Of a stretch of 64,000 nucleotides of DNA, positions 1 through 64,000 are shown piece by piece. Origin of the DNA: Bacteroidetes bacterium HGW-Bacteroidetes-10 (lineage in GTDB: Bacteria > Bacteroidota > Bacteroidia > Bacteroidales > UBA932); assembly GCA_002842695.1 (NCBI GenBank), contig PHDT01000004.1, positions 56,410 through 120,409 of the forward strand, written 5' to 3'. The notes below the pieces were generated by a model. The model had not been told where the DNA came from and searched no databases. It saw nothing but the letters and a program-made list of their open reading frames with translations. The translations under genes were made by a program, and so were the position numbers. Positions within the stretch are counted from its first letter, which is position 1, and each line of letters opens with the position of its first letter.

Positions 1-102
1 TGCCGCAAATGCGTGGTTGAGTGCCCTACAAACGCTATATGGGAGGTAAATTTCCCTGTGAGGGTTCCAAAGAGGGATACGGCAGATGTTGAACAGCAAT
101 AA
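1..102 (+). CDS. rnfB: C-terminal end of electron transport complex subunit RnfB (truncated by window start)
   Basis: Frame 1 reads CRKCVVECPTNAIWEVNFPVRVPKRDTADVEQQ* with a ferredoxin CxxCxxxCP motif; immediately precedes rnfC. Confidence 0.75.
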   Translation, partial: CRKCVVECPTNAIWEVNFPVRVPKRDTADVEQQ

Positions 103-112
103 GTTTTAAATT

Positions 113-1450
113 ATGAGCAAAACTTTCTCAGTTGGGGGTATTCACCCCAAAGACAATAAAATATCCGTTGGCGCAGCAATCGAGAACTTTCCTCTTATGG
201 AAACGGCATACATATCTATGTCGCAGCATCTTGGAGCACCTGCAGAGCCTCTTGTTGCAAAGGGTGACAAGGTTAAGGCCGGTCAGCTTATAGCGAAGGC
301 AAACGGGTTTATTTCCGCAAATATTCATTCATCTGTTTCAGGTACGGTATCTGCCATTGAGCTCTTGCCGGACCTGGCAGGCAACCTTGTTCAGCATGTT
401 GTTGTAAAGGTTGAGGGAGACGAATGGGACGAAAAAATTGACCGTTCACCCGAAATTGTGAGAGAAATCAAACTCTCGCCATCTGAAATTATTACTAAAA
501 TTGCCGACTGCGGTATCGTTGGGCTTGGAGGTGCTGCCTTCCCCACTCACATAAAATTATCCCCGCCTCCGGGCAAGAAGGCCGAGTATCTTGTTATGAA
601 CGGTGCTGAGTGTGAGCCTTATCTCACATCTGATTATCGGATTATGCTCGAGAATCCTGAGGAAATTCTTATAGGTACCCGCATAATGATGATTGCTCTT
701 GGAGTGAAAAAGGCGTATGTTGGAATTGAGGATAATAAGCCTAAGGCAATCAGGAAGATGAAGGAGCTCTGCAGCAAGCAGTACAGAGATATAAAAATAG
801 TTTCTCTGCAGAAAAAATATCCGCAGGGGGGTGAAAAACAACTAATTGATGCAATTTTGGGCAGGCAGGTTCCTTCAATGGGACTTCCAATTGATACTGG
901 TGTTGTAGTTCAGAATGTTGGAACTGCTCTTGCTGTCTATGAAGCTGTCCAGAAAAACAAACCACTCTTTGAGGGTGTTGTGACCGTTACCGGTAAATGT
1001 ATGACCGAGCAGAGGAACTTCAGAATGAGAGTAGGTACTACTTTTGAATCGATGTTGTTTGCTGTGGGTGGTTTTCCAAAAGATGCTGAAAAGCTTGTGA
1101 GCGGTGGCCCAATGATGGGAAAGGCTGTTGCAAGGATAGAGGCTGCTTCTGTGAAAAGTACATCGGCCCTGCTGCTGCTTACTGAGGAGGAGACTAAGCG
1201 CAAACCTGAAGCTAACTGCATAAGGTGTGCGAAATGTGTTGACGCCTGTCCCATGGGTCTTGAGCCTTTCCTGCTTAACAGACTTTCGCGTGCCGGAAGG
1301 ATTGATGACCTGGAGGTTAACATGGTGCAGGACTGCATCGAATGTGGCAGCTGTCTCTATGTTTGTCCCGCAAACATCCCGCTGCTTGACACAATAAGAC
1401 TATCAAAAGCCTCTGTTCTCAAGATCATGAGAAGCAGACCCAAAAAGTAA
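113..1450 (+). CDS. rnfC: Electron transport complex subunit RnfC
   Basis: 445 aa, GLGGAAFPTHIKL, two ferredoxin motifs CIRCAKCVDACP and CIECGSCLYVCP, Rnf context. Confidence 0.95.
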   Translation: MSKTFSVGGIHPKDNKISVGAAIENFPLMETAYISMSQHLGAPAEPLVAKGDKVKAGQLIAKANGFISANIHSSVSGTVSAIELLPDLAGNLVQHVVVKVEGDEWDEKIDRSPEIVREIKLSPSEIITKIADCGIVGLGGAAFPTHIKLSPPPGKKAEYLVMNGAECEPYLTSDYRIMLENPEEILIGTRIMMIALGVKKAYVGIEDNKPKAIRKMKELCSKQYRDIKIVSLQKKYPQGGEKQLIDAILGRQVPSMGLPIDTGVVVQNVGTALAVYEAVQKNKPLFEGVVTVTGKCMTEQRNFRMRVGTTFESMLFAVGGFPKDAEKLVSGGPMMGKAVARIEAASVKSTSALLLLTEEETKRKPEANCIRCAKCVDACPMGLEPFLLNRLSRAGRIDDLEVNMVQDCIECGSCLYVCPANIPLLDTIRLSKASVLKIMRSRPKK

Positions 1451-1468
1451 AAAACAGATTTTACATAT

Positions 1469-2470
1469 ATGAAAAAACTGATTGTTTCACCGGCACCTCA
1501 CCTTCACGGAAAGGAGACTACAAAAAGTCTCATGAGGGATGTTGTAATAGCACTGGTACCCTCTTTGCTGGTATCGGTATATTACTTCGGATTCTCTGCG
1601 ATAAAACTCGCCCTTGTAGGTATTGCCACAGCAGTACTTGTTGAATATGTAATTCAGCGGTACATCGTTAAAACCAAAATAACAGTAAATGACTACTCGG
1701 CTGCCCTCACCGGATTGCTGCTCTCTCTGAACCTTCCGCCCAACTCACCATGGTGGATAATGTTCATTGGGTCTGTAGTTGCAATTGGAATAGCTAAAAT
1801 GACCTTTGGAGGAGTGGGGCAGAACCTGTTCAATCCTGCGCTTGTAGGTCGAGTGTTCCTTCTCGTCTCTTTTCCGGTAATAATGACAGATTACTCAATT
1901 CCCACATCATGGTTCCGCGAGGGTATTGATGCCGGTTCAGGCGCTACTGCTCTCTCAATAGTAAAGGAGGGTCTTGCAAAAGGGATGACTATGGATCAGA
2001 TATTCTCCCAGAATGAATTTTCATACGCTCAGATGCTCTTTAGCAAAATAGGCGGTTCGGTGGGAGAGGTTTCGGCTTTTGCCCTGATACTCGGTTTTAT
2101 TTATCTGCTTATCAGAAAGGTTATAAAGCCTCATATTCCGCTTGCTATAGTTGGTACTGTGGTTGTTTTCTCGGGAATCTTCTGGCTTATTGACCCTACT
2201 CACTATACAGACCCAATGTTTAATGTTCTTACAGGTGGTATTTTGATAGGATCAATTTTCATGGCAACTGACTATGTCACTTCGCCAATGAGTAATAAGG
2301 GAATGATTGTTTATGGCGTAGGAATTGGTGTGATAACAATGCTCATTCGTAACTGGGGCGCATATCCGGAGGGTATCTCCTTTGCTATCCTCATTCTGAA
2401 CGCTTGCGTTCCTCTCATAAATATGTACTTTAAACCTGTCAGATTTGGAAAGGGGGTGAAACATGGCTAA
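1469..2470 (+). CDS. rnfD: Electron transport complex subunit RnfD
   Basis: 333 aa multi-TM, SGATAL covalent-FMN motif, GGVGQNLFNPALVGRVFLL. Confidence 0.95.
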   Translation: MKKLIVSPAPHLHGKETTKSLMRDVVIALVPSLLVSVYYFGFSAIKLALVGIATAVLVEYVIQRYIVKTKITVNDYSAALTGLLLSLNLPPNSPWWIMFIGSVVAIGIAKMTFGGVGQNLFNPALVGRVFLLVSFPVIMTDYSIPTSWFREGIDAGSGATALSIVKEGLAKGMTMDQIFSQNEFSYAQMLFSKIGGSVGEVSAFALILGFIYLLIRKVIKPHIPLAIVGTVVVFSGIFWLIDPTHYTDPMFNVLTGGILIGSIFMATDYVTSPMSNKGMIVYGVGIGVITMLIRNWGAYPEGISFAILILNACVPLINMYFKPVRFGKGVKHG

Positions 2471-3071
2471 AGAATCAACACTTAAAAACATGGTGGTGAC
2501 CCTGACTCTCATCACTCTTATTGCCTCATCTGTGCTTGGAGGGGTTTATGCTATTACAAAGGAACCGATTGACGCGGCAAAAACTGCCAAGACAAATAAC
2601 GCTATCTCTAAAGTAGTGCCTGAGTTTGATAATGATCCTTCTGCAGACAAGTTCATTAAAGAACTGGATGAAAAGAGCTATGTGGTTTACCCTGCTAAGA
2701 GAGGGGATGAGATAGTCGGGTATGCTGTCGAATCATATACTTCGGGTGGATTTGGAGGCCGGATCCTTCTTATGGTAGGTTTCAATGCAGATGGTACAAT
2801 TAATAACACTGCCGTTCTTTCTCATGCAGAGACTCCAGGTCTGGGGGATAAAATGGTAGAGGGTAAAAGTGACTTTAGTGTTCAGTTTAAAGGTAAAAAT
2901 CCGGCAGATTTCAAATTGCTTGTGAAAAAGGATGGAGGTGATGTTGATGCAATAACTGCCTCTACTATTACATCCAGAGCCTTTTGTGATGCAGTAACTA
3001 CTGCATGGGAGGTATATAATTTATGTGCAGGTGAAACCCAAACTGAAAAAAAGGAGGGGACTAATGAGTAA
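2463..3071 (+). CDS. rnfG: Electron transport complex subunit RnfG (FMN-binding)
   Basis: 202 aa, one N-terminal TM, DAITASTITS flavinylation-like motif, operon position. Confidence 0.92.
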   Translation: MAKESTLKNMVVTLTLITLIASSVLGGVYAITKEPIDAAKTAKTNNAISKVVPEFDNDPSADKFIKELDEKSYVVYPAKRGDEIVGYAVESYTSGGFGGRILLMVGFNADGTINNTAVLSHAETPGLGDKMVEGKSDFSVQFKGKNPADFKLLVKKDGGDVDAITASTITSRAFCDAVTTAWEVYNLCAGETQTEKKEGTNE

Positions 3072-3651
3072 GTTTAATTTAGTTACAAAAGGTATTTTTA
3101 AGGAAAATCCAATTTTCGTTCTGCTTCTGGGAATGTGTCCGACTTTGGGTACGACAACCTCGGCAATAAACGGGATGGGAATGGGACTGGCTACTATGTT
3201 TGTCCTTATTATGTCAAATATGGTAATTTCTGCTATTGCCGGTTTCGTGCCTGCGAAGGTTAGAATTCCCTCATTTATTGTGGTAATTGCTGCGTTTGTA
3301 ACTGTTCTTCAGTTTCTGATGCAGGCATTTACACCCGGACTTTACGAGACACTTGGTCTTTTCATCCCGCTGATTGTGGTAAACTGTATTGTGCTGGGAA
3401 GGGCTGAGGCATTTGCATCTAAAAACGGTGTTGTTGACTCTGCACTTGATGGTATAGGGATAGGTCTTGGTTTTACAGCGGCCCTTACTGTACTGGGTAT
3501 GGTACGAGAACTTCTGGGAAGCGCCTCGATATTCGGTATCAAACTTATTGACGGAGACGGAATTCTGGTGTTTGTACTTGCTCCGGGAGCATTTATCGCG
3601 CTAGGTTATCTCCTGGTTCTGTTCAATAAATTAAAATCAAAAATTTCTTAA
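3064..3651 (+). CDS. rnfE: Electron transport complex subunit RnfE
   Basis: MSKFNLVTKGIFKENPIFVLLLGMCPTLGTTTSAINGMGMG; ATG at 3064 overlaps the rnfG stop and is preferred over the listed ORF start at 3025. Confidence 0.93.
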   Translation: MSKFNLVTKGIFKENPIFVLLLGMCPTLGTTTSAINGMGMGLATMFVLIMSNMVISAIAGFVPAKVRIPSFIVVIAAFVTVLQFLMQAFTPGLYETLGLFIPLIVVNCIVLGRAEAFASKNGVVDSALDGIGIGLGFTAALTVLGMVRELLGSASIFGIKLIDGDGILVFVLAPGAFIALGYLLVLFNKLKSKIS

Positions 3652-3663
3652 AGCTGATTTGTT

Positions 3664-4263
3664 ATGGAATATATACTAATTATAATTTCTGCAGTCTTTG
3701 TAAATAACATTCTGCTTTCACAATTCCTGGGAGTTTGCCCTTTTCTGGGAGTTTCTAACAAAGTGAGTACAGCCGCAGGTATGGCGGGAGCTGTTACTTT
3801 TGTGATGGCTGTTGCTACGCTGGCTACATACATGATTCAAAATTATGTTCTTGTACCGCTGGGAATTGAATTCATGCAAACAATTGCATTCATTCTGGTA
3901 ATTGCAGGTTTGGTTCAGATGGTAGAGATAATTCTTAAAAAAGTCAGCCCCTCTCTTTATCAGGCTTTGGGTATCTACCTTCCGCTAATTACCACAAACT
4001 GTGCGGTTCTGGGTGTTGCCATAATTGTAGTTTCTAAAGAATTTACATTTGGCGGCGACCCACATCTGCTTAACCTGGCGCAGTCTGTTGTGTTTGCAAT
4101 TGCCAATGCACTTGGATTTGGCCTGGCAATGATTCTTTTTGCCGGACTGAGAGAACAGCTGGAACTGGCAAATGTTCCAAAACCATTCAAGGGAATGCCT
4201 ATTGCTCTTGTGACAGCAGGCATACTTGCTCTCTCATTCATGGGATTTGCCGGACTGGTTTAA
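3664..4263 (+). CDS. rnfA: Electron transport complex subunit RnfA
   Basis: [31 protein letters not shown]; six-TM RnfA/NqrE family. Confidence 0.95.
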
Positions 4264-4282
4264 TAACTGAAATTTTTTAACT

Positions 4283-4558
4283 ATGCCAAAAACACTACTT
4301 GAGATAGATCAGCTTCTTCGTTCGGGAGAGACAGAGAAGGCGCACAATGAGCTGAATACTTTGCTTGAAAAAGAGCCTGACAATGCCGAGGCCTGGTATC
4401 TGCTGGGCAGCATCCTCAGAAGACAGCAATTATGGGGAGACGCAATCAATGCTCTCAACAAGGCAAAGTTCCTCAATCCTGAGGGGCCGGCAGCTCATGC
4501 TATTGAATCAATTTATGAAATTCTGAGATTCCAGAATACAGACATGATGAACCCTTAA
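4283..4558 (+). CDS. Small tetratricopeptide-repeat protein
   Basis: 91 aa, PDNAEAWYLLGSILRRQQLWGDAINALNKAKFLNPEG TPR pattern; 19 bp after rnfA. Confidence 0.75.
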   Translation: MPKTLLEIDQLLRSGETEKAHNELNTLLEKEPDNAEAWYLLGSILRRQQLWGDAINALNKAKFLNPEGPAAHAIESIYEILRFQNTDMMNP

Positions 4559-5193
4559 TCAATCAAGGCCAGTTTACCGGCCGACATCTTATAACATCTG
4601 GTGGCCAGATCTGTTACTTCGTTCCTGTTATGGGTTACGTGGATTACGGTCTGGCCATCTTTTTTCAGAATACCCAGAGTTTTTGAGGCCTCTTCTCTGA
4701 GCTCTTCGTCCAGAGCACTTAATGGTTCGTCCAGCAGAAGAACAGACGGCTCATGCGCCAGTGCTCTGGCGAGAGCAACTCGCTGTCTCTCTCCTCCGGA
4801 CAAGCCGGATATACTTCTTGAGAGTAATCCGCTTATAAAAAATTGCTCAGCAAGTGCGCCGGCTGTAATCTTTATAGCCTGATCATTTAACCGGGAAACT
4901 CTCAGCGGGAAGGCTATGTTCTCAAAAACAGTCATGTGAGGGAAGAGAGCATAGTCCTGAAAAAGCATTCCAACAGGGCGTTTTCTGGCAGAAATACGTG
5001 TGTAATCTGTATTGTCAATTATTACCTTTCCACTTTCGGGAATCCTTAATCCGGCAATTATTTCAAGCAGCATTGACTTCCCTGATCCGGAAGGACCAAA
5101 AACGGCATAATACCCTCCTGTCTCAAGTTCAACAGTTATGGGGCCAAGAGTAAAGTCATCTGCTCTGAATAGTATATCGGTAAGTTTTACCAT
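4555..5193 (-). CDS. Molybdate/tungstate-type ABC transporter ATP-binding protein (short, no C-terminal TOBE domain)
   Basis: 212 aa, GPSGSGKS Walker A, LSGGERQRVALARALAHEPSVLLLDEPLSALD signature/Walker B; ends after the NBD. Confidence 0.85.
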   Translation of the reverse strand: MVKLTDILFRADDFTLGPITVELETGGYYAVFGPSGSGKSMLLEIIAGLRIPESGKVIIDNTDYTRISARKRPVGMLFQDYALFPHMTVFENIAFPLRVSRLNDQAIKITAGALAEQFFISGLLSRSISGLSGGERQRVALARALAHEPSVLLLDEPLSALDEELREEASKTLGILKKDGQTVIHVTHNRNEVTDLATRCYKMSAGKLALID

Positions 5194-5972
5194 CTTTTCT
5201 TTTGATAAATTCTGAGAGCAATAAATAGAATTAGTGTAACAGTAACAAAAATAACTGCTACCGGCCTTGCGTATGCCAGCCCGAAAGAGTTAAACCTGTC
5301 GAATATAAGTACAGGTGTAGTCATGGGGTGATAGGCCACAATTACAATTGCTCCAAATTCACTCATCCCTCTGGCAAACATTAGTAATAGTCCCGAAACT
5401 ACAGACCTGCCAGCAAGAGGAAGTGATATCTTCATAAATGTACTTATTCTTGAGGCACCAAGTGTCTCGGCGGCCTGTTCCAGTCTTGTGGGAACGGCAG
5501 CAAAGCCATCCCTTGCTGAGTTAATCAGGAATGGTATGCTTACGAATGCCATTGCAAGTGCAATCGCAAACGGAGATCCTACCAGATTTAGTCCAAATGA
5601 AGAGGCAAGCGAGCCAAGGGCAGAATCGCGCGAAATAAGTCCCAGAATGGCTATGCCTGCTGCAGAGTGTGGAATCACTATCGGAAGGTCTACAATGGCT
5701 TCTATTACTCCTTTAAAGGGAAACTTTTTCCTTGCAAGGATATATGCAAGAGGTATTGCAAAAAGGGCTGAAATAATTGTTGCGGCAAAGGAGATTATTA
5801 GAGTGCGTATGATGCTGTTGCCAACAACTTTATCAGTAGCTGCATCAAACAGGTTGGGAGCATTTACAGAGAGGAACATTCCTGCAAGCGGAGCAAAAAT
5901 GAACAGCAGTGCTACTCCTCCCAGAAGGAGGAAAATGGTATGAGTAAAATTGAAGTTATCCCTTGCTCTCAT
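5187..5972 (-). CDS. ModB/WtpB-like ABC transporter permease
   Basis: Multi-TM, PLAYILARKKFPFKGVIEAIVDLPIVIPHSAAGIAIL and EQAAETLGASRISTFMKISLPLAGRSV (EAA loop); start taken at MRARDNF (5972). Confidence 0.85.
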   Translation of the reverse strand: MRARDNFNFTHTIFLLLGGVALLFIFAPLAGMFLSVNAPNLFDAATDKVVGNSIIRTLIISFAATIISALFAIPLAYILARKKFPFKGVIEAIVDLPIVIPHSAAGIAILGLISRDSALGSLASSFGLNLVGSPFAIALAMAFVSIPFLINSARDGFAAVPTRLEQAAETLGASRISTFMKISLPLAGRSVVSGLLLMFARGMSEFGAIVIVAYHPMTTPVLIFDRFNSFGLAYARPVAVIFVTVTLILFIALRIYQKKRW

Positions 5973-5977
5973 CCATA

Positions 5978-6002
5978 CAAAGATATGAAAAATGTATCTT
6001 TG
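5978..6002. promoter_or_regulatory. Symmetric divergent promoter: TATCTTTG (-7) on both strands
   Basis: acaaagata-N9-tatctttgt inverted repeat; + element 5995-6002 lies 4 nt before ATG 6007, - element 5985-5978 lies 5 nt before ATG 5972; matches Bacteroidota TAnnTTTG. Confidence 0.65.
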
Positions 6003-6006
6003 TGGC

Positions 6007-6993
6007 ATGAAATTCATACTGCCGCTCACAGTTTCAGCAATTACCGCAGCAATTCTTCTGCCGGTGGCCATTTTCCCCGATACACCTCTTCTGCTCGGAG
6101 GGAGACTCTTCTCTGGCGGAAGCTTTATTCAGATTGGAGTTGTCTCAATATATGCAGGCCTTCTTACACATAAAATGGAGAATATTAACAGCAGGGCTGC
6201 ATGGAGAAGGTACTCGTGGCTTTTATTTGGAGTGTTGTTCTATTTCCAGTTGCTGCTTGGGATAACTGCGGATTCTCTTTTTCTGATGACGGGAAAACTG
6301 CATTTGCCTATTCCTGCTGTAATTGTAGCCGGTCCTCTCTACAGATTCAGTTCCTGGTTTATGATAATTCTGTTTCTTTCAACTGTGCTCATATCTGGAC
6401 CTGCCTGGTGCAGCCAGCTCTGCTATTTTGGAGCTTTTGACGCAATCTCCTCCCGGCCTAAAGATGGTTCTCCTTCAAGGAAGGTGAAATCCTGGCTGAA
6501 ACAAACCAAACCAAAACTGCGCCTGGTTATATTATTTGCAGTTGTTTCAGTTGCTCTTCTGCTTAGAATAATAAACGGGAGTGCCGGAACAGCTGTTCTT
6601 CTGGCAATTCTCTTTATGATTGCCGGTTTGGCGGTAATGGCTTCTCTCTCTTTCAGGAGCGGGGCAATGGTTCACTGTTCGGTTTGGTGTCCTGTGGGAA
6701 CTATTGTAAACTATGTGAAATATATCTCTCCATTCAGATTTGGTACAAATTCAGCCTGTACCTCATGTATGAAGTGTTTACCTTCATGCAGTTATATGGC
6801 TATGAGCAGAGGTGCAGACGGGAAACTACAAATTGGAAATGGCTGCACCTATTGTGGGGATTGTATACCTAAGTGCAGTCATAATGGGCTGGAATACAGA
6901 TTTCCCGGCTTGACTCCAAAGAGTGCCGAATCTCTCTGGATTACAATCACGGTTATTCTTCACGCCGTTTTCCTGGCAATTGCAAGAGTCTGA
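6007..6993 (+). CDS. Membrane polyferredoxin, 4Fe-4S NapH/NosR-like
   Basis: Several TM segments, CSVWCPVGT, CTSCMKCLPSCS, CTYCGDCIPKCS; start taken at MKFILPL. Confidence 0.8.
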   Translation: MKFILPLTVSAITAAILLPVAIFPDTPLLLGGRLFSGGSFIQIGVVSIYAGLLTHKMENINSRAAWRRYSWLLFGVLFYFQLLLGITADSLFLMTGKLHLPIPAVIVAGPLYRFSSWFMIILFLSTVLISGPAWCSQLCYFGAFDAISSRPKDGSPSRKVKSWLKQTKPKLRLVILFAVVSVALLLRIINGSAGTAVLLAILFMIAGLAVMASLSFRSGAMVHCSVWCPVGTIVNYVKYISPFRFGTNSACTSCMKCLPSCSYMAMSRGADGKLQIGNGCTYCGDCIPKCSHNGLEYRFPGLTPKSAESLWITITVILHAVFLAIARV

Positions 6994-7011
6994 TAAAATC
7001 CGGTACGGGGT

Positions 7012-7944
7012 CTAATGATTGTCCAGTCCTGATTTCATTGCAATCAGGTGATCAAGCATGGGAATAATTTCTGAGATATACTCCTTTACTGCCTTCAGAC
7101 TGCCCGGCAGGACAAATATAAGAGAGTCACCGGCAACCCCGGCAACACTTCTGCTAAGCAGGGCATTTGGCTTCTGGGCTCCGTATTTCATCCTGATAAA
7201 ATCCATTATTCCGGGAATCTCCTTGTCTAAGAGAGGTTTTACAACTTCCGGAGTAAAATCTCTTGGACCAATTCCTGTTCCCCCTGTAGTAAAAATAATT
7301 TCACATCCGGAATTAATAAGTTCTTTCAGTGAATCTTCCAGAAGCAGTTTGTCGTCAGGGATAAGTCTGTAATCTGTTTTGTTAACTCTTCCGGTTTTGG
7401 AGAAGAATTCCTCGAGTGATACTGCGATTTCCGGTCCGCTTAAATCTGCATAAACTCCTTCGGAGGCTCTGTCACTTAGTGTAATAACGCCACTCTTCCA
7501 GGTTTTCCGGAAATATTCAAGCTTATCTCCGGATTTTAAAGTGCCGCCTTTTAATACCCGTGCAAAAATACCCTCTTTAGGCATTATGCATGCGCCAGTA
7601 TCTCTGAATATTGCACAACCGTCTCCGTGGCATTTCTTGCCAATCTGGGTTACCTCAAGTTCAATTGCTGAGTTCCTGAGAATATCTCCCGGTCTCATAT
7701 TGTTCAGCACCAGTCCGCTTGTTGTGATGTTCTCTGCAAACTCACCCCATGCAAAGCTTTTGCCGGTTATTTCCGAGAATTTCGCAAAACTCTCACTGCC
7801 GAGCAAACTTACCTGTCTGTGCCACTTTCCTGAGTGGGCATCATTTGTAACTCCTAAAGATGTAAGTTCAATACTGCTAACGGGCAGCTTAATCTCTCCC
7901 TTTTGTTCAGATATATTAACTGATATTATATCAAGTTGTGCCAT
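7012..7944 (-). CDS. MOSC domain fused to MogA/MoaB-like molybdopterin-binding domain
   Basis: N-term SLGVTNDAHSGKWHRQVSLLGSES...NITTSGL (MOSC); C-term GVITLSDRASEGVYADLSGPEI...FTTGGTGIGPRDFTPE (MogA/MoaB). Start at MAQLDII after the moaC stop. Confidence 0.88.
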   Translation of the reverse strand: MAQLDIISVNISEQKGEIKLPVSSIELTSLGVTNDAHSGKWHRQVSLLGSESFAKFSEITGKSFAWGEFAENITTSGLVLNNMRPGDILRNSAIELEVTQIGKKCHGDGCAIFRDTGACIMPKEGIFARVLKGGTLKSGDKLEYFRKTWKSGVITLSDRASEGVYADLSGPEIAVSLEEFFSKTGRVNKTDYRLIPDDKLLLEDSLKELINSGCEIIFTTGGTGIGPRDFTPEVVKPLLDKEIPGIMDFIRMKYGAQKPNALLSRSVAGVAGDSLIFVLPGSLKAVKEYISEIIPMLDHLIAMKSGLDNH

Positions 7945-7957
7945 TCTGTTTTTTGTT

Positions 7958-8419
7958 CTATATCCTGCTTTTTGTTTTCTCCAGCAGTTCAATTTTACTT
8001 ATTACCATTTTTTTGTCAACAGCCTTGCACATGTCGTAAACTGTGAGAAGAGCCACACTAACAGCAGTCAGTGCCTCCATCTCAACTCCAGTGTTGCCGT
8101 TGCAGCTGACATAGCTTTCAGCTGAAATACCGCCGGGGAAGAGGGTGAGCTTAACATCGGCCTTATTAAGCAGAAGCTGGTGGCAAAGGGGGATGAGATC
8201 TGATGTCTTCTTTGCTGCCATAATTCCTGCAATCTGAGCAACAGAGAGCAAATCTCCTTTTTTTAGCCCGTTTTCCCTTATTAACTCAACTGTCTCTTCT
8301 GACAGAGATATATGACCAGCAGCTCTTGCCACTCTTTTTGAAACTGGCTTTTCGCCTACATCAACCATGTTGGCTCTTCCCTTTTCATCTGTGTGTGAAA
8401 ATGATTTATTTGTTGCCAT
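7958..8419 (-). CDS. moaC: Cyclic pyranopterin monophosphate synthase MoaC
   Basis: MVDVGEKPVSKRVARAAG, KKTSDLIPLCHQLLLNKADV, GVEMEALTAVSVALLTVYDMCKAVDK. Confidence 0.95.
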   Translation of the reverse strand: MATNKSFSHTDEKGRANMVDVGEKPVSKRVARAAGHISLSEETVELIRENGLKKGDLLSVAQIAGIMAAKKTSDLIPLCHQLLLNKADVKLTLFPGGISAESYVSCNGNTGVEMEALTAVSVALLTVYDMCKAVDKKMVISKIELLEKTKSRI

Positions 8420-8421
8420 AT

Positions 8422-9225
8422 TTATCCTCCAATATTGAAAAATTCACCTGTTGTGTTGTGCCCGCCCCGCTTTGGTTTGTTCTGCACTGCCATTTCCAGT
8501 GCATTTTTTGCTCCCAGAGTGCGCAGGTCATATTCAAGATCACTAAACAGGCATGGTTTTACCTTTCCGGTTGCAGTAAGTCTTAATCTGTTGCATTTTG
8601 GACAATCTCCGCCATCACCACCGTCTACAATTCCAAAATTTCCCTTATGCAAATCCATTGTCTGAATGTATCTAACCTGCAATCCGTTTTCTGCTGCGAA
8701 TGCAGCTACATCGCGGGCATCTTTCTCCTCCCGGCTGTGCGCCACAACACAGTTTATCTTTACAGGTTCAAGGCCTGCTTCAAGGGCTGACCTAATTCCT
8801 TCAAATACCTTTTGAACATCTCCTCCTCTTGTTATCTCACTGTACCGAACAGGGTCCGTAGCATCAAGGCTGATATTTATCCTGCTTAATCCGGCCTGCC
8901 TGAGCTCCTTTGCAAATAATGAGAGTAACTGTCCGTTAGTTGTCATGGAGAGATCTGAAATTCCTTCAATTGAAGCAATCCTTCCTACCAACTCAATTAT
9001 TCCTCTTCTTACAAGAGGTTCTCCACCTGTGAGCCTTACTTTGACAATGCCCATTGAAACAGCCGTTCTGGTAAATTCGGTGATTTCGTCAAAAGAGAGG
9101 ATCTTACTATGGTCTAAAAGCGGAACTCCCTCTTCGGGCATGCAGTATGTACACCTTAGGTTACATCTGTCAGTTACAGAGATACGAAGGTATGTAATTT
9201 TTCTTCCAACAGTGTCGCAAAGCAT
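8422..9225 (-). CDS. moaA: GTP 3',8-cyclase MoaA-like radical SAM protein (short, 267 aa)
   Basis: RISVTDRCNLRCTYCMPEEGVPLL, RLTGGEP, CPKCNRLRLTATGKVKPCLF (Cx2Cx13C), C-terminal GG; middle region appears shortened. Confidence 0.85.
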   Translation of the reverse strand: MLCDTVGRKITYLRISVTDRCNLRCTYCMPEEGVPLLDHSKILSFDEITEFTRTAVSMGIVKVRLTGGEPLVRRGIIELVGRIASIEGISDLSMTTNGQLLSLFAKELRQAGLSRINISLDATDPVRYSEITRGGDVQKVFEGIRSALEAGLEPVKINCVVAHSREEKDARDVAAFAAENGLQVRYIQTMDLHKGNFGIVDGGDGGDCPKCNRLRLTATGKVKPCLFSDLEYDLRTLGAKNALEMAVQNKPKRGGHNTTGEFFNIGG

Positions 9226-9226
9226 T

Positions 9227-9763
9227 TTAAATCCTCCCCATTATTCGGGAGACCTCCCACAATACAACCCCAATACTTACAGAAACATTAAGCGAGTGCT
9301 TTGTCCCAAACTGGGGTATTTCAGCAACCATATCGCTCATATCTACAACATCCTGACTAACGCCTTTTACTTCATTTCCAAACACCAGTGCATACTTCTT
9401 GTCCTTTTCCAGAGGAAGCTTGTCAAGCATGGTAGAGTTTTCGGTCTGTTCAACCGATATAATTTCATAGCCATGCTCTTTAAGGATTCTGACGGCTTCA
9501 GGCGTCTTTTCGTGGTACTCCCAGGCAACACTGTTCTCTGCTCCCAGAGCAGATTTGTGTATCTCTGGTGATGGAGGGACTGCGCAAATTCCGCATAAAA
9601 TAATCTTCTCTGCTGAGAATGCATCTGCTGTACGGAAAGCTGCTCCAATATTGTGCTGGCTTCTGACATTGTCAAGAACCACAGTTATATGCATCTTCCC
9701 TGAAGTTTGATATTCCTCCCTGGATAGCCTTCCTAGTTCACTATTAAGTAATTTTCTGTACAT
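9227..9763 (-). CDS. SpoU/TrmH-family RNA methyltransferase
   Basis: LDNVRSQHNIGAAFRTADAF, LVFGNEVKGVSQDVVDMSD, QFGTKHSLNVSVSIGVVLWE; start taken at MYRKLLN. Confidence 0.9.
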   Translation of the reverse strand: MYRKLLNSELGRLSREEYQTSGKMHITVVLDNVRSQHNIGAAFRTADAFSAEKIILCGICAVPPSPEIHKSALGAENSVAWEYHEKTPEAVRILKEHGYEIISVEQTENSTMLDKLPLEKDKKYALVFGNEVKGVSQDVVDMSDMVAEIPQFGTKHSLNVSVSIGVVLWEVSRIMGRI

Positions 9764-9769
9764 AATTAT

Positions 9770-9785
9770 TATCTTTGCAAAGATA
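9770..9785. promoter_or_regulatory. 16-bp perfect palindrome TATCTTTGCAAAGATA = overlapping -7 elements on both strands
   Basis: Direct reading; - element is 6 nt before the methyltransferase ATG (9763), + element faces the RND operon. Confidence 0.55.
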
Positions 9786-9849
9786 CTCATCCAAAGGCAG
9801 ATTTTTATCTTTTTTTGCCCTCTCTTTAAACTTTTTAGAATCTCAATGG

Positions 9850-9875
9850 TCAAAGTAAAATAATTTTTACTTTGA
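9850..9875. promoter_or_regulatory. Operator-like inverted repeat at the RND operon start codon
   Basis: tcaaagtaaaa-taat-ttttactttga, 11-bp perfect arms; the A of the MFP ATG (9875) is the last base. Confidence 0.5.
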
Positions 9876-10975
9876 TGAAAAACAGACAGAAGTACATTCT
9901 TTACGCGGCAATACCAACAGTTCTGGTCCTGTCAGTATATGGTTACAACAAAATTTTTAATAAATCCCAGCTGGAAGAGCCGGGATCTGCTCCCGCCGGC
10001 GCACAGGCTGAGGGTCGCAGAGGTAGTGGAGGCAGGTCGTTGCCTGTGTCGGTTTATATTGCAAAATTAATGACGGCCGAGGAGGGCAGACTTGCAATAG
10101 GTACACTTGTAGCCAATGAAAAGGTAGATGTGGTAAGTGAACTTTCCGGTCGCGTGACAGAGATAAATTTCAAAGAGGGAGAACTTGTAAAAAAAGGCAA
10201 AATTCTTCTTAAACTAAACGATGACGAGTTGGTTTCTCAACTTGTTAAGGCCGAATACCAGAATACACTGCTTGAACAGAGACTTGGAAGACAGAAAATT
10301 CTTCTTGAGAAGGATGCTGTGAGCCGTGAAGATTACGATAAAGTGCTTACAGAGTACAATGTGCTTCAGCAGGACATTGAGCAGTTGAAAATACGCATTG
10401 AGAAAATGAAGGTGCGCGCTCCATTCGACGGAGTCATAGGCTTCAGAAATATCAGCCTTGGAGCCTTTCTCCAGCCTAATTCAAAAATATCTACCCTTGT
10501 AGATATTGCCAGCCTTAAACTCGAGTTTTCCATCCCGGAAAAATATATTAACGATGTTAAACCAGGCAACAACCTGGTTTTTACTGTAGAGGGGATGAGC
10601 AACAAATTCAAAGCGCAAGTTTATGCAATAGAACCTGAGATTGACCTTAAAACGAGGACATCAATGCTTAGGGCCAAATATGTTAACAGTGGCATGCGGC
10701 TTAAACCGGGTATGTCTGCAAAAGTTGCATACAGCATGACGCAGGGAGCCGAGAGTATTTATGTCCCAAATCAGTCTGTGGTTCCTGATGTTAAGGGACG
10801 CTCTGTATGGCTTGTTAAGGGGGGTAAAGCAAATCTGGTTCCTGTTCAGACAGGCACCCGTACAGCAGATATGCTTGAAATTCTTAGTGGTATAGAGCTA
10901 GGTGATACTGTAATTACAACCGGACTCATGCAGCTCAGGCCAGGGATTCAGGTTTCACCCCAAATTAATCGATAA
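9875..10975 (+). CDS. RND efflux periplasmic adaptor (HlyD/AcrA-type membrane fusion protein)
   Basis: VVSELSGRVTEINFKEGELVKKGKILLKLNDDEL lipoyl-like, IRIEKMKVRAPFDGVIGFRNISLGAFLQP. Confidence 0.93.
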   Translation: MKNRQKYILYAAIPTVLVLSVYGYNKIFNKSQLEEPGSAPAGAQAEGRRGSGGRSLPVSVYIAKLMTAEEGRLAIGTLVANEKVDVVSELSGRVTEINFKEGELVKKGKILLKLNDDELVSQLVKAEYQNTLLEQRLGRQKILLEKDAVSREDYDKVLTEYNVLQQDIEQLKIRIEKMKVRAPFDGVIGFRNISLGAFLQPNSKISTLVDIASLKLEFSIPEKYINDVKPGNNLVFTVEGMSNKFKAQVYAIEPEIDLKTRTSMLRAKYVNSGMRLKPGMSAKVAYSMTQGAESIYVPNQSVVPDVKGRSVWLVKGGKANLVPVQTGTRTADMLEILSGIELGDTVITTGLMQLRPGIQVSPQINR

Positions 10976-10980
10976 GCCTT

Positions 10981-13900
10981 ATGAGCATTAGTACAACAAC
11001 CATAAACAGGCCCGTGCTGGCGACGGTAATGAGCCTACTTATTGTAATCTTTGGGGCAATCGGCTATACTTCTCTTGGTGTGAGGGATTATCCTAGTGTG
11101 GATAATCCGGTGATTTCAGTAAGGTGTTCATTTCCCGGGGCCAACGCAGATGTTATAGAAACACAGATTACTGAGCCTCTTGAAGCTGCAGTAAACGGAA
11201 TCCCGGGCATACGTTCAATTTCAAGTTCCAGCAGAGATGGGTCAAGCTCAATTAATATTGAGTTTAATCTGGAGGTAGACCTGGAGACAGCTGCAAATGA
11301 TGTAAGGGATAAAGTTTCCGGAGCGATGAGGAGACTTCCTCAGGATGTCGATCCTCCGGTAGTAGAGAAGTCAGATGCTGACGCTCAGCCAATTTTCTCA
11401 ATTACAATTCAGAGTGAAACAAGGGATATTATTGATCTTAGCGAATATGCCGAAGTAAATTTTAAGGAGAGACTTCAAACTATAAGCGGAGTGAGCAGCG
11501 TGGGTATCTGGGGGTCAAAGCGTTATTCAGTAAGGATGAGGATGGACCCGATTCTTCTGGCAGCTTACAAAATTACTCCTCTTGATGTTCGCCAGGCAGT
11601 GACAAGAGAAAATGTTGAACTGCCTTCCGGGACAGTAGAGGGCTCAACAATGGAGCTTACTGTAAGGACTCTTGGAAGGCTCAGAACCATTGAGGATTTC
11701 AATAATCTGATAATTTCCCGCAACGGAGAAAGAATTGTCAGGTTTTCGGATATTGGCTCTGCCGAAGTTGATGCAGAGAATACAAGGTCAATTCTTAAAA
11801 GAAACGGTGTCCCAATGGTTTCGGCAGTTCTTGTACCTCAGCCCGGTGCAAACTATATTACAATTGTTGACGAAGCAAAAAAGGCAGTTGAGGAGCTGAA
11901 GAAGAGCCTTCCGCCTGATATTGAAGTAGGAGTGGGATTTGATAACACTACATTTATTAGGGACTCAATTAGCGAAGTCCAGCTGACTATTCTGCAGGCC
12001 TTTATTCTGGTTGTTTTAATAATTTTCCTCTTTTTACGAAACTGGAGGACTACTCTTATTCCAATAATTGCAATTCCCATCTCAATCATAGGTGCATTTT
12101 TCATTATGTATCTTGCCGGGTTCTCAATAAATATCCTGACACTGCTGGCAATAGTCCTCTCCATTGGACTGGTTGTTGATGATGCTATTGTTGTCATGGA
12201 GAATATTTACACAAAAATTGAACGTGGGATGCCTCCAAAAGAGGCTGCAATTGAGGGTTCAAAGGAGATATTTTTTGCAGTAATAGCAACAACAATTACC
12301 CTGGTAGCGGTTTTCTTCCCTATTGTCTTTCTGCAGGGTGTTACAGGGCGTCTTTTCAGAGAATTCTCAATGGTAATTGCCGGTGCAGTTGTAATCTCAA
12401 GCTTTGTGGCTCTGACATTCACACCAATGCTGTCAAGTAAACTGCTAAAGAGAGATGCCCATGAGGGGAAATTCTACAAGTATACTGAGCCGTTTTTTGT
12501 ATGGCTTAATAATCTGTATCAGAGTTCTCTCGAAAAGTTTATGAGCAAAAGATGGATTGCAGTAGCTTTTCTTCTGCTTTCTCTTGGACTTATTCTTTAT
12601 TTGTGGACATCAATACCATCTGAGATGGCTCCAATGGAGGACCGCTCCATGCTGAATGTCTCAAGTACAGCTCAGGAAGGTGCTACATATGACTATATGC
12701 TAAAATATACAGATGATCTTTACAATGTGGTAACGGATGAAATTCCGGAGGCAGAGAATGTATTGCAAATGGTTGGTATGGGAGGCAGAAACAGGTCAAA
12801 TTTCTCGATAGCACTTGTTGAACCTCTTTCAAGAGAGAGGTCACAGCAAGAGATTGCAGATGCATTATCTCCCAAAGTAGCGACACTCACAGGCGCACGA
12901 AGTTTTGTTAACCAGCAACAGACTTTTGGGGGCAGAAGAGGTGGAATGCCTGTTCAGTATGTAATCCAGGCAAAGAACCTTGACTCTCTTAAAACAGCTA
13001 TTCCAAGGTTTATGTCTGAAGTTGCACAAAGCGATGTTTTTTCGAACTCAGATGTGAACCTAAGGTTTACCAAGCCGGAACTCAGCATAAGCATAGACAG
13101 GGATAAGGCATCAATGATGGGCGTCTCCATTCAGAATATTGCCCAGACTCTGCAGTTATCTATGAGCGAGCAACGTATCGGTTATTTCATCAGAAATGGC
13201 AAGCAATATCAGATAATGAGTCAGATTGACCAAAGCATGAGAAATAAACCTGTTGACCTGGCAAATATTTATGTTAGAAATGATGTTGGCGAGCTTATCC
13301 AGCTCGATAACCTCATTACAATGGAAGAGAGTAGTACTCCTCCACAGTTGTTCAGATACAACAGATTTGTCTCGGCAACAGTATCGGCTGCTCTTTCAAA
13401 AGGATATACACTTGGACAGGGAATTGAGGAGATGGATGCAATTGCAGATAAGACACTTAATCCTGACCATTTTTCAACAACACTGTCCGGACAGTCAAAG
13501 GACTTTATTGAAAGTACATCAAGTCTTCTTTTTGCATTTATTCTGGCTCTCATCCTGATATACCTCATTCTTTCCGCACAGTTTGAGAGCTTCAGGGATC
13601 CCCTAATCATAATGCTGACAGTACCTCTTGCTTTGATTGGGGCTTTGGTTGCACTTACAGCTTTTGACCAGACTATGAATATCTTCAGTCAGATAGGACT
13701 CATAATGCTCATTGGACTGGTATCCAAGAATGGTATTCTAATGGTGGAGTTTGCAAATCAGAAGAAACTAACTGGATTAGGGCGAAATGAGGCAATACTG
13801 AGTGCCGCAACTTCACGTTTCAGACCAATTCTTATGACAAGTCTCTCAACAATTCTGGGCATTTTGCCAATGGTATTTGCAACCGGTGCGGGTGCAGAAA

Positions 13901-14019
13901 GCCGTGTTTCAATGGGTGTGGCTGTTGCAGGAGGACTTATTTTTGCAACCTTCTTTACATTGTACATAATTCCTGCAATGTATTCTTACATTTCATCATC
14001 AAAAGCAGTTACAAAATGA
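10981..14019 (+). CDS. RND efflux permease, AcrB/HAE1 family
   Basis: 1012 aa, INRPVLATVMSLLIVIFG, SIGLVVDDAIVVMENI, LIGLVSKNGILMVEFANQ. Confidence 0.96.
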   Translation: MSISTTTINRPVLATVMSLLIVIFGAIGYTSLGVRDYPSVDNPVISVRCSFPGANADVIETQITEPLEAAVNGIPGIRSISSSSRDGSSSINIEFNLEVDLETAANDVRDKVSGAMRRLPQDVDPPVVEKSDADAQPIFSITIQSETRDIIDLSEYAEVNFKERLQTISGVSSVGIWGSKRYSVRMRMDPILLAAYKITPLDVRQAVTRENVELPSGTVEGSTMELTVRTLGRLRTIEDFNNLIISRNGERIVRFSDIGSAEVDAENTRSILKRNGVPMVSAVLVPQPGANYITIVDEAKKAVEELKKSLPPDIEVGVGFDNTTFIRDSISEVQLTILQAFILVVLIIFLFLRNWRTTLIPIIAIPISIIGAFFIMYLAGFSINILTLLAIVLSIGLVVDDAIVVMENIYTKIERGMPPKEAAIEGSKEIFFAVIATTITLVAVFFPIVFLQGVTGRLFREFSMVIAGAVVISSFVALTFTPMLSSKLLKRDAHEGKFYKYTEPFFVWLNNLYQSSLEKFMSKRWIAVAFLLLSLGLILYLWTSIPSEMAPMEDRSMLNVSSTAQEGATYDYMLKYTDDLYNVVTDEIPEAENVLQMVGMGGRNRSNFSIALVEPLSRERSQQEIADALSPKVATLTGARSFVNQQQTFGGRRGGMPVQYVIQAKNLDSLKTAIPRFMSEVAQSDVFSNSDVNLRFTKPELSISIDRDKASMMGVSIQNIAQTLQLSMSEQRIGYFIRNGKQYQIMSQIDQSMRNKPVDLANIYVRNDVGELIQLDNLITMEESSTPPQLFRYNRFVSATVSAALSKGYTLGQGIEEMDAIADKTLNPDHFSTTLSGQSKDFIESTSSLLFAFILALILIYLILSAQFESFRDPLIIMLTVPLALIGALVALTAFDQTMNIFSQIGLIMLIGLVSKNGILMVEFANQKKLTGLGRNEAILSAATSRFRPILMTSLSTILGILPMVFATGAGAESRVSMGVAVAGGLIFATFFTLYIIPAMYSYISSSKAVTK

Positions 14020-15341
14020 TAAAGACATTCAGAAAATATATTTTACTGTCGACGCTTGCTCTTACAATTTCGGCCGGGTCTGCAGCTCAATCCCCGGAAA
14101 CCAATTCTGAACTTACTCTTGAGTATTGTATTGCGAGAGCCCTGGAGGCAAACTACTCGATTCTGATTTCAGGAAATACTCTGGAGATAGCAGCAAATAA
14201 TGTTACCTATGCTCCATTTCTTCCATCTGTTACAGTTAGTTCCAGGCAAAGTGCAAACAGAACTGAGCTGAGAAACTATAATCAGGATGGAGAGATTGAA
14301 AAATCAACCTCTGCCTCAGGCTCGGTTGTTAATGGTGCTAATTTGAACTGGAGGCTTTTTGATGGTCTTGCAATGTTTGCAACCAGGGAGAAGCAGCAGG
14401 AGCTTCTTTCGCAGGGAGAGTTCAGCTTTCGCTCAGTTGCAGAAAATCTGGTTATGCAGATTTCTGCACAATATTACAGTATTATCAGCCTTCAGAATAA
14501 GGTTAATCTCCTTTATGAACTGGTCTCTATTTCTCAGGAGAGATATAATCAGGCACTTACACGTTATAATATTGGCAGTGGCTCTGGACTGGAACATAAG
14601 CAGGCAAAGATCTACCTGAACAGTGACTCATCTTCACTTCTTCAGCAAAAGGAGAATCTGAAAAATGCATACATAGAGCTTTACAGACTCATGAACCTTC
14701 CTCTTGACTCCCGTCATCAGATTAAGGATACTATTATTCCGGAGCCACAACTGGATGTCGCAAAACTGTTTGCTTCAGCTGAGGAGAATAATACAACACT
14801 GCTCTCACTTAAAGCAGGAGAAAAAATTGCCAGACTTGATACAAGACTTGCCAAAGCATCAAGATATCCCTCTCTGGATTTCTCTGCAGCATATAATTAC
14901 AATTTCAATCAAAGCCAGTATTTCCCTTCAAGATACAATGAATCCAACGGGCTAAACTGGGGTTTTTCGCTCTCTGTTCCTGTCTTTTCAGGAAATGAGA
15001 TTAACAGGAAAATTCAGAATTCAAGAATTCTTGAAGAGAATGCAAGATTAATTTACGAAAAGGAGAGACAGTCTCTGCAGAGCGAGCTCTATCAACTTTA
15101 CAATATCTACTCAAATAATCTTACAATGATAGGATTTGAGGAGGAGAGCCGGGAGTCTGCGTTGTTAAACCTTGAAGCTGCACGTGAAAAGTACAGATTA
15201 GGCTCACTATCAGGCATTGAATTCCGCGATATTCAGCTTTCATATCTCAATGCATCTGACAGAAGGTTAAACGCTATCTATCAGGCAAAGATCTCTGAAA
15301 TAACACTACATCTTATGGCTGGAGAATTATTCAGGAAATAG
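14016..15341 (+). CDS. TolC-family outer membrane efflux protein
   Basis: 441 aa, signal peptide, coiled-coil OEP repeats, overlaps RND permease stop. Confidence 0.92.
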   Translation: MIKTFRKYILLSTLALTISAGSAAQSPETNSELTLEYCIARALEANYSILISGNTLEIAANNVTYAPFLPSVTVSSRQSANRTELRNYNQDGEIEKSTSASGSVVNGANLNWRLFDGLAMFATREKQQELLSQGEFSFRSVAENLVMQISAQYYSIISLQNKVNLLYELVSISQERYNQALTRYNIGSGSGLEHKQAKIYLNSDSSSLLQQKENLKNAYIELYRLMNLPLDSRHQIKDTIIPEPQLDVAKLFASAEENNTTLLSLKAGEKIARLDTRLAKASRYPSLDFSAAYNYNFNQSQYFPSRYNESNGLNWGFSLSVPVFSGNEINRKIQNSRILEENARLIYEKERQSLQSELYQLYNIYSNNLTMIGFEEESRESALLNLEAAREKYRLGSLSGIEFRDIQLSYLNASDRRLNAIYQAKISEITLHLMAGELFRK

Positions 15342-15374
15342 AGTATAAAAGTTAAACTTTTGTATTGGAAAATT

Positions 15375-15411
15375 GTTCCTATGTGAAATATTAACGCATA
15401 GGAACTTTTTT
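15375..15411 (+). terminator. Rho-independent terminator after the RND operon
   Basis: gttcctatgtg ... cgcataggaac followed by tttttt. Confidence 0.75.
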
Positions 15412-15424
15412 ATAAAATATCTAT

Positions 15425-17830
15425 ATGAACCTGAGACTTGTAAATTTTCTGCTCTCATTAATGCTGATTCTTTCTCCTGCACTTTTAAAGGCAGAGGAGG
15501 AGGCTCCAAAATTTTATCCTGTTAACGGAAAGGTTATTGACAAAATAACTAGAGAACCTGTTGCGTTTGCAACAGTTTCAGTCTGGAAGGGAACCCGTTT
15601 CGCTACAACAGATACACTGGGGAATTTTGTTATTGATAATCTGCCTGCAGGTACTTATCGCTTTCAGATAGATTTGCTTGGATATGTTCAGTATATATCT
15701 GAAGAGGTAATGCTGTCAAACAAGGGAGCTTATATAACCGCAGAGCTGGAGGAGGAGAGCAGAATGCTCACATCGGTAACAGTGAAGCCAAAGGCAGACC
15801 CATTCAGACGTATTCCGGAGACTCCTCTTTCTCAAAGGACAATAGGGGTTCAGGAGATAGAAAGAAACCCGGGCTCAAACAGAGACATTTCAAGAGTAGT
15901 GTCGTCACTCCCCGGCGTAGGTCTTCCTCCCGGAGGCGGATATAGAAATGACCTTCTTGTAAGAGGAGGGGGCCCTTCAGAAAACAAGTTCTTTCTCGAT
16001 GGAATTGAGATACCATCAATAAACCACTTTAGCACACAGGGCTCTTCAGGCGGGCCTGTGGGGATAATTGATGCAGATTTTATCCGGGAAGTTGATTTCT
16101 ATTCAGGATCTTTCCCAGTTGCAAGGGGAGGCGGAATCAGCTCAGTTCTTGATTTTAAACTAAAAGAGGGAGACCCTTTGAAGAACCGTTTTAAGTTTAC
16201 TGTTGGTGCATCAGAGGCGGGTATTACATCAAGCGGTCACTTATCGCAAAAGACAAGTTACCTTGCCTCAGTAAGGCTATCTTATGCACAATTTGTATTC
16301 AAACTCATCAATCTGCCATTCCTGACAACATTTTCTGATACCCAGATAAAGATTAAAACCCGTTTTGACAACAGGCATGAACTTACATTCATTGCACTTG
16401 GAGGCCTGGATGATATGACTCTTAACGACGATACAGGAGGAAAGGAGTCAAACGAATATATTCTTGCCTATCTTCCGGTTATTCAGCAGGAGGTTTTCAC
16501 AGCAGGAATGATATACAAATATTATTACGGAAGCAATAATCTGGCGCTTTACCTTAGTCACAGCTATCTCAATAACCGAAATACTAAATATGCAGGAAAC
16601 GATGAGTCCTCAGAAGACAATCTGTCACTGCGATATAAATCCATTGAACAGGAGAGCAAGCTAAGAATTGAAAATGTAAGCAAGATTGGCGATTTTAGAC
16701 TGATTGCAGGTGCAGGTGCAGAGTTACCACGATACACAAATGACACATATCAGAAGATCTTTACACAGGACCCTGTAACAATTAACTATAATAGTACACT
16801 TAACTTCCTTAAATATTCGCTCTTTGCGAACATTAACTACACCTCCCCAAACAGAAAGTTCACAGCAAACGGAGGCCTGAGGGCAGATGCAAACAGTTTC
16901 TCACCGGAGATGGCAAATCCTTTGAACCAACTCTCTCCAAGAGTATCCCTCTCATGGGAATTCCTGCCGGATTTGTATCTTAATGCAGGTGCAGGAAGAT
17001 ATTTTCAGCTTCCTCCTTATACTGCAATGGGATTCAGGAACGGAGCAGGCGAACTGGTTAACAAAGATCTCAAATACATAGGATCAGATCAATTAACATT
17101 GGGTGTTGATTACAGAAATGACAAAGGTTTGCAGCTTTCAGCGGAACTTTTCTGGAGAAACAACTTTAATGGAATGTGGTCAATTAACGACTCAATTCCG
17201 GTAGAAGGAAAAGGCATTAATTACGGAGTCTCAGGAAACGAGCCAATCGAGTCCTCTCTTAAAAGCAGGTCTTATGGAGTTGAATTATCTGCAAGATGGT
17301 TTGTTTCAGACAAACTTAACCTTATAGGATCTCTTACAATGTTCAGAAGCGAATATCAGCACCCGGAGGGAGAGTGGATTGCCAGAGCATGGAACAACAA
17401 AAGACTGCTGACAGTCTCTGCAGGATACAAATTGCCGCGTAATTACGTAATAGGACTCAAATATCGTTATTCAGGAGGGAGCCCTGCAACTCCTATTGAT
17501 GAATTCAAATCTTCACTGGTATCTGCCTGGGATGCATCCGGCCGCTCCTATCCCGATTATTCTCAGTATAACTCATATTATCTGGGAATTTTCAATCAAC
17601 TGGACATAAGAGTAGATAAAGAGTTTTATTTTAGAAAATTCGCTTTGAAACTATATGTTGATATTCAAAATGTTCTGAGTCAGAAATATAATCCGGGAGA
17701 TGTACTTGTAAGTACCGGTAATATTGTTAATCCGGCAGCGCCCTATTCAGACCAAAGATATGAAATGAAGAGAATCGCTCTCTCAGAAGGGACACTTGTT
17801 CCGTCAATAGGTATTACAGTAGAGTTTTAA
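15425..17830 (+). CDS. TonB-dependent receptor with N-terminal CarboxypepD_reg-like domain
   Basis: 801 aa, VNGKVIDKITREPVAFATVSVWKG, plug RNDLLVRGGGPSENKFFLDGIEIP, C-terminal aromatic VEF. Confidence 0.9.
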   Translation: MNLRLVNFLLSLMLILSPALLKAEEEAPKFYPVNGKVIDKITREPVAFATVSVWKGTRFATTDTLGNFVIDNLPAGTYRFQIDLLGYVQYISEEVMLSNKGAYITAELEEESRMLTSVTVKPKADPFRRIPETPLSQRTIGVQEIERNPGSNRDISRVVSSLPGVGLPPGGGYRNDLLVRGGGPSENKFFLDGIEIPSINHFSTQGSSGGPVGIIDADFIREVDFYSGSFPVARGGGISSVLDFKLKEGDPLKNRFKFTVGASEAGITSSGHLSQKTSYLASVRLSYAQFVFKLINLPFLTTFSDTQIKIKTRFDNRHELTFIALGGLDDMTLNDDTGGKESNEYILAYLPVIQQEVFTAGMIYKYYYGSNNLALYLSHSYLNNRNTKYAGNDESSEDNLSLRYKSIEQESKLRIENVSKIGDFRLIAGAGAELPRYTNDTYQKIFTQDPVTINYNSTLNFLKYSLFANINYTSPNRKFTANGGLRADANSFSPEMANPLNQLSPRVSLSWEFLPDLYLNAGAGRYFQLPPYTAMGFRNGAGELVNKDLKYIGSDQLTLGVDYRNDKGLQLSAELFWRNNFNGMWSINDSIPVEGKGINYGVSGNEPIESSLKSRSYGVELSARWFVSDKLNLIGSLTMFRSEYQHPEGEWIARAWNNKRLLTVSAGYKLPRNYVIGLKYRYSGGSPATPIDEFKSSLVSAWDASGRSYPDYSQYNSYYLGIFNQLDIRVDKEFYFRKFALKLYVDIQNVLSQKYNPGDVLVSTGNIVNPAAPYSDQRYEMKRIALSEGTLVPSIGITVEF

Positions 17831-19130
17831 GTTCAAAGAGATTGCGTTCCGGCCAGTTGCTCACTTTTTGCAGGCTTTTACGTATTAATCCGTCAATCTG
17901 CCTGGGGAATCTGGATCCTTTCCATGAACTGGTGTTTGTTATAAGAACCCATGATATCTCGTCGCGCTGATATTTAAGCATCGCGCTTGACCCTGAGAGA
18001 GTCCCAGTTCTTGACCAGTCACCGGATGAGGTTGTTTTGGCCCATCCTATTGGCAGATTCTGAGGAGTACTTGTTGTCATCAAAGAGATACTGCGGGGAG
18101 AGAGAATGTCAGGGATTCCGTCCCTACCATCAATTGATGCAACAAAAAGAAGTAATTCAGAGGGAGATGCCACCCAGGCACCGGCACCAAGTAATCCTTC
18201 AATATTATTTCCTCCGTAACATCTCTGAACCATGTTTTCGCTTCCGTCAAAAGCCTCAACTTTTGGCTCATTTGAGGGTTCGTAATACCTTACTTCGTTA
18301 GGGAATTTTTCTTCATAGAAATTGTGAGCCAGATGCATGTCAAATACACCTGCAGGTTTCAGTACTTTCTCTTTAATGTACTCTTCGTATTCCATCCCTG
18401 AAACAACCTCAATAACCCTGGACAGGATTACATACCCCAGGTTTGAGTAACGGCTCCCGTTTCCGGGGGCATACCCAAGCTTTGAAGAGGTATAATAGGA
18501 GATAATTTGATCTGTGTCGGGAACTGAATCAATTTTAAGCCTTTGGGCCATAAGTCTCGTGCTGAACATAGGATCGACTGCCCTGAGTGTAAATCCCGCC
18601 TTGTGCCTTAACAGGTGCTCGATAGTAATGTTTTTAATCCTGGTATCCTTAATATTCAGAAAATGAGGCATATTTAAAATGCCATTCTCCCCGAAAACTT
18701 TTGAGTTAAGAGAGAGCAGGGTGTCATCAACCATCTTCATGATTCCTGCTGCAGTAATAAGCTTGGAAAGAGATGCAATTCTAAGGATGTGCCTTGGCTC
18801 CATCCTTACACCAAGCTCTTCGTCGGCCCATCCGTATCCTTTTGTGTAGATTAACTTTTCATTCTTCATGATAGCAAGTGAGGCACCTTTTATCTGCCAC
18901 TCTCTCATGAATTTTTCAACCTGAACATCCAGTTTCTCAGTCTCCTGAAGATTATTAAGTTCGTTAGTAACAAGAAAATTCAAAGCGGTTGGTAACTCTT
19001 CTTCATCTAATGGCTCTGAGTTATGACCCGTGAATACATCTCTGAATCCGAATATCAGCGACGTGGCTATGATTAACAAAATGGACAATATTAATAACCT
19101 CCAGCGGCCGCGTTTTCGTGATCTTTTCAT
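17814..19130 (-). CDS. Serine hydrolase (class C beta-lactamase/penicillin-binding family)
   Basis: RIASLSKLITAAG (SxxK), YSNLGYVILSRVIE (YxN), N-terminal TM. Confidence 0.88.
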   Translation of the reverse strand: MKRSRKRGRWRLLILSILLIIATSLIFGFRDVFTGHNSEPLDEEELPTALNFLVTNELNNLQETEKLDVQVEKFMREWQIKGASLAIMKNEKLIYTKGYGWADEELGVRMEPRHILRIASLSKLITAAGIMKMVDDTLLSLNSKVFGENGILNMPHFLNIKDTRIKNITIEHLLRHKAGFTLRAVDPMFSTRLMAQRLKIDSVPDTDQIISYYTSSKLGYAPGNGSRYSNLGYVILSRVIEVVSGMEYEEYIKEKVLKPAGVFDMHLAHNFYEEKFPNEVRYYEPSNEPKVEAFDGSENMVQRCYGGNNIEGLLGAGAWVASPSELLLFVASIDGRDGIPDILSPRSISLMTTSTPQNLPIGWAKTTSSGDWSRTGTLSGSSAMLKYQRDEISWVLITNTSSWKGSRFPRQIDGLIRKSLQKVSNWPERNLFELKTLL

Positions 19131-19166
19131 ATCCCAAAAATATAAAAAGATGGCGGCGTGTCAAAA

Positions 19167-20528
19167 TTAAATTCTCGCAGATAGTGTTTTGAAGCGAATT
19201 ATAAAGAAAATTGAAGCTGTTAGAAGCCCAAAAGCAAACCCTGACATAAGACCTGCCTCTCCCAGTTTAAATGTAAAACCAAACAGGTAGGCAACAGGCA
19301 GGGAGACAAAGAAATATGATATAACAGCAATTATCATTGGCTTTCTGGTGTCCGTAAGACCGCGCAGAGCGCCCAGTGCTGTTACCTGAAGTCCGTCAAA
19401 AAGCTCAAACAATGCAATTACAAAAAAGATTTTTACGCTTATTGCAATTACCTCCTGATCTGAAGTGAAAAGTGAGGCTATCTCCCTTCCAAACAGAACA
19501 AAAATAAGGGCAGCGCTTCCCATAATTAGAAGTGAGATTTTCATCCCGGCAAATCCATGCTTGCGAACCCCCTCCCTGTCCCTGATGCCAAAAGCATGAC
19601 TTACCAGTATCGTTGAAGCTCCGGCAATTCCGTTTGAAATCATGAATGTAAAGTTTATCATAGTCTGTGCAATCTGGTTAGCTGCAAGTGAAGCAGTGCC
19701 CATCCATCCCATCATTATTGTGATAGCACTTAGAGAAAAGAACTCAATTACCATCTGTCCGGATATAGGAAGGCCAATTTTCGCCAGCTCTCTCTGCTGC
19801 AAAAACGAAAAACGCTCCTTTCCGAAAAACCTCAAAAACCTTTTATAAGAGTGCTTGCAGTAAATTGCAATAATGAATGCAACAGGCATTATTATCCTTG
19901 AGATGAGAGTTGCAATACCTGCTCCGTCAATACCCATTTCAGGTAATCCGCATTTTCCGTAGATAAGGAGATAGTTAAGAAGGATGTTTATTGCATTTGA
20001 ACCCAGTGTTATATACATGGCAATTTTAGTATTGCCAATGCCCTCAAGGAACTGCTTGAAGGTGAAAAAAATCATTAGAGGGATAATTGAAAGAGAGACC
20101 AGAAGGTAGTAATTGTCTGCCAGTCTTGTAACCTCAGCTGGTTGCCCCATCAGCGGCAGCAGTGGCATAATCGCTGCCAGAACTCCAAACAGAAAAACCG
20201 AAAAAAGAGAATTAATGAGAAGAGAGTTCTGAAAGTATTGAGAGACTTTTCTGAACTCGCCTCTTGACCAGAACTGTCCGGCCAGCGGAGTAAGTCCAAT
20301 TGATAAACCAATTCCCAGAACCATTACGTTCATGATGATTGCACCAGCCAAAGATACTGCAGCAAGCGGAGCTGCTCCCAGCCTTCCAACCATTATGCTG
20401 TCTGCAATCTGTACCACAGACTGTCCCGCAAGAGAGAGGATGACAGGAGTGGCAATAACTAAATTTCGTTTGTAGTAATTAGGGCTCAAAAGGTTAAAAT
20501 TAGTAATCAAATTCAATAAATATGTCAC
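19167..20528 (-). CDS. MATE family multidrug exporter
   Basis: 453 aa, 12-TM pattern, GQSVVQIADSIMVGRLGAAPLAAVSLAG. Confidence 0.93.
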   Translation of the reverse strand: MTYLLNLITNFNLLSPNYYKRNLVIATPVILSLAGQSVVQIADSIMVGRLGAAPLAAVSLAGAIIMNVMVLGIGLSIGLTPLAGQFWSRGEFRKVSQYFQNSLLINSLFSVFLFGVLAAIMPLLPLMGQPAEVTRLADNYYLLVSLSIIPLMIFFTFKQFLEGIGNTKIAMYITLGSNAINILLNYLLIYGKCGLPEMGIDGAGIATLISRIIMPVAFIIAIYCKHSYKRFLRFFGKERFSFLQQRELAKIGLPISGQMVIEFFSLSAITIMMGWMGTASLAANQIAQTMINFTFMISNGIAGASTILVSHAFGIRDREGVRKHGFAGMKISLLIMGSAALIFVLFGREIASLFTSDQEVIAISVKIFFVIALFELFDGLQVTALGALRGLTDTRKPMIIAVISYFFVSLPVAYLFGFTFKLGEAGLMSGFAFGLLTASIFFIIRFKTLSARI

Positions 20529-20616
20529 ATATTCCTAACAAAAATCAAAAAAATATTACGATTATTAAAATATTATTTTATATTTGTATTACAAAAGTGG
20601 TTGCAAAAGTCACTAT

Positions 20617-20663
20617 GATGGCAAGAACAGAAAATTGGGGGTTAGTTTTCTGTTCTTGCCATC
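20617..20663 (-). terminator. Large perfect hairpin, 18-bp stem / 11-nt loop
   Basis: gatggcaagaacagaaaa-N11-ttttctgttcttgccatc, downstream of the SIMPL-domain gene. Confidence 0.5.
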
Positions 20664-20679
20664 TCTCTTTTTACCCAAT

Positions 20680-21369
20680 CTATTTAAGACTGAATCTCAC
20701 ATAAATTGTGTGTTCAACCCGGATCTTTTCGAAGTCGGGTGTAATGCTCTCTTCCGAATCCTGGGCAGTTAATGCCATCTTCTCCTGTCTGGCATATCTG
20801 ACAATTACATTTGTATTGTCATAGCTTTGAAAGTAAATTGCTTTGTCAATTTCCCTGCCCAGTGCACCTGCTATTGCATCCGCCTGTTTTCTTGCCTTGA
20901 GAGCAGCCATTTTCATAACCTCTTCCTTTACTCTCTCAACATCTGAAAGCCCGGTTTTAATCACACTTATATTAGATATACCCGCAGTTTCAAGCGATGC
21001 GAACACCTTTGCCATAAGCTCAGCAGATGATACTTTAAGCTGATATCTCTTTTCTGCCATGATCTGGTCCTTGCGCAGAATGTACTTTTGATAAAAGCCG
21101 GTCATATCAGAAACGGAGAGGTTTTTCTCAACATCAATTCCAAGCTCCCTCAGTTTCTTAATCATATCTTTTTCCTGCTTTTCAACAGAGATCTTTCCTT
21201 TGTTCTCCTTCTCACTAATAGTAACTGAGAGGAATATTTCATCGGGTACAACCTCTGTTTCTGCACGAGTAGTAACTTCGACATAGTTGATTTCCAGAAA
21301 ATTCTTCTCCTGTGCTCCGGCAATTCCCGAAATGAGGAATGCCAAAGTGATGATAAACAGCTTTTTCAT
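20680..21369 (-). CDS. SIMPL (DUF541) domain secreted protein
   Basis: 229 aa, signal peptide, VTTRAETEVVPDEIFLSVTISEKE ... KARKQADAIAGALG. Confidence 0.85.
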   Translation of the reverse strand: MKKLFIITLAFLISGIAGAQEKNFLEINYVEVTTRAETEVVPDEIFLSVTISEKENKGKISVEKQEKDMIKKLRELGIDVEKNLSVSDMTGFYQKYILRKDQIMAEKRYQLKVSSAELMAKVFASLETAGISNISVIKTGLSDVERVKEEVMKMAALKARKQADAIAGALGREIDKAIYFQSYDNTNVIVRYARQEKMALTAQDSEESITPDFEKIRVEHTIYVRFSLK

Positions 21370-21419
21370 ATTGATATACTATTATTTAATTATAGTTCTC
21401 CTAACTCCAAGCATAAATT

Positions 21420-21456
21420 GTACCAAATAGTTGATACATTTTTTTATCTTTGGTAC
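21420..21456 (+). promoter_or_regulatory. AraC-regulator promoter with inverted repeat GTACCAAA-N21-TTTGGTAC overlapping TATCTTTG
   Basis: 8-bp perfect arms (21420-21427, 21449-21456); -7 element 21445-21452 is 20 nt before ATG 21473. Confidence 0.5.
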
Positions 21457-21472
21457 GAGCAAAATAACTATC

Positions 21473-22642
21473 ATGTATAAGGACATTGTTGTGTTATTGC
21501 CCATGTTTGTATGCCTTTTCTGGGCAATCGCGCTTTATTCGGTACATCGGAGGGGAGAATTCACAAGGCTTTCTCTCGCAATATTCATGACTGTATCCTT
21601 TATCCTCTATTTTTCACATGCAGTTTATTTTTACGGATATCTTGACCTCTATGCAGTAATTGATCCGGCCTATACTTTTGCTTCATTATCTGTCTACCCT
21701 CTGTTTTATATATATGTTAGGATGCTCTCAAAAGACGAAACTCTTGAGCCGGCGGTTATCTTCACTCTCTTCCCTGCTCTTTTTTTTGGACTGGCACTTG
21801 CTCTTATATACTCAATGCTGGAGCCGATAGAACTCGACTCAATAATTAATGAATATCTTTACAGAGAGGAGGTTCAGTACGAATACACAATGCTGGGCCG
21901 GATTGCAATAGGAACAATAAAGGCTGGCAGAATTGTTTTTATTCTCCAGATTGCTCCCTTTGTCTACTACTGCCGCAGGGATATATCTGCATATAACCGT
22001 CTGATTGGAGAGTATTATTCCTCGGTTGAGGGAAGAGATCTGACATGGGTTAGCAAGATGACCACAGTATTGTTTCTGACAGCTATTTTCTCAATGATTT
22101 CAGGAATTATTGGACGCAGCTTTTTCTCGCAGGCAGATTATCTGATTTTTATTCCATCACTGATATTCAGCTCAATGCTTTTTTCAATCGGTTTTTTGGG
22201 TTTCCGGCAAGCATTTACAATCAAGGATTATCGAAAAGAGGTATCTTCAAGAGAAAATCATAAAGAGACAGGTCTTAACCTTCAGGATAAAACGAGGGAA
22301 AAAATAAAGAGTGACCTTGTTGTTCTGTTTGAGGAGAAAGAGTATTACAGAAAAACCGATTTAAGAATTACAGATGTATCATCTGTACTTGGTACAAACA
22401 GGTCATACGTTTCGAGTATTGTCAATGTTGATTACGATTCAACTTTCTCTGATTACGTTAATAAATACAGAGTCGAATATGCCAAAAAGCTTTTGCTGGA
22501 TAAGAAGAATCACGTACTTGATTACGTCGCAGAGGAGTCTGGATTTGCATCGGTTAATTCACTTTTAAGGGCTTTTAAAAAGGAGACATCTCTCACTCCG
22601 GGGCAATTTCGTGCTTCAGGCAAAATTTCGGTTGGAGATTAA
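21473..22642 (+). CDS. Multi-TM protein with C-terminal AraC-type HTH
   Basis: About 7 hydrophobic segments then DYVNKYRVEYAKKLLLDKKNHVLDYVAEESGFASVNSLLRAFKKETSLTPGQFR. Confidence 0.88.
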   Translation: MYKDIVVLLPMFVCLFWAIALYSVHRRGEFTRLSLAIFMTVSFILYFSHAVYFYGYLDLYAVIDPAYTFASLSVYPLFYIYVRMLSKDETLEPAVIFTLFPALFFGLALALIYSMLEPIELDSIINEYLYREEVQYEYTMLGRIAIGTIKAGRIVFILQIAPFVYYCRRDISAYNRLIGEYYSSVEGRDLTWVSKMTTVLFLTAIFSMISGIIGRSFFSQADYLIFIPSLIFSSMLFSIGFLGFRQAFTIKDYRKEVSSRENHKETGLNLQDKTREKIKSDLVVLFEEKEYYRKTDLRITDVSSVLGTNRSYVSSIVNVDYDSTFSDYVNKYRVEYAKKLLLDKKNHVLDYVAEESGFASVNSLLRAFKKETSLTPGQFRASGKISVGD

Positions 22643-22714
22643 TAGTCCTCCCATTTTATAACTTTTTTATTTCAATTTGTAATGCTATTTATAAGGCTTA
22701 GTATCAGGCTTTAT

Positions 22715-22736
22715 CAATAGTGTAATTATACTATTG
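22715..22736. promoter_or_regulatory. Near-perfect 22-bp palindrome upstream of the susCD pair
   Basis: caatagtgtaattatactattg, one mismatched base pair. Confidence 0.4.
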
Positions 22737-22906
22737 TTTTGTAGATGGTGTATGGTTTATGTAATATTTTCAATTTTCTTTTTCAGGCCTTGAAAAGTTT
22801 GACAATGATACCGAATGATTAAAAAGTAATTTAAAAAATCAATCAAAATGAGCCATTTTTTAAAAAATTATTTACGATTCGTTATGAGAACTATCATTTA
22901 AAAAAA

Positions 22907-22936
22907 TTTGCATTGTCAGATATTTTCTTAAATTTG
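22907..22936 (+). promoter_or_regulatory. Bacteroidota promoter for the SusC-like gene
   Basis: TTTG (22907-22910)-N18-TAAATTTG (22929-22936), 57 nt before ATG. Confidence 0.65.
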
Positions 22937-22993
22937 TTACACCTTTTGGCGAAAAAGGTCACCTAAATTTCAAACTAAACTAAAAACTGTTTT

Positions 22994-25900
22994 ATGAATG
23001 TAAAAGAGCATTTAAAAAGAGTCAGCAAGCTATTTGCTCTGACTTTGCTGCTCCTCTTCGCAGGAGTCTGTTCATGGGCACAGGTACGCGTTACCGGTAA
23101 GGTAATTGACGTAAATGGTCAGCCATTGGGTTTTGTAACCGTTGTTATTAAGGGCACAACAACTGCCACTAATACTGCAGAAAACGGTACATTTACCTTC
23201 CCCAACACTCCGGCAAACGGAGCACTTATCGTTAGTTCAATCGGTTACAAAACCCAGGAAGTTCTTCTTAACGGAAGAGCTTATGTTGAAGTAGTTCTTC
23301 TAGAGGACGCAATCAGCATTGATGAGCTTGTCGTAACTGCATTGGGCATTTCGCGTGAGAAAAAAGCCCTTGGTTACGCCGTTCAGGACGTAAAGGGCGA
23401 CGAACTGCAGAAAGTTCGTACATCGAATGTAGTTTCTGCTCTTTCCGGCCGTGTTGCCGGTGTGCAGGTAGCAGCCTCATCCGGACAGATGGGTGGTGGT
23501 GCGAAAATCAACGTTCGTGGTAACACCTCACTTACCGGTAACAACCAGCCTTTGTTTGTTGTTGACGGTATTCCAATCAGCAACGCCGACTATTCTTACG
23601 GTGCAACCGGTGGTGGTGGATACGACATGGGTAACCTTGCCGGCGACCTTAACCCGGATGATATCGAGTCAATGTCTGTTCTTAAAGGTGCATCTGCTAC
23701 AGCCCTTTACGGTTCAAGAGCAGCAAACGGTGTTGTAATGGTTACAACTAAAAAAGCTAAATCGGCTCAAAAAACTTTCGGTGTGAGCATTAACTCATCC
23801 GTTTCCATTGATCAGGCAGCCTACATGCCACAACTGCAACAATTGTATGGTGGTGGTTTCGTTTACGAAGGTACCGGCACACTAGACGGCTTCCTCGCTG
23901 CTAATATCGGTGGTAAAACCTACAGACTGGTTGACTATGCTACAGACGAAAGCTGGGGACCAAAATATGATCCTAATATGAAAGTTCTGCACTGGAACGC
24001 ATTCGATGAGTGGGATACCGCAAACTACCTGGTTGAGAGACCTTGGGTTTACCCTAAGAATGACTACAAAACTTTCTTCCAGAATGGTGTTAACTACACA
24101 AACAACATCCAGTTCTCTAAAGGAAGCGAAGATGGAACATTCAGACTTTCGTACACAAACAGCGAAATCACAGGTATCACTCCAAACAGTAAACTCAGCA
24201 GAAACACAGTAAGTTTCAGCGGTACTGCCAAGATGAACAAATACCTGGATATGTGGGCTACAGCCAACTATGTTCATAATAAAGCCACAGGTCGTCCTGA
24301 GACAGGATACGGTGACAGAAACCCTATCCAGAAAATGTGGCAGTGGTCACAGACTCAGATTGACTATGCAGACATGAAAGCATACCTCAATCCGGACGGA
24401 ACTCAGCGTACATGGAACAGAACATCTTGGGATGATTCAACTCCTATGTATACAGACAACCCTTACTGGTCTGCTTACAAGAACTATCAGAATGACCGCA
24501 GAAATCGTCTTTACGGTAATGCAGGTATGAATCTTAAACTAACAGACTGGCTTAAACTTACCGGCCGTGTGGGTGTTGACTATTTCAGCCTTGCAATGGA
24601 AGAGAGATTTGCTGTTGGTTCACAGGCTACATCTGAGTACTATCTTGACAATCGCGAAGCCCTTGAAGTAACTTCAGAGGTATTTGCAAACTTCAACAAG
24701 AGGTTTATGAATGACAAGATGGGTATCTCTGCTCTTATTGGTGCTGCAAGTTCAGACAGACAGTCATGGAGAACAGGAGGTATCACAGTTGGCGGTCTGG
24801 TAATTCCTGGCCTTTACAACCTGTCAAACTCACAGACTAAAGCTACTACATACGATAATAAATCTCACAAGAGAATTAATTCTGTATTCGGAAACATTAC
24901 TTTTGACTACAATCAGTTGATTTATGTTGACCTTACAGCAAGAAATGACTGGTCTTCTACACTTCCTGCAGGAAACCGCTCATATTTCTATCCATCAGTA
25001 AACGTTAGTGCTGTTCTTACATCAATTGATGCACTTAAAGAACTTAGCTGGCTTAACTTTGCTAAACTAAGAGGAGGCTGGGCACAGGTAGGTAACGATA
25101 CAGATCCGTACAACCTCGAATCCTATTACGCAGCTTCAACAGGCGGCGGATTTGGAAGTAACCCTCGTTACAATCCTCCAACAACTATGTCAAACCCATT
25201 CCTTAAACCTGAGTCGACTAAATCATGGGAAGTTGGTATTGAGGCTCGTTTGCTGGATAACAGAGTAGGATTTGACGTATCTTATTATCAGAAAGATACA
25301 TATGATCAGATTGTTCCTGTAATGGTATCAGGCGCAACAGGTTATGCAAGTATGTATATCAACTCAGGTCAGATGACCAATAAAGGTATAGAGGTTACTC
25401 TCAACCTTACTCCTGTTAAGATGAACGACTTTACATGGGATATGCAATTTAACGTTGCTACTCTTAAAAACCAGGTTGTTTCAATTGCAGAAGGTCTGGA
25501 CTACCTGAATCTTCAAAATGCTCCTTTCCGTGTTAAGTCTGGTGCATTCAGAGGTGCTTCATACCCTGTTATATATGGTACAGGTTATGTTTATGACGAT
25601 GCCGGAAATAAGCTGATTAACTCGGCAAACGGTTATTATTCTGCAACTCCAATTAAACCAATTGGTAATGCTACTCCTGACTTTACTGCCGGTATGACAA
25701 ATACATTTAACTTCAAAGGTTTTGATGTAAGTGTTCTCATCGATATGCAAAGAGGCGGACATATGTACTATACATCACATATGTGGGGTATGTACTCAGG
25801 TCTACTTGAGGAAACAGCTATCCAGGATGGCAAGGACATTCGTGAAAATGGTGTCCTGATTGAAGGTTACTATGGTAAATACGATGCCGCAACTAAGAAA

Positions 25901-26263
25901 TTTGTATACACAGATGCAACCGGTGCTGTAACAACAACACCTGTTAAGAATACAAAGGTGCTTGGTGCTGAGGCTTATGGTGCATACCACTATGACAGGA
26001 ATGATGAGCAGAACGTGTTTGATACAGATTATATCAAACTTCGCGAGGTTCGTCTTGGTTATACTATTCCTTCTAAATTCACAGGTCCTATCAAACAGCT
26101 CCGTATCTCTGCCTATGGCCGTAATCTGGCAATCTGGGGAGAAGCTACCAAGCACTTTGATCCTGAATATCTGCAAATGGCCGGATCCAACGCTCAGGGT
26201 ATTGAGGGTGGTTATATTCCATCAACAAGATCTTATGGTTTCAGTCTAAGCTTTAACTTTTAA
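22994..26263 (+). CDS. SusC/RagA-type TonB-linked outer membrane protein
   Basis: 1089 aa, CarboxypepD_reg-like domain, DELVVTALGISREKKALGYAVQ, INVRGNTSLTGNNQPLFVVDGIPI, SLSFNF terminus. Confidence 0.96.
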   Translation: MNVKEHLKRVSKLFALTLLLLFAGVCSWAQVRVTGKVIDVNGQPLGFVTVVIKGTTTATNTAENGTFTFPNTPANGALIVSSIGYKTQEVLLNGRAYVEVVLLEDAISIDELVVTALGISREKKALGYAVQDVKGDELQKVRTSNVVSALSGRVAGVQVAASSGQMGGGAKINVRGNTSLTGNNQPLFVVDGIPISNADYSYGATGGGGYDMGNLAGDLNPDDIESMSVLKGASATALYGSRAANGVVMVTTKKAKSAQKTFGVSINSSVSIDQAAYMPQLQQLYGGGFVYEGTGTLDGFLAANIGGKTYRLVDYATDESWGPKYDPNMKVLHWNAFDEWDTANYLVERPWVYPKNDYKTFFQNGVNYTNNIQFSKGSEDGTFRLSYTNSEITGITPNSKLSRNTVSFSGTAKMNKYLDMWATANYVHNKATGRPETGYGDRNPIQKMWQWSQTQIDYADMKAYLNPDGTQRTWNRTSWDDSTPMYTDNPYWSAYKNYQNDRRNRLYGNAGMNLKLTDWLKLTGRVGVDYFSLAMEERFAVGSQATSEYYLDNREALEVTSEVFANFNKRFMNDKMGISALIGAASSDRQSWRTGGITVGGLVIPGLYNLSNSQTKATTYDNKSHKRINSVFGNITFDYNQLIYVDLTARNDWSSTLPAGNRSYFYPSVNVSAVLTSIDALKELSWLNFAKLRGGWAQVGNDTDPYNLESYYAASTGGGFGSNPRYNPPTTMSNPFLKPESTKSWEVGIEARLLDNRVGFDVSYYQKDTYDQIVPVMVSGATGYASMYINSGQMTNKGIEVTLNLTPVKMNDFTWDMQFNVATLKNQVVSIAEGLDYLNLQNAPFRVKSGAFRGASYPVIYGTGYVYDDAGNKLINSANGYYSATPIKPIGNATPDFTAGMTNTFNFKGFDVSVLIDMQRGGHMYYTSHMWGMYSGLLEETAIQDGKDIRENGVLIEGYYGKYDAATKKFVYTDATGAVTTTPVKNTKVLGAEAYGAYHYDRNDEQNVFDTDYIKLREVRLGYTIPSKFTGPIKQLRISAYGRNLAIWGEATKHFDPEYLQMAGSNAQGIEGGYIPSTRSYGFSLSFNF

Positions 26264-26282
26264 TTAATAGGAGATGCTATTT

Positions 26283-27830
26283 ATGAATACAATAAAAAAA
26301 CTGATTTTTGCGCTTCTGGCACTTCCTGTTTTATTAACAGGCTGTGACAAGAACTTTGACGAGATCAACACAAGCCCCAACTCCACTACAAGCGTGCCTA
26401 CACCTTACATCATGACCTATGCGCAGCGCGAACTTGGATTCTACCTGTATGATGTATGGCGTTCAGGCCGCCAGTCAAGCATTGCTTGCCAGCACCTTGC
26501 ACAAAGAAACTACACTTCAGAAGACAGGTACTTGTTCAGACAAGAGGTTACCGATGGATTCTTCAGGAATACTTACTTCATCAACCAGAGCTTCCAGGAT
26601 ATCATCAACCTCAACACAAACGAGGCTTCAAAAGGTGATATGGCAGCATATGGAGATAACGCTGTTCAGATTGCTACAGCAAAGCTTATGCAAATCTGGT
26701 CTATTCAACTTCTTGCTGAGACATTTGGTGATGTTCCATACACTGAAGCATGGAAACCTGCAGAAATTGTAATGCCAAAATATGACAAACAAAGTGAACT
26801 ATTCCCTAAGCTTCTTGCAGATGCAAAAACAGCTGTTGATGCTCTTAAAGCAGCCAGCAAGGGTTGGACACAAGGTGATATCATTTACAAAGGAGATCTT
26901 AGCAAATGGATTAAATTTGGTAACTCAATCAGACTAAGACTGGTTGTACGTATGTCAAAGAATAAATCTGACTGGAAAACTGTAGCTCAGGGCATTATCG
27001 CAGAAGGTGTAATGGCCTCAAATGCAGACAATGCAATTGTTAAGTTCACAGGAGCTGGTGCTCCTAACGAGGCTCCTTTCTACAATGGTTTCATTGTATC
27101 AAAGAGAAACGACTTTACAATTACAAAGCAATTTGCAGATCTGCTAAAGGGTGTTAATGACACAGACAAAGGTTATACAAATCCGTTCGGAGTTGAGGAC
27201 CCAAGGTTCAAAGTGTATATTGGAGAAGCTAACTACGACACAGGAAGAAAGATGGGTGTTCCTTACGGAATGCTTGATGCTGCAACCGGTGCTTTCGTTA
27301 ATGCAAACTCTGCAGAGGTTATCAACTATACAAGAACTCCTACTCCTCTTATCATTCAGGCAGGTTTCTGGTCTACTTTCCTTGATTATCCTACAGTTTG
27401 CTTCCTTAAAAGTGAAGTTAACGACTTTGATAAAGCAAACCTGGAGGCAGGTATCAGAGCATCTCTCGCTATGTGGGGTGCAACAGTTGACGAGGCATAC
27501 ATAACTGCAGTTCTTGCAAAATATGATGCAGCAACAACTGAAGGAAAGAAAGAGATAGTTCTTACTCAGAAATACATCCACCTCTTCATGCAGGGATTCG
27601 AAGCATGGGCTGAGTACCGCAGAACAGGATATCCTAAATCGATTGTTAAACCTGGCGAGGTTACCTATAATGGTGTTACTTTCGTTACAGCTAATGCAAC
27701 CGGTACAGATATCGTTCCACGTCTCAAGTATGACACTAACGAGTATACTCTCAACAAAGCTAATGTAGAGGCTGCAGCTACCAGTATTGGTGGTGACGCT
27801 TACACTACTAAACTTTGGTGGGCTAAATAA
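26283..27830 (+). CDS. SusD/RagB-like lipoprotein
   Basis: LPVLLTGC lipobox, FDEINTSPNSTT, adjacent to SusC. Confidence 0.94.
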   Translation: MNTIKKLIFALLALPVLLTGCDKNFDEINTSPNSTTSVPTPYIMTYAQRELGFYLYDVWRSGRQSSIACQHLAQRNYTSEDRYLFRQEVTDGFFRNTYFINQSFQDIINLNTNEASKGDMAAYGDNAVQIATAKLMQIWSIQLLAETFGDVPYTEAWKPAEIVMPKYDKQSELFPKLLADAKTAVDALKAASKGWTQGDIIYKGDLSKWIKFGNSIRLRLVVRMSKNKSDWKTVAQGIIAEGVMASNADNAIVKFTGAGAPNEAPFYNGFIVSKRNDFTITKQFADLLKGVNDTDKGYTNPFGVEDPRFKVYIGEANYDTGRKMGVPYGMLDAATGAFVNANSAEVINYTRTPTPLIIQAGFWSTFLDYPTVCFLKSEVNDFDKANLEAGIRASLAMWGATVDEAYITAVLAKYDAATTEGKKEIVLTQKYIHLFMQGFEAWAEYRRTGYPKSIVKPGEVTYNGVTFVTANATGTDIVPRLKYDTNEYTLNKANVEAAATSIGGDAYTTKLWWAK

Positions 27831-27850
27831 ACATTTTTAGTATTAGTTTA

Positions 27851-27884
27851 GAGAGGCTGTCAATTTTGGCAGCCTCTTTTTTTG
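27851..27884 (+). terminator. Rho-independent terminator after SusD
   Basis: gaggctgtc-aatttt-ggcagcctc then ttttttt. Confidence 0.85.
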
Positions 27885-27902
27885 TCTAATTAATTAACAT
27901 AT

Positions 27903-27966
27903 CAGCAAAGCACAGAACTGCAACGCATTTTTTCTTAACGCGACTTTGCAGTTCTGTGCTTTGCTG
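27903..27966. repeat. Long inverted repeat, 21-bp perfect stem, 22-nt loop
   Basis: cagcaaagcacagaactgcaa-N22-ttgcagttctgtgctttgctg. Confidence 0.9.
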
Positions 27967-28045
27967 TATGATTAACAGAAATTTTAAATAAAAAGAGACT
28001 GGGTTGAAAAATTGATAGCCTCACAAAATTTGAGTAACTTGGTGG

Positions 28046-28073
28046 TAGGGTATTTTTATTAATAAACGGTTTA
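28046..28073 (+). promoter_or_regulatory. Candidate ECF-sigma promoter TAGGGTA-N14-CGGTTTA
   Basis: Same bipartite motif and spacing as 31877-31904; upstream of the ECF sigma gene. Confidence 0.6.
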
Positions 28074-28092
28074 ATTTCAAAAGCAGTACAAA

Positions 28093-28578
28093 TTGGGAAA
28101 AGAGGAGTTTAAAAGGCTTTTTGATACACATTTTGACGCAATCAGACGCTATCTCTATTACCGTTGTTCGGACACGGAACTGGCATCTGATGTTGCACAG
28201 GATCTCTTTACCCGAATTTGGGAAAAACAGATGGATATTGATCCATTGAAAGACAAGGCTTTGCTTTATAAAATGGCTTCCGATATGATTGTCTCCAAGT
28301 TCAGAAGGAAGAAAATTGAAATGAACTACGCAGGTTCAATTGTGTTCACCAACGATGACTCCTCTGTTTCTGATCAAGTAGAATATGAGGAACTTGCAAG
28401 AAAGTACTCCAGCACTCTTGTCAAAATGCCTGAAAAGCAGCGAACGGCATATATGATGAGCCGGGAAGAGAGTCTAAAGTACAGTGAAATAGCAGAGAGG
28501 CTTAACATTAGTGTAAAGGCTGTAGAAAAAAGAATGGCAGGTGCTCTGGAATTATTAAGGCGAGAATTATCAATCTAA
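28093..28578 (+). CDS. ECF sigma-70 factor (FecI-like)
   Basis: 161 aa, FKRLFDTHFDAIRRYLYYRCSDTELASDVAQDLFTRIWE; MSREESLKYSEIAERLNISVKAVEKRMAGALELLR; TTG start. Confidence 0.92.
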   Translation: MGKEEFKRLFDTHFDAIRRYLYYRCSDTELASDVAQDLFTRIWEKQMDIDPLKDKALLYKMASDMIVSKFRRKKIEMNYAGSIVFTNDDSSVSDQVEYEELARKYSSTLVKMPEKQRTAYMMSREESLKYSEIAERLNISVKAVEKRMAGALELLRRELSI

Positions 28579-28591
28579 CGGAATTGCAACA

Positions 28592-29437
28592 ATGAAAGGG
28601 GAATTTAAAATAGAACCCAAATGGAAGCGAAGCAGCGAAGAGGTCTGGACAGATCGCTTTGAGCAGCTTACTTCAGCTGCAGTTAGTCAAGTAGATGAAA
28701 AGGGGAGAGATTCACGGAGGGTGAGGCTCCCGGATTTCCGGGGCTATGCTTTGTATTATGCAGCTGCTGCAGTAATTATTATGCTTCTGATCCCTTTAAT
28801 GTATACCAAAAATATATCGGCCTCCCGGGGGGAGCATCTTTCGTATGTGCTTCCTGACGGATCTCAGGTTACAATCAATGCAGAGAGCAAATTGTCCTTT
28901 AAACCTCTGGTATGGTTTATATCAAGAGGGGTGAAAATGGATGGAGAGGTTCTTTTTGAAGTTAAGAAGGGTTCCGGTTTTACTGTGAAGAGCAGTAACG
29001 GCAACGTAAGGGTTCTTGGGACAACATTTAATGTTATTTCAAGAGACTCAAGATTTGAGGTTGCCTGTATAGAGGGAAGAGTTGAAGTGAGTACAAAGGC
29101 AGGAGAAGTTGAAAGGCAAAAGGTTGTAATATCCTCTGGAGAGGGAGTTGAGCTGAAGGAGAGAGAGGGGCTGATGAACATATCTCAGGAGAAGGTTGTT
29201 TCAAGTATATCTTGGAGAGGAGGAAATTTCTATTTCACTTCTGTATCTTTGCAGGTAGTTGTTGATGAAATTGCGAGACAGTACAATGTGGAGATTGAAC
29301 TTGCAGATATGGAGGAGATGATATATACAGGAAACTTCTCAGGTCAAACTTCTCTTGAAGAGGTTCTGGACATTGTATCAATTCCGTTTTCTCTGAAGAT
29401 TGAAAAAACAGAAAAAGGTTATATCCTTTACAGATAG
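28592..29437 (+). CDS. FecR-family anti-sigma factor
   Basis: One TM, LPDGSQVTINAESKLSF, VLGTTFNVISRDSRFEVACIEGRVEV. Confidence 0.93.
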   Translation: MKGEFKIEPKWKRSSEEVWTDRFEQLTSAAVSQVDEKGRDSRRVRLPDFRGYALYYAAAAVIIMLLIPLMYTKNISASRGEHLSYVLPDGSQVTINAESKLSFKPLVWFISRGVKMDGEVLFEVKKGSGFTVKSSNGNVRVLGTTFNVISRDSRFEVACIEGRVEVSTKAGEVERQKVVISSGEGVELKEREGLMNISQEKVVSSISWRGGNFYFTSVSLQVVVDEIARQYNVEIELADMEEMIYTGNFSGQTSLEEVLDIVSIPFSLKIEKTEKGYILYR

Positions 29438-29439
29438 AT

Positions 29440-31866
29440 TTGGACAGATTAAACAGATGGCTTGTTGTCATTTTATTTTTGTGTGCTTTTGATTTTTCAT
29501 TTGCACAGGGAATTCATGTATCTGCCAAAGCAAAGCCGCTAAGCGAAGTTGTTTCGGAGTTGCGAGAGAGCGCCGGGCTTTCAATCTCTTTTAACCAGAA
29601 TGAATTAAACAGGTATGTCATTACTGCCGATACAGTATTCAGCGATGGCGAATCGGCCTTAAGATATTTGCTGCAGGGAATTCCCTTGTCCTTCAGAAAA
29701 ATTAACAATGTTATTGTTATATCTGAAAAAAAAGGCAGGTATAATATCTCTGGGACAATAATTGAAAAGGAGAGTTCAGAGAGACTTCCATATACCTCAG
29801 TTATCTGTGAAGGGAAGTTGTATATGTCTGATGTAAATGGAAATTTCAATATAGTTTCATCGGATAATTCTGCAGTTATTTCATTCAAATATTTAGGATT
29901 TGGAAAGGTAGATACTCTTCTTTCGGGCGGAGGCCGGCACATTGTCTTTATGTCTCCATCGCATACGAATCTCCGGGAAGCATTACTCGAAGAGTATGAG
30001 ACAAGTAATGCCCTGCAGACGGGTGAGAGAGCGGGCGTCATGAGAATTAACCACTCTGTGGCAAAATATCTTCCCGGAAATGGTGATAACTCTGTTTTTA
30101 ATTTGCTGAGGCTTATGCCTGGTGTAAGAGCCGCAGGTGAGCCTGCCGGCTTTTCTGTATGGGGAAGTAAGCCTGGAGAAAGCACAGTTATATTTGACGG
30201 AAGCAGACTTTTTTCAATGAATGGTTACAATGAGCAGATAAGTGCAGTAAATCCTTTTATGGTCAAAGAGATAAGGGTATTAAAAGGTGGATATGATCCT
30301 GAATATGGAAATCAGACCGGATCAGTTGCTCAGATAACAGGAATTGGCGGAAACAGGAGGAAGTCAGAGCTAAAGCTCAATCTCAACAATCTTACTGCAA
30401 ATATATTTGCATCTGTACCCATAAGTGAAAAAGCTGCAGTTGCGGCCTCATACAGGCAAACATATTACGGATTGTATGATGTTAATGCACTAAATCCTTA
30501 TGGCAAAAGAGCTGAATCGGCTTCAGAATCTAAGGGACACTCCCAGTCAAATAATAAAAATGAAATTTTCATAACTCCAGACTACAGTTTCAGGGATGCC
30601 AATATCCGTTTGTCAGGGGATATGAACCACGGAGGACAATATTTTGCGTCAATTTATGGCGCTTCAGATAAGTTCCTGTACTCTCTGGTTAATGAAGATT
30701 CAGAACTTGATGCATCCGAAATTAACAGGCAAATTGCCATTTCTGCCGGCGCCGGCATTTCACACAGAGGAGGTGCTTTGACATCGGTTTCAGGTCACTT
30801 TTCTGCGCTAGCAAAAACCAGTGAAAAGGTTATACTTATTAACAGGGCTAAATACTACAATCTGGAGCTGGACAATGCTGTAAGTGATGCAGAAATTAAG
30901 GTGTCCCATGCAAGGTCTCATTCCGGATCTGGCAATTTTCAAGCCGGCGCCGAGGTAACACATCTTGGAGTTACAGAAAACATGGAAGATGCTTCGGCCT
31001 TTAAGGGGGCTCTCTTTCTGAACGAAAATCTTCTTTTTAAAAATATCTCAATTAATGCAGGAGTAAGAGGAGACCTCTATATGGGCTCTCTTTATATTCA
31101 GCCCAGAGCATCTGTAAGCCTGAATATATTAAATAACTTTTCTATAAGTGCTTCATGGGGCATATACAATCAGTTTTTGGGAAAGGTCCCGGTTATTTAT
31201 GATGAAGTTGCTCCGTCTCTTGTATGGAAGCTGCTGGGGGATGGGGGACATCCTGTTTCAAAATCTTACCACACAGTAGCAGGTCTCTCCTGGAATGGTA
31301 ATAATTTTTTAGTTTCTGTTGAGGGATTTAACAGAATAACTCAGGGTATTTCCCAGATTATTATGAGCAATAATTCTGCAAATGTTCAGACCGGCGAATC
31401 TTCAATAACGGGTGCTGATATTTTTCTTAAATGGGAAAAGAGAGGGAGCCAGGTTTTTGCCTCATTTACAGCAGCAACTGCAGAGGAGAGCTACACAGAT
31501 ACAAGAGATTATATATATCACCCGCTGGAGGTTAAGCTGGGTGCAGTAGTAAACCTCTCTCCATTCTGGTTAAGTGCAGGCTACGTCTATGGAAACGGTT
31601 ATCTCAATGCGTTTGGAACCGGCCGCTACTCCTCACTTGGAACGGATAATTACAGCAGACTAGATTTATCTGCCACTTATGCTTTCAGTATTGGGAGATC
31701 TCAGTTAAGAGCAGGGATCTCAGTTATGAATGTACTTAATACAGCAAACAAAAAGACTCTGGAAATTCTTCCGGTGCAAAGCAAGGGAAATTCCGGGTCA
31801 CTCCTGAACCTTTATGCCGAATCAATTCCGTTTACGCCTACAATCTATCTCGAGCTTTCATTATAA
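29440..31866 (+). CDS. TonB-dependent receptor with N-terminal STN signalling domain
   Basis: 808 aa, STN-like N-terminus, NISGTIIEKESSERLPYTSVICEG, MPGVRAAGEPAGFSVWGSKPGESTVIFDG plug; TTG start. Confidence 0.9.
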   Translation: MDRLNRWLVVILFLCAFDFSFAQGIHVSAKAKPLSEVVSELRESAGLSISFNQNELNRYVITADTVFSDGESALRYLLQGIPLSFRKINNVIVISEKKGRYNISGTIIEKESSERLPYTSVICEGKLYMSDVNGNFNIVSSDNSAVISFKYLGFGKVDTLLSGGGRHIVFMSPSHTNLREALLEEYETSNALQTGERAGVMRINHSVAKYLPGNGDNSVFNLLRLMPGVRAAGEPAGFSVWGSKPGESTVIFDGSRLFSMNGYNEQISAVNPFMVKEIRVLKGGYDPEYGNQTGSVAQITGIGGNRRKSELKLNLNNLTANIFASVPISEKAAVAASYRQTYYGLYDVNALNPYGKRAESASESKGHSQSNNKNEIFITPDYSFRDANIRLSGDMNHGGQYFASIYGASDKFLYSLVNEDSELDASEINRQIAISAGAGISHRGGALTSVSGHFSALAKTSEKVILINRAKYYNLELDNAVSDAEIKVSHARSHSGSGNFQAGAEVTHLGVTENMEDASAFKGALFLNENLLFKNISINAGVRGDLYMGSLYIQPRASVSLNILNNFSISASWGIYNQFLGKVPVIYDEVAPSLVWKLLGDGGHPVSKSYHTVAGLSWNGNNFLVSVEGFNRITQGISQIIMSNNSANVQTGESSITGADIFLKWEKRGSQVFASFTAATAEESYTDTRDYIYHPLEVKLGAVVNLSPFWLSAGYVYGNGYLNAFGTGRYSSLGTDNYSRLDLSATYAFSIGRSQLRAGISVMNVLNTANKKTLEILPVQSKGNSGSLLNLYAESIPFTPTIYLELSL

Positions 31867-31876
31867 GAGTGTTCGG

Positions 31877-31904
31877 TAGGGTATTTATGTATTTCTGCGG
31901 TATA
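31877..31904 (+). promoter_or_regulatory. Candidate ECF-sigma promoter TAGGGTA-N14-CGGTATA
   Basis: Shares 12-bp ggtagggtattt and spacing with 28044-28073; upstream of the DUF2202 gene. Confidence 0.6.
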
Positions 31905-31947
31905 TAATCAAAGAACGGAATCGTAAACAATTTTAATTATTAGAAAA

Positions 31948-32838
31948 ATGAAAACTGATATTTTCAGAAAACTGGTGCTCCTTTCAGTGGCGTCCTTTGC
32001 ATTAATATCATGCGCTAAGGATAATGTGTCCGATAATACTGCGGAGCTGATGGAGGCAGGTACTCCTGTTGCCATACTTGAAGTAAAGAGTGATGGAATA
32101 ACCACATTCAATCTGGCCGGCGAAACTCCTCCATTCGATTCAACTGCAGATCTCACCGCAGATGAAATTGAATTTGCCTATGCACTCAGGGAAGACGAGA
32201 AAGTGGCCAGAGATCTGTATGCGGCTTTTTTTGAGAAGTACAGTCTGAAGACATTCTCAAATATCTCCAAGTCCGAAGGTAACCATATGAGAGCTGTTGA
32301 GATACTTTTGGAGTATTATGAAATTGACTTTCCTGCTGCAGGTAATTTTGGCACCTTTGCCGACTCTGCAAGGCAGGAAGATTATGATTCACTGTTAATA
32401 ATGGGTTCAACTGCTTTAGAGGCATTCAAAGTTATGGCTCTGCTTGAGGAATCAAACATTGTCAGCTATAATTCTGTAATGGCAGACATCACAAATTCCA
32501 ATATTAAAATTGTCGTGGAGAATCTGGGAAAAGCATCAGAGAATCACTTCAGGGCTGCAATTCGCCAGATAACAGCACTTGGCGGAACATATGCACCCAA
32601 ACTGATGACTCAGGAGGAGTACAATGCCATGATTGCAAAAGGATTTGAACAAGGAAAAAGATATCGCTACAAAAATATGGGAGATACTACCAACAGCGGT
32701 AAAAAAATGAACGGAAATAAAGAAAAAAGAGGATCTGTCAATGGGAAAGGTATAAGTACCGGATCTTCTAACGGAACAACTCCAGGTAGAGAAAATCGTC
32801 AGGGTCAGCAAGGTAAGGGCTATCGCGGAGGAAAATAA
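31948..32838 (+). CDS. DUF2202 (ferritin-like) putative lipoprotein with G/K/N-rich tail
   Basis: FALISCAKDN lipobox; LTADEIEFAYALREDEKVARDLYAAFFEKYSLKTFSNISKSEGNHMRAVEILLEYYEI. Confidence 0.85.
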   Translation: MKTDIFRKLVLLSVASFALISCAKDNVSDNTAELMEAGTPVAILEVKSDGITTFNLAGETPPFDSTADLTADEIEFAYALREDEKVARDLYAAFFEKYSLKTFSNISKSEGNHMRAVEILLEYYEIDFPAAGNFGTFADSARQEDYDSLLIMGSTALEAFKVMALLEESNIVSYNSVMADITNSNIKIVVENLGKASENHFRAAIRQITALGGTYAPKLMTQEEYNAMIAKGFEQGKRYRYKNMGDTTNSGKKMNGNKEKRGSVNGKGISTGSSNGTTPGRENRQGQQGKGYRGGK

Positions 32839-32886
32839 ACCCCGGCTTAAGGTTGGTTTCAATAATTTAGATTTTGGTTTTAAAAA

Positions 32887-32919
32887 AATGAATTCATGGA
32901 GTTTTTCCATGAATTCATT
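32887..32919. terminator. Bidirectional terminator hairpin between convergent genes
   Basis: aatgaattcatgga-gtttt-tccatgaattcatt, A-tract on one side. Confidence 0.7.
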
Positions 32920-32941
32920 GTTTATAGTATGAAATGTATCT

Positions 32942-33628
32942 TTACCTTGCCATCTTAAGTAGCTCTCTCTCTTCTCTGTTGTAGAGCAATATCTCCCATA
33001 CTGGTCTTAACTGTTCGCTGAATACTACTGCAAGAACAAGAATAACAGCAATAACTCCTAAAATAATTAGCAAAGTCTTTATGTATGGAGGAATAACAAA
33101 GCTTGCCGGTTTAACAGAATTTGTCCCAATTTTTTGTATCTTCTCTTCGTCAGTGAAAGTTCTTACTGCTTTAGCGCGGATCTGTTCAATTGATCCCTGT
33201 TTCGCAAGGATTTTGATATTTACCGGTTCGAGCCCATATGCACTTTTGCTGATGAAACTATCCTTGTCAATTACAAAGGAGTATCCGTTTCTCTCATTAA
33301 GTCTGATAGTACCGAGTCCAGGAAGTTCCAGTGATCTGTTCGCCTCAATTTCAAATCTGGCCTTTCCGGTGAATTTCTCAATTTCCTCAAGTGCTGCCTC
33401 CTCTCCAATATTCATGACTTCGGCATATCTGGCTGCCAGAATGCCATCATTCCAGATCTCCTTGCTCCTGAATAAAATTCTCCTGAAAGGAGGGTGAAGC
33501 ACAGTAGCTTTGTCGGAAAAAACAGAGGGTGCATGCTCAGCAATAAAACTGCCCATACCGGGCAATGAGACTCTGTCATGTTCCATGACAAGTTCTCTTA
33601 GCAATTCCGACAGAATGTTTATGTTCAT
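32942..33628 (-). CDS. HU-CCDC81-type domain membrane protein
   Basis: ELVMEHDRVSLPGMGSFIAEHAPSVF..., repeated LELPGLGTIRLNERNGYSF, TM near C-terminus. Confidence 0.75.
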   Translation of the reverse strand: MNINILSELLRELVMEHDRVSLPGMGSFIAEHAPSVFSDKATVLHPPFRRILFRSKEIWNDGILAARYAEVMNIGEEAALEEIEKFTGKARFEIEANRSLELPGLGTIRLNERNGYSFVIDKDSFISKSAYGLEPVNIKILAKQGSIEQIRAKAVRTFTDEEKIQKIGTNSVKPASFVIPPYIKTLLIILGVIAVILVLAVVFSEQLRPVWEILLYNREERELLKMAR

Positions 33629-33731
33629 TTTCGCTAGTTATATCTGCACAAAGTTAAAAAAAATTGGCATAAAGATTTGGACTTTTATAAAATTCAACTT
33701 ACATTTGCACTCCCAAAACGGAACAAAACAT

Positions 33732-33805
33732 TCCTTGTTAGCTCAGTTGGTTAGAGCACCTGACTGTTAATCAGGGGGTCCTAGGTTCAAGTCCTAGACA
33801 AGGAG
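33732..33805 (+). tRNA. tRNA-Asn (anticodon GTT)
   Basis: tccttgt acceptor pairs acaagga; anticodon stem cctga/tcagg, loop ctGTTaa; ggttcaagtcc T-arm; CCA not encoded. Confidence 0.95.
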
Positions 33806-33817
33806 CTCAATGTTTCG

Positions 33818-33859
33818 AAAAGACCGCGGCAGCATCGTTGCTTGCGGTCTTTTTTTTTG
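33818..33859 (+). terminator. Terminator downstream of tRNA-Asn
   Basis: aaaagaccgc ... gcggtcttttttttt. Confidence 0.8.
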
Positions 33860-33910
33860 CTCACATACTATAGTATGCTCCGCAAAAAAAACCTTAGCGC
33901 CTTGCTGCTG

Positions 33911-33996
33911 CGGCTTTTGGAAACATTGCATGTTTACTTTATGTACCTGCTGCCTTTTGACAATCTTTTCGATTTCGGCTTTTGGAAACATTGCAT
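33911..33996. repeat. 21-bp direct repeat cggcttttggaaacattgcat (33911-33931 and 33976-33996)
   Basis: Two identical copies 65 bp apart; a degenerate inverted third copy at 33808-33834. Confidence 0.85.
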
Positions 33997-34019
33997 ATTT
34001 AGTCGCAGAGGCATAAGTA

Positions 34020-35102
34020 CTATTTAATCCAGTCACTTATTTGCAGTGGAGTCTTATTATTGTAGAACAGCGGCACTATTTGGTTAATTATGTCATGCCC
34101 GAATGAGCTGTTTGTAAAATAGACCAGGTGGCTTGCCGGACGGCCCTTTTGGGCTGGTACAATTATAAACAGAGCTTTGAAGTTGCCGTTATTGCCCCAG
34201 TGAAAAATAATGTTACCCAATTCAGGATGCTGTTCAATGCCCACTCCCAGTCCCCAGAATATATATTGATCACATGGTCTTTCATTGCCTAATTTATAAA
34301 CTGCATTAACCAGGGGGGTGAATTGCTCCCGGTGAGTTTTTTTATTCAGCCCTGTTCCTTTTGCAAGAGCTGTAAGGAATTTTGAATAATCGGCAGCTGT
34401 AGTTCTAAGCGAATAGGCAGAATTTGCTCTCGGAAATTTTCCTGGGCCTCTGTTTTCGCCTTTATCGTTATAACCAGATGCAGCCAGTGAATCATAACTG
34501 TTCTTCCAAAGATAGCTTGTGTTTGTCATCCTAAAAGGAATAAAAACATCTTCTTTGGCAATCTCTTCAAGCGACTTTCCTCTTATTTTTTCGACTGCCC
34601 TTTGTAACAGAGCATATGCCTCTCCGGAATAGCCGAAACAAGAGTCAGGACGGACCTTGAATTCTATCTGTGATGATGGCCACTCATCTGAATATGGAGA
34701 TGTCGCCCAGTTTGGCAATCCTGTTCTGTGCGACAAAACAATTCGGGCCGTAAGGAGTTTTGCCCAGGTCTTATTTGTAAATCTTTCTATGTCTGTGTAT
34801 TGAAATAATGGTTTATCAAGATCAATCTCACCCTTGTCGGCCATCTTTAAAACAATATATGCGAATACCGGTTTGCTGAGAGATGCTGCCTGAAATATCG
34901 TATTACATTTTGCAGACTCCTTTGCATACTCAAATTGTGCCGATTCAAATGAAATCGTCTTTTTTCCGGATTTGTATTCAACCTGAATGAGCGGAATTTT
35001 TGCTGATGCAGCAATTTCCCTGACTTTATCCTTATAGAAAGCTGTTGCATTCCCGGAGCCGGGAGACCCAAGTATTAATGCGGAAATAATTAGTGTAAGC
35101 AT
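34020..35102 (-). CDS. Serine hydrolase (beta-lactamase family)
   Basis: FQAASLSKPVFAYIVLK (SxxK), FGYSGEAYALLQRAVE (YSG), signal peptide. Confidence 0.88.
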   Translation of the reverse strand: MLTLIISALILGSPGSGNATAFYKDKVREIAASAKIPLIQVEYKSGKKTISFESAQFEYAKESAKCNTIFQAASLSKPVFAYIVLKMADKGEIDLDKPLFQYTDIERFTNKTWAKLLTARIVLSHRTGLPNWATSPYSDEWPSSQIEFKVRPDSCFGYSGEAYALLQRAVEKIRGKSLEEIAKEDVFIPFRMTNTSYLWKNSYDSLAASGYNDKGENRGPGKFPRANSAYSLRTTAADYSKFLTALAKGTGLNKKTHREQFTPLVNAVYKLGNERPCDQYIFWGLGVGIEQHPELGNIIFHWGNNGNFKALFIIVPAQKGRPASHLVYFTNSSFGHDIINQIVPLFYNNKTPLQISDWIK

Positions 35103-35195
35103 AGTATCTCAGTTATTTTTCATTATTACAAAAGTATCGAAAGAATTCATGTGGCCTGAGAGTAATTGTTGGGTCGGGTTGTCAGTAAGATGTTT

Positions 35196-35870
35196 CTATC
35201 CCCTGGCTGATATAATTTTAAGTGTTTCCGGCTGGAGAATTACAAGGTTCCGGCCGGAAACATTTATTATTTTATCTCGGTGAAATTCTGAAAGAGTATT
35301 GATTATGCTCTCTTTTGAATAGCCCAGTGCAGCTGCCATTTCGTCTCTGGTAAAAGGTACCTGAAACGAGTTTGACGCATATACTCTTGAAAGACTCAGC
35401 AAGAGAGTAGACAGAGCCCCGTTTACATTTTTATGACTAAGTGAAATTAAGGTGTGAACCACGCCGTTTGTGAGTTCAGACATAAGCTTAACTATATAAA
35501 CGGCGAATTTCCCGTTTTCTTTTATGGAGTTCTCAAAAACCTCCCTGTCTATTATGCGGACGGTGGCATTAGTTATGGCAATGGCAGAAAATTCAAGCCT
35601 CTTCTGAACAAACGAACACATAAGCCCTATAAAATCTCCGTTAGTGGCAAAGCTGAAAGTAGTGTCCTTGTCTGCCTCCATGAAGTTAAGTTTTGCCATT
35701 CCCTCTTCAAGAAACATAATCTGAGAGGCAAGTGTTCCCTGTTTGATTATGGTTTCGCCTCTTCTAAATTTTAAGATTGTTGAGGAGCTAATTAGTGCCT
35801 CTTTTTGATCCGGGGTCAGTTGTTCCATCCATGAGTTTGCTCCTCTTAATTCCTGTTTGGTAAGTTCCAT
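35196..35870 (-). CDS. Crp/Fnr-family transcriptional regulator
   Basis: cNMP-binding-like N-term FRRGETIIKQGTLASQIMFLEEGMAKL; HTH FTRDEMAAALGYSKESIINTLSEFHRDKII. Confidence 0.9.
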   Translation of the reverse strand: MELTKQELRGANSWMEQLTPDQKEALISSSTILKFRRGETIIKQGTLASQIMFLEEGMAKLNFMEADKDTTFSFATNGDFIGLMCSFVQKRLEFSAIAITNATVRIIDREVFENSIKENGKFAVYIVKLMSELTNGVVHTLISLSHKNVNGALSTLLLSLSRVYASNSFQVPFTRDEMAAALGYSKESIINTLSEFHRDKIINVSGRNLVILQPETLKIISARG

Positions 35871-35958
35871 ATTCCCCTTTTTATATTTAATGCAATTTTA
35901 CATCTTTTTATATTAAAAATTGCCTTGTCATATATTAGGTTGAACAATTATTCTGCCA

Positions 35959-35966
35959 TACTTTTG
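35959..35966 (+). promoter_or_regulatory. -7 element TACTTTTG upstream of the OsmC-family gene
   Basis: Matches TAnnTTTG; TTG 16 nt upstream. Confidence 0.4.
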
Positions 35967-35999
35967 TTAAAGATTAAAACTTTTTAATTACAAATCATT

Positions 36000-36440
36000 A
36001 TGGCGGATATAAAATTCAGAGTAAAAGCTCATGGCGAAAATGCTACAAAAACTATTGTTAAGGCCAGGCACTTCGAAATCGTAATCGACGAACCGGCAGA
36101 TCTTGGCGGTGCAGATGCAGGTCCCAATCCTGTGGAGTATGTTCTCGCCGCTTTCGCGGGATGTTTGAATGTTATGGCTCATGTTGTGGCCAAAGAGATG
36201 AATTTCGAACTCAGAGGTGTTGAGATTGATCTTAGTGGTGATTTAAATCCTGCCAGGCTGTTTGGGTTAAGCTACGATGATCGTGCAGGTTACAAGCAAA
36301 TAGTTGTACGCATCAAGCCAGATTGCGACGCAGACGAAGCAACTCTTGCAAAATGGGCAGAGGCAATTGAAAATCGTTGTCCTGTAAGCGATAATCTCCA
36401 GCACCCTACACCTGTAAAAATTGAGGTCAGAAAAAAATAA
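36000..36440 (+). CDS. OsmC/Ohr-family protein
   Basis: GGADAGPNPVEYVLAAFAGCLNVMAHVVAKEM; VSDNLQHPTPVKIE. Confidence 0.92.
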   Translation: MADIKFRVKAHGENATKTIVKARHFEIVIDEPADLGGADAGPNPVEYVLAAFAGCLNVMAHVVAKEMNFELRGVEIDLSGDLNPARLFGLSYDDRAGYKQIVVRIKPDCDADEATLAKWAEAIENRCPVSDNLQHPTPVKIEVRKK

Positions 36441-36483
36441 CATCCAGGCCTGAACGATATTACATTTGTAAAAATATGTAAAA

Positions 36484-37278
36484 ATGTTCAGGACAGTTTA
36501 TAAAATTCGCAAAATGGATTGCCCGTCAGAAGAACATGTGATTCGCATGAAACTTGACGGGCTTCGTTATATCCAAAATCTTGAGTTTAACTTTGAACTA
36601 AGAGAACTTACTGTTTATCATGAGGGAAAGCCAGATGAGATTACGTCAAGTCTGAATGATCTTGAGTTCGGGTCACAATTTCTCTCTTCTGCTGAGACAA
36701 CTCAATCTGTAGACAGGCCAGATGAGAGAGCAGAGAGAGTACTTCTTTGGCAGGTCCTGATAATTAATCTTTTCTTTTTTTGTCTTGAGATAATAGCAGG
36801 AATTTTTGGGAACTCATTGGGTCTTATTGCAGACAGTCTGGATATGCTGGCGGATGCTTTTGTATACGGCCTTGCTCTTTTTGCAGTAGGTGGTGCGTTA
36901 TTACTGAAAAAGAGAGTAGCAAGAGTGAGCGGATATTTTCAGTTGTTTCTTGCTTTAATTGGTCTCTCAGAGGTGATCAGAAGGTTTGCAGGATTTGAAC
37001 AGTTACCAGTTTTTTCGGTAATGATTATTGTCTCTCTGCTTGCACTAGCCGGTAATGCTGTATCTCTCTACCTTCTTCAGAAAAGCAAAAGCAGGGAGGC
37101 ACATCTTCAGGCCAGCATGATATTTACTTCAAATGATGTTATTGTTAATCTGGGGGTAATTCTGGCAGGGGTAATGGTTTATATAACAAATTCAAGATAT
37201 CCGGATCTGATTGTGGGTGTGGTGGTATTCATAATTGTTGCCAAAGGTGCATTCAAGATTTTGAAACTATCAAAATAA
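36484..37278 (+). CDS. CDF-family cation transporter with N-terminal HMA-like domain
   Basis: KMDCPSEEHVIRMKLDGL N-term; GIFGNSLGLIADSLDMLADAFVYGLALFAVG CDF signature. Confidence 0.83.
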   Translation: MFRTVYKIRKMDCPSEEHVIRMKLDGLRYIQNLEFNFELRELTVYHEGKPDEITSSLNDLEFGSQFLSSAETTQSVDRPDERAERVLLWQVLIINLFFFCLEIIAGIFGNSLGLIADSLDMLADAFVYGLALFAVGGALLLKKRVARVSGYFQLFLALIGLSEVIRRFAGFEQLPVFSVMIIVSLLALAGNAVSLYLLQKSKSREAHLQASMIFTSNDVIVNLGVILAGVMVYITNSRYPDLIVGVVVFIIVAKGAFKILKLSK

Positions 37279-37566
37279 TTGATTCTTAATCTGTCATCTC
37301 TCTTCAATTTTGTAACGTTAACACCATATGGCTATGTCCGTCTTGACCTGCGTGAGAGGGGAGGTGAGAGGAGAACCATCCCATACTTTTCTTTAAAAGC
37401 AGGCTATCTCTTCTATTTTGAAGATATGGATGCAGACACAGCAGGTATACATATTGAGCCATCTTTTGGTCTCTCCTTTAAGTCAAGAAAGAGAGCAACT
37501 TCGTGGGCTGTGTTCATAACTGCTGAAGGTCTCCATCCAAAGGCAGGAGTTGCATATGAGTTTTGA
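37279..37566 (+). pseudogene. Possible remnant of an outer-membrane beta-barrel protein (C-terminal end only)
   Basis: 95 aa TTG-start frame with alternating amphipathic strands and terminal VAYEF; no signal peptide. Confidence 0.3.
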
Positions 37567-37591
37567 AAATGCACACTTTTGCAATAATTGC

Positions 37592-37599
37592 TATCTTTG
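37592..37599 (+). promoter_or_regulatory. -7 element TATCTTTG for the C1 peptidase gene
   Basis: 30 nt before ATG 37630. Confidence 0.5.
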
Positions 37600-37629
37600 A
37601 CAAACAACCCAACTTAACCTAACTCAGTT

Positions 37630-38781
37630 ATGAAACTTCTGTTTACACTTTCGGTTTCTCTTCTTTTTTCAGTGTCAGTTTTCGCTCAGGAGAAGAGCGC
37701 ATCAGATTCGCCCTATATTTTTAGCGAAATTATCAGACTTCCCGCAACTCCTGTGAAAAATCAGGCTGTAACCGGAACCTGCTGGTCATTTGCAACCACA
37801 TCATTCCTGGAATCTGAATTGCTAAGAATGGGAAAAGGCGAGTTCGACCTTTCCGAAATGCATACCGTAAGATATAATTACATTAACAGAATCAATGACA
37901 ACTACCTTAGAGGCGGTAAGGGAAATCTTACCGAAGGCAGTCTGTCTCATATGCTGCTTAATATTGTAAAGAGCCACGGAATGATGCCGGAATCTGTTTA
38001 CAGCGGGATTAATTACAATTCAGAGAGTCATAATCATACCGAGCTGAACAGTTTTGTCAATGCTGTTGCAAATGTGGCTGTTGCCCAGAAGCGGAGGAGC
38101 CCGGAATACGAAAAGCTCTTAAACAGTTTGCTTGACATATATCTTGGAGTTGTGCCAAGGGAGTTTGACTTTAAAGGGAAAAAATATACGCCTGTTACAT
38201 TTTTTGAGAGCCTGGGAATAAACACGGATGATTATGTTGAGATAACCAGTTTTACTCACAAACCTTTCTATTCTCAGTTTGTTCTCGACATTCCTGATAA
38301 CTGGGATGCAGGAAGATTCTACAATGTCCCTCTTGATGAACTGATGCAGATTATTGATTACTCTCTGAAGAACAATTTTACAGTTTGCTGGGATGGCGAT
38401 ATGAGTGAAAACAGCTATTCAGATATGATGGGTGTTGCTGTTATGGCAACAGCCGCAGAGATGGCAACGGAGCCACGTCAGAAATTATCGTTTAAGAGAT
38501 TCTACAAAGAAGATGAGGTTACTCAGGAGAGCCGTCAGAGGGATTTTGAGAATTTCACTACTACAGATGATCACCTGATGCATTTAATAGGAACGGCAAA
38601 GGATTCAAACGGAATTATATACTATACCGTAAAAAATTCATGGAAGCCTGAGATTAACAGATTTGGCGGGTACAACTATCTGTCGGAAAATTATGTTAAA
38701 GCTAAGAGTGTAGGTATTCTGGTACATAAAAGAGCCATCCCGGAAGATATCAGAAAAAAGTTAAACATTACCGTCCGCTGA
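37630..38781 (+). CDS. C1-family (bleomycin hydrolase/PepC-like) aminopeptidase with signal peptide
   Basis: VKNQAVTGTCWSFATTSFLESELLRMGKGEFDLSEMHTV; DDHLMHLIGTAKDSNGIIYYTVKNSW. Confidence 0.92.
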   Translation: MKLLFTLSVSLLFSVSVFAQEKSASDSPYIFSEIIRLPATPVKNQAVTGTCWSFATTSFLESELLRMGKGEFDLSEMHTVRYNYINRINDNYLRGGKGNLTEGSLSHMLLNIVKSHGMMPESVYSGINYNSESHNHTELNSFVNAVANVAVAQKRRSPEYEKLLNSLLDIYLGVVPREFDFKGKKYTPVTFFESLGINTDDYVEITSFTHKPFYSQFVLDIPDNWDAGRFYNVPLDELMQIIDYSLKNNFTVCWDGDMSENSYSDMMGVAVMATAAEMATEPRQKLSFKRFYKEDEVTQESRQRDFENFTTTDDHLMHLIGTAKDSNGIIYYTVKNSWKPEINRFGGYNYLSENYVKAKSVGILVHKRAIPEDIRKKLNITVR

Positions 38782-40306
38782 AGTTGTAACTGTTTACAAG
38801 ATCGCGCAGCTCCCTTTCAGGTAAAATTACATTGAAACTTCTCCAGAAATGAGGGTCGTATTCAAATGATGTCTGTGAAAAGATGTCTCTTGTGGCAAAT
38901 CTCTCATCTGAAGGAAACTTCCTGACATTCTCAGTCTCAACTTTACAGTTGACCATCTCAAACCAGGCATGCAATTCTGAAGCGAAGAGTCTTCCGCTTT
39001 TCTTTACCCTAAAAGTTAAATCACCTCTTACATGGTTGATAAAATACATACCGCCGGTATTTCGGTATGAGACTTCGTACACTACTTGAATTGGTGTTAC
39101 TGAGTGGCTTCTGCTCCTTTTCACAATCAAATTTTCTGCGCTTTTTCTGATATGGTCCGGGTGTATTTCGAATTTTGCCTTAAGAAGGGCAAGGTTATCT
39201 GCATCTACATACAATTCCCCTTTAAACAGGGGCTCCAAAACCAGCTCATTCTGCTCGAATGAGAATACATAGACTCGCCTGCCGTCAATTTCAGTTATAT
39301 CTGAATGAGTGAAATTATACTGGTTCATGCTTTCAGGAGTGAGGAAATCTGTGGGATTCTTAACAACATCAAGCAAAAGGGAGGCGTTAACACTGGAACG
39401 GATTCTTGCAACAAGAGTATCTTCCTGGTCAATGTTTGTCATCCTGCGCATTTTAAGAAGCTTTACCTGCTCACTGTTTGAACTTGCAAGAACACCTGTC
39501 TTGTATATCTTCATCACAGCTTCACTAAGGCAGAGGTTGTTTTTGTACTCCACACCCTCACGGTAGAAAGCAGTAATATATGAAGGATCTGCCGGGTAGT
39601 TCTGGACCTTTTTTCTCAGCATCTCCTTTATGGTTGAGACTGGGTCCACAGCGCGTACAATTACCTCCTGCAACGGGATAATTTTCTGCTCCATGAAAAT
39701 TGTTACACTCCCAGATGTAATAAGTGAGGCCGTCACCTCCCGGCTTTCGTAACCTATATGAGAAAAGCGGATAGTCGAATTCTGCAGAGAATCGGGAAGA
39801 ATAAGCCTGAATGCTCCCTCCTGATTGGTTACAATTCCAATAGGCAGCCCGGGTATATTAACAGATCCAAATACTACAGGCTCTTCACTTATTCTGTCTA
39901 TAAGTGTTCCTTCAATTGCAAAAAACTTCTCTTTCGAGAGTGTGTCGGCAGAAGGAATAATCTCAATCTCTTTTTCAAGCTGAGGGGCGTAGATAAGGGC
40001 ATGTTTTCCAGTAACCCGAATCTTCAGGTTTTCGTTACCGGATATCTTTCTTATTACTTCAGTAAGTGAGTATTCACCGGCAGGAAGTTTTATGCTTTTT
40101 TCGTTGTCAATTATCTGACTGTCATAAATAAACATAAGTCCGGTTGCAGAAGAGACCTTGCCCAGAACAGTATAGACAGTTCCACGGCTTCTCTCAATTG
40201 AGAATTTTATATCTTCCGCAGAATTTTGAGCTGCAAGCGGAAATGAAAAAAACGCAACAATAAAAATTGCTGCAATTCTCATAAAGAGGCGGCTTGCATT
40301 TCTCAT
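38768..40306 (-). CDS. STN-domain + CarboxypepD_reg-like protein without a recognisable TonB barrel
   Basis: STN-like VYTVLGKVSSATGLMFIYDSQII...LTEVIRKISGNENLKIRV; FAIEGTLIDRISEEPVVFGSVNIPG; paralogous C-terminal region to 41753-43018. Confidence 0.75.
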   Translation of the reverse strand: MRNASRLFMRIAAIFIVAFFSFPLAAQNSAEDIKFSIERSRGTVYTVLGKVSSATGLMFIYDSQIIDNEKSIKLPAGEYSLTEVIRKISGNENLKIRVTGKHALIYAPQLEKEIEIIPSADTLSKEKFFAIEGTLIDRISEEPVVFGSVNIPGLPIGIVTNQEGAFRLILPDSLQNSTIRFSHIGYESREVTASLITSGSVTIFMEQKIIPLQEVIVRAVDPVSTIKEMLRKKVQNYPADPSYITAFYREGVEYKNNLCLSEAVMKIYKTGVLASSNSEQVKLLKMRRMTNIDQEDTLVARIRSSVNASLLLDVVKNPTDFLTPESMNQYNFTHSDITEIDGRRVYVFSFEQNELVLEPLFKGELYVDADNLALLKAKFEIHPDHIRKSAENLIVKRSRSHSVTPIQVVYEVSYRNTGGMYFINHVRGDLTFRVKKSGRLFASELHAWFEMVNCKVETENVRKFPSDERFATRDIFSQTSFEYDPHFWRSFNVILPERELRDLVNSYNFSGR

Positions 40307-40323
40307 CGTTCCGGAATTAAAGG

Positions 40324-41160
40324 TTATTCGTGAATCTTAACCACTCCGCCAGTTGTTGAGTATTTGAGGCCCAGGGCAGAACATATCAGTTCTACAAGAG
40401 AGTCGGGAGTCTCTTTTGCAAAAGTAGCGGTAAGTCTTCTCTCAGATATTGCCGGGTCAATTTCCAGCTTAAGAGAGCCAAAGTTTCTGTTTATTACACC
40501 TGCCAGATCATACAATTTCTCGTCCTTGAAGTGAATCCGGTTCATATATGACTGAAAGTGATCAAGGTCAGATGTGTGTACTTTGCCAAGTTTGCCTTCC
40601 GATACAAAAGCCGATTCGCCGGCCTTTATAATCAGGCTCTCTCCAGATTCTCTGAGCGTCATTTTAACACTGCCTGTCCTTACTGTAAGTGATGGCTGAT
40701 TCACTTTGCCACCCTTAATGTCAAAAGAGGTTCCCAAAACTTCGTAAACAGCTTTTTGTGTCTCAATTACAAAAGGTCTCTCAATATTTTTGGCAACTTC
40801 AAAGAATGCATCCCCTTCGAGGTATACTTCGCGTTTGTTTTTTCTGAAATGCTCTGGATGCGACAATTTTGTATTGCCGGCCAGATAAACTATTGAGCCG
40901 TCTTCAAGAGTAGCCATAAAAGATGAGGAACTTTCACTGTTGGCCAGAATGAGCATTTGAGAATCATTTCCCATACCCCTGATCAAAAACAGGGATGCAG
41001 TAATGATAAGAGCAAAGCCGGCAGCCCATGCTACCAATGCGGGGCGAAATGTAAACCGCACCTCTTTAGGGCTCTCTTCGATCAGGCCGTCGCTTTCCAG
41101 CCTGGCGTGCAGCTTATCCCATGCCTTGTCTGTTCTGTTATTTATCTCTTTTGAGTTCAT
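40324..41160 (-). CDS. FecR-family anti-sigma factor
   Basis: TLEDGSIVYLAGNTKLSHPEHF, VLGTSFDIKGG...LTVRTGSVKMTL. Confidence 0.92.
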   Translation of the reverse strand: MNSKEINNRTDKAWDKLHARLESDGLIEESPKEVRFTFRPALVAWAAGFALIITASLFLIRGMGNDSQMLILANSESSSSFMATLEDGSIVYLAGNTKLSHPEHFRKNKREVYLEGDAFFEVAKNIERPFVIETQKAVYEVLGTSFDIKGGKVNQPSLTVRTGSVKMTLRESGESLIIKAGESAFVSEGKLGKVHTSDLDHFQSYMNRIHFKDEKLYDLAGVINRNFGSLKLEIDPAISERRLTATFAKETPDSLVELICSALGLKYSTTGGVVKIHE

Positions 41161-41699
41161 TGTATGCTTATATGAAATTCTACTTCTTTTTTAAGAGCCT
41201 TCAGAGCCTTTGTCATCTCTGCCTCAATTGTCTTTACTGATAGAGAGAGTAACTGAGCTATCTCTTCATATTTCTTGCTTTCAAACCGGTGCATCCTGAA
41301 TATCTTCATTCTTCTCTCCGGCATCTTGTTCATTGTTCTGGCAATTATCTCTTCAAGTTCCCGGTACTCCATCCCCTGCTGTGCATCACTGCTTGTCTGA
41401 TTCGAATCCATTGCAGAGATATATGTTTCGTCAAGTTTACGCCTTCTGCAGTATAAAAGCGATCTGTTTCTTACTGCACTATACAAATAACCTTTAAGAG
41501 TTCGCGTTATCTGTATCTTCTCCCTGTCTCTCCAAAGTATATAAAACAGATCCTGGATAATCTCCTCTGCTATGTCACTCCTGCCCGTTATACCGGCAGA
41601 AAAGTATAGAAGAGGGGAATAGTAGTGACGGAACACTGTCTCGAAACTTTTAATATCCCCCTCTTTTATCTTAATCAGCAGAAGCAGATCGTTAAGCAT
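41157..41699 (-). CDS. ECF sigma-70 factor (FecI-like)
   Basis: FETVFRHYYSPLLYFSAGITGRSDIAEEIIQDLFYILWRDREKI; MHRFESKKYEEIAQLLSLSVKTIEAEMTKALKALKKE. Confidence 0.93.
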   Translation of the reverse strand: MLNDLLLLIKIKEGDIKSFETVFRHYYSPLLYFSAGITGRSDIAEEIIQDLFYILWRDREKIQITRTLKGYLYSAVRNRSLLYCRRRKLDETYISAMDSNQTSSDAQQGMEYRELEEIIARTMNKMPERRMKIFRMHRFESKKYEEIAQLLSLSVKTIEAEMTKALKALKKEVEFHISIQ

Positions 41700-41725
41700 A
41701 ATTTGTATTTACCTGAAATCTATTT

Positions 41726-41733
41726 CAAAGATA
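41726..41733 (-). promoter_or_regulatory. -7 element TATCTTTG for the second ECF sigma gene
   Basis: caaagata on + strand, 26 nt upstream of ATG 41699. Confidence 0.5.
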
Positions 41734-41752
41734 CTAAATTGATGTCCGGTTA

Positions 41753-43018
41753 TTACCTCTTTTCATCTTTTCTGAGTCTGTTTACGGCAGATTCAAGTGA
41801 CTCTTCAGGCTCAATGATGTTGTAATCTTCCCAGAAATTTATGTCATAGAAGTTCACTACTTTGTCAGATAGTGCCTGGTTATCGTTGAAGGCTAGTTTG
41901 TTAGGAATTCGCTTAGCCTTTGCGTCACTTGTCCCGGTTATTACAGTCTCAGATACGATTGTGTAGTTTGTAGAGAAGAGTCTCTTTTTCCAGTCGCACT
42001 TGAACTGAACTTCGCTTCTTATGTAATTCAGGTGTGTCAGACCGTCTCTCTGTTTATAATTCACCAGAAAGGAGATTTGTTCGGGTTTGAAATGCATTCC
42101 GTAAGGCTTCTTCTTAAGAATTGCCTGAGTTGCCTTGTTTCTGTCGCTCATACTTAGGCTGAACTCTGCTCTTGAAAACGAAAGGGTCTCTTTGTCAATG
42201 AAAAGCTTTCCGTTATAGAGAGCGTATGGCATAATTACCTGAGGTTTGAAGCTAATTACATAGTGTGCGCGGTCGCCAATCATAACTCCCTCTTCAAATG
42301 TATACTTGTAATGATTTAATGTTTCAAGATTCAGTATAAGGTCCGGATTCTTAACAATGTCAATGTAAATTGAAAGATTTGGGCCTCCAAGTAACTTAAC
42401 CATAAGGGTGTCTTCAGCTTTTGGGCTTACAAGCTTTCTTCCTTTGTAAATCTGAACCTGATCCCTGTCTACACCTTCATTATAAGGAGTTTTGTAAAGA
42501 TCTACAATAGCTTCAGAAACATTGATATAGCTTCGTCTCTTTTTAACAGTCTCTCTGTAGAATCCGGTGAGCATGTTACTCTCTTTACTGTAATTATCTG
42601 CAATCTGAGCAACCGCTTTTTCTACAATTACAGAAGGATCTACAGCCACAATTGTGATTTCGTCAAGAAGACTGGGCTTCTGCTGAAGAAATACAGTAAC
42701 ATCATTTGCCTCTTTACCATTTACAGGTACCAGAACAGTCCCATAACCCAGGTGAGATACTTCAAGATTTTTGGCATTTAGTTCGTCCTTGATTTTAACG
42801 GAGAACTCTCCGTTTGAATTAGCAATGGTTCCAATGTTTGAACCATGAATAGATACAACGGCATATTCGAGTCTCTTCTGGCTGGATTTGTCTTTTACTA
42901 TACCTCTGACAGTATAGAATCCTTTTTCTGACTGAGACCATGCCTGGCTTGACAATGTCATGATAATCAGCATTATCGTAAAGCCCATGATTTGTTTGAC
43001 AATTGTTTTCATATCCAT
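41753..43018 (-). CDS. CarboxypepD_reg-like domain protein (paralog of 38768-40306 without STN)
   Basis: YTVRGIVKDKSSQKRLEYAVVSIHGSNIGTIANSNGEFSVKI; AVDPSVIVEKAVAQIADNYSKESNMLTGFYRETVKKRRSYINVSEAIVDLYKT; start set at MDMKTIV. Confidence 0.75.
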   Translation of the reverse strand: MDMKTIVKQIMGFTIMLIIMTLSSQAWSQSEKGFYTVRGIVKDKSSQKRLEYAVVSIHGSNIGTIANSNGEFSVKIKDELNAKNLEVSHLGYGTVLVPVNGKEANDVTVFLQQKPSLLDEITIVAVDPSVIVEKAVAQIADNYSKESNMLTGFYRETVKKRRSYINVSEAIVDLYKTPYNEGVDRDQVQIYKGRKLVSPKAEDTLMVKLLGGPNLSIYIDIVKNPDLILNLETLNHYKYTFEEGVMIGDRAHYVISFKPQVIMPYALYNGKLFIDKETLSFSRAEFSLSMSDRNKATQAILKKKPYGMHFKPEQISFLVNYKQRDGLTHLNYIRSEVQFKCDWKKRLFSTNYTIVSETVITGTSDAKAKRIPNKLAFNDNQALSDKVVNFYDINFWEDYNIIEPEESLESAVNRLRKDEKR

Positions 43019-43072
43019 AAGATTTTTAAAGTTGTTTTGTCCTTCTATATTAAAGACAGGCAACTTCCCATT

Positions 43073-43079
43073 TACCCTA
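43073..43079 (-). promoter_or_regulatory. TAGGGTA element upstream of the CarboxypepD_reg gene (possible ECF -35)
   Basis: taccctat on + strand; matches the -35-like half of the motif at 28046 and 31877, -10 half differs (TGTCTTTA). Confidence 0.35.
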
Positions 43080-43303
43080 TGGAATTATTCAAATATTTTA
43101 TTTTTTTGTATTATAAATTACACTTTGCCATTTTTTTGTACCAAATTGAAACGATTATATTCATTTATGAAGTGAGAGTTATATATTTATTTTTTAACTT
43201 TACTCATCAAAATATTGTGAATTCAATTCACGCCCGATAATAGTATTTTGTATTTGACCCGCTGATTCGTGTACCAAATTATATATTTAAAACCCGACAT
43301 CGG

Positions 43304-43795
43304 ATGGAACCAATTACAAATCTTATCAAGAGCCTGGCAGACAGGCACGGACGAGACAGAAGCAGCTTGCTCCCAATTCTACAGGGAGTTGTTGAGCAGG
43401 AAAAATATCTGTCTGAGTACTCAATGATTGAGATTGCCCGGGAACTTGACTTACCTGCAACGGAAGTTTACGGAACGGCAACTTTCTATTCTTTTCTGGA
43501 ACACAAAAAAATGGGCAGATACATAATCCGTATCTGCAAGACAATCACATGTTCCATGAAAGGGGAAAGTCAGATTTTACTGGCAATCCAGGACATGTTA
43601 AAAATTAAAGTAGGAGAAACCACGCCCGACGGGGCCTTCTCGCTTCTGCAGACAAACTGCCTGGGCTTCTGCCACAAGGCACCTGCTATGCTCATCAACA
43701 ATGAAGTGTACACCGAACTCACTCCGGAAAAGGTCCGGGAGATTTTGTCAAGTTACCTGAACAATCAAAACGGAGGAGGTCAAAATGTCAGCTAA
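43304..43795 (+). CDS. NuoE-like 2Fe-2S subunit, HydC-type (first hydrogenase operon)
   Basis: VYGTATFYSFLEHKKMGRYIIRICKTITCSMKG...TNCLGFCHKAPAMLIN. Confidence 0.92.
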   Translation: MEPITNLIKSLADRHGRDRSSLLPILQGVVEQEKYLSEYSMIEIARELDLPATEVYGTATFYSFLEHKKMGRYIIRICKTITCSMKGESQILLAIQDMLKIKVGETTPDGAFSLLQTNCLGFCHKAPAMLINNEVYTELTPEKVREILSSYLNNQNGGGQNVS

Positions 43796-44969
43796 TTATC
43801 TGTTAAAAAGGGCCGATTTCATTTTTAAAAATGACAACGACTGGGAAGATGTGCTTAAGAAAAGCCTTAGCCGAACACCAAACGAATTAATTAACGAACT
43901 AATAAGTTCAGAACTGAAAGGCAGGGGAGGCGCAGGTTTCCCTACAGGCCTCAAGTGGAAACTTTCATCGGAAGAAAAAGCAGATGAAAAATTTGTCATC
44001 TGTAATGCCGATGAGGGAGAACCTGGAACCTTCAAGGACAGGGAAATTCTATCGAGAGTGCCATTTAAGGTTCTTACGGCTATCGCAATCTGCGGCTATG
44101 TTATTGGAGCAAAAAAAGGCTTTATTTATCTGAGGGGAGAGTATTTTTTCCTTAAAAATGAGCTGAACAAGGCTATCAGCGAATTTGAATTCTTCTGCAA
44201 GGAGATTAAATTCGACTTTTCAATTAAGATTTTCATGGGAAGCGGTGCATATATCTGCGGAGAGGAGACAGCTCTCTTCGAATCCATGGAGGGAAAAAGA
44301 GGCGAACCAAGAAACAAGCCTCCGTTTCCTTCTGTATCCGGATACATGGGAAAACCAACCGTAATCAACAATGTTGAGACGCTTGCCCATACATTTACTA
44401 TTTTCAAATACGGATCCAAAAGGTTTTACGACCTGGGAGTTCAGTTCTCCAGGGGGACCAAACTCTTTTCTGTTTCAGGCGACACTCCTAAACCGGGTAT
44501 TTATGAACTTGAACTGGGAATGAGTCTCTCAGATTTCGTAGAGGAGTTCGGAGATGACGACACCAAAGCTGTTCAGGTAGGAGGTGCATCCGGTTTTCTT
44601 GTTCCAAGAAAGAAATTTGCAGAAACAAGTATTGGTTTTCAGGGTAAACTGGTTGGAATCTCGCTCCCTACAGGAGGATCCATGATGATCTTCAACAGTT
44701 CCCGTTCAATGTACAACGTCCTTGACAATTATCTCAACTTTTTTGCCGAGGAGTCCTGCGGTCAGTGTACTCCTTGCCGGGTGGGCTGTCAGCAGTTGCT
44801 CAGAGGTATTAAGGCAGTGAAGAGAGGCGAAAAGAATGCCCAGTATCTGGACAAATTGCTTAAGCTGGCAGAGACAATGCAGTTCACAGCAAAATGCGGT
44901 CTCGGTCAGTCTGTCGCAAACTCTTTTGCATCCATAGTTGAGAATTTCAGAGAGGAGATGATTTACTAA
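43785..44969 (+). CDS. NuoF-like FMN/NAD subunit, short HydB-type (394 aa)
   Basis: LKGRGGAGFPTGLKWKL, NADEGEPGTFKDREIL, SGAYICGEETALFESMEGKRGEPRNKPPFP, SCGQCTPCRVGC; no N-terminal 2Fe-2S or C-terminal ferredoxin domain. Confidence 0.92.
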   Translation: MSANYLLKRADFIFKNDNDWEDVLKKSLSRTPNELINELISSELKGRGGAGFPTGLKWKLSSEEKADEKFVICNADEGEPGTFKDREILSRVPFKVLTAIAICGYVIGAKKGFIYLRGEYFFLKNELNKAISEFEFFCKEIKFDFSIKIFMGSGAYICGEETALFESMEGKRGEPRNKPPFPSVSGYMGKPTVINNVETLAHTFTIFKYGSKRFYDLGVQFSRGTKLFSVSGDTPKPGIYELELGMSLSDFVEEFGDDDTKAVQVGGASGFLVPRKKFAETSIGFQGKLVGISLPTGGSMMIFNSSRSMYNVLDNYLNFFAEESCGQCTPCRVGCQQLLRGIKAVKRGEKNAQYLDKLLKLAETMQFTAKCGLGQSVANSFASIVENFREEMIY

Positions 44970-44987
44970 TTCTGAAAATTAAATGTC

Positions 44988-46775
44988 ATGGGAAATAAAC
45001 TTAAGATAACAATTAACGGCGAAACTGTCGAAATTGAAAAGGGAACTTCGATACTGGATGCCGCAAAGCAAGTAGGTGTTATCATACCTACACTTTGTTA
45101 CCACAAGGACCTGTGTGTGGCTGGAAACTGCAGGGTTTGCGTAGTTGAGATAGCCGGTCAGAAAAGACTGGCGGCTGCCTGCGCCACACCTTGCGAAGAG
45201 GGAATGGACGTTCTTACAAACACACATAAGGTCAGGAATTCACGCAAGCATATTATTGAGTTGCTCCTCTCAGAACACAATGCAGAATGTACCAGTTGCT
45301 ATAAAAACGGCAATTGCGAACTTCAGCTGCTTGCATCTGAATACAAGATAATGAATCAGGATTTCATACACCTCGTTCCTTTCAGAAACTACACTGTTGA
45401 TATGTTCTCTCCGTCAATTATAAAGGACGACAGCAAATGTATCAGATGCCAGAGATGTGTAAGAACCTGTGCAGAACTCCAGAGTGTAAATGCTCTAACC
45501 ATGTCTTACAAGGGAGAGCATGCAAAAATCACCACCTTCTTTGAGAAATCTATGAATGATGTTGTCTGCACAAACTGTGGTCAGTGTATCAATCACTGTC
45601 CTACAGGCGCTCTTGTAGAAAAGAATTATATTGAAGAGGTATGGAATGCAATTGCAGATAAAAACAAATATGTTGTTGTTCAGACTGCTCCTGCAGTGAG
45701 GGTTGGCCTTGGAGAAGAGCTGGGATTCGATCCCGGTGAGAGGGTTACCGGGAAAATGGTTGCTGCTCTTAAACGACTTGGCTTTGATGCAGTAATGGAT
45801 ACCGACTTTACCGCAGACCTCACAATTATGGAGGAGGGAACAGAACTTCTCACCCGACTCAAGGGTGCACTTGTTGACAAAAATCCGGATATAAAGCTGC
45901 CAATGGCAACTTCATGCTCTCCTGGCTGGATAAAGTTTATTGAACATATGTACCCGGAATATCTTGGAAACCTCTCAACATGCAAGTCTCCTCAGCAGAT
46001 GTTCGGTGCACTGGTTAAGACATATTATGCAAAGGCACGCAAGATTGATCCGGATAAAATTGTTTCGGTATCGATAATGCCATGTACTGCAAAGAAGTTC
46101 GAAGCCAACAGACCGGAAATGCATGACAGTGGTTACCGCGATGTAGACTATGTTCTTACCACCAGGGAGCTTGCGATTATGATTAAGCAGGCTGGTATCG
46201 ATTTTTTGAAGTTAAATGACATGCACTTTGACAGACTAATGGGCGAATCAACAGGTGCAGGCGTTATTTTTGGAGCAACCGGCGGTGTAATGGAGGCAGC
46301 TCTTCGTACTGCTTATGAGCTGGTAACTGGGAGAGAAGTTCCTTTTGAAAATCTGAACATAAATCCGGTGAGAGGAATGGATGGTGTAAAGGAGGCCTCA
46401 GTGAAAAAAAAGCCACTTCCTGAATGGTCATTCCTTGAGGGTGTTGAGCTAAAGTGTGCTGTTGCACACGGGCTGGTGAACGCCAAGAAGGTTATGGATT
46501 CAATTAAGTCAGGTAAGGCAAACTACCACTTTATTGAGTTTATGGCTTGTCCGGGAGGTTGTCTTGGCGGAGGCGGTCAGCCAATTCCAACAAGTCCTGA
46601 GATCAGGAAGAGAAGAGCTGAGGCAATTTATGCAGAAGATGCCGGAATGCCTCTCAGAAAGTCACACCAAAATCCGGAGATTGTAAAAATATACAAGGAT
46701 TTCCTCGGAAAACCACTGGGCGAAAAATCTCATCATCTGTTACATACAAAATACGTTCCTAGAAAACGATTTTGA
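44988..46775 (+). CDS. [FeFe]-hydrogenase catalytic subunit, HydA-type
   Basis: 2Fe-2S, Hx3Cx2Cx5C (HNAECTSCYKNGNC), two 4Fe-4S motifs, H-cluster L1 TSCSPGW, L2 MPCTAKKFE, L3 EFMACPGGCLGGGGQP. Confidence 0.96.
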   Translation: MGNKLKITINGETVEIEKGTSILDAAKQVGVIIPTLCYHKDLCVAGNCRVCVVEIAGQKRLAAACATPCEEGMDVLTNTHKVRNSRKHIIELLLSEHNAECTSCYKNGNCELQLLASEYKIMNQDFIHLVPFRNYTVDMFSPSIIKDDSKCIRCQRCVRTCAELQSVNALTMSYKGEHAKITTFFEKSMNDVVCTNCGQCINHCPTGALVEKNYIEEVWNAIADKNKYVVVQTAPAVRVGLGEELGFDPGERVTGKMVAALKRLGFDAVMDTDFTADLTIMEEGTELLTRLKGALVDKNPDIKLPMATSCSPGWIKFIEHMYPEYLGNLSTCKSPQQMFGALVKTYYAKARKIDPDKIVSVSIMPCTAKKFEANRPEMHDSGYRDVDYVLTTRELAIMIKQAGIDFLKLNDMHFDRLMGESTGAGVIFGATGGVMEAALRTAYELVTGREVPFENLNINPVRGMDGVKEASVKKKPLPEWSFLEGVELKCAVAHGLVNAKKVMDSIKSGKANYHFIEFMACPGGCLGGGGQPIPTSPEIRKRRAEAIYAEDAGMPLRKSHQNPEIVKIYKDFLGKPLGEKSHHLLHTKYVPRKRF

Positions 46776-46795
46776 AAGTGTAACTATTAGTATTT

Positions 46796-46829
46796 GAAAG
46801 GGATTTGTTAACAAATCCCTTTCTTTTTT
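46796..46829 (+). terminator. Terminator after the first hydrogenase operon
   Basis: gaaagggatttg-ttaa-caaatccctttc then tttttt. Confidence 0.88.
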
Positions 46830-47001
46830 GAAAAAATTGTAATAAATTTACCACACAAAGTATATCATACGGCTTGCGCGGGGGAGATTATATTTTGCAG
46901 ATCCATTGTTGCCAGTGTACCAAAAGACTATACGCTAAGCAGGATTGCTCAAAATAAATCTTGTATATTATTCAATATTACCACATTTAACAAACGAGCC
47001 A

Positions 47002-47538
47002 ATGAACGCAACCGTAGAAAGTCGAGTCGATACGGCTATTATCGACGAGATCATTTCCAGGCACAAAGGGAAACCGGGAGAGCTACTCACTGTAATGGAA
47101 GAGGTACAGGAGGCAAGCGAATTCAAGTTTCTGGACGATGCCAGCATGGAGTATCTCTCCTCTCAGACACGAGTGCCACTTTCGAGAATTTACAGCGTGG
47201 CAACTTTTTACTCATTCTTTAACCTCAAACCACAGGGTAAGCACTCATTGATTGTATGCAGGGGAACAGCCTGCCATACCAAGGGTTCAAAAATCCTTCT
47301 GGACGATTTGGCATTGCTGCCGGGCTGCAAAGAGGCCTTTGATTCCGGCGAAACCACTTTTACTTCCGAAGATAAACAAATCACTGTTAAAACGGTAGCC
47401 TGTTTTGGCCAATGCGCCCTGGCACCGGTAGTTGCAGTGGACGGAGTAATCTACAGCAATGTGACTTCCGAACAGATCAAGAAACTATTACAAAACTTAC
47501 AGGAGGACAATAAAGATGAGAATTTCAGACTTAGCTAA
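47002..47538 (+). CDS. NuoE-like 2Fe-2S subunit, HydC-type (second hydrogenase operon)
   Basis: IYSVATFYSFFNLKPQGKHSLIVCRGTACHTKG...CFGQCALAPVVAVDG; start at MNATVES. Confidence 0.93.
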   Translation: MNATVESRVDTAIIDEIISRHKGKPGELLTVMEEVQEASEFKFLDDASMEYLSSQTRVPLSRIYSVATFYSFFNLKPQGKHSLIVCRGTACHTKGSKILLDDLALLPGCKEAFDSGETTFTSEDKQITVKTVACFGQCALAPVVAVDGVIYSNVTSEQIKKLLQNLQEDNKDENFRLS

Positions 47539-50500
47539 ATTAACCAAACTCAGAGAGCAGGCCGCGGGCAAGATTTTACCCGGCAAGCCCTATATTGCAA
47601 TAGGGATGGGTACCTGTGGAATCGGCCGTGGTGCCGAACTCCTTTTCGACAGTTTTGAGAGAATTATTAAAGAGCGCAATCTGGACATCATCCTTAAAAA
47701 AACGGGGTGTTTCGGATTTTGCTCGGAAGAGCCGCTGGTTAATATTTATATGCCGGGCTTTCCGCTCATTATAATGCACAATGTTTCTGATATAGATGTA
47801 ATTCCAATTATTACCGGTATTCTCAAGGGAATCATGCCTTACAGGAATGTCCTATGCAGAATTGAAGAGTGGGACTTCCTCACCGGGAAATTTGAATTTG
47901 GAAAAGGATTAACTGACTATCCGCTCTGGAACGAAGTTCCTTTCTTTAAATGGCAGAAGAAAATTGTTCTGCGTAACTGTGGACTGATTGTTCCTGACGA
48001 TATAGAAGAGTATGTAGCTGTTGGCGGATTTTTCCCTCTTTACAAAGCCCTGTGTGACATGACGCCTTCTACTGTTATTGATGAAGTTAAAGCTTCAAAA
48101 TTAAGAGGCAGGGGAGGAGCAGGTTTCCCAACCGGAGTCAAATGGGAGATGATGGCAAAAAAGGAGGCACCTCAGAAGTATATCATCTGTAATGCAGATG
48201 AGGGAGACCCGGGTGCATTCATGAACAGGAACGAGATTGAGAGCGACCCATTCATGCTTGTTGAGGGAATGACCATAGGCGCATTTGCTATGGGCGCCTC
48301 AAAGGGAGTTGTCTATATAAGGGCAGAGTACCCGCTGGCAGTAAGGCGTCTTAAAAGCGCAATTGCCCAGGCCAAAGAGTACGGGCTGCTGGGGGAGAAT
48401 ATTTTCAATTCGGGATTCAGCTTTGATATTGACATTGTAGAGGGTGCCGGCGCATTTGTCTGCGGAGAAGAGACTGCTCTTATTCACAGTATCGAGGGGA
48501 AATCCGGGAGACCAACTCCTCGCCCGCCATATCCGGCAGAAAAGGGATTATATGGTATGCCTACCAATATTAATAATGTTGAAACCTGGTGCAATATACC
48601 GGTTGTTCTGTCAAAAGGGGGAGAGTGGTTTACTGCAACCGGCACAGAGAAAAGTGCCGGAACAAAAGTTTTCTCACTTGTTGGAAAGGTGAAAAACACA
48701 GGACTTATTGAGCTTCCTCTGGGATCTACTCTCGAGACAATTGTATTTAAGATTGGTGAGGGAACAGGAACCCAGAAGAGGGTTAAGGCAGTTCAGACAG
48801 GAGGCCCTTCGGGTGGCTGTATTCCTGTAGAGTACCTTAATACTCCTGTTGACTACGAATCTCTCAATTCACTTGGCTCAATAATGGGCTCTGGCGGAAT
48901 GGTGGTTATGGACCAGGATAACTGTATGGTAGATGTTGCAAGGTATTTTACAGAATTCTCAAACGGAGAGTCATGTGGAAAATGTACACCTTGTCGAGAA
49001 GGACTTGCACAGACACTTAAAATTCTGAATAAATTCACTCAGGGTAAGGCAACAGAGTCAGACATATTTGCACTTGAGACACTGGGAAAGGTTATCCGGA
49101 GTACTGCGCTCTGCGGTCTGGGACAGACGGCTCCTAATCCGGTACTAACAACTCTTCGTTATTTCAGGGATGAGTACGACCATCACATGATTGAAAAGAA
49201 ATGCGAACCGGGAGTATGTCAGGAGCTTTTCAGTGCACTTTGTGAAAACAGCTGCCCACTGCATATGAACATTCCGAGATATCTTCAGCTCCTTAAAGAG
49301 GACAAGCTTCAGGATGCATTTGAATCTACTCTCAGGGACAATCCTCTTCCATCTTCAATTGGAAGAATATGCCACTTCCACTGTCAGATGAAGTGCCGCA
49401 GGGAGAGCATTGATGCCTCCGTTTCACAGGGAGATATTCACAGATACATTTCTGATACTGCCTATACAGAGGGATTTGCAAAGAATGTATATGAGAGACT
49501 CATTAAATCCAAACTCCCGCAAACCCACAAGAAAATAGCAATTGTTGGTTCCGGCCCTGCCGGCCTCACTGCTGCATATTACCTTGTGAGACTTGGTCAC
49601 GATGTTACAATTTTTGAATCTGAATCAGAGGCAGGCGGTATTCTCAGATGGGGAATTCCAAAGTACAGGCTACCTCTTGAAATTCTGGACAGAGAGATCC
49701 ACTTTATCAAAGAGCTTGGTGTTAACTTCGTTTTTGAGACCAGAATAGGGAAAGATATTCAGATGGCAGATCTCGAAAGAGATTACAACATCATAATTCT
49801 TGCAATTGGTGCTCATAAGGATGTATCACTGGGCATTAACGGCGGTGAACTCAATGGTGTTCTTTCAGGAATGGACTTCCTCAAGACTGTTGCGAGAGAT
49901 ATAAAACCAGATATCGGAAAGCATGTAGTAGTTGTTGGAGCAGGAAACGTAGCCATTGATGCAGCACGCTCTGCACAGAGATTTGGAGCAGAGGTAACTG
50001 TTGTTTACAGACGTATGAAGTCAGATATGCCTGCAAACAAAGACGAAATCAAGGGTGCAGAAATTGAGGGTGTAAACTTCCTCTTCCTGTGCAATCCTAA
50101 GGAGATTCTGGCAGACACCAATGACAGGGTGAGAGGAATCGAACTCATGAAGATGGCATGCGGAGACATTGACCTTTCAAACAGACGCAAGCCTGTACCT
50201 ACAGGAGAATCCTTTATTTTACCTTGCGATACGGTTATTATGGCCGTTGGAGAAGAGGTGGATGCAACCTTTGTAAAGGAGTATGGAGTAAGAGTCGCCA
50301 GTAATGGCAACATCGATTCAGATCACTTCTCCTTTATTACAAATCACCCAAAAATCTATGCTGTGGGAGACGCCGTCACAGGACCTGCAACAGCAGCAGA
50401 GGCAATGGGTATTGCAAAGAAGGCAGCAGAAGTCATCGATTACAAACTGATGAACAAGCGCCGTTTCCATAAATTATTCCGCGGATTCGACTACAGCGAC

Positions 50501-50680
50501 GAGGTTCCTCTCAAACCGGAAGGAGGCAATCGTCACTACACCTTCAAGCGTCCGCTTGAGGAGCGAATTGGCAATTTCAATGAAATCAACCTTGGTTATT
50601 CAAAAGAACAGGCATACGAAGAGGCTTCAAGATGTCTGCGGTGTGATGTCAGGGTTATTGTAAACACAGAGGAGGAATAA
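47516..50680 (+). CDS. HydB/NuoF fused to GltD/NfnB-like NAD(P)H oxidoreductase (1054 aa)
   Basis: N-term GMGTCGIGRGAE/TGCFGFC, NuoF core LRGRGGAGFPTGVKWEM and SCGKCTPCREG, Fer4_20-like CENSCPLHMNIP/ICHFHCQMKCRR, then two nucleotide folds IAIVGSGPAGLTAAYYL and VVVVGAGNVAIDAARSA, VYAVGDAVTGPATAAEAMG. Confidence 0.93.
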   Translation: MRISDLAKLTKLREQAAGKILPGKPYIAIGMGTCGIGRGAELLFDSFERIIKERNLDIILKKTGCFGFCSEEPLVNIYMPGFPLIIMHNVSDIDVIPIITGILKGIMPYRNVLCRIEEWDFLTGKFEFGKGLTDYPLWNEVPFFKWQKKIVLRNCGLIVPDDIEEYVAVGGFFPLYKALCDMTPSTVIDEVKASKLRGRGGAGFPTGVKWEMMAKKEAPQKYIICNADEGDPGAFMNRNEIESDPFMLVEGMTIGAFAMGASKGVVYIRAEYPLAVRRLKSAIAQAKEYGLLGENIFNSGFSFDIDIVEGAGAFVCGEETALIHSIEGKSGRPTPRPPYPAEKGLYGMPTNINNVETWCNIPVVLSKGGEWFTATGTEKSAGTKVFSLVGKVKNTGLIELPLGSTLETIVFKIGEGTGTQKRVKAVQTGGPSGGCIPVEYLNTPVDYESLNSLGSIMGSGGMVVMDQDNCMVDVARYFTEFSNGESCGKCTPCREGLAQTLKILNKFTQGKATESDIFALETLGKVIRSTALCGLGQTAPNPVLTTLRYFRDEYDHHMIEKKCEPGVCQELFSALCENSCPLHMNIPRYLQLLKEDKLQDAFESTLRDNPLPSSIGRICHFHCQMKCRRESIDASVSQGDIHRYISDTAYTEGFAKNVYERLIKSKLPQTHKKIAIVGSGPAGLTAAYYLVRLGHDVTIFESESEAGGILRWGIPKYRLPLEILDREIHFIKELGVNFVFETRIGKDIQMADLERDYNIIILAIGAHKDVSLGINGGELNGVLSGMDFLKTVARDIKPDIGKHVVVVGAGNVAIDAARSAQRFGAEVTVVYRRMKSDMPANKDEIKGAEIEGVNFLFLCNPKEILADTNDRVRGIELMKMACGDIDLSNRRKPVPTGESFILPCDTVIMAVGEEVDATFVKEYGVRVASNGNIDSDHFSFITNHPKIYAVGDAVTGPATAAEAMGIAKKAAEVIDYKLMNKRRFHKLFRGFDYSDEVPLKPEGGNRHYTFKRPLEERIGNFNEINLGYSKEQAYEEASRCLRCDVRVIVNTEEE

Positions 50681-50682
50681 TT

Positions 50683-52455
50683 ATGGAAAAGAAAAAAATA
50701 AATATTACAATTGACGGGCAAAGCTTCCAGATAGGAGCGGGAAAGACCATTCTCGAGGGTTGCAGGGAGATAGGTGTAAAGATACCATCGCTCTGCTATC
50801 TTAAGGATGTTTCATCCAATGCCTCATGCGGTATTTGCGTTGTTGAGGTAAAGGGAGCCAAATCTCTTGTGCGATCATGTGTAACTCAGGCATCTGAAGG
50901 AATGGAGGTAAAGACACACTCTCCTGCAATTAATCAGGCCAGGATTACCAATCTTGAACTCCTTCTGGCAAATCACCCGAAGGATTGCCTTATTTGCGAA
51001 AGAAATGGCAATTGCGAACTTCAGGATTTATGTGCGCTTCTGGGTATTAAGGAGACACCTTATGAACAAACCAAACCTGTTGAGAAGATAGATGATACCT
51101 CACTTGCTCTGGTAAGGAATCCGCAGAAATGTATTTTATGCGGACGTTGCGTTGCTGTCTGTGCAGATGTGCAAAGCGTTTATGCAATAGATTTTGCCGG
51201 CAGGGGACTAAAATCCAAGATTGCAACCTGGCAGGAGAGGGGGCTGGGTAATGTAGCCTGCACCAATTGCGGTCAGTGCGCTCTCGTATGCCCTACTGCA
51301 GCTATCGTTGAAAAGGATGATTCAAAGCAAATCCTGAATGATATCTATGACGATGGTAAAATTGTTATTGTTCAGACTGCACCTGCGATAAGGGTAGGTA
51401 TTGGTGAGGCGATGGGCATGAGTGAAGGAGCTCTGGTTACCGGCAAAATGGTGGCGGCTCTCAGAAAATTGGGATTTGACAAGGTTTTCGACACTCAGTT
51501 TACAGCAGACCTTACAATCATGGAGGAGGGATATGAGCTTATTAAAAGACTCACAACAAACGGGACCCTGCCTATGGTTACCTCATGCTCTCCCGGATGG
51601 ATCAAGTTTATTGAACACTTCTATCCTAAATCGCTTGACCACCTCTCTACCTGTAAATCGCCTCAGCAGATGTTTGGAGCTGTTGCAAAGACCTATTACG
51701 CAGAGAAGATGGGAATTGACCCTCGCAGACTGGTAGTAGTTTCAATTATGCCTTGTACTGCAAAAAAATATGAGTGCAAAAGGCCGGAAATGAACTCCGC
51801 TTTCCACTACTGGAAGGAGAAAATGAATCTGCAGGATAAGGAGAATTTCTATGATGTGGATTATGTTCTTACAACCAGAGAGCTTGCAAAAATGTTTAAG
51901 CTTACCGGCGTAGACTTTGAAAATCTTCAGGAGGAGGATTTTGATCATCCTCTTGGAATTTCAACAGGGGCAGGAGTTATTTTTGCTGCAACAGGAGGTG
52001 TAATGGAGGCTGCTGTTCGTACTGCTTATGAAGTGGTGACCGGATCTCCTCTGAAAAATCTGGATCTGAAGGTTGTAAGAGGCTTTGAAGGAATTAAGGA
52101 GGCAGAACTTGACCTTAATGGAACCAAATTAAAGGTTGCTGTAGCTCATACTCTCAAGAATGCGAGGGTACTTCTCGATGAAATTGAGGAGGGGAAATCT
52201 CCATATGCATTTATTGAGGTAATGACCTGCCCGGGCGGATGTCTGGGTGGCGGAGGTCAGCCAATTCCTACAACGTGGTCAATTCGCCAGAAGAGAGCAG
52301 ACTCAATCTATAGGGAAGACTCACTCAAACCAGTAAGAAAGTCTCATGAAAATCCTGCGATCAAGGCAATTTATGACGAATTTCTGAAGGATCCACTCGG
52401 ACATATTTCACATGAACTGCTCCATACAGAATATGTAGAGAGGGGAATTTACTAG
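50683..52455 (+). CDS. [FeFe]-hydrogenase catalytic subunit, HydA-type (second paralog)
   Basis: HPKDCLICERNGNC, CILCGRCVAVCADVQ, CTNCGQCALVCP, TSCSPGW, MPCTAKKYE, EVMTCPGGCLGGGGQP. Confidence 0.96.
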   Translation: MEKKKINITIDGQSFQIGAGKTILEGCREIGVKIPSLCYLKDVSSNASCGICVVEVKGAKSLVRSCVTQASEGMEVKTHSPAINQARITNLELLLANHPKDCLICERNGNCELQDLCALLGIKETPYEQTKPVEKIDDTSLALVRNPQKCILCGRCVAVCADVQSVYAIDFAGRGLKSKIATWQERGLGNVACTNCGQCALVCPTAAIVEKDDSKQILNDIYDDGKIVIVQTAPAIRVGIGEAMGMSEGALVTGKMVAALRKLGFDKVFDTQFTADLTIMEEGYELIKRLTTNGTLPMVTSCSPGWIKFIEHFYPKSLDHLSTCKSPQQMFGAVAKTYYAEKMGIDPRRLVVVSIMPCTAKKYECKRPEMNSAFHYWKEKMNLQDKENFYDVDYVLTTRELAKMFKLTGVDFENLQEEDFDHPLGISTGAGVIFAATGGVMEAAVRTAYEVVTGSPLKNLDLKVVRGFEGIKEAELDLNGTKLKVAVAHTLKNARVLLDEIEEGKSPYAFIEVMTCPGGCLGGGGQPIPTTWSIRQKRADSIYREDSLKPVRKSHENPAIKAIYDEFLKDPLGHISHELLHTEYVERGIY

Positions 52456-52495
52456 ACTGCTATTTGCCTGTAAGGGTAATTATAAACTGAATACG

Positions 52496-52534
52496 AAAGG
52501 GGTGCTAAAAAGTAATTTTAACACCCCTTTTTAT
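52496..52534 (+). terminator. Terminator after the second hydrogenase operon
   Basis: aaaggggtgctaaaa ... ttttaacacccctttttattt. Confidence 0.8.
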
Positions 52535-52549
52535 TTTCCCTTATTTGAT

Positions 52550-52557
52550 TAAATTTG
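52550..52557 (+). promoter_or_regulatory. -7 element TAAATTTG for the sensor kinase gene
   Basis: 16 nt before ATG 52574; no clear -33. Confidence 0.4.
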
Positions 52558-52573
52558 TACATAAGATAAAAAT

Positions 52574-54724
52574 ATGGTAATAGGTATCATCCACAATATT
52601 TCAATCCTCCTTGCGCTCTCTATGCTGCATTATCTCTTTGCGAGGAAATCGGACTTGTATTACAAGGGGATCCGTGAAATTGTCATGGGTATAATTATCG
52701 GATTCATTGGAGTTATCCTTATGATGACTCCATGGACGCTTCAGCCGGGGCTGGTATTTGACACAAGAACCGTTCTTCTCTCTGTAAGCGGGTTAATTAT
52801 TGGACCCATTCCAACAATTATTGGAATGGCAACAACCTCCCTCTACAGAATTTATATGGCCGGGGACGGAATCGTAATGGGAGTGGCAACGATTCTCACC
52901 AGTGGTTCAGTAGGTATTTTATGGGGAGCATTCAGACCAAAGTGGTATGAAAAGCGAATGAAAACTGAGCTGCTGCTCATGGGAGTTCTTACTCATCTCT
53001 TCATGCTGGCATGTATTGTATTACTTCCTCAAGAACTAAGATTAACAACATTCAAAAACATAGCACCAACCGTTCTTATTATATATCCAATTGGAGCGAT
53101 GTTCCTTGGAGTTGTCCTTATGACAAACAAGGAGAGAAGGGAGAGCATACGCCGTTTTACTGAGGCAGAGGAGAGAAAAACTACATTTTTCAATGCCAGC
53201 AACGATATGATGTATATCAAGGATGAAAATTTCAGGTATATTGATGTAAATGATGCCATTTGCTCTTTTTTCAACCGGGAAAAAGATGAAATTCTTGGAA
53301 GATCAGATGAAGAATTATTGGTGGGACATAATCTTGAAGATGTCATTAATTCAGATATTCAGGTTATTAACGGGCTTGCAACTATTAAAATTGAGGAGCG
53401 TTTTGGTGATGGAATATATGAAGCCACTAAGTTCCCAATTAAGCTGGAGGGAGAGAAGTACGGGATAGGCGGAATTGTAAGAAACCTTACAGATGTTATT
53501 AAGACAAGAAATGTCCAGGAGGCAGTGCTGAATATCTCAAAAAGTTCTCTGCAGGAGCAAAACCTTACAAGTTTTTCAAAAAAGATACATGACCAGCTAA
53601 GCAGGGTAATTCCTGCAAAAAATATTTACATTGCACTGTATGACAAGGAGACAGATCTCTACTCATACCCATACTATGTAGATGAATTTGATACAATTGA
53701 AGATGGATTCTCGGAGACACTGCCGGGTTCTCTTACAGACTATGTTCGCCGCAGCGGTCAGAGCAAGCTCATTACAAATGAGATTGAGGCAGAACTTAGA
53801 CAAGACGGGCTGGTGTTCTCGAAATTCGGAACAGACACACCTTCATATGTATGGATTGGAGCTCCTTTGTTTGACTCCGAGTTCAAAGAGGTAATTGGAG
53901 TAATTGTTGTGCAGGATTATTATGATATGAAGGCCTATAATTCAGATGACCTGGCTCTGCTGGAAATCTTTGCAAATAACGTTGGGTTGTTCATTGAGAG
54001 GGTAAAGAATATTGAGAGTCTGAAAGAGGCAAAGCTGAGGGCAGAGGAGAGTGACAGATTAAAGACTGCATTTCTCGCAAATATGAGTCACGAAATCCGA
54101 ACTCCTATGAACGGAATTATGGGCTTTGCCAATATTCTGCTTGATGAGGTTACAGATGAAACTCACAGGGAGTATCTGGAAATAATATCAAAAAGTGCAG
54201 ACAGGCTCCTGGCTACCATCAATGACGTTCTGGATATATCAAGGATTGAGACCGGCCAGGTATGCGTAACTAAAACTGAATTTGATATTAACGATATGTT
54301 CAGAGAGCTCCACTCTTTCTTTAAGGTGAATAATTCTCATATAGACATATTGCTAATGCTTGAAAGAAGTGAGCCAATGCTCATCTTTACAGACAAGACA
54401 AAATTTCAGCAGATAATGATAAATCTGCTGGGCAACGCTGTAAAGTTTACCAAGAAGGGATCTGTGGAGTTTGGCTACAGTGTGGGTATTTCAAATATCA
54501 CTGTTTATGTGAAGGATACCGGAATAGGTATTCCTGAAAGTAGCCGTGAAATTATTTTTGACCGCTTTGTACAGGCAAATTCAAGTGCACTTAGAGAGTT
54601 CGAGGGAACCGGTCTGGGACTGGCGATTTCGAAACTGTTCGTAGAGTTGCTGGGAGGAAGAATATGGCTCACATCCGAAGTTGGAGTGGGAACCACATTC
54701 TTTGTATCCCTGCCAATTAACTGA
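52574..54724 (+). CDS. Sensor histidine kinase: 5TM-LYT-like input, PAS, GAF, HisKA, HATPase
   Basis: RTVLLSVSGLIIGPIPTIIGMATTSLYRIYMAGDG (LytS-like 5TM), TFFNASNDMMYIKDENFRYIDVN (PAS), FLANMSHEIRTPMNGIMGF (H box), VKDTGIGIPESSREIIFDRFVQ. Confidence 0.93.
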   Translation: MVIGIIHNISILLALSMLHYLFARKSDLYYKGIREIVMGIIIGFIGVILMMTPWTLQPGLVFDTRTVLLSVSGLIIGPIPTIIGMATTSLYRIYMAGDGIVMGVATILTSGSVGILWGAFRPKWYEKRMKTELLLMGVLTHLFMLACIVLLPQELRLTTFKNIAPTVLIIYPIGAMFLGVVLMTNKERRESIRRFTEAEERKTTFFNASNDMMYIKDENFRYIDVNDAICSFFNREKDEILGRSDEELLVGHNLEDVINSDIQVINGLATIKIEERFGDGIYEATKFPIKLEGEKYGIGGIVRNLTDVIKTRNVQEAVLNISKSSLQEQNLTSFSKKIHDQLSRVIPAKNIYIALYDKETDLYSYPYYVDEFDTIEDGFSETLPGSLTDYVRRSGQSKLITNEIEAELRQDGLVFSKFGTDTPSYVWIGAPLFDSEFKEVIGVIVVQDYYDMKAYNSDDLALLEIFANNVGLFIERVKNIESLKEAKLRAEESDRLKTAFLANMSHEIRTPMNGIMGFANILLDEVTDETHREYLEIISKSADRLLATINDVLDISRIETGQVCVTKTEFDINDMFRELHSFFKVNNSHIDILLMLERSEPMLIFTDKTKFQQIMINLLGNAVKFTKKGSVEFGYSVGISNITVYVKDTGIGIPESSREIIFDRFVQANSSALREFEGTGLGLAISKLFVELLGGRIWLTSEVGVGTTFFVSLPIN

Positions 54725-54729
54725 GAGTT

Positions 54730-56793
54730 TTAATTAATTGTACTACCGTTTAACAGCCTCTCTTCAGGTGTGACAATTCTCATATTTCCGCTCTCCTCCT
54801 TTGCCATCAGAATCATCCCTTTTGACTCAATCCCCTTGATCTTCCTTGGGGCAAGGTTTGCCAAAATGCAGATTTGCTTGCCAATCATCTCTTCCGGTGT
54901 ATAGTACTCAGCAATTCCCGATACTATTGTCCTTGTGTCAATTCCTGTATCTATTGTAAGTTTGAGAAGCTTGTCTGTCTTTGGAACGCGCTCAGCTTCC
55001 AGAACAGTTGCAGTACGAATATCCATCTTCATGAATTCATCGTAAGTGCACTCATCTTTCTGAGGTGCAGCTGAAGGTGTTGCTTCCTCTGCCTGGGCTG
55101 CAGGAGCAGCCTCTGAAGGTCGTGTTGCATCCAGTTTGGCCAGCTGAGCTTCAATTGCAATGTCTTCAATCTTTTCAAACAGAAGGCGCGCCTCATTGAT
55201 CTTGTGGCCGGGATGAAGTATTGAATCCAGTCCCAGGTCTTCCCAGTTACGGGACTTCATGTTTAGCATGTAAGATAGCTTTTGGGTGGTATGAGGCAGA
55301 AACGGATCGAAAGCAATAGCAAGATTGGCGCAGATCTGAAGTGAAACATTCATGATTGTGGCTACTCTCTCCATGTCAGTGGCAGCAAGCTTCCACGGCT
55401 CAGTCTCGGTAAGGTATTTATTACCAAGACGAGCAAGGTTCATTGCCTCTTTAAGAGCCTCACGGAAACGATAATTTTCCAGACTCTCTTCAATGTTTTT
55501 CTTAATTACAGGAATCTGGGCAAGAGTATCCTCGTCAATCTCCCTTAGGTGTAATTGTGAAGGAACCTCCCCTTTAAAATATTTGTGAGTAAGAACTACA
55601 GCTCTGTTTACAAAGTTCCCCAAAATTGCTACAAGTTCGCTGTTATTGCGGGTCTGGAAATCTTTCCATGTAAAGTCGTTGTCTTTGGTTTCAGGTGCAT
55701 TTGCACACAAAACATACCTGAGAACATCCTCCTTGCCTGGGAATTCGTCAAGATATTCGTGGAGCCAAACTGCCCAGTTGCGTGAAGTCGATATTTTGTT
55801 TCCCTCAAGATTAAGGAACTCATTTGCAGGAACATTTTCAGGGAGAATATATCCGTCTCCGTATGCTTTTAGCATTGAAGGGAATACAATGCAATGGAAT
55901 ACAATGTTGTCTTTTCCAATGAAGTGAACAAGCTTTGTATCTTCGCTTTTCCACCATTTTTCCCAATCATCAGGCATTAGTTCAATGGTGTTTGATATGT
56001 ATCCTATAGGTGCATCAAACCAGACATAGAGAACTTTTCCTTCAGCACCTTCAACAGGAACAGGTACTCCCCAGTCCAGGTCGCGGCTTACCGCACGCGG
56101 CTGAAGGCCGCCGTCGAGCCATGATTTACACTGCCCGTAAACATTTACCTTCCACTCTTTATGCTGCTCCAGAATCCACTCTTTGAGCCATGGCTCATAC
56201 TGATCCAGAGGAAGGTACCAGTGAGATGTCTTTTTAAGTACAGGTGTGTTGCCGCTAAGGGCAGACTTTGGATTAATCAGTTCATTGGGGCTGAGTGTGC
56301 TTCCGCATTTCTCGCACTGGTCGCCGTATGCGTTTTCGGCACCACATTTTGGACATGTTCCTGTGATGTATCTGTCTGCCAGAAAGTGGTTCGCAACCTC
56401 ATCGTAGTATTGTTCGCTCTCTTTTTCAATAAACTTTCCCTCTTCGTAAAGCTTTCTGAAGAACTCAGAGGCTGTTTTATGGTGAGTAGGGGAGCTTGTC
56501 CTTGAGTAGATGTCAAAGCTTATGCCCAGTCTCTCAAAAGAGTCTTTTATGATTAGGTGGTATTTGTCAACAACCTCCTGTGGTGTTGAATTCTGCTGTT
56601 TTGCCTTTATGGTGATGGGAACTCCGTGTTCGTCAGAGCCGCAAATGAACCTCACATCTTTCCCGCGCATTCGCAAGTAACGCACATATATGTCAGCAGG
56701 AACATAAACTCCCGCAAGGTGACCAATATGAACCGCTCCGTTTGCATACGGGAGCGCTGCAGTTACTAAATGTCTTTTGTAGCTCTTTTCCAT
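54730..56793 (-). CDS. metG: Methionyl-tRNA synthetase
   Basis: [39 protein letters not shown]-terminal tRNA-binding domain. Confidence 0.97.
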
Positions 56794-56812
56794 TTTTCAA
56801 TAAATTTGGTTG

Positions 56813-56820
56813 CAAATATA
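56813..56820 (-). promoter_or_regulatory. -7 element TATATTTG for metG
   Basis: caaatata on + strand, 19 nt upstream of ATG. Confidence 0.4.
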
Positions 56821-56825
56821 GGATA

Positions 56826-58784
56826 TTATATGGTAAGTCTGTTAAGCTCCTTTGAGAGCATATTCCTTACACTCATTAGTGTCTGAAGCTGATTCATAAG
56901 CTCAGACTGCCTCTCGTAATTGTCAGACGGGGTCTTTACCAGTTCATCGCGAAGCTCCTGATAGGCTATGGATGTGATCTTTGCCTTATAGACCATAATT
57001 GCTTTGGGAACTACAAGTGAAAGGACCTTCTCCTCCGGTATCAGAGCGGCCAGAAACTGTTTTATGTTTAGACTGTGCTCCTGAATAAGGATGGATGTAA
57101 CAAGGTCAACAATGCCCGGGTCTGTGTGGTTTGTAAAGTGTCTCTGGATTTCATCCTGATTAAGTTCCCTGACTTTATAATACTCTTCAAAGAGATTTTT
57201 GTAAAGCAGGTTCTGAAATTCAAGCTCGTCGTTCTGCAGTTCTGCCAGAATAAATTGGGAAACTGTAATTGTACTCTGAATCTCTTCGTCCTTTCCGTAC
57301 AGAGGAAGCTCCCCGAATTTCAGAAGATAGTAAAGCAGCTCTTTTTCAGCTGGTTCACAATAGATATTTTTTACAAACTGAGGTAACTGATCTCCTGTGT
57401 CCAGATCTGGAATCTGAACAGGATTAACAGGCTCTCTGAAATCATCGGCCCTGCCGCCTGAGGCATAGGGATGCCTTACTTTTCTGAGTTTATTAACCTC
57501 TCTTGCCAGCAGGTTCTGCTCAAAGCGCAGTTTAATACTGCACTCTTCAATGTACACAGCACGTGTTATGGCATCAGGAATAACAGCAATGCTTGTTACA
57601 ACCTCATTAATAAGCTGACGGCGTTTTATAGGATCTTTATCTGCATCAGCAGATAGCAGTTCGATTTTAAATTCAATAAAATCCCTCTCAGATTTTTCCA
57701 GATAATCCTTCAGCTGAGCAGGAGTGTTTTTTCTTGCATAAGAATCCGGGTCCTCTCCGTCCGGGAACAGGACTACCTTTACCTGAAGGCCCTCCTCCAG
57801 AAGCATGTCAATTCCCCTCAGAGAAGCCTTGATTCCCGCTGCATCACTATCGTACAGTATAGTTACCTGAGGTGCAAATCTCCTGATAAGTCTTACCTGT
57901 TCAGAGGTGAGAGATGTTCCGCTGGAAGCGACCACATTGTCCACTCCGGACTGAACAAGGGAGATAACATCTGTATATCCCTCAACAAGGTAGCACTTCT
58001 GCAATCTTGCAATTGAACTTTTGGCAAAGAAAATTCCGTAAAGAGAACGGCTTTTGCTGTAGATGTCGCTTTCCGGAGAGTTGATGTATTTTGCTACACT
58101 CTTGTCTGTTCTCAGGGTTCTTCCTCCAAAGGCTATAACCCTCCCTGTAAGAGAGTGAATTGGGAACATTACCCTGTCATAAAACCTGTCTGCAAGTTCA
58201 CCTGTGTTCTCTCGCTCAATTCCCAGTCCCGATGCGACAATAAACTCTTTCTTAAATCCGGCCCTTAATGCTGCTGCAGACATACTGCCATCTCTACCTT
58301 CCGGAGACCAGCCAAGCTGAAACTTCTTTATTGTCTCTTCAGAAAAGCCCCGCTCCTTGAAATAGCTTAGCCCCACAGCTCTTCCCTTTTGGGAAGTCCA
58401 CAGAGCGTTGGTGTAGAAGTCACGGGCAAATTCAGAGACAACAAGAAGACTTTCGCTGCGCAGCCTCTGCTGAACCTCAGCCTCGCTCTCCTCTCTGTCC
58501 TCTACCTCAATGCCGAATTTTCTTCCAAGAAACCTTAATGCCTCTACATAGCTCAAATGCTCATGCTCCATGATAAAGTTCACGGAGTTACCCGCCTTGC
58601 CGCAGCCAAAGCATTTGTAAATGCCTTTAGATGGTGAGACAGAAAATGAGGGAGTCTTTTCGTTATGAAAAGGGCAGCAAGCTGTGTAGTTTGCTCCCCT
58701 TCTCCTCAACGAAACGAAATCACTTATAACGTCGACAATTTGAGCGCTGTCGAGTATTTTCGCTATGGTAGTTTTGCTAATCAT
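56826..58784 (-). CDS. dnaG: DNA primase
   Basis: CPFHNEKTPSFSVSPSKGIYKCFGCGKAGN zinc finger, VEGYTDVISLVQSG TOPRIM, LYDSDAAGIKAS. Confidence 0.97.
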   Translation of the reverse strand: MISKTTIAKILDSAQIVDVISDFVSLRRRGANYTACCPFHNEKTPSFSVSPSKGIYKCFGCGKAGNSVNFIMEHEHLSYVEALRFLGRKFGIEVEDREESEAEVQQRLRSESLLVVSEFARDFYTNALWTSQKGRAVGLSYFKERGFSEETIKKFQLGWSPEGRDGSMSAAALRAGFKKEFIVASGLGIERENTGELADRFYDRVMFPIHSLTGRVIAFGGRTLRTDKSVAKYINSPESDIYSKSRSLYGIFFAKSSIARLQKCYLVEGYTDVISLVQSGVDNVVASSGTSLTSEQVRLIRRFAPQVTILYDSDAAGIKASLRGIDMLLEEGLQVKVVLFPDGEDPDSYARKNTPAQLKDYLEKSERDFIEFKIELLSADADKDPIKRRQLINEVVTSIAVIPDAITRAVYIEECSIKLRFEQNLLAREVNKLRKVRHPYASGGRADDFREPVNPVQIPDLDTGDQLPQFVKNIYCEPAEKELLYYLLKFGELPLYGKDEEIQSTITVSQFILAELQNDELEFQNLLYKNLFEEYYKVRELNQDEIQRHFTNHTDPGIVDLVTSILIQEHSLNIKQFLAALIPEEKVLSLVVPKAIMVYKAKITSIAYQELRDELVKTPSDNYERQSELMNQLQTLMSVRNMLSKELNRLTI

Positions 58785-58792
58785 TCATTTTA

Positions 58793-59782
58793 TCAGAAGC
58801 TCCGGAAGCCTACAGCCCTCTTCACCTCTGTCAAAGTAGCCGAGGCGCTGGCCCTGGCCTTTTCCGTTCCCTCTTTGATTACACTCCTAAGAAATGCATC
58901 ATCTCTTCCAATCTCCTCAATTTTAGCCTTGATAGGAAGTGTGTGCCTGCAGATATCTGCCGCAAGCTGCTTCTTGAGGTCGCCGTATCTGATGGAGCAG
59001 TTGTTGTATGCAGCAGTGAAATGCTGAACAACTTCCGGTTCCGAAACAATCTTAAGGAGTGTGAAGAGATTTTCAACTGCCTCCGGCATCTTGCTGTCAG
59101 GTTCAGTTGGACCTGCATCTGTTACGGCTTTCATAACCTTTTTGTGAATACTCTTTTCGTCATCAAAGAGATAGATTCCGTTACCTTCGCTCTTGCCCAT
59201 TTTGCCGCTGCCGTCCAGTCCGGGAACCTTAACAAGGTCTTTGCCAAAGTTGAAGGCCTGCGGTTCAGGGAATACCTCTGCGTTATACATGTTGTTAAAA
59301 CGTCTTGCGAGGAGTCTTGCGATCTCAAGATGCTGCTCCTGATCCTTACCCACGGGAACTTTGTTGGCTCTGTGAATAAGAATGTCTGCAGCCATGAGAA
59401 CAGGGTAGGTGAGCAGTCCGGCATTTACATTTTCGGGATGCTTTCTTATCTTCTCCTTGAATGAGGCTGTTCTCTCCAGCTCTCCCTTGTATGCTATCAT
59501 ATTCAGAAGGACATAGAGTTCAACAATCTCGGGAACATCACTCTGAACAAAGATTGCAGACTTATGGGGGTCAAGACCGGAAGCAAGATATTCGGTAAGA
59601 ATGGTTTTCACCCCGGAATGAAAATCATCCGGATGAGGATGCGTTGTAAGAGAGTGCAGGTCTGCTATAAAAAAGAAGCAGTTGTACTCATCCTGCATTT
59701 TTATGTAATTCTTCAGAGCACCAAAATAGTTACCAAGGTGCAGGTGACCCGTAGAACGAATCCCGCTTAATACTGTCTCCAT
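58793..59782 (-). CDS. trpS: Tryptophanyl-tRNA synthetase
   Basis: SGIRSTGHLHLGNYFGALKNY, KMGKSEGN. Confidence 0.96.
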   Translation of the reverse strand: METVLSGIRSTGHLHLGNYFGALKNYIKMQDEYNCFFFIADLHSLTTHPHPDDFHSGVKTILTEYLASGLDPHKSAIFVQSDVPEIVELYVLLNMIAYKGELERTASFKEKIRKHPENVNAGLLTYPVLMAADILIHRANKVPVGKDQEQHLEIARLLARRFNNMYNAEVFPEPQAFNFGKDLVKVPGLDGSGKMGKSEGNGIYLFDDEKSIHKKVMKAVTDAGPTEPDSKMPEAVENLFTLLKIVSEPEVVQHFTAAYNNCSIRYGDLKKQLAADICRHTLPIKAKIEEIGRDDAFLRSVIKEGTEKARASASATLTEVKRAVGFRSF

Positions 59783-59807
59783 TTAAAATTCTAAGGTTGT
59801 CTAAAAG

Positions 59808-60842
59808 TTAATCTTTGAGTTCGATGAGCTTAGCACGAATCTTGCCCTCGATTTCGTTCATAAGTTCCGGATTGTCCAGCAGCAGCTGCTTAACAGCCTC
59901 GCGTCCCTGACCAATCTTGGTGTCGCCGTAGCTAAACCATGAACCGCTCTTCTTCACGATTTCGAATTCTACTCCAAGGTCAATCACCTCGCCTATTTTG
60001 GAAATTCCCTCGCCAAAAACAATGTCAAATTCTGCCTTTCTGAATGGCGGAGCCATCTTGTTCTTGACAATTTTTGCTCTCACCCTGTTTCCTGTAGCCT
60101 CTTCTCCATCTTTGAGCTGAGTAATTCTTCTTACATCTACCCTTACAGAAGCGTAGAACTTAAGTGCATTACCACCGGTGGTAGTTTCTGGATTTCCGAA
60201 CATTATACCAATTTTGTCCCGCAACTGGTTGATGAAGATACAGCAAGTGTTTGTCTTGCTTATGTTTGCAGTAAGTTTTCTCAATGCCTGGCTCATAAGT
60301 CTGGCCTGAAGACCCATTTTTGAATCACCCATTTCACCTTCAATCTCGGCCTTTGGCGTAAGGGCTGCAACTGAGTCAATGACTATGATGTCTACTGCTC
60401 CGGAACGGATAAGGGCATCTGTAATCTCAAGAGCCTGCTCGCCGTTGTCCGGTTGTGAAATGAGGAGAGTGTCCACATTTACACCAAGTTTTTTGGCATA
60501 AGTTCTGTCGAATGCATGTTCTGCATCGATAATTGCAGCTATTCCACCCAGCTTCTGTGCCTCTGCAACTGCATGAATTGCAAGAGTTGTCTTACCGCTG
60601 GATTCAGGTCCGTAAATTTCAATAACACGACCTCTCGGATAACCACCTATTCCCAGCGCATGGTCAAGTGCAATTGAACCGGATGCAATTGTTGAAACTT
60701 CCCATTTTGGCTGCTCTCCCATCTTCATAACGGTACCTTTACCGTAATCCTTCTCAATCTTGTCCAAAGTTGCCTGTAAAGCCTTTAGCTTCTCAGGAGA
60801 AATCTCTGAACCCATCTTTACTTCTTCTCTCTCTTTCGCCAT
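59808..60842 (-). CDS. recA: Recombinase RecA
   Basis: [54 protein letters not shown]. Confidence 0.98.
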
Positions 60843-60866
60843 AATGATAATAGTTTTAAATTCTCA

Positions 60867-60874
60867 CAAAAGTA
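60867..60874 (-). promoter_or_regulatory. -7 element TACTTTTG for recA
   Basis: caaaagta on + strand, 24 nt upstream of ATG. Confidence 0.4.
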
Positions 60875-60896
60875 ACAAATGATTTTCAATTTTACC

Positions 60897-60904
60897 TAAA
60901 TTTG
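60897..60904 (+). promoter_or_regulatory. -7 element TAAATTTG directly upstream of rlmN start codon
   Basis: Only 4 nt separate the element from ATG 60909. Confidence 0.5.
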
Positions 60905-60908
60905 CCGA

Positions 60909-61922
60909 ATGAAAAAATGGTTGTTGGGAATGACTCCGGCTGAGCTCGGAGAGGTGGCAAAAAGCCTGGCCATGCCCGCCTTTACAGGTAAGCAGATGGC
61001 CGAATGGATTTATAAGAAAAAGGTAAAGGATATCGAAGGGATGACAAACATCTCGAAGATATTTCGTACCGTTCTGGCAGAGGAATATCAAATAGGCGGA
61101 TTTCCTCCTGAAGAGAATCAGCTCTCGGCAGACGGAACAAGAAAATATCTGTTTCCAACCCTTAACGGAAACACTATAGAAAGCGTATTGATTCCGGACG
61201 AAGACCGCTCTACACTTTGTGTCTCTTCTCAGTCTGGTTGTAAAATGGGATGCAGGTTCTGCATGACCGGCCGCCTGGGATTCAGGGGGCATCTTACTGC
61301 CGGAGAGATAATCTCACAGTTCATGAATATTGAGGAGACCAACGAGCTTACAAATGCTGTCTTCATGGGGATGGGAGAACCGCTGGACAATATTACGGAA
61401 GTAATGAAATCAATTGAGATTCTTACTGCAGAATGGGGATTCGGATGGAGCCCAAAAAGAATAACAGTCTCTACAATTGGGGTTATTCACAATCTCAGGG
61501 AGTTCCTTGAGAAGTCAAAATGCCACCTTGCAGTATCACTTCATAATCCCTTTGATGAGGAGCGTGTGGAGCTGATGCCAATGCAGAAGGCATGGCCAAT
61601 TGCCGAGACAATGTCTGTAATAAGGGAGTATGATTTTACCGGGCAGAGAAGGGTCAGTTTTGAATACATCATGTTCGACGGATGGAACGACTCAAAGAGG
61701 CATGCAGATGGAATAATCAGAATGCTGAAAGGACTGGAATGCAGGGTTAATCTTATAAGATTTCACGAAATTCCGGATTTTCCGTTAAGAACTACACCTC
61801 TTGGAAAAATTGAACTCTTCAGAGACCGGCTTGGAAAAGCAGGTGTTATCACAACAATCAGAGCGTCCCGCGGAGAAGATATTCTTGCGGCGTGCGGAAT
61901 GCTTAGCGGGAGCAAAAAATAA
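60909..61922 (+). CDS. rlmN: 23S rRNA (adenine-C2)-methyltransferase RlmN
   Basis: SGCKMGCRFCMTGRLGFRGHLTAGEI radical SAM CxxxCxxC, AVFMGMGEPLDN. Confidence 0.95.
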   Translation: MKKWLLGMTPAELGEVAKSLAMPAFTGKQMAEWIYKKKVKDIEGMTNISKIFRTVLAEEYQIGGFPPEENQLSADGTRKYLFPTLNGNTIESVLIPDEDRSTLCVSSQSGCKMGCRFCMTGRLGFRGHLTAGEIISQFMNIEETNELTNAVFMGMGEPLDNITEVMKSIEILTAEWGFGWSPKRITVSTIGVIHNLREFLEKSKCHLAVSLHNPFDEERVELMPMQKAWPIAETMSVIREYDFTGQRRVSFEYIMFDGWNDSKRHADGIIRMLKGLECRVNLIRFHEIPDFPLRTTPLGKIELFRDRLGKAGVITTIRASRGEDILAACGMLSGSKK

Positions 61923-61934
61923 ATAATTTCAAAC

Positions 61935-64000
61935 GTGGAAAACAAGAAAGATTTCAGAGGGCTTACGGCCTCCCAGGTTGATGAGAGCAGGAGTAAATAT
62001 GGGCGAAATGTCCTTACTCCTCCCAAAAGGGAGCCATTATGGAAACTTTTCCTGGAGAAGTTTAATGACCCAATTATCAGAATCCTGCTGATTGCAGCAT
62101 TCCTGTCGTTTGGAATCTCTTTTATTCACAACGAGTTCATAGAGACTATAGGAATATTCTTTGCAATTTTTCTTGCAACATTTGTTGGCTTCTGGTTCGA
62201 AATGGATGCCAGTAAGAAGTTTGATGTGCTGAATCAGGTAAACGACGAAACACCTGTTAAGGTTATCAGGGACGGTAATATTACCGAGTTGCCAAAAAGT
62301 GAACTTGTTGTAGGGGATATTGTACTACTGGATACAGGCGAAGAGGTTCCTGCAGACGGCGACCTTCTTGAGGCGGTATCACTCTCTGTAAACGAATCTA
62401 CACTTACGGGAGAGCCGGTAATCTCAAAGAGTACCAACCCGGAATCGTTCGACCATGAGGCTACTTATCCCACAAACAGGATAATGAGAGGGACAACAGT
62501 CGTTGAGGGACACTGTACTTACAAGGTAACACAAGTTGGTGATTCTACTGAATTTGGCAAGGTTGCAGAAAAATCAACAGAAGCATCAACGGAGATTACC
62601 CCTCTTAACAGACAACTTGAATCATTGGCCAGATTCATAGGTTTCATAGGACTTATTCTGGCACTTCTGCTTTTCTTAATCCTTTATGTAAAGGATATGT
62701 TTATGGGACCGGCAGAATATACGACGGGTCAGATAGTTCTTCTTTCATCTGTAATTGCCGCACTTCTTACTGCTATAGGAAAAATCTGGATGCCCATTCT
62801 TAAAGGCGGCCTCTCACTGTTTGCCGCGAAAGGCAAGCATGCAGACCAAAAAGACGATTTTCCCGGAGAGACAGAAGATAAAGGAAAAGAGAGAGGATGG
62901 CTCTTCTGGTTTGTATGGGCCCTGATAGTTTTTGCAATTCCGGTTCTGGTTGCAATGATTGCCGGTGTTGAGGTACTTTCAAAGAGTTCACTCATCTCCA
63001 TTGATGTTGCCGGGATGATTCTGAATCACTTCATGGTGGCTGTAACACTTATTGTCGTTGCTGTACCCGAGGGACTGCCAATGTCTGTAACTCTGTCGCT
63101 GGCTATGAGCATGCGCAGAATGCTTAAGACAAACAACCTTGTAAGAAAGATGCACGCTACCGAGACCATGGGTGCCGCAACTGTTATCTGCACAGATAAA
63201 ACCGGTACTCTTACAAGAAACCAGATGACCGTTGCAGAGACACTATTTACAGGAATTGCAGATCAGAAGCCTGGAGATGACGAGCGCTCCAGACTTGTCG
63301 CAGAGAGTATCTCTGTTAACTCCACTGCATTTCTTAACTTCTCGGACGGAGCTAAAATCAAGACACTGGGAAACCCTACCGAGGCCGCTCTTCTTATGTG
63401 GCTGCATGAAAATGGAATTAACTATCTTGATATAAGGGAAAATACGCAGATAATTGATCAGCTTACCTTCTCAACTGAGAGGAAGTTCATGGGAACTGTT
63501 GCTATCTCTCCTTCAACAGGTAAACGAATGCTCTATGTTAAGGGTGCACCTGAAATTGTAGCTGCGAAATGTACAGATGTTCCTGCAGGAACTGAGGAAA
63601 AGCTTCTTGGCTATCAGAACAGGGCTATGAGGACACTGGCCTTTGCATGTTCACAGGTGAGCGACGATGACGAGAGATCTGTTGAGAAAATGGCATCTGG
63701 CGGGCTGACTTTTCTGGGAATTGTTGCAATTTCAGATCCTGTCAGGGATGATGTTCCCGGCGCAGTTGCAAGATGTCTCAGAGCAGGAATTGATGTGAAA
63801 ATTGTTACAGGAGATACTCCGGGAACTGCCAGGGAGATTGGCCGACAGATAGGAATTCTTAAAGATACGGACGGAGAGGAGACAATAATAACCGGAGTGG
63901 AATTCGAAGCTCTTAGCGACAGCGAGGCATATAAAAGAGTTGCTCTTCTGAAGATAATGTGCAGGGCAAGACCAACAGACAAACAGCGTCTGGTTGAGCT
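61935..64000 (+). CDS. Calcium-translocating P-type ATPase, PMCA-like (3' end outside window)
   Basis: GTG-start frame open to window end: VENKKDFRGLTASQVDESRSKYGRNVLTPP, ADGDLLEAVSLSVNESTLTGEP, VVAVPEGLPMSVTLSLAMSMRRM, CTDKTGTLTRNQM; omitted from the ORF track because it runs off the end. Confidence 0.92.
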   Translation, partial: MENKKDFRGLTASQVDESRSKYGRNVLTPPKREPLWKLFLEKFNDPIIRILLIAAFLSFGISFIHNEFIETIGIFFAIFLATFVGFWFEMDASKKFDVLNQVNDETPVKVIRDGNITELPKSELVVGDIVLLDTGEEVPADGDLLEAVSLSVNESTLTGEPVISKSTNPESFDHEATYPTNRIMRGTTVVEGHCTYKVTQVGDSTEFGKVAEKSTEASTEITPLNRQLESLARFIGFIGLILALLLFLILYVKDMFMGPAEYTTGQIVLLSSVIAALLTAIGKIWMPILKGGLSLFAAKGKHADQKDDFPGETEDKGKERGWLFWFVWALIVFAIPVLVAMIAGVEVLSKSSLISIDVAGMILNHFMVAVTLIVVAVPEGLPMSVTLSLAMSMRRMLKTNNLVRKMHATETMGAATVICTDKTGTLTRNQMTVAETLFTGIADQKPGDDERSRLVAESISVNSTAFLNFSDGAKIKTLGNPTEAALLMWLHENGINYLDIRENTQIIDQLTFSTERKFMGTVAISPSTGKRMLYVKGAPEIVAAKCTDVPAGTEEKLLGYQNRAMRTLAFACSQVSDDDERSVEKMASGGLTFLGIVAISDPVRDDVPGAVARCLRAGIDVKIVTGDTPGTAREIGRQIGILKDTDGEETIITGVEFEALSDSEAYKRVALLKIMCRARPTDKQRLVE

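Follow-up and report, generated by a model that had tools for sequence, protein, structure and literature searches.

A candidate ECF sigma factor promoter motif shared by a FecI/FecR/receptor-like operon and a ferritin-like lipoprotein gene in Bacteroidales

Introduction

The closest described relatives of the locus studied here are the surface signalling systems FecI/FecR/FecA of E. coli, which responds to ferric citrate, and FpvI/PvdS-FpvR-FpvA of P. aeruginosa. In E. coli the fecIR genes are transcribed by sigma70 and FecI transcribes fecA (PMC9249621). FecI-like ECF factors are the stated exception to ECF autoregulation, and canonical ECF promoters carry AAC in the −35 and CGT in the −10 element (PMC8103513). 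For Bacteroides thetaiotaomicron, the −10 element 'TGTT' given for SigW-1 in the BtModulome study was non-significant (PMC12596196). A TAGGGTA/CGGTWWA sigma-promoter motif was not recognised, by titles, in the literature searched.

The window, i.e. the whole stretch of 64,000 nucleotides that was analysed, lies on contig C13; the Bacteroidales genome to which it belongs measures 2.41 Mb. Like the Fec and Fpv systems, it contains an operon of an ECF factor, a FecR-family protein and a receptor, and the receptor has a putative N-terminal domain of the signalling type. By analogy, the system may work like FecI/FecR/FecA surface signalling. There are also differences: in the window a two-box motif stands directly before the sigma gene, the sigma operon includes the receptor gene, and the products with a promoter of their own would be lipoproteins. 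Control of envelope genes by Bacteroidota ECFs is likewise seen in the regulons of B. thetaiotaomicron (PMC12596196). The motif resembles canonical ECF promoters in its two short boxes, constant spacer, conserved A at start-site distance and putative autoregulatory copy, and differs from them in that its −35 box GGTAGGGTA has no AAC and its −10 box CGGTWWA no CGT. Since the sigma operon carries a putative sigma-type promoter and the boxes are without AAC and CGT, we set the system apart from the classical FecI type.

Results

Genes of the locus

A SusC/SusD-like pair is followed, all in one direction, by the ECF gene and the genes of a FecR-type regulator, a TonB-dependent receptor and a DUF2202 lipoprotein. 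The last four are:

28093..28578, + strand: ECF sigma factor, 161 aa, TTG start (Sigma70_r4_2 49.7 bits, Sigma70_r2 26.7 bits)
28592..29437, + strand: FecR-type anti-sigma / sigma regulator, 281 aa (FecR PF04773 59.8 bits, FecR_C PF16344 38.9 bits)
29440..31866, + strand: TonB-dependent receptor with STN-like N-terminal domain, presumed surface sensor, 808 aa (Plug 40.8 bits)
31948..32838, + strand: DUF2202 ferritin-like lipoprotein, 296 aa (PF09968 107.2 bits)

ECF (group IV) factors have sigma2 and sigma4 domains only and are about 160–200 aa long; the 161-aa protein has Sigma70_r2 and Sigma70_r4_2 above cut-off. Its best-matching NCBIfam model is TIGR02985 (Sig70_bacteroi1), and because the score of 116.5 bits is under the curated cut-off of 126.4 we term the protein only related to this subfamily. 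In 14/14 ECF orthologues TTG alone is conserved as start codon. Three of these also have an ATG, which adjoins the −10 box and lies upstream of the predicted transcription start. The FecR-family gene follows 14 nt downstream of the ECF gene, so that sigma factor and regulator are neighbours as in FecIRA. The receptor has a plug and a barrel, and its STN domain scores 24.2 bits against a cut-off of 28.4 (27.3 in the orthologue from G107). In the receptor model the N-terminal domain is predicted to contain two beta-alpha-beta units, which is the topology expected of STN, and full-length FpvA is among the best PDB fold matches of this model.

Two sites in the window

The initial annotation had described a bipartite motif in two copies, upstream of the ECF gene and of the DUF2202 gene, and both are present exactly as given there:

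28046-28073, + strand: site 1, TAGGGTA TTTTTATTAATAAA CGGTTTA
31877-31904, + strand: site 2, TAGGGTA TTTATGTATTTCTG CGGTATA

The 12-mer said to be common to both, GGTAGGGTATTT, was likewise found and starts at 28044 and 31875. A genome-wide scan had been suggested as a check, with many random matches in coding regions as the unfavourable outcome. The 2,409,956-base genome has exactly two matches to TAGGGTA-N14-CGGTWTA, both in the window, where 0.04 would be expected by composition; no coding-region matches came in addition. With two mismatches allowed there were 18 genomic matches as compared to 33 for the reversed-pattern control. A motif relaxed to 2–3 mismatches is pure noise and was rejected, and therefore only near-exact matches are informative.

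A profile was built from 28 sites, all of them from other genomes. It ranks the two window sites first (DUF2202, E 5.8e-6) and second (ECF, E 7.7e-6) genome-wide; their scores are 28.1 and 27.7 bits, and the next genomic match has 19.1. A candidate before an outer-membrane protein gene (G000:C20:49100, E 0.004) is partly kept in G021 only and was not counted.

Conservation and link to the ECF

The motif lies directly upstream of the ECF gene, 16–26 nt from the start, in 15/15 orthologous loci, all within the genus except that of G107, a member of another family. In FecIRA the sigma gene is outside its own control, and this arrangement would place it inside. Upstream of DUF2202 the motif is found in 16/16 orthologous loci, 25–44 nt from the start. 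It is kept at loci where protein identities fall to about 42–48%, and at some loci it differs by a single base and so escapes an exact search. Across 25 genomes of the genus the pattern GTAGGGT-N15-CGGTWNA gave 29 matches versus 3 for the reversed control, nearly all of the 29 just 5' of an ECF, DUF2202 or DUF4382 gene. Matches at G128 and G010:C1:2062355 were discarded, being inside or antisense to coding sequence.

Presence of the motif follows presence of the ECF in these 25 genomes (Fisher p = 3.4e-4). It occurs in 14 of the 15 genomes that have the system (15/15 if one-base variants are allowed) and in 2 of the 10 without the ECF. One of these two exceptions, G009, has retained an ECF-type promoter while the ECF operon is gone, hence the motif can survive as a relic. 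In the other, the single-contig genome G010, a good motif occurs once, upstream of a Fur-like gene and efflux genes, and there is no detectable orthologue of the window ECF.

ECF orthologues of other families (43–54% identity) have variants of the boxes: TAGGGGA/CGGTATA in G091, TAGGGTA/CGGATAG in G117 and TAGGGTA/CGGTTAT in G144. No such motif lies upstream of the orthologue in G123. The other ECF genes of the window genome are likewise not preceded by the motif, GTAGGGT was found upstream of 0/30 other Bacteroidales TIGR02985 (FecI-type) ECF genes, and ECFs of other classes with less than 40% identity have no full motif upstream. On these last two results we rejected TAGGGTA as a general −35 element of Bacteroidota FecI-type ECFs. 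Three distant ECF loci (G146, G125 and G493) combine TAGGGTA with another −10 box, which we note as a lead only.

Because the signal is found before these genes in all close relatives that were checked, it is most likely a real promoter code of a small regulon. The earlier proposal, namely that the ECF is autoregulated and has DUF2202 in its regulon, thereby gains support at the sequence level, since the motif stands before both genes in all orthologous loci. Its pairing with this particular ECF is likewise supported by the co-occurrence and by the absence at other FecI-type ECFs. It could be argued that the ECF reads the DUF2202 site and distant sites, and that the copy at the ECF gene mainly provides basal transcription or lets a paralogous ECF cross-regulate the operon. 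In agreement with this, autoregulation is absent from classical FecI-like systems (PMC8103513; PMC9249621), and G010 has the motif without a detectable ECF orthologue. On the other hand, the motif is at no other ECF gene of the window genome, and the ECF and DUF2202 sites have one consensus. We regard this explanation as highly improbable and keep to true autoregulation.

Putative promoter anatomy and consensus

The elements of the two putative promoters are:

28044..28073, + strand: ECF-operon promoter; −35 (GG)TAGGGTA at 28044-28052, spacer of 14 nt, −10 CGGTTTA at 28067-28073
31875..31904, + strand: DUF2202 internal promoter; −35 (GG)TAGGGTA at 31875-31883, spacer of 14 nt, −10 CGGTATA at 31898-31904
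28079..28081, + strand: predicted transcription start of the ECF operon; conserved A at motif offset +33 and A at +35
31910..31912, + strand: predicted transcription start of the DUF2202 promoter; conserved A-N-A

The boxes give GGTAGGGTA-N14-CGGTWWA in 37 sites, and the refined consensus reads GGTAGGGTA-N14-CGGTWWA-N5-AnA. The refinements are GG at the start, i.e. GG(TAGGGTA), CGGTWWA as the −10 box, and A-N-A 6–8 nt past it. As claimed initially, both halves and the spacer length are conserved and the spacer sequence is free: the spacer is 14 nt in every site, with 1.72 bits per position in the boxes, 0.43 in the spacer and 0.40 in the flanks. TAGGG is invariant, and CGGTATA, CGGTTTA, CGGTTAA and CGGTAAT are tolerated as −10 variants. 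In 32 sites the A at +33 and the A at +35 have column information of 1.80 and 2.00 bits, respectively. These residues are 6 and 8 nt past the −10 box, the usual place of transcription start. The mRNA of the ECF operon would start at about 28079, 14 nt 5' of the TTG, and that of DUF2202 at about 31910, 38 nt 5' of the ATG.

A conserved two-box element with fixed spacing, located upstream of genes and at start-site distance, is what characterises ECF-dependent promoters, and the position agrees with the −35/−10 pair proposed before. It is highly probable that the two elements are −35/−10 promoters of the ECF encoded at 28093-28578, with the starts predicted as above. The halves share a (G/C)GGTA direct repeat about 19 nt apart (GGGTA-N14-CGGTA), which could be a two-turn operator, and the motif might then be a site for another activator or repressor, e.g. 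a response regulator, with transcription from housekeeping promoters. The halves behave differently, however: TAGGG is invariant and the −10 box variable. In addition, A-N-A is conserved at start-site distance, and the motif tracks the ECF; among other regulator genes none shows a consistent association with it. The Bacteroidota housekeeping −7 element is TAnnTTTG, and this sequence recurs at no fixed place near the sites. A different regulator is thus very unlikely, and we continue with the ECF promoter reading.

Further candidate regulon members

The pattern TAGGGTA-N14-CGGTWTA held for the two window sites and proved slightly too narrow, since it missed a third site in the same genome (C42:2580-2608, minus strand), which precedes the gene of a DUF4382 lipoprotein. 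This gene is behind the motif in 4/5 genomes that have it (also G003, G021 and G022, not G017), and most likely the ECF controls this lipoprotein as well, at a locus distinct from its own. In G015 a cassette of a small secreted protein, a Fer4_5 membrane protein, an outer-membrane protein and a multi-4Fe-4S protein sits between FecR and the receptor inside the ECF operon, and in G008 at least the first gene of the cassette is also in the ECF operon. G017 has a homologous cassette without the Fer4_5 gene at a different locus, where a separate copy of the motif precedes it; the cassette proteins are 48–55% identical. Genes that leave the operon and yet stay behind the element are good independent evidence for a functional regulon.

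This is relevant to the notion that two similar AT-rich upstream sequences arose by chance or were neutrally inherited and have no function. Persistence of the G009 site without the operon would fit with it. Contrary to this notion, 12–14 positions are held while spacer and flanks have diverged, the independent profile puts the sites at the top of the genome, and the motif recurs before ECF genes of other families and before unlinked genes, namely DUF4382 and the Fe-S cassette. We consider chance or neutral inheritance refuted as far as sequence can tell, and its remaining probability is negligible as compared to that of a functional promoter code.

In G107, G065 and G010 the motif or DUF2202 is followed by efflux genes of the CusA/CusB type, and in G107 a cation-efflux transporter is near them. 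A metal or redox signal is plausible, because in relatives the motif precedes the 4Fe-4S cassette and sometimes heavy-metal efflux genes. Of the roles one might propose, metal or redox handling at the cell envelope has the most support, for which gene neighbours and fold are the basis, and its chances seem to us roughly even.

DUF2202 protein

The protein had been described as a ferritin-like lipoprotein, and its features agree with this. PF09968 scores 107.2 bits against a cut-off of 22, and the lipobox Cys22 is invariant among 16 DUF2202 sequences, as are E84, E110xxH113, E167/E168 and H200; the second ExxH reads SxNH. The model matches MJ0754 (TM 0.92 over the target, 36% identity), and the matched structure, 3q4r, contains Zn2+. 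The protein combines a PF09968 domain, a four-helix fold and metal-ligand carboxylates and histidines, as is expected of the ferritin-like group. MJ0754 (PDB 3q4n, 3q4o, 3q4q, 3q4r) has the fold of the DUF2202 domain; in addition to this, the window protein has a lipoprotein signal and, at its C-terminus, a conserved tail that ends in GKGYRGGR/K. A scan of the genome collection for DUF2202 gave a single relative, the Bacteroidetes MAG HGW-Bacteroidetes-14. The literature searched yielded no paper about DUF2202 or MJ0754 and one passing mention of DUF4382.

Discussion

The motif with its positions, conservation and specificity was observed directly, as were the protein families and folds. From these we infer that the ECF itself reads the motif, where transcription starts, in which direction regulation runs and what the signal is. 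The receptor (29440-31866) would sense a ligand at the outer membrane and use its STN-like domain to signal to FecR (28592-29437), and FecR in turn would release or activate the ECF. RNA polymerase with the ECF would then transcribe the sigma operon from 28046-28073, giving positive autoregulation, and DUF2202 from the second, internal copy at 31877-31904. It is likely that DUF2202 is transcribed from both promoters, since there is no terminator between the receptor gene and DUF2202 and the distance from the receptor stop codon to the second promoter is 11 nt, which makes read-through probable. Two promoters would lead to synthesis of the effector in excess of the sensor. The invariant TTG and the leader of about 14 nt would further keep sensor and sigma levels low. 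The arrangement may therefore serve to keep sensor and sigma factor scarce and to amplify the lipoprotein.

More broadly, we tentatively suggest, as a reading somewhat less probable than its opposite, that there is a distinct Bacteroidales clade of FecI-type ECFs, present in several families, which has its own code GGTAGGGTA-N14-CGGTWWA, is autoregulated, in contrast to classical FecI, and has a small, modular regulon in which metal-binding lipoproteins are combined with genes for extracytoplasmic electron transfer by iron-sulphur proteins. With the same reservation, surface signalling in this clade would induce a ferritin-like lipoprotein as an envelope metal buffer or oxidase and not iron uptake. 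The functions of DUF2202 and DUF4382 in this scheme are putative.

Bacteroidota genomes encode dozens of ECF factors each and, to our knowledge, few of their promoters have been described. A code found across 15–16 orthologous loci and at unlinked genes provides directly testable sigma-promoter pairs and may supply orthogonal parts for Bacteroides. It would place the ferritin-like domain DUF2202 under surface signalling, near Fe-S and metal-efflux genes, and offers a first hypothesis on what DUF2202 and DUF4382 do.

Sites of the ECF-type promoter outside the operon

In the genome that contains the window, the two-part element (TAGGGTA-N14-CGGTWTA at the two window sites) also has a third copy and a weaker candidate site, the latter found with a profile trained on other genomes.

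G000:C42:2580-2608 (= L115:2608-2580), minus strand: third promoter copy, upstream of a DUF4382 lipoprotein gene
G000:C20:49100-49132, minus strand: weaker candidate (E 0.004), upstream of an outer-membrane protein gene

The DUF4382 gene is divergent from dihydrofolate-reductase and superoxide-dismutase genes, and its promoter copy is kept in G003, G021 and G022. The weaker candidate is partially conserved, in G021 only. In some relatives the motif also lies beside metal-efflux genes.

L080:7329-7302 (G010): good motif, upstream of a Fur-like gene, DUF6769 and CusB/CusA genes
L083:4374-4347 (G065): motif with a related receptor on one side and a small histidine-rich lipoprotein on the other, after which come CusB/CusA genes
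L067:4383-4410 (G107, another family): first of two successive motifs, upstream of a 100-aa secreted protein
L067:4840-4867 (G107): second motif, upstream of DUF2202; a fused CusA-TolC-like protein lies downstream

The G010 genome has no detectable orthologue of this ECF.

The ECF gene and its operon

TTG is the start codon of the ECF gene (28093 in the window) in all 14 orthologues and lies about 14 nt downstream of the inferred transcription start; judged from sequence, the gene start is conserved, weak and nearly leaderless. The interval that separates the SusD gene from the ECF promoter contains a perfect 21-bp inverted repeat with a 22-nt loop (27903-27966), present once in the whole genome. 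DUF2202 (31948-32838) has a low-complexity C-terminal tail ending in a GKGYRGGR/K motif conserved within the clade; in relatives the tail often carries CT.C or CT.T.

Beside the HU-CCDC81 gene of G009 the ECF-FecR-receptor-DUF2202 operon is missing and an ECF-type promoter remains.

L112:9605-9633 (G009): ECF-type promoter, nearly identical in sequence to that of G006

We regard this promoter as a relic of the missing operon. More distant ECF genes (L162, L160 and L199) have TAGGGTA upstream and a different −10 element (TGTAYYA/TGTTTTA-like); their −10 specificity may have shifted.
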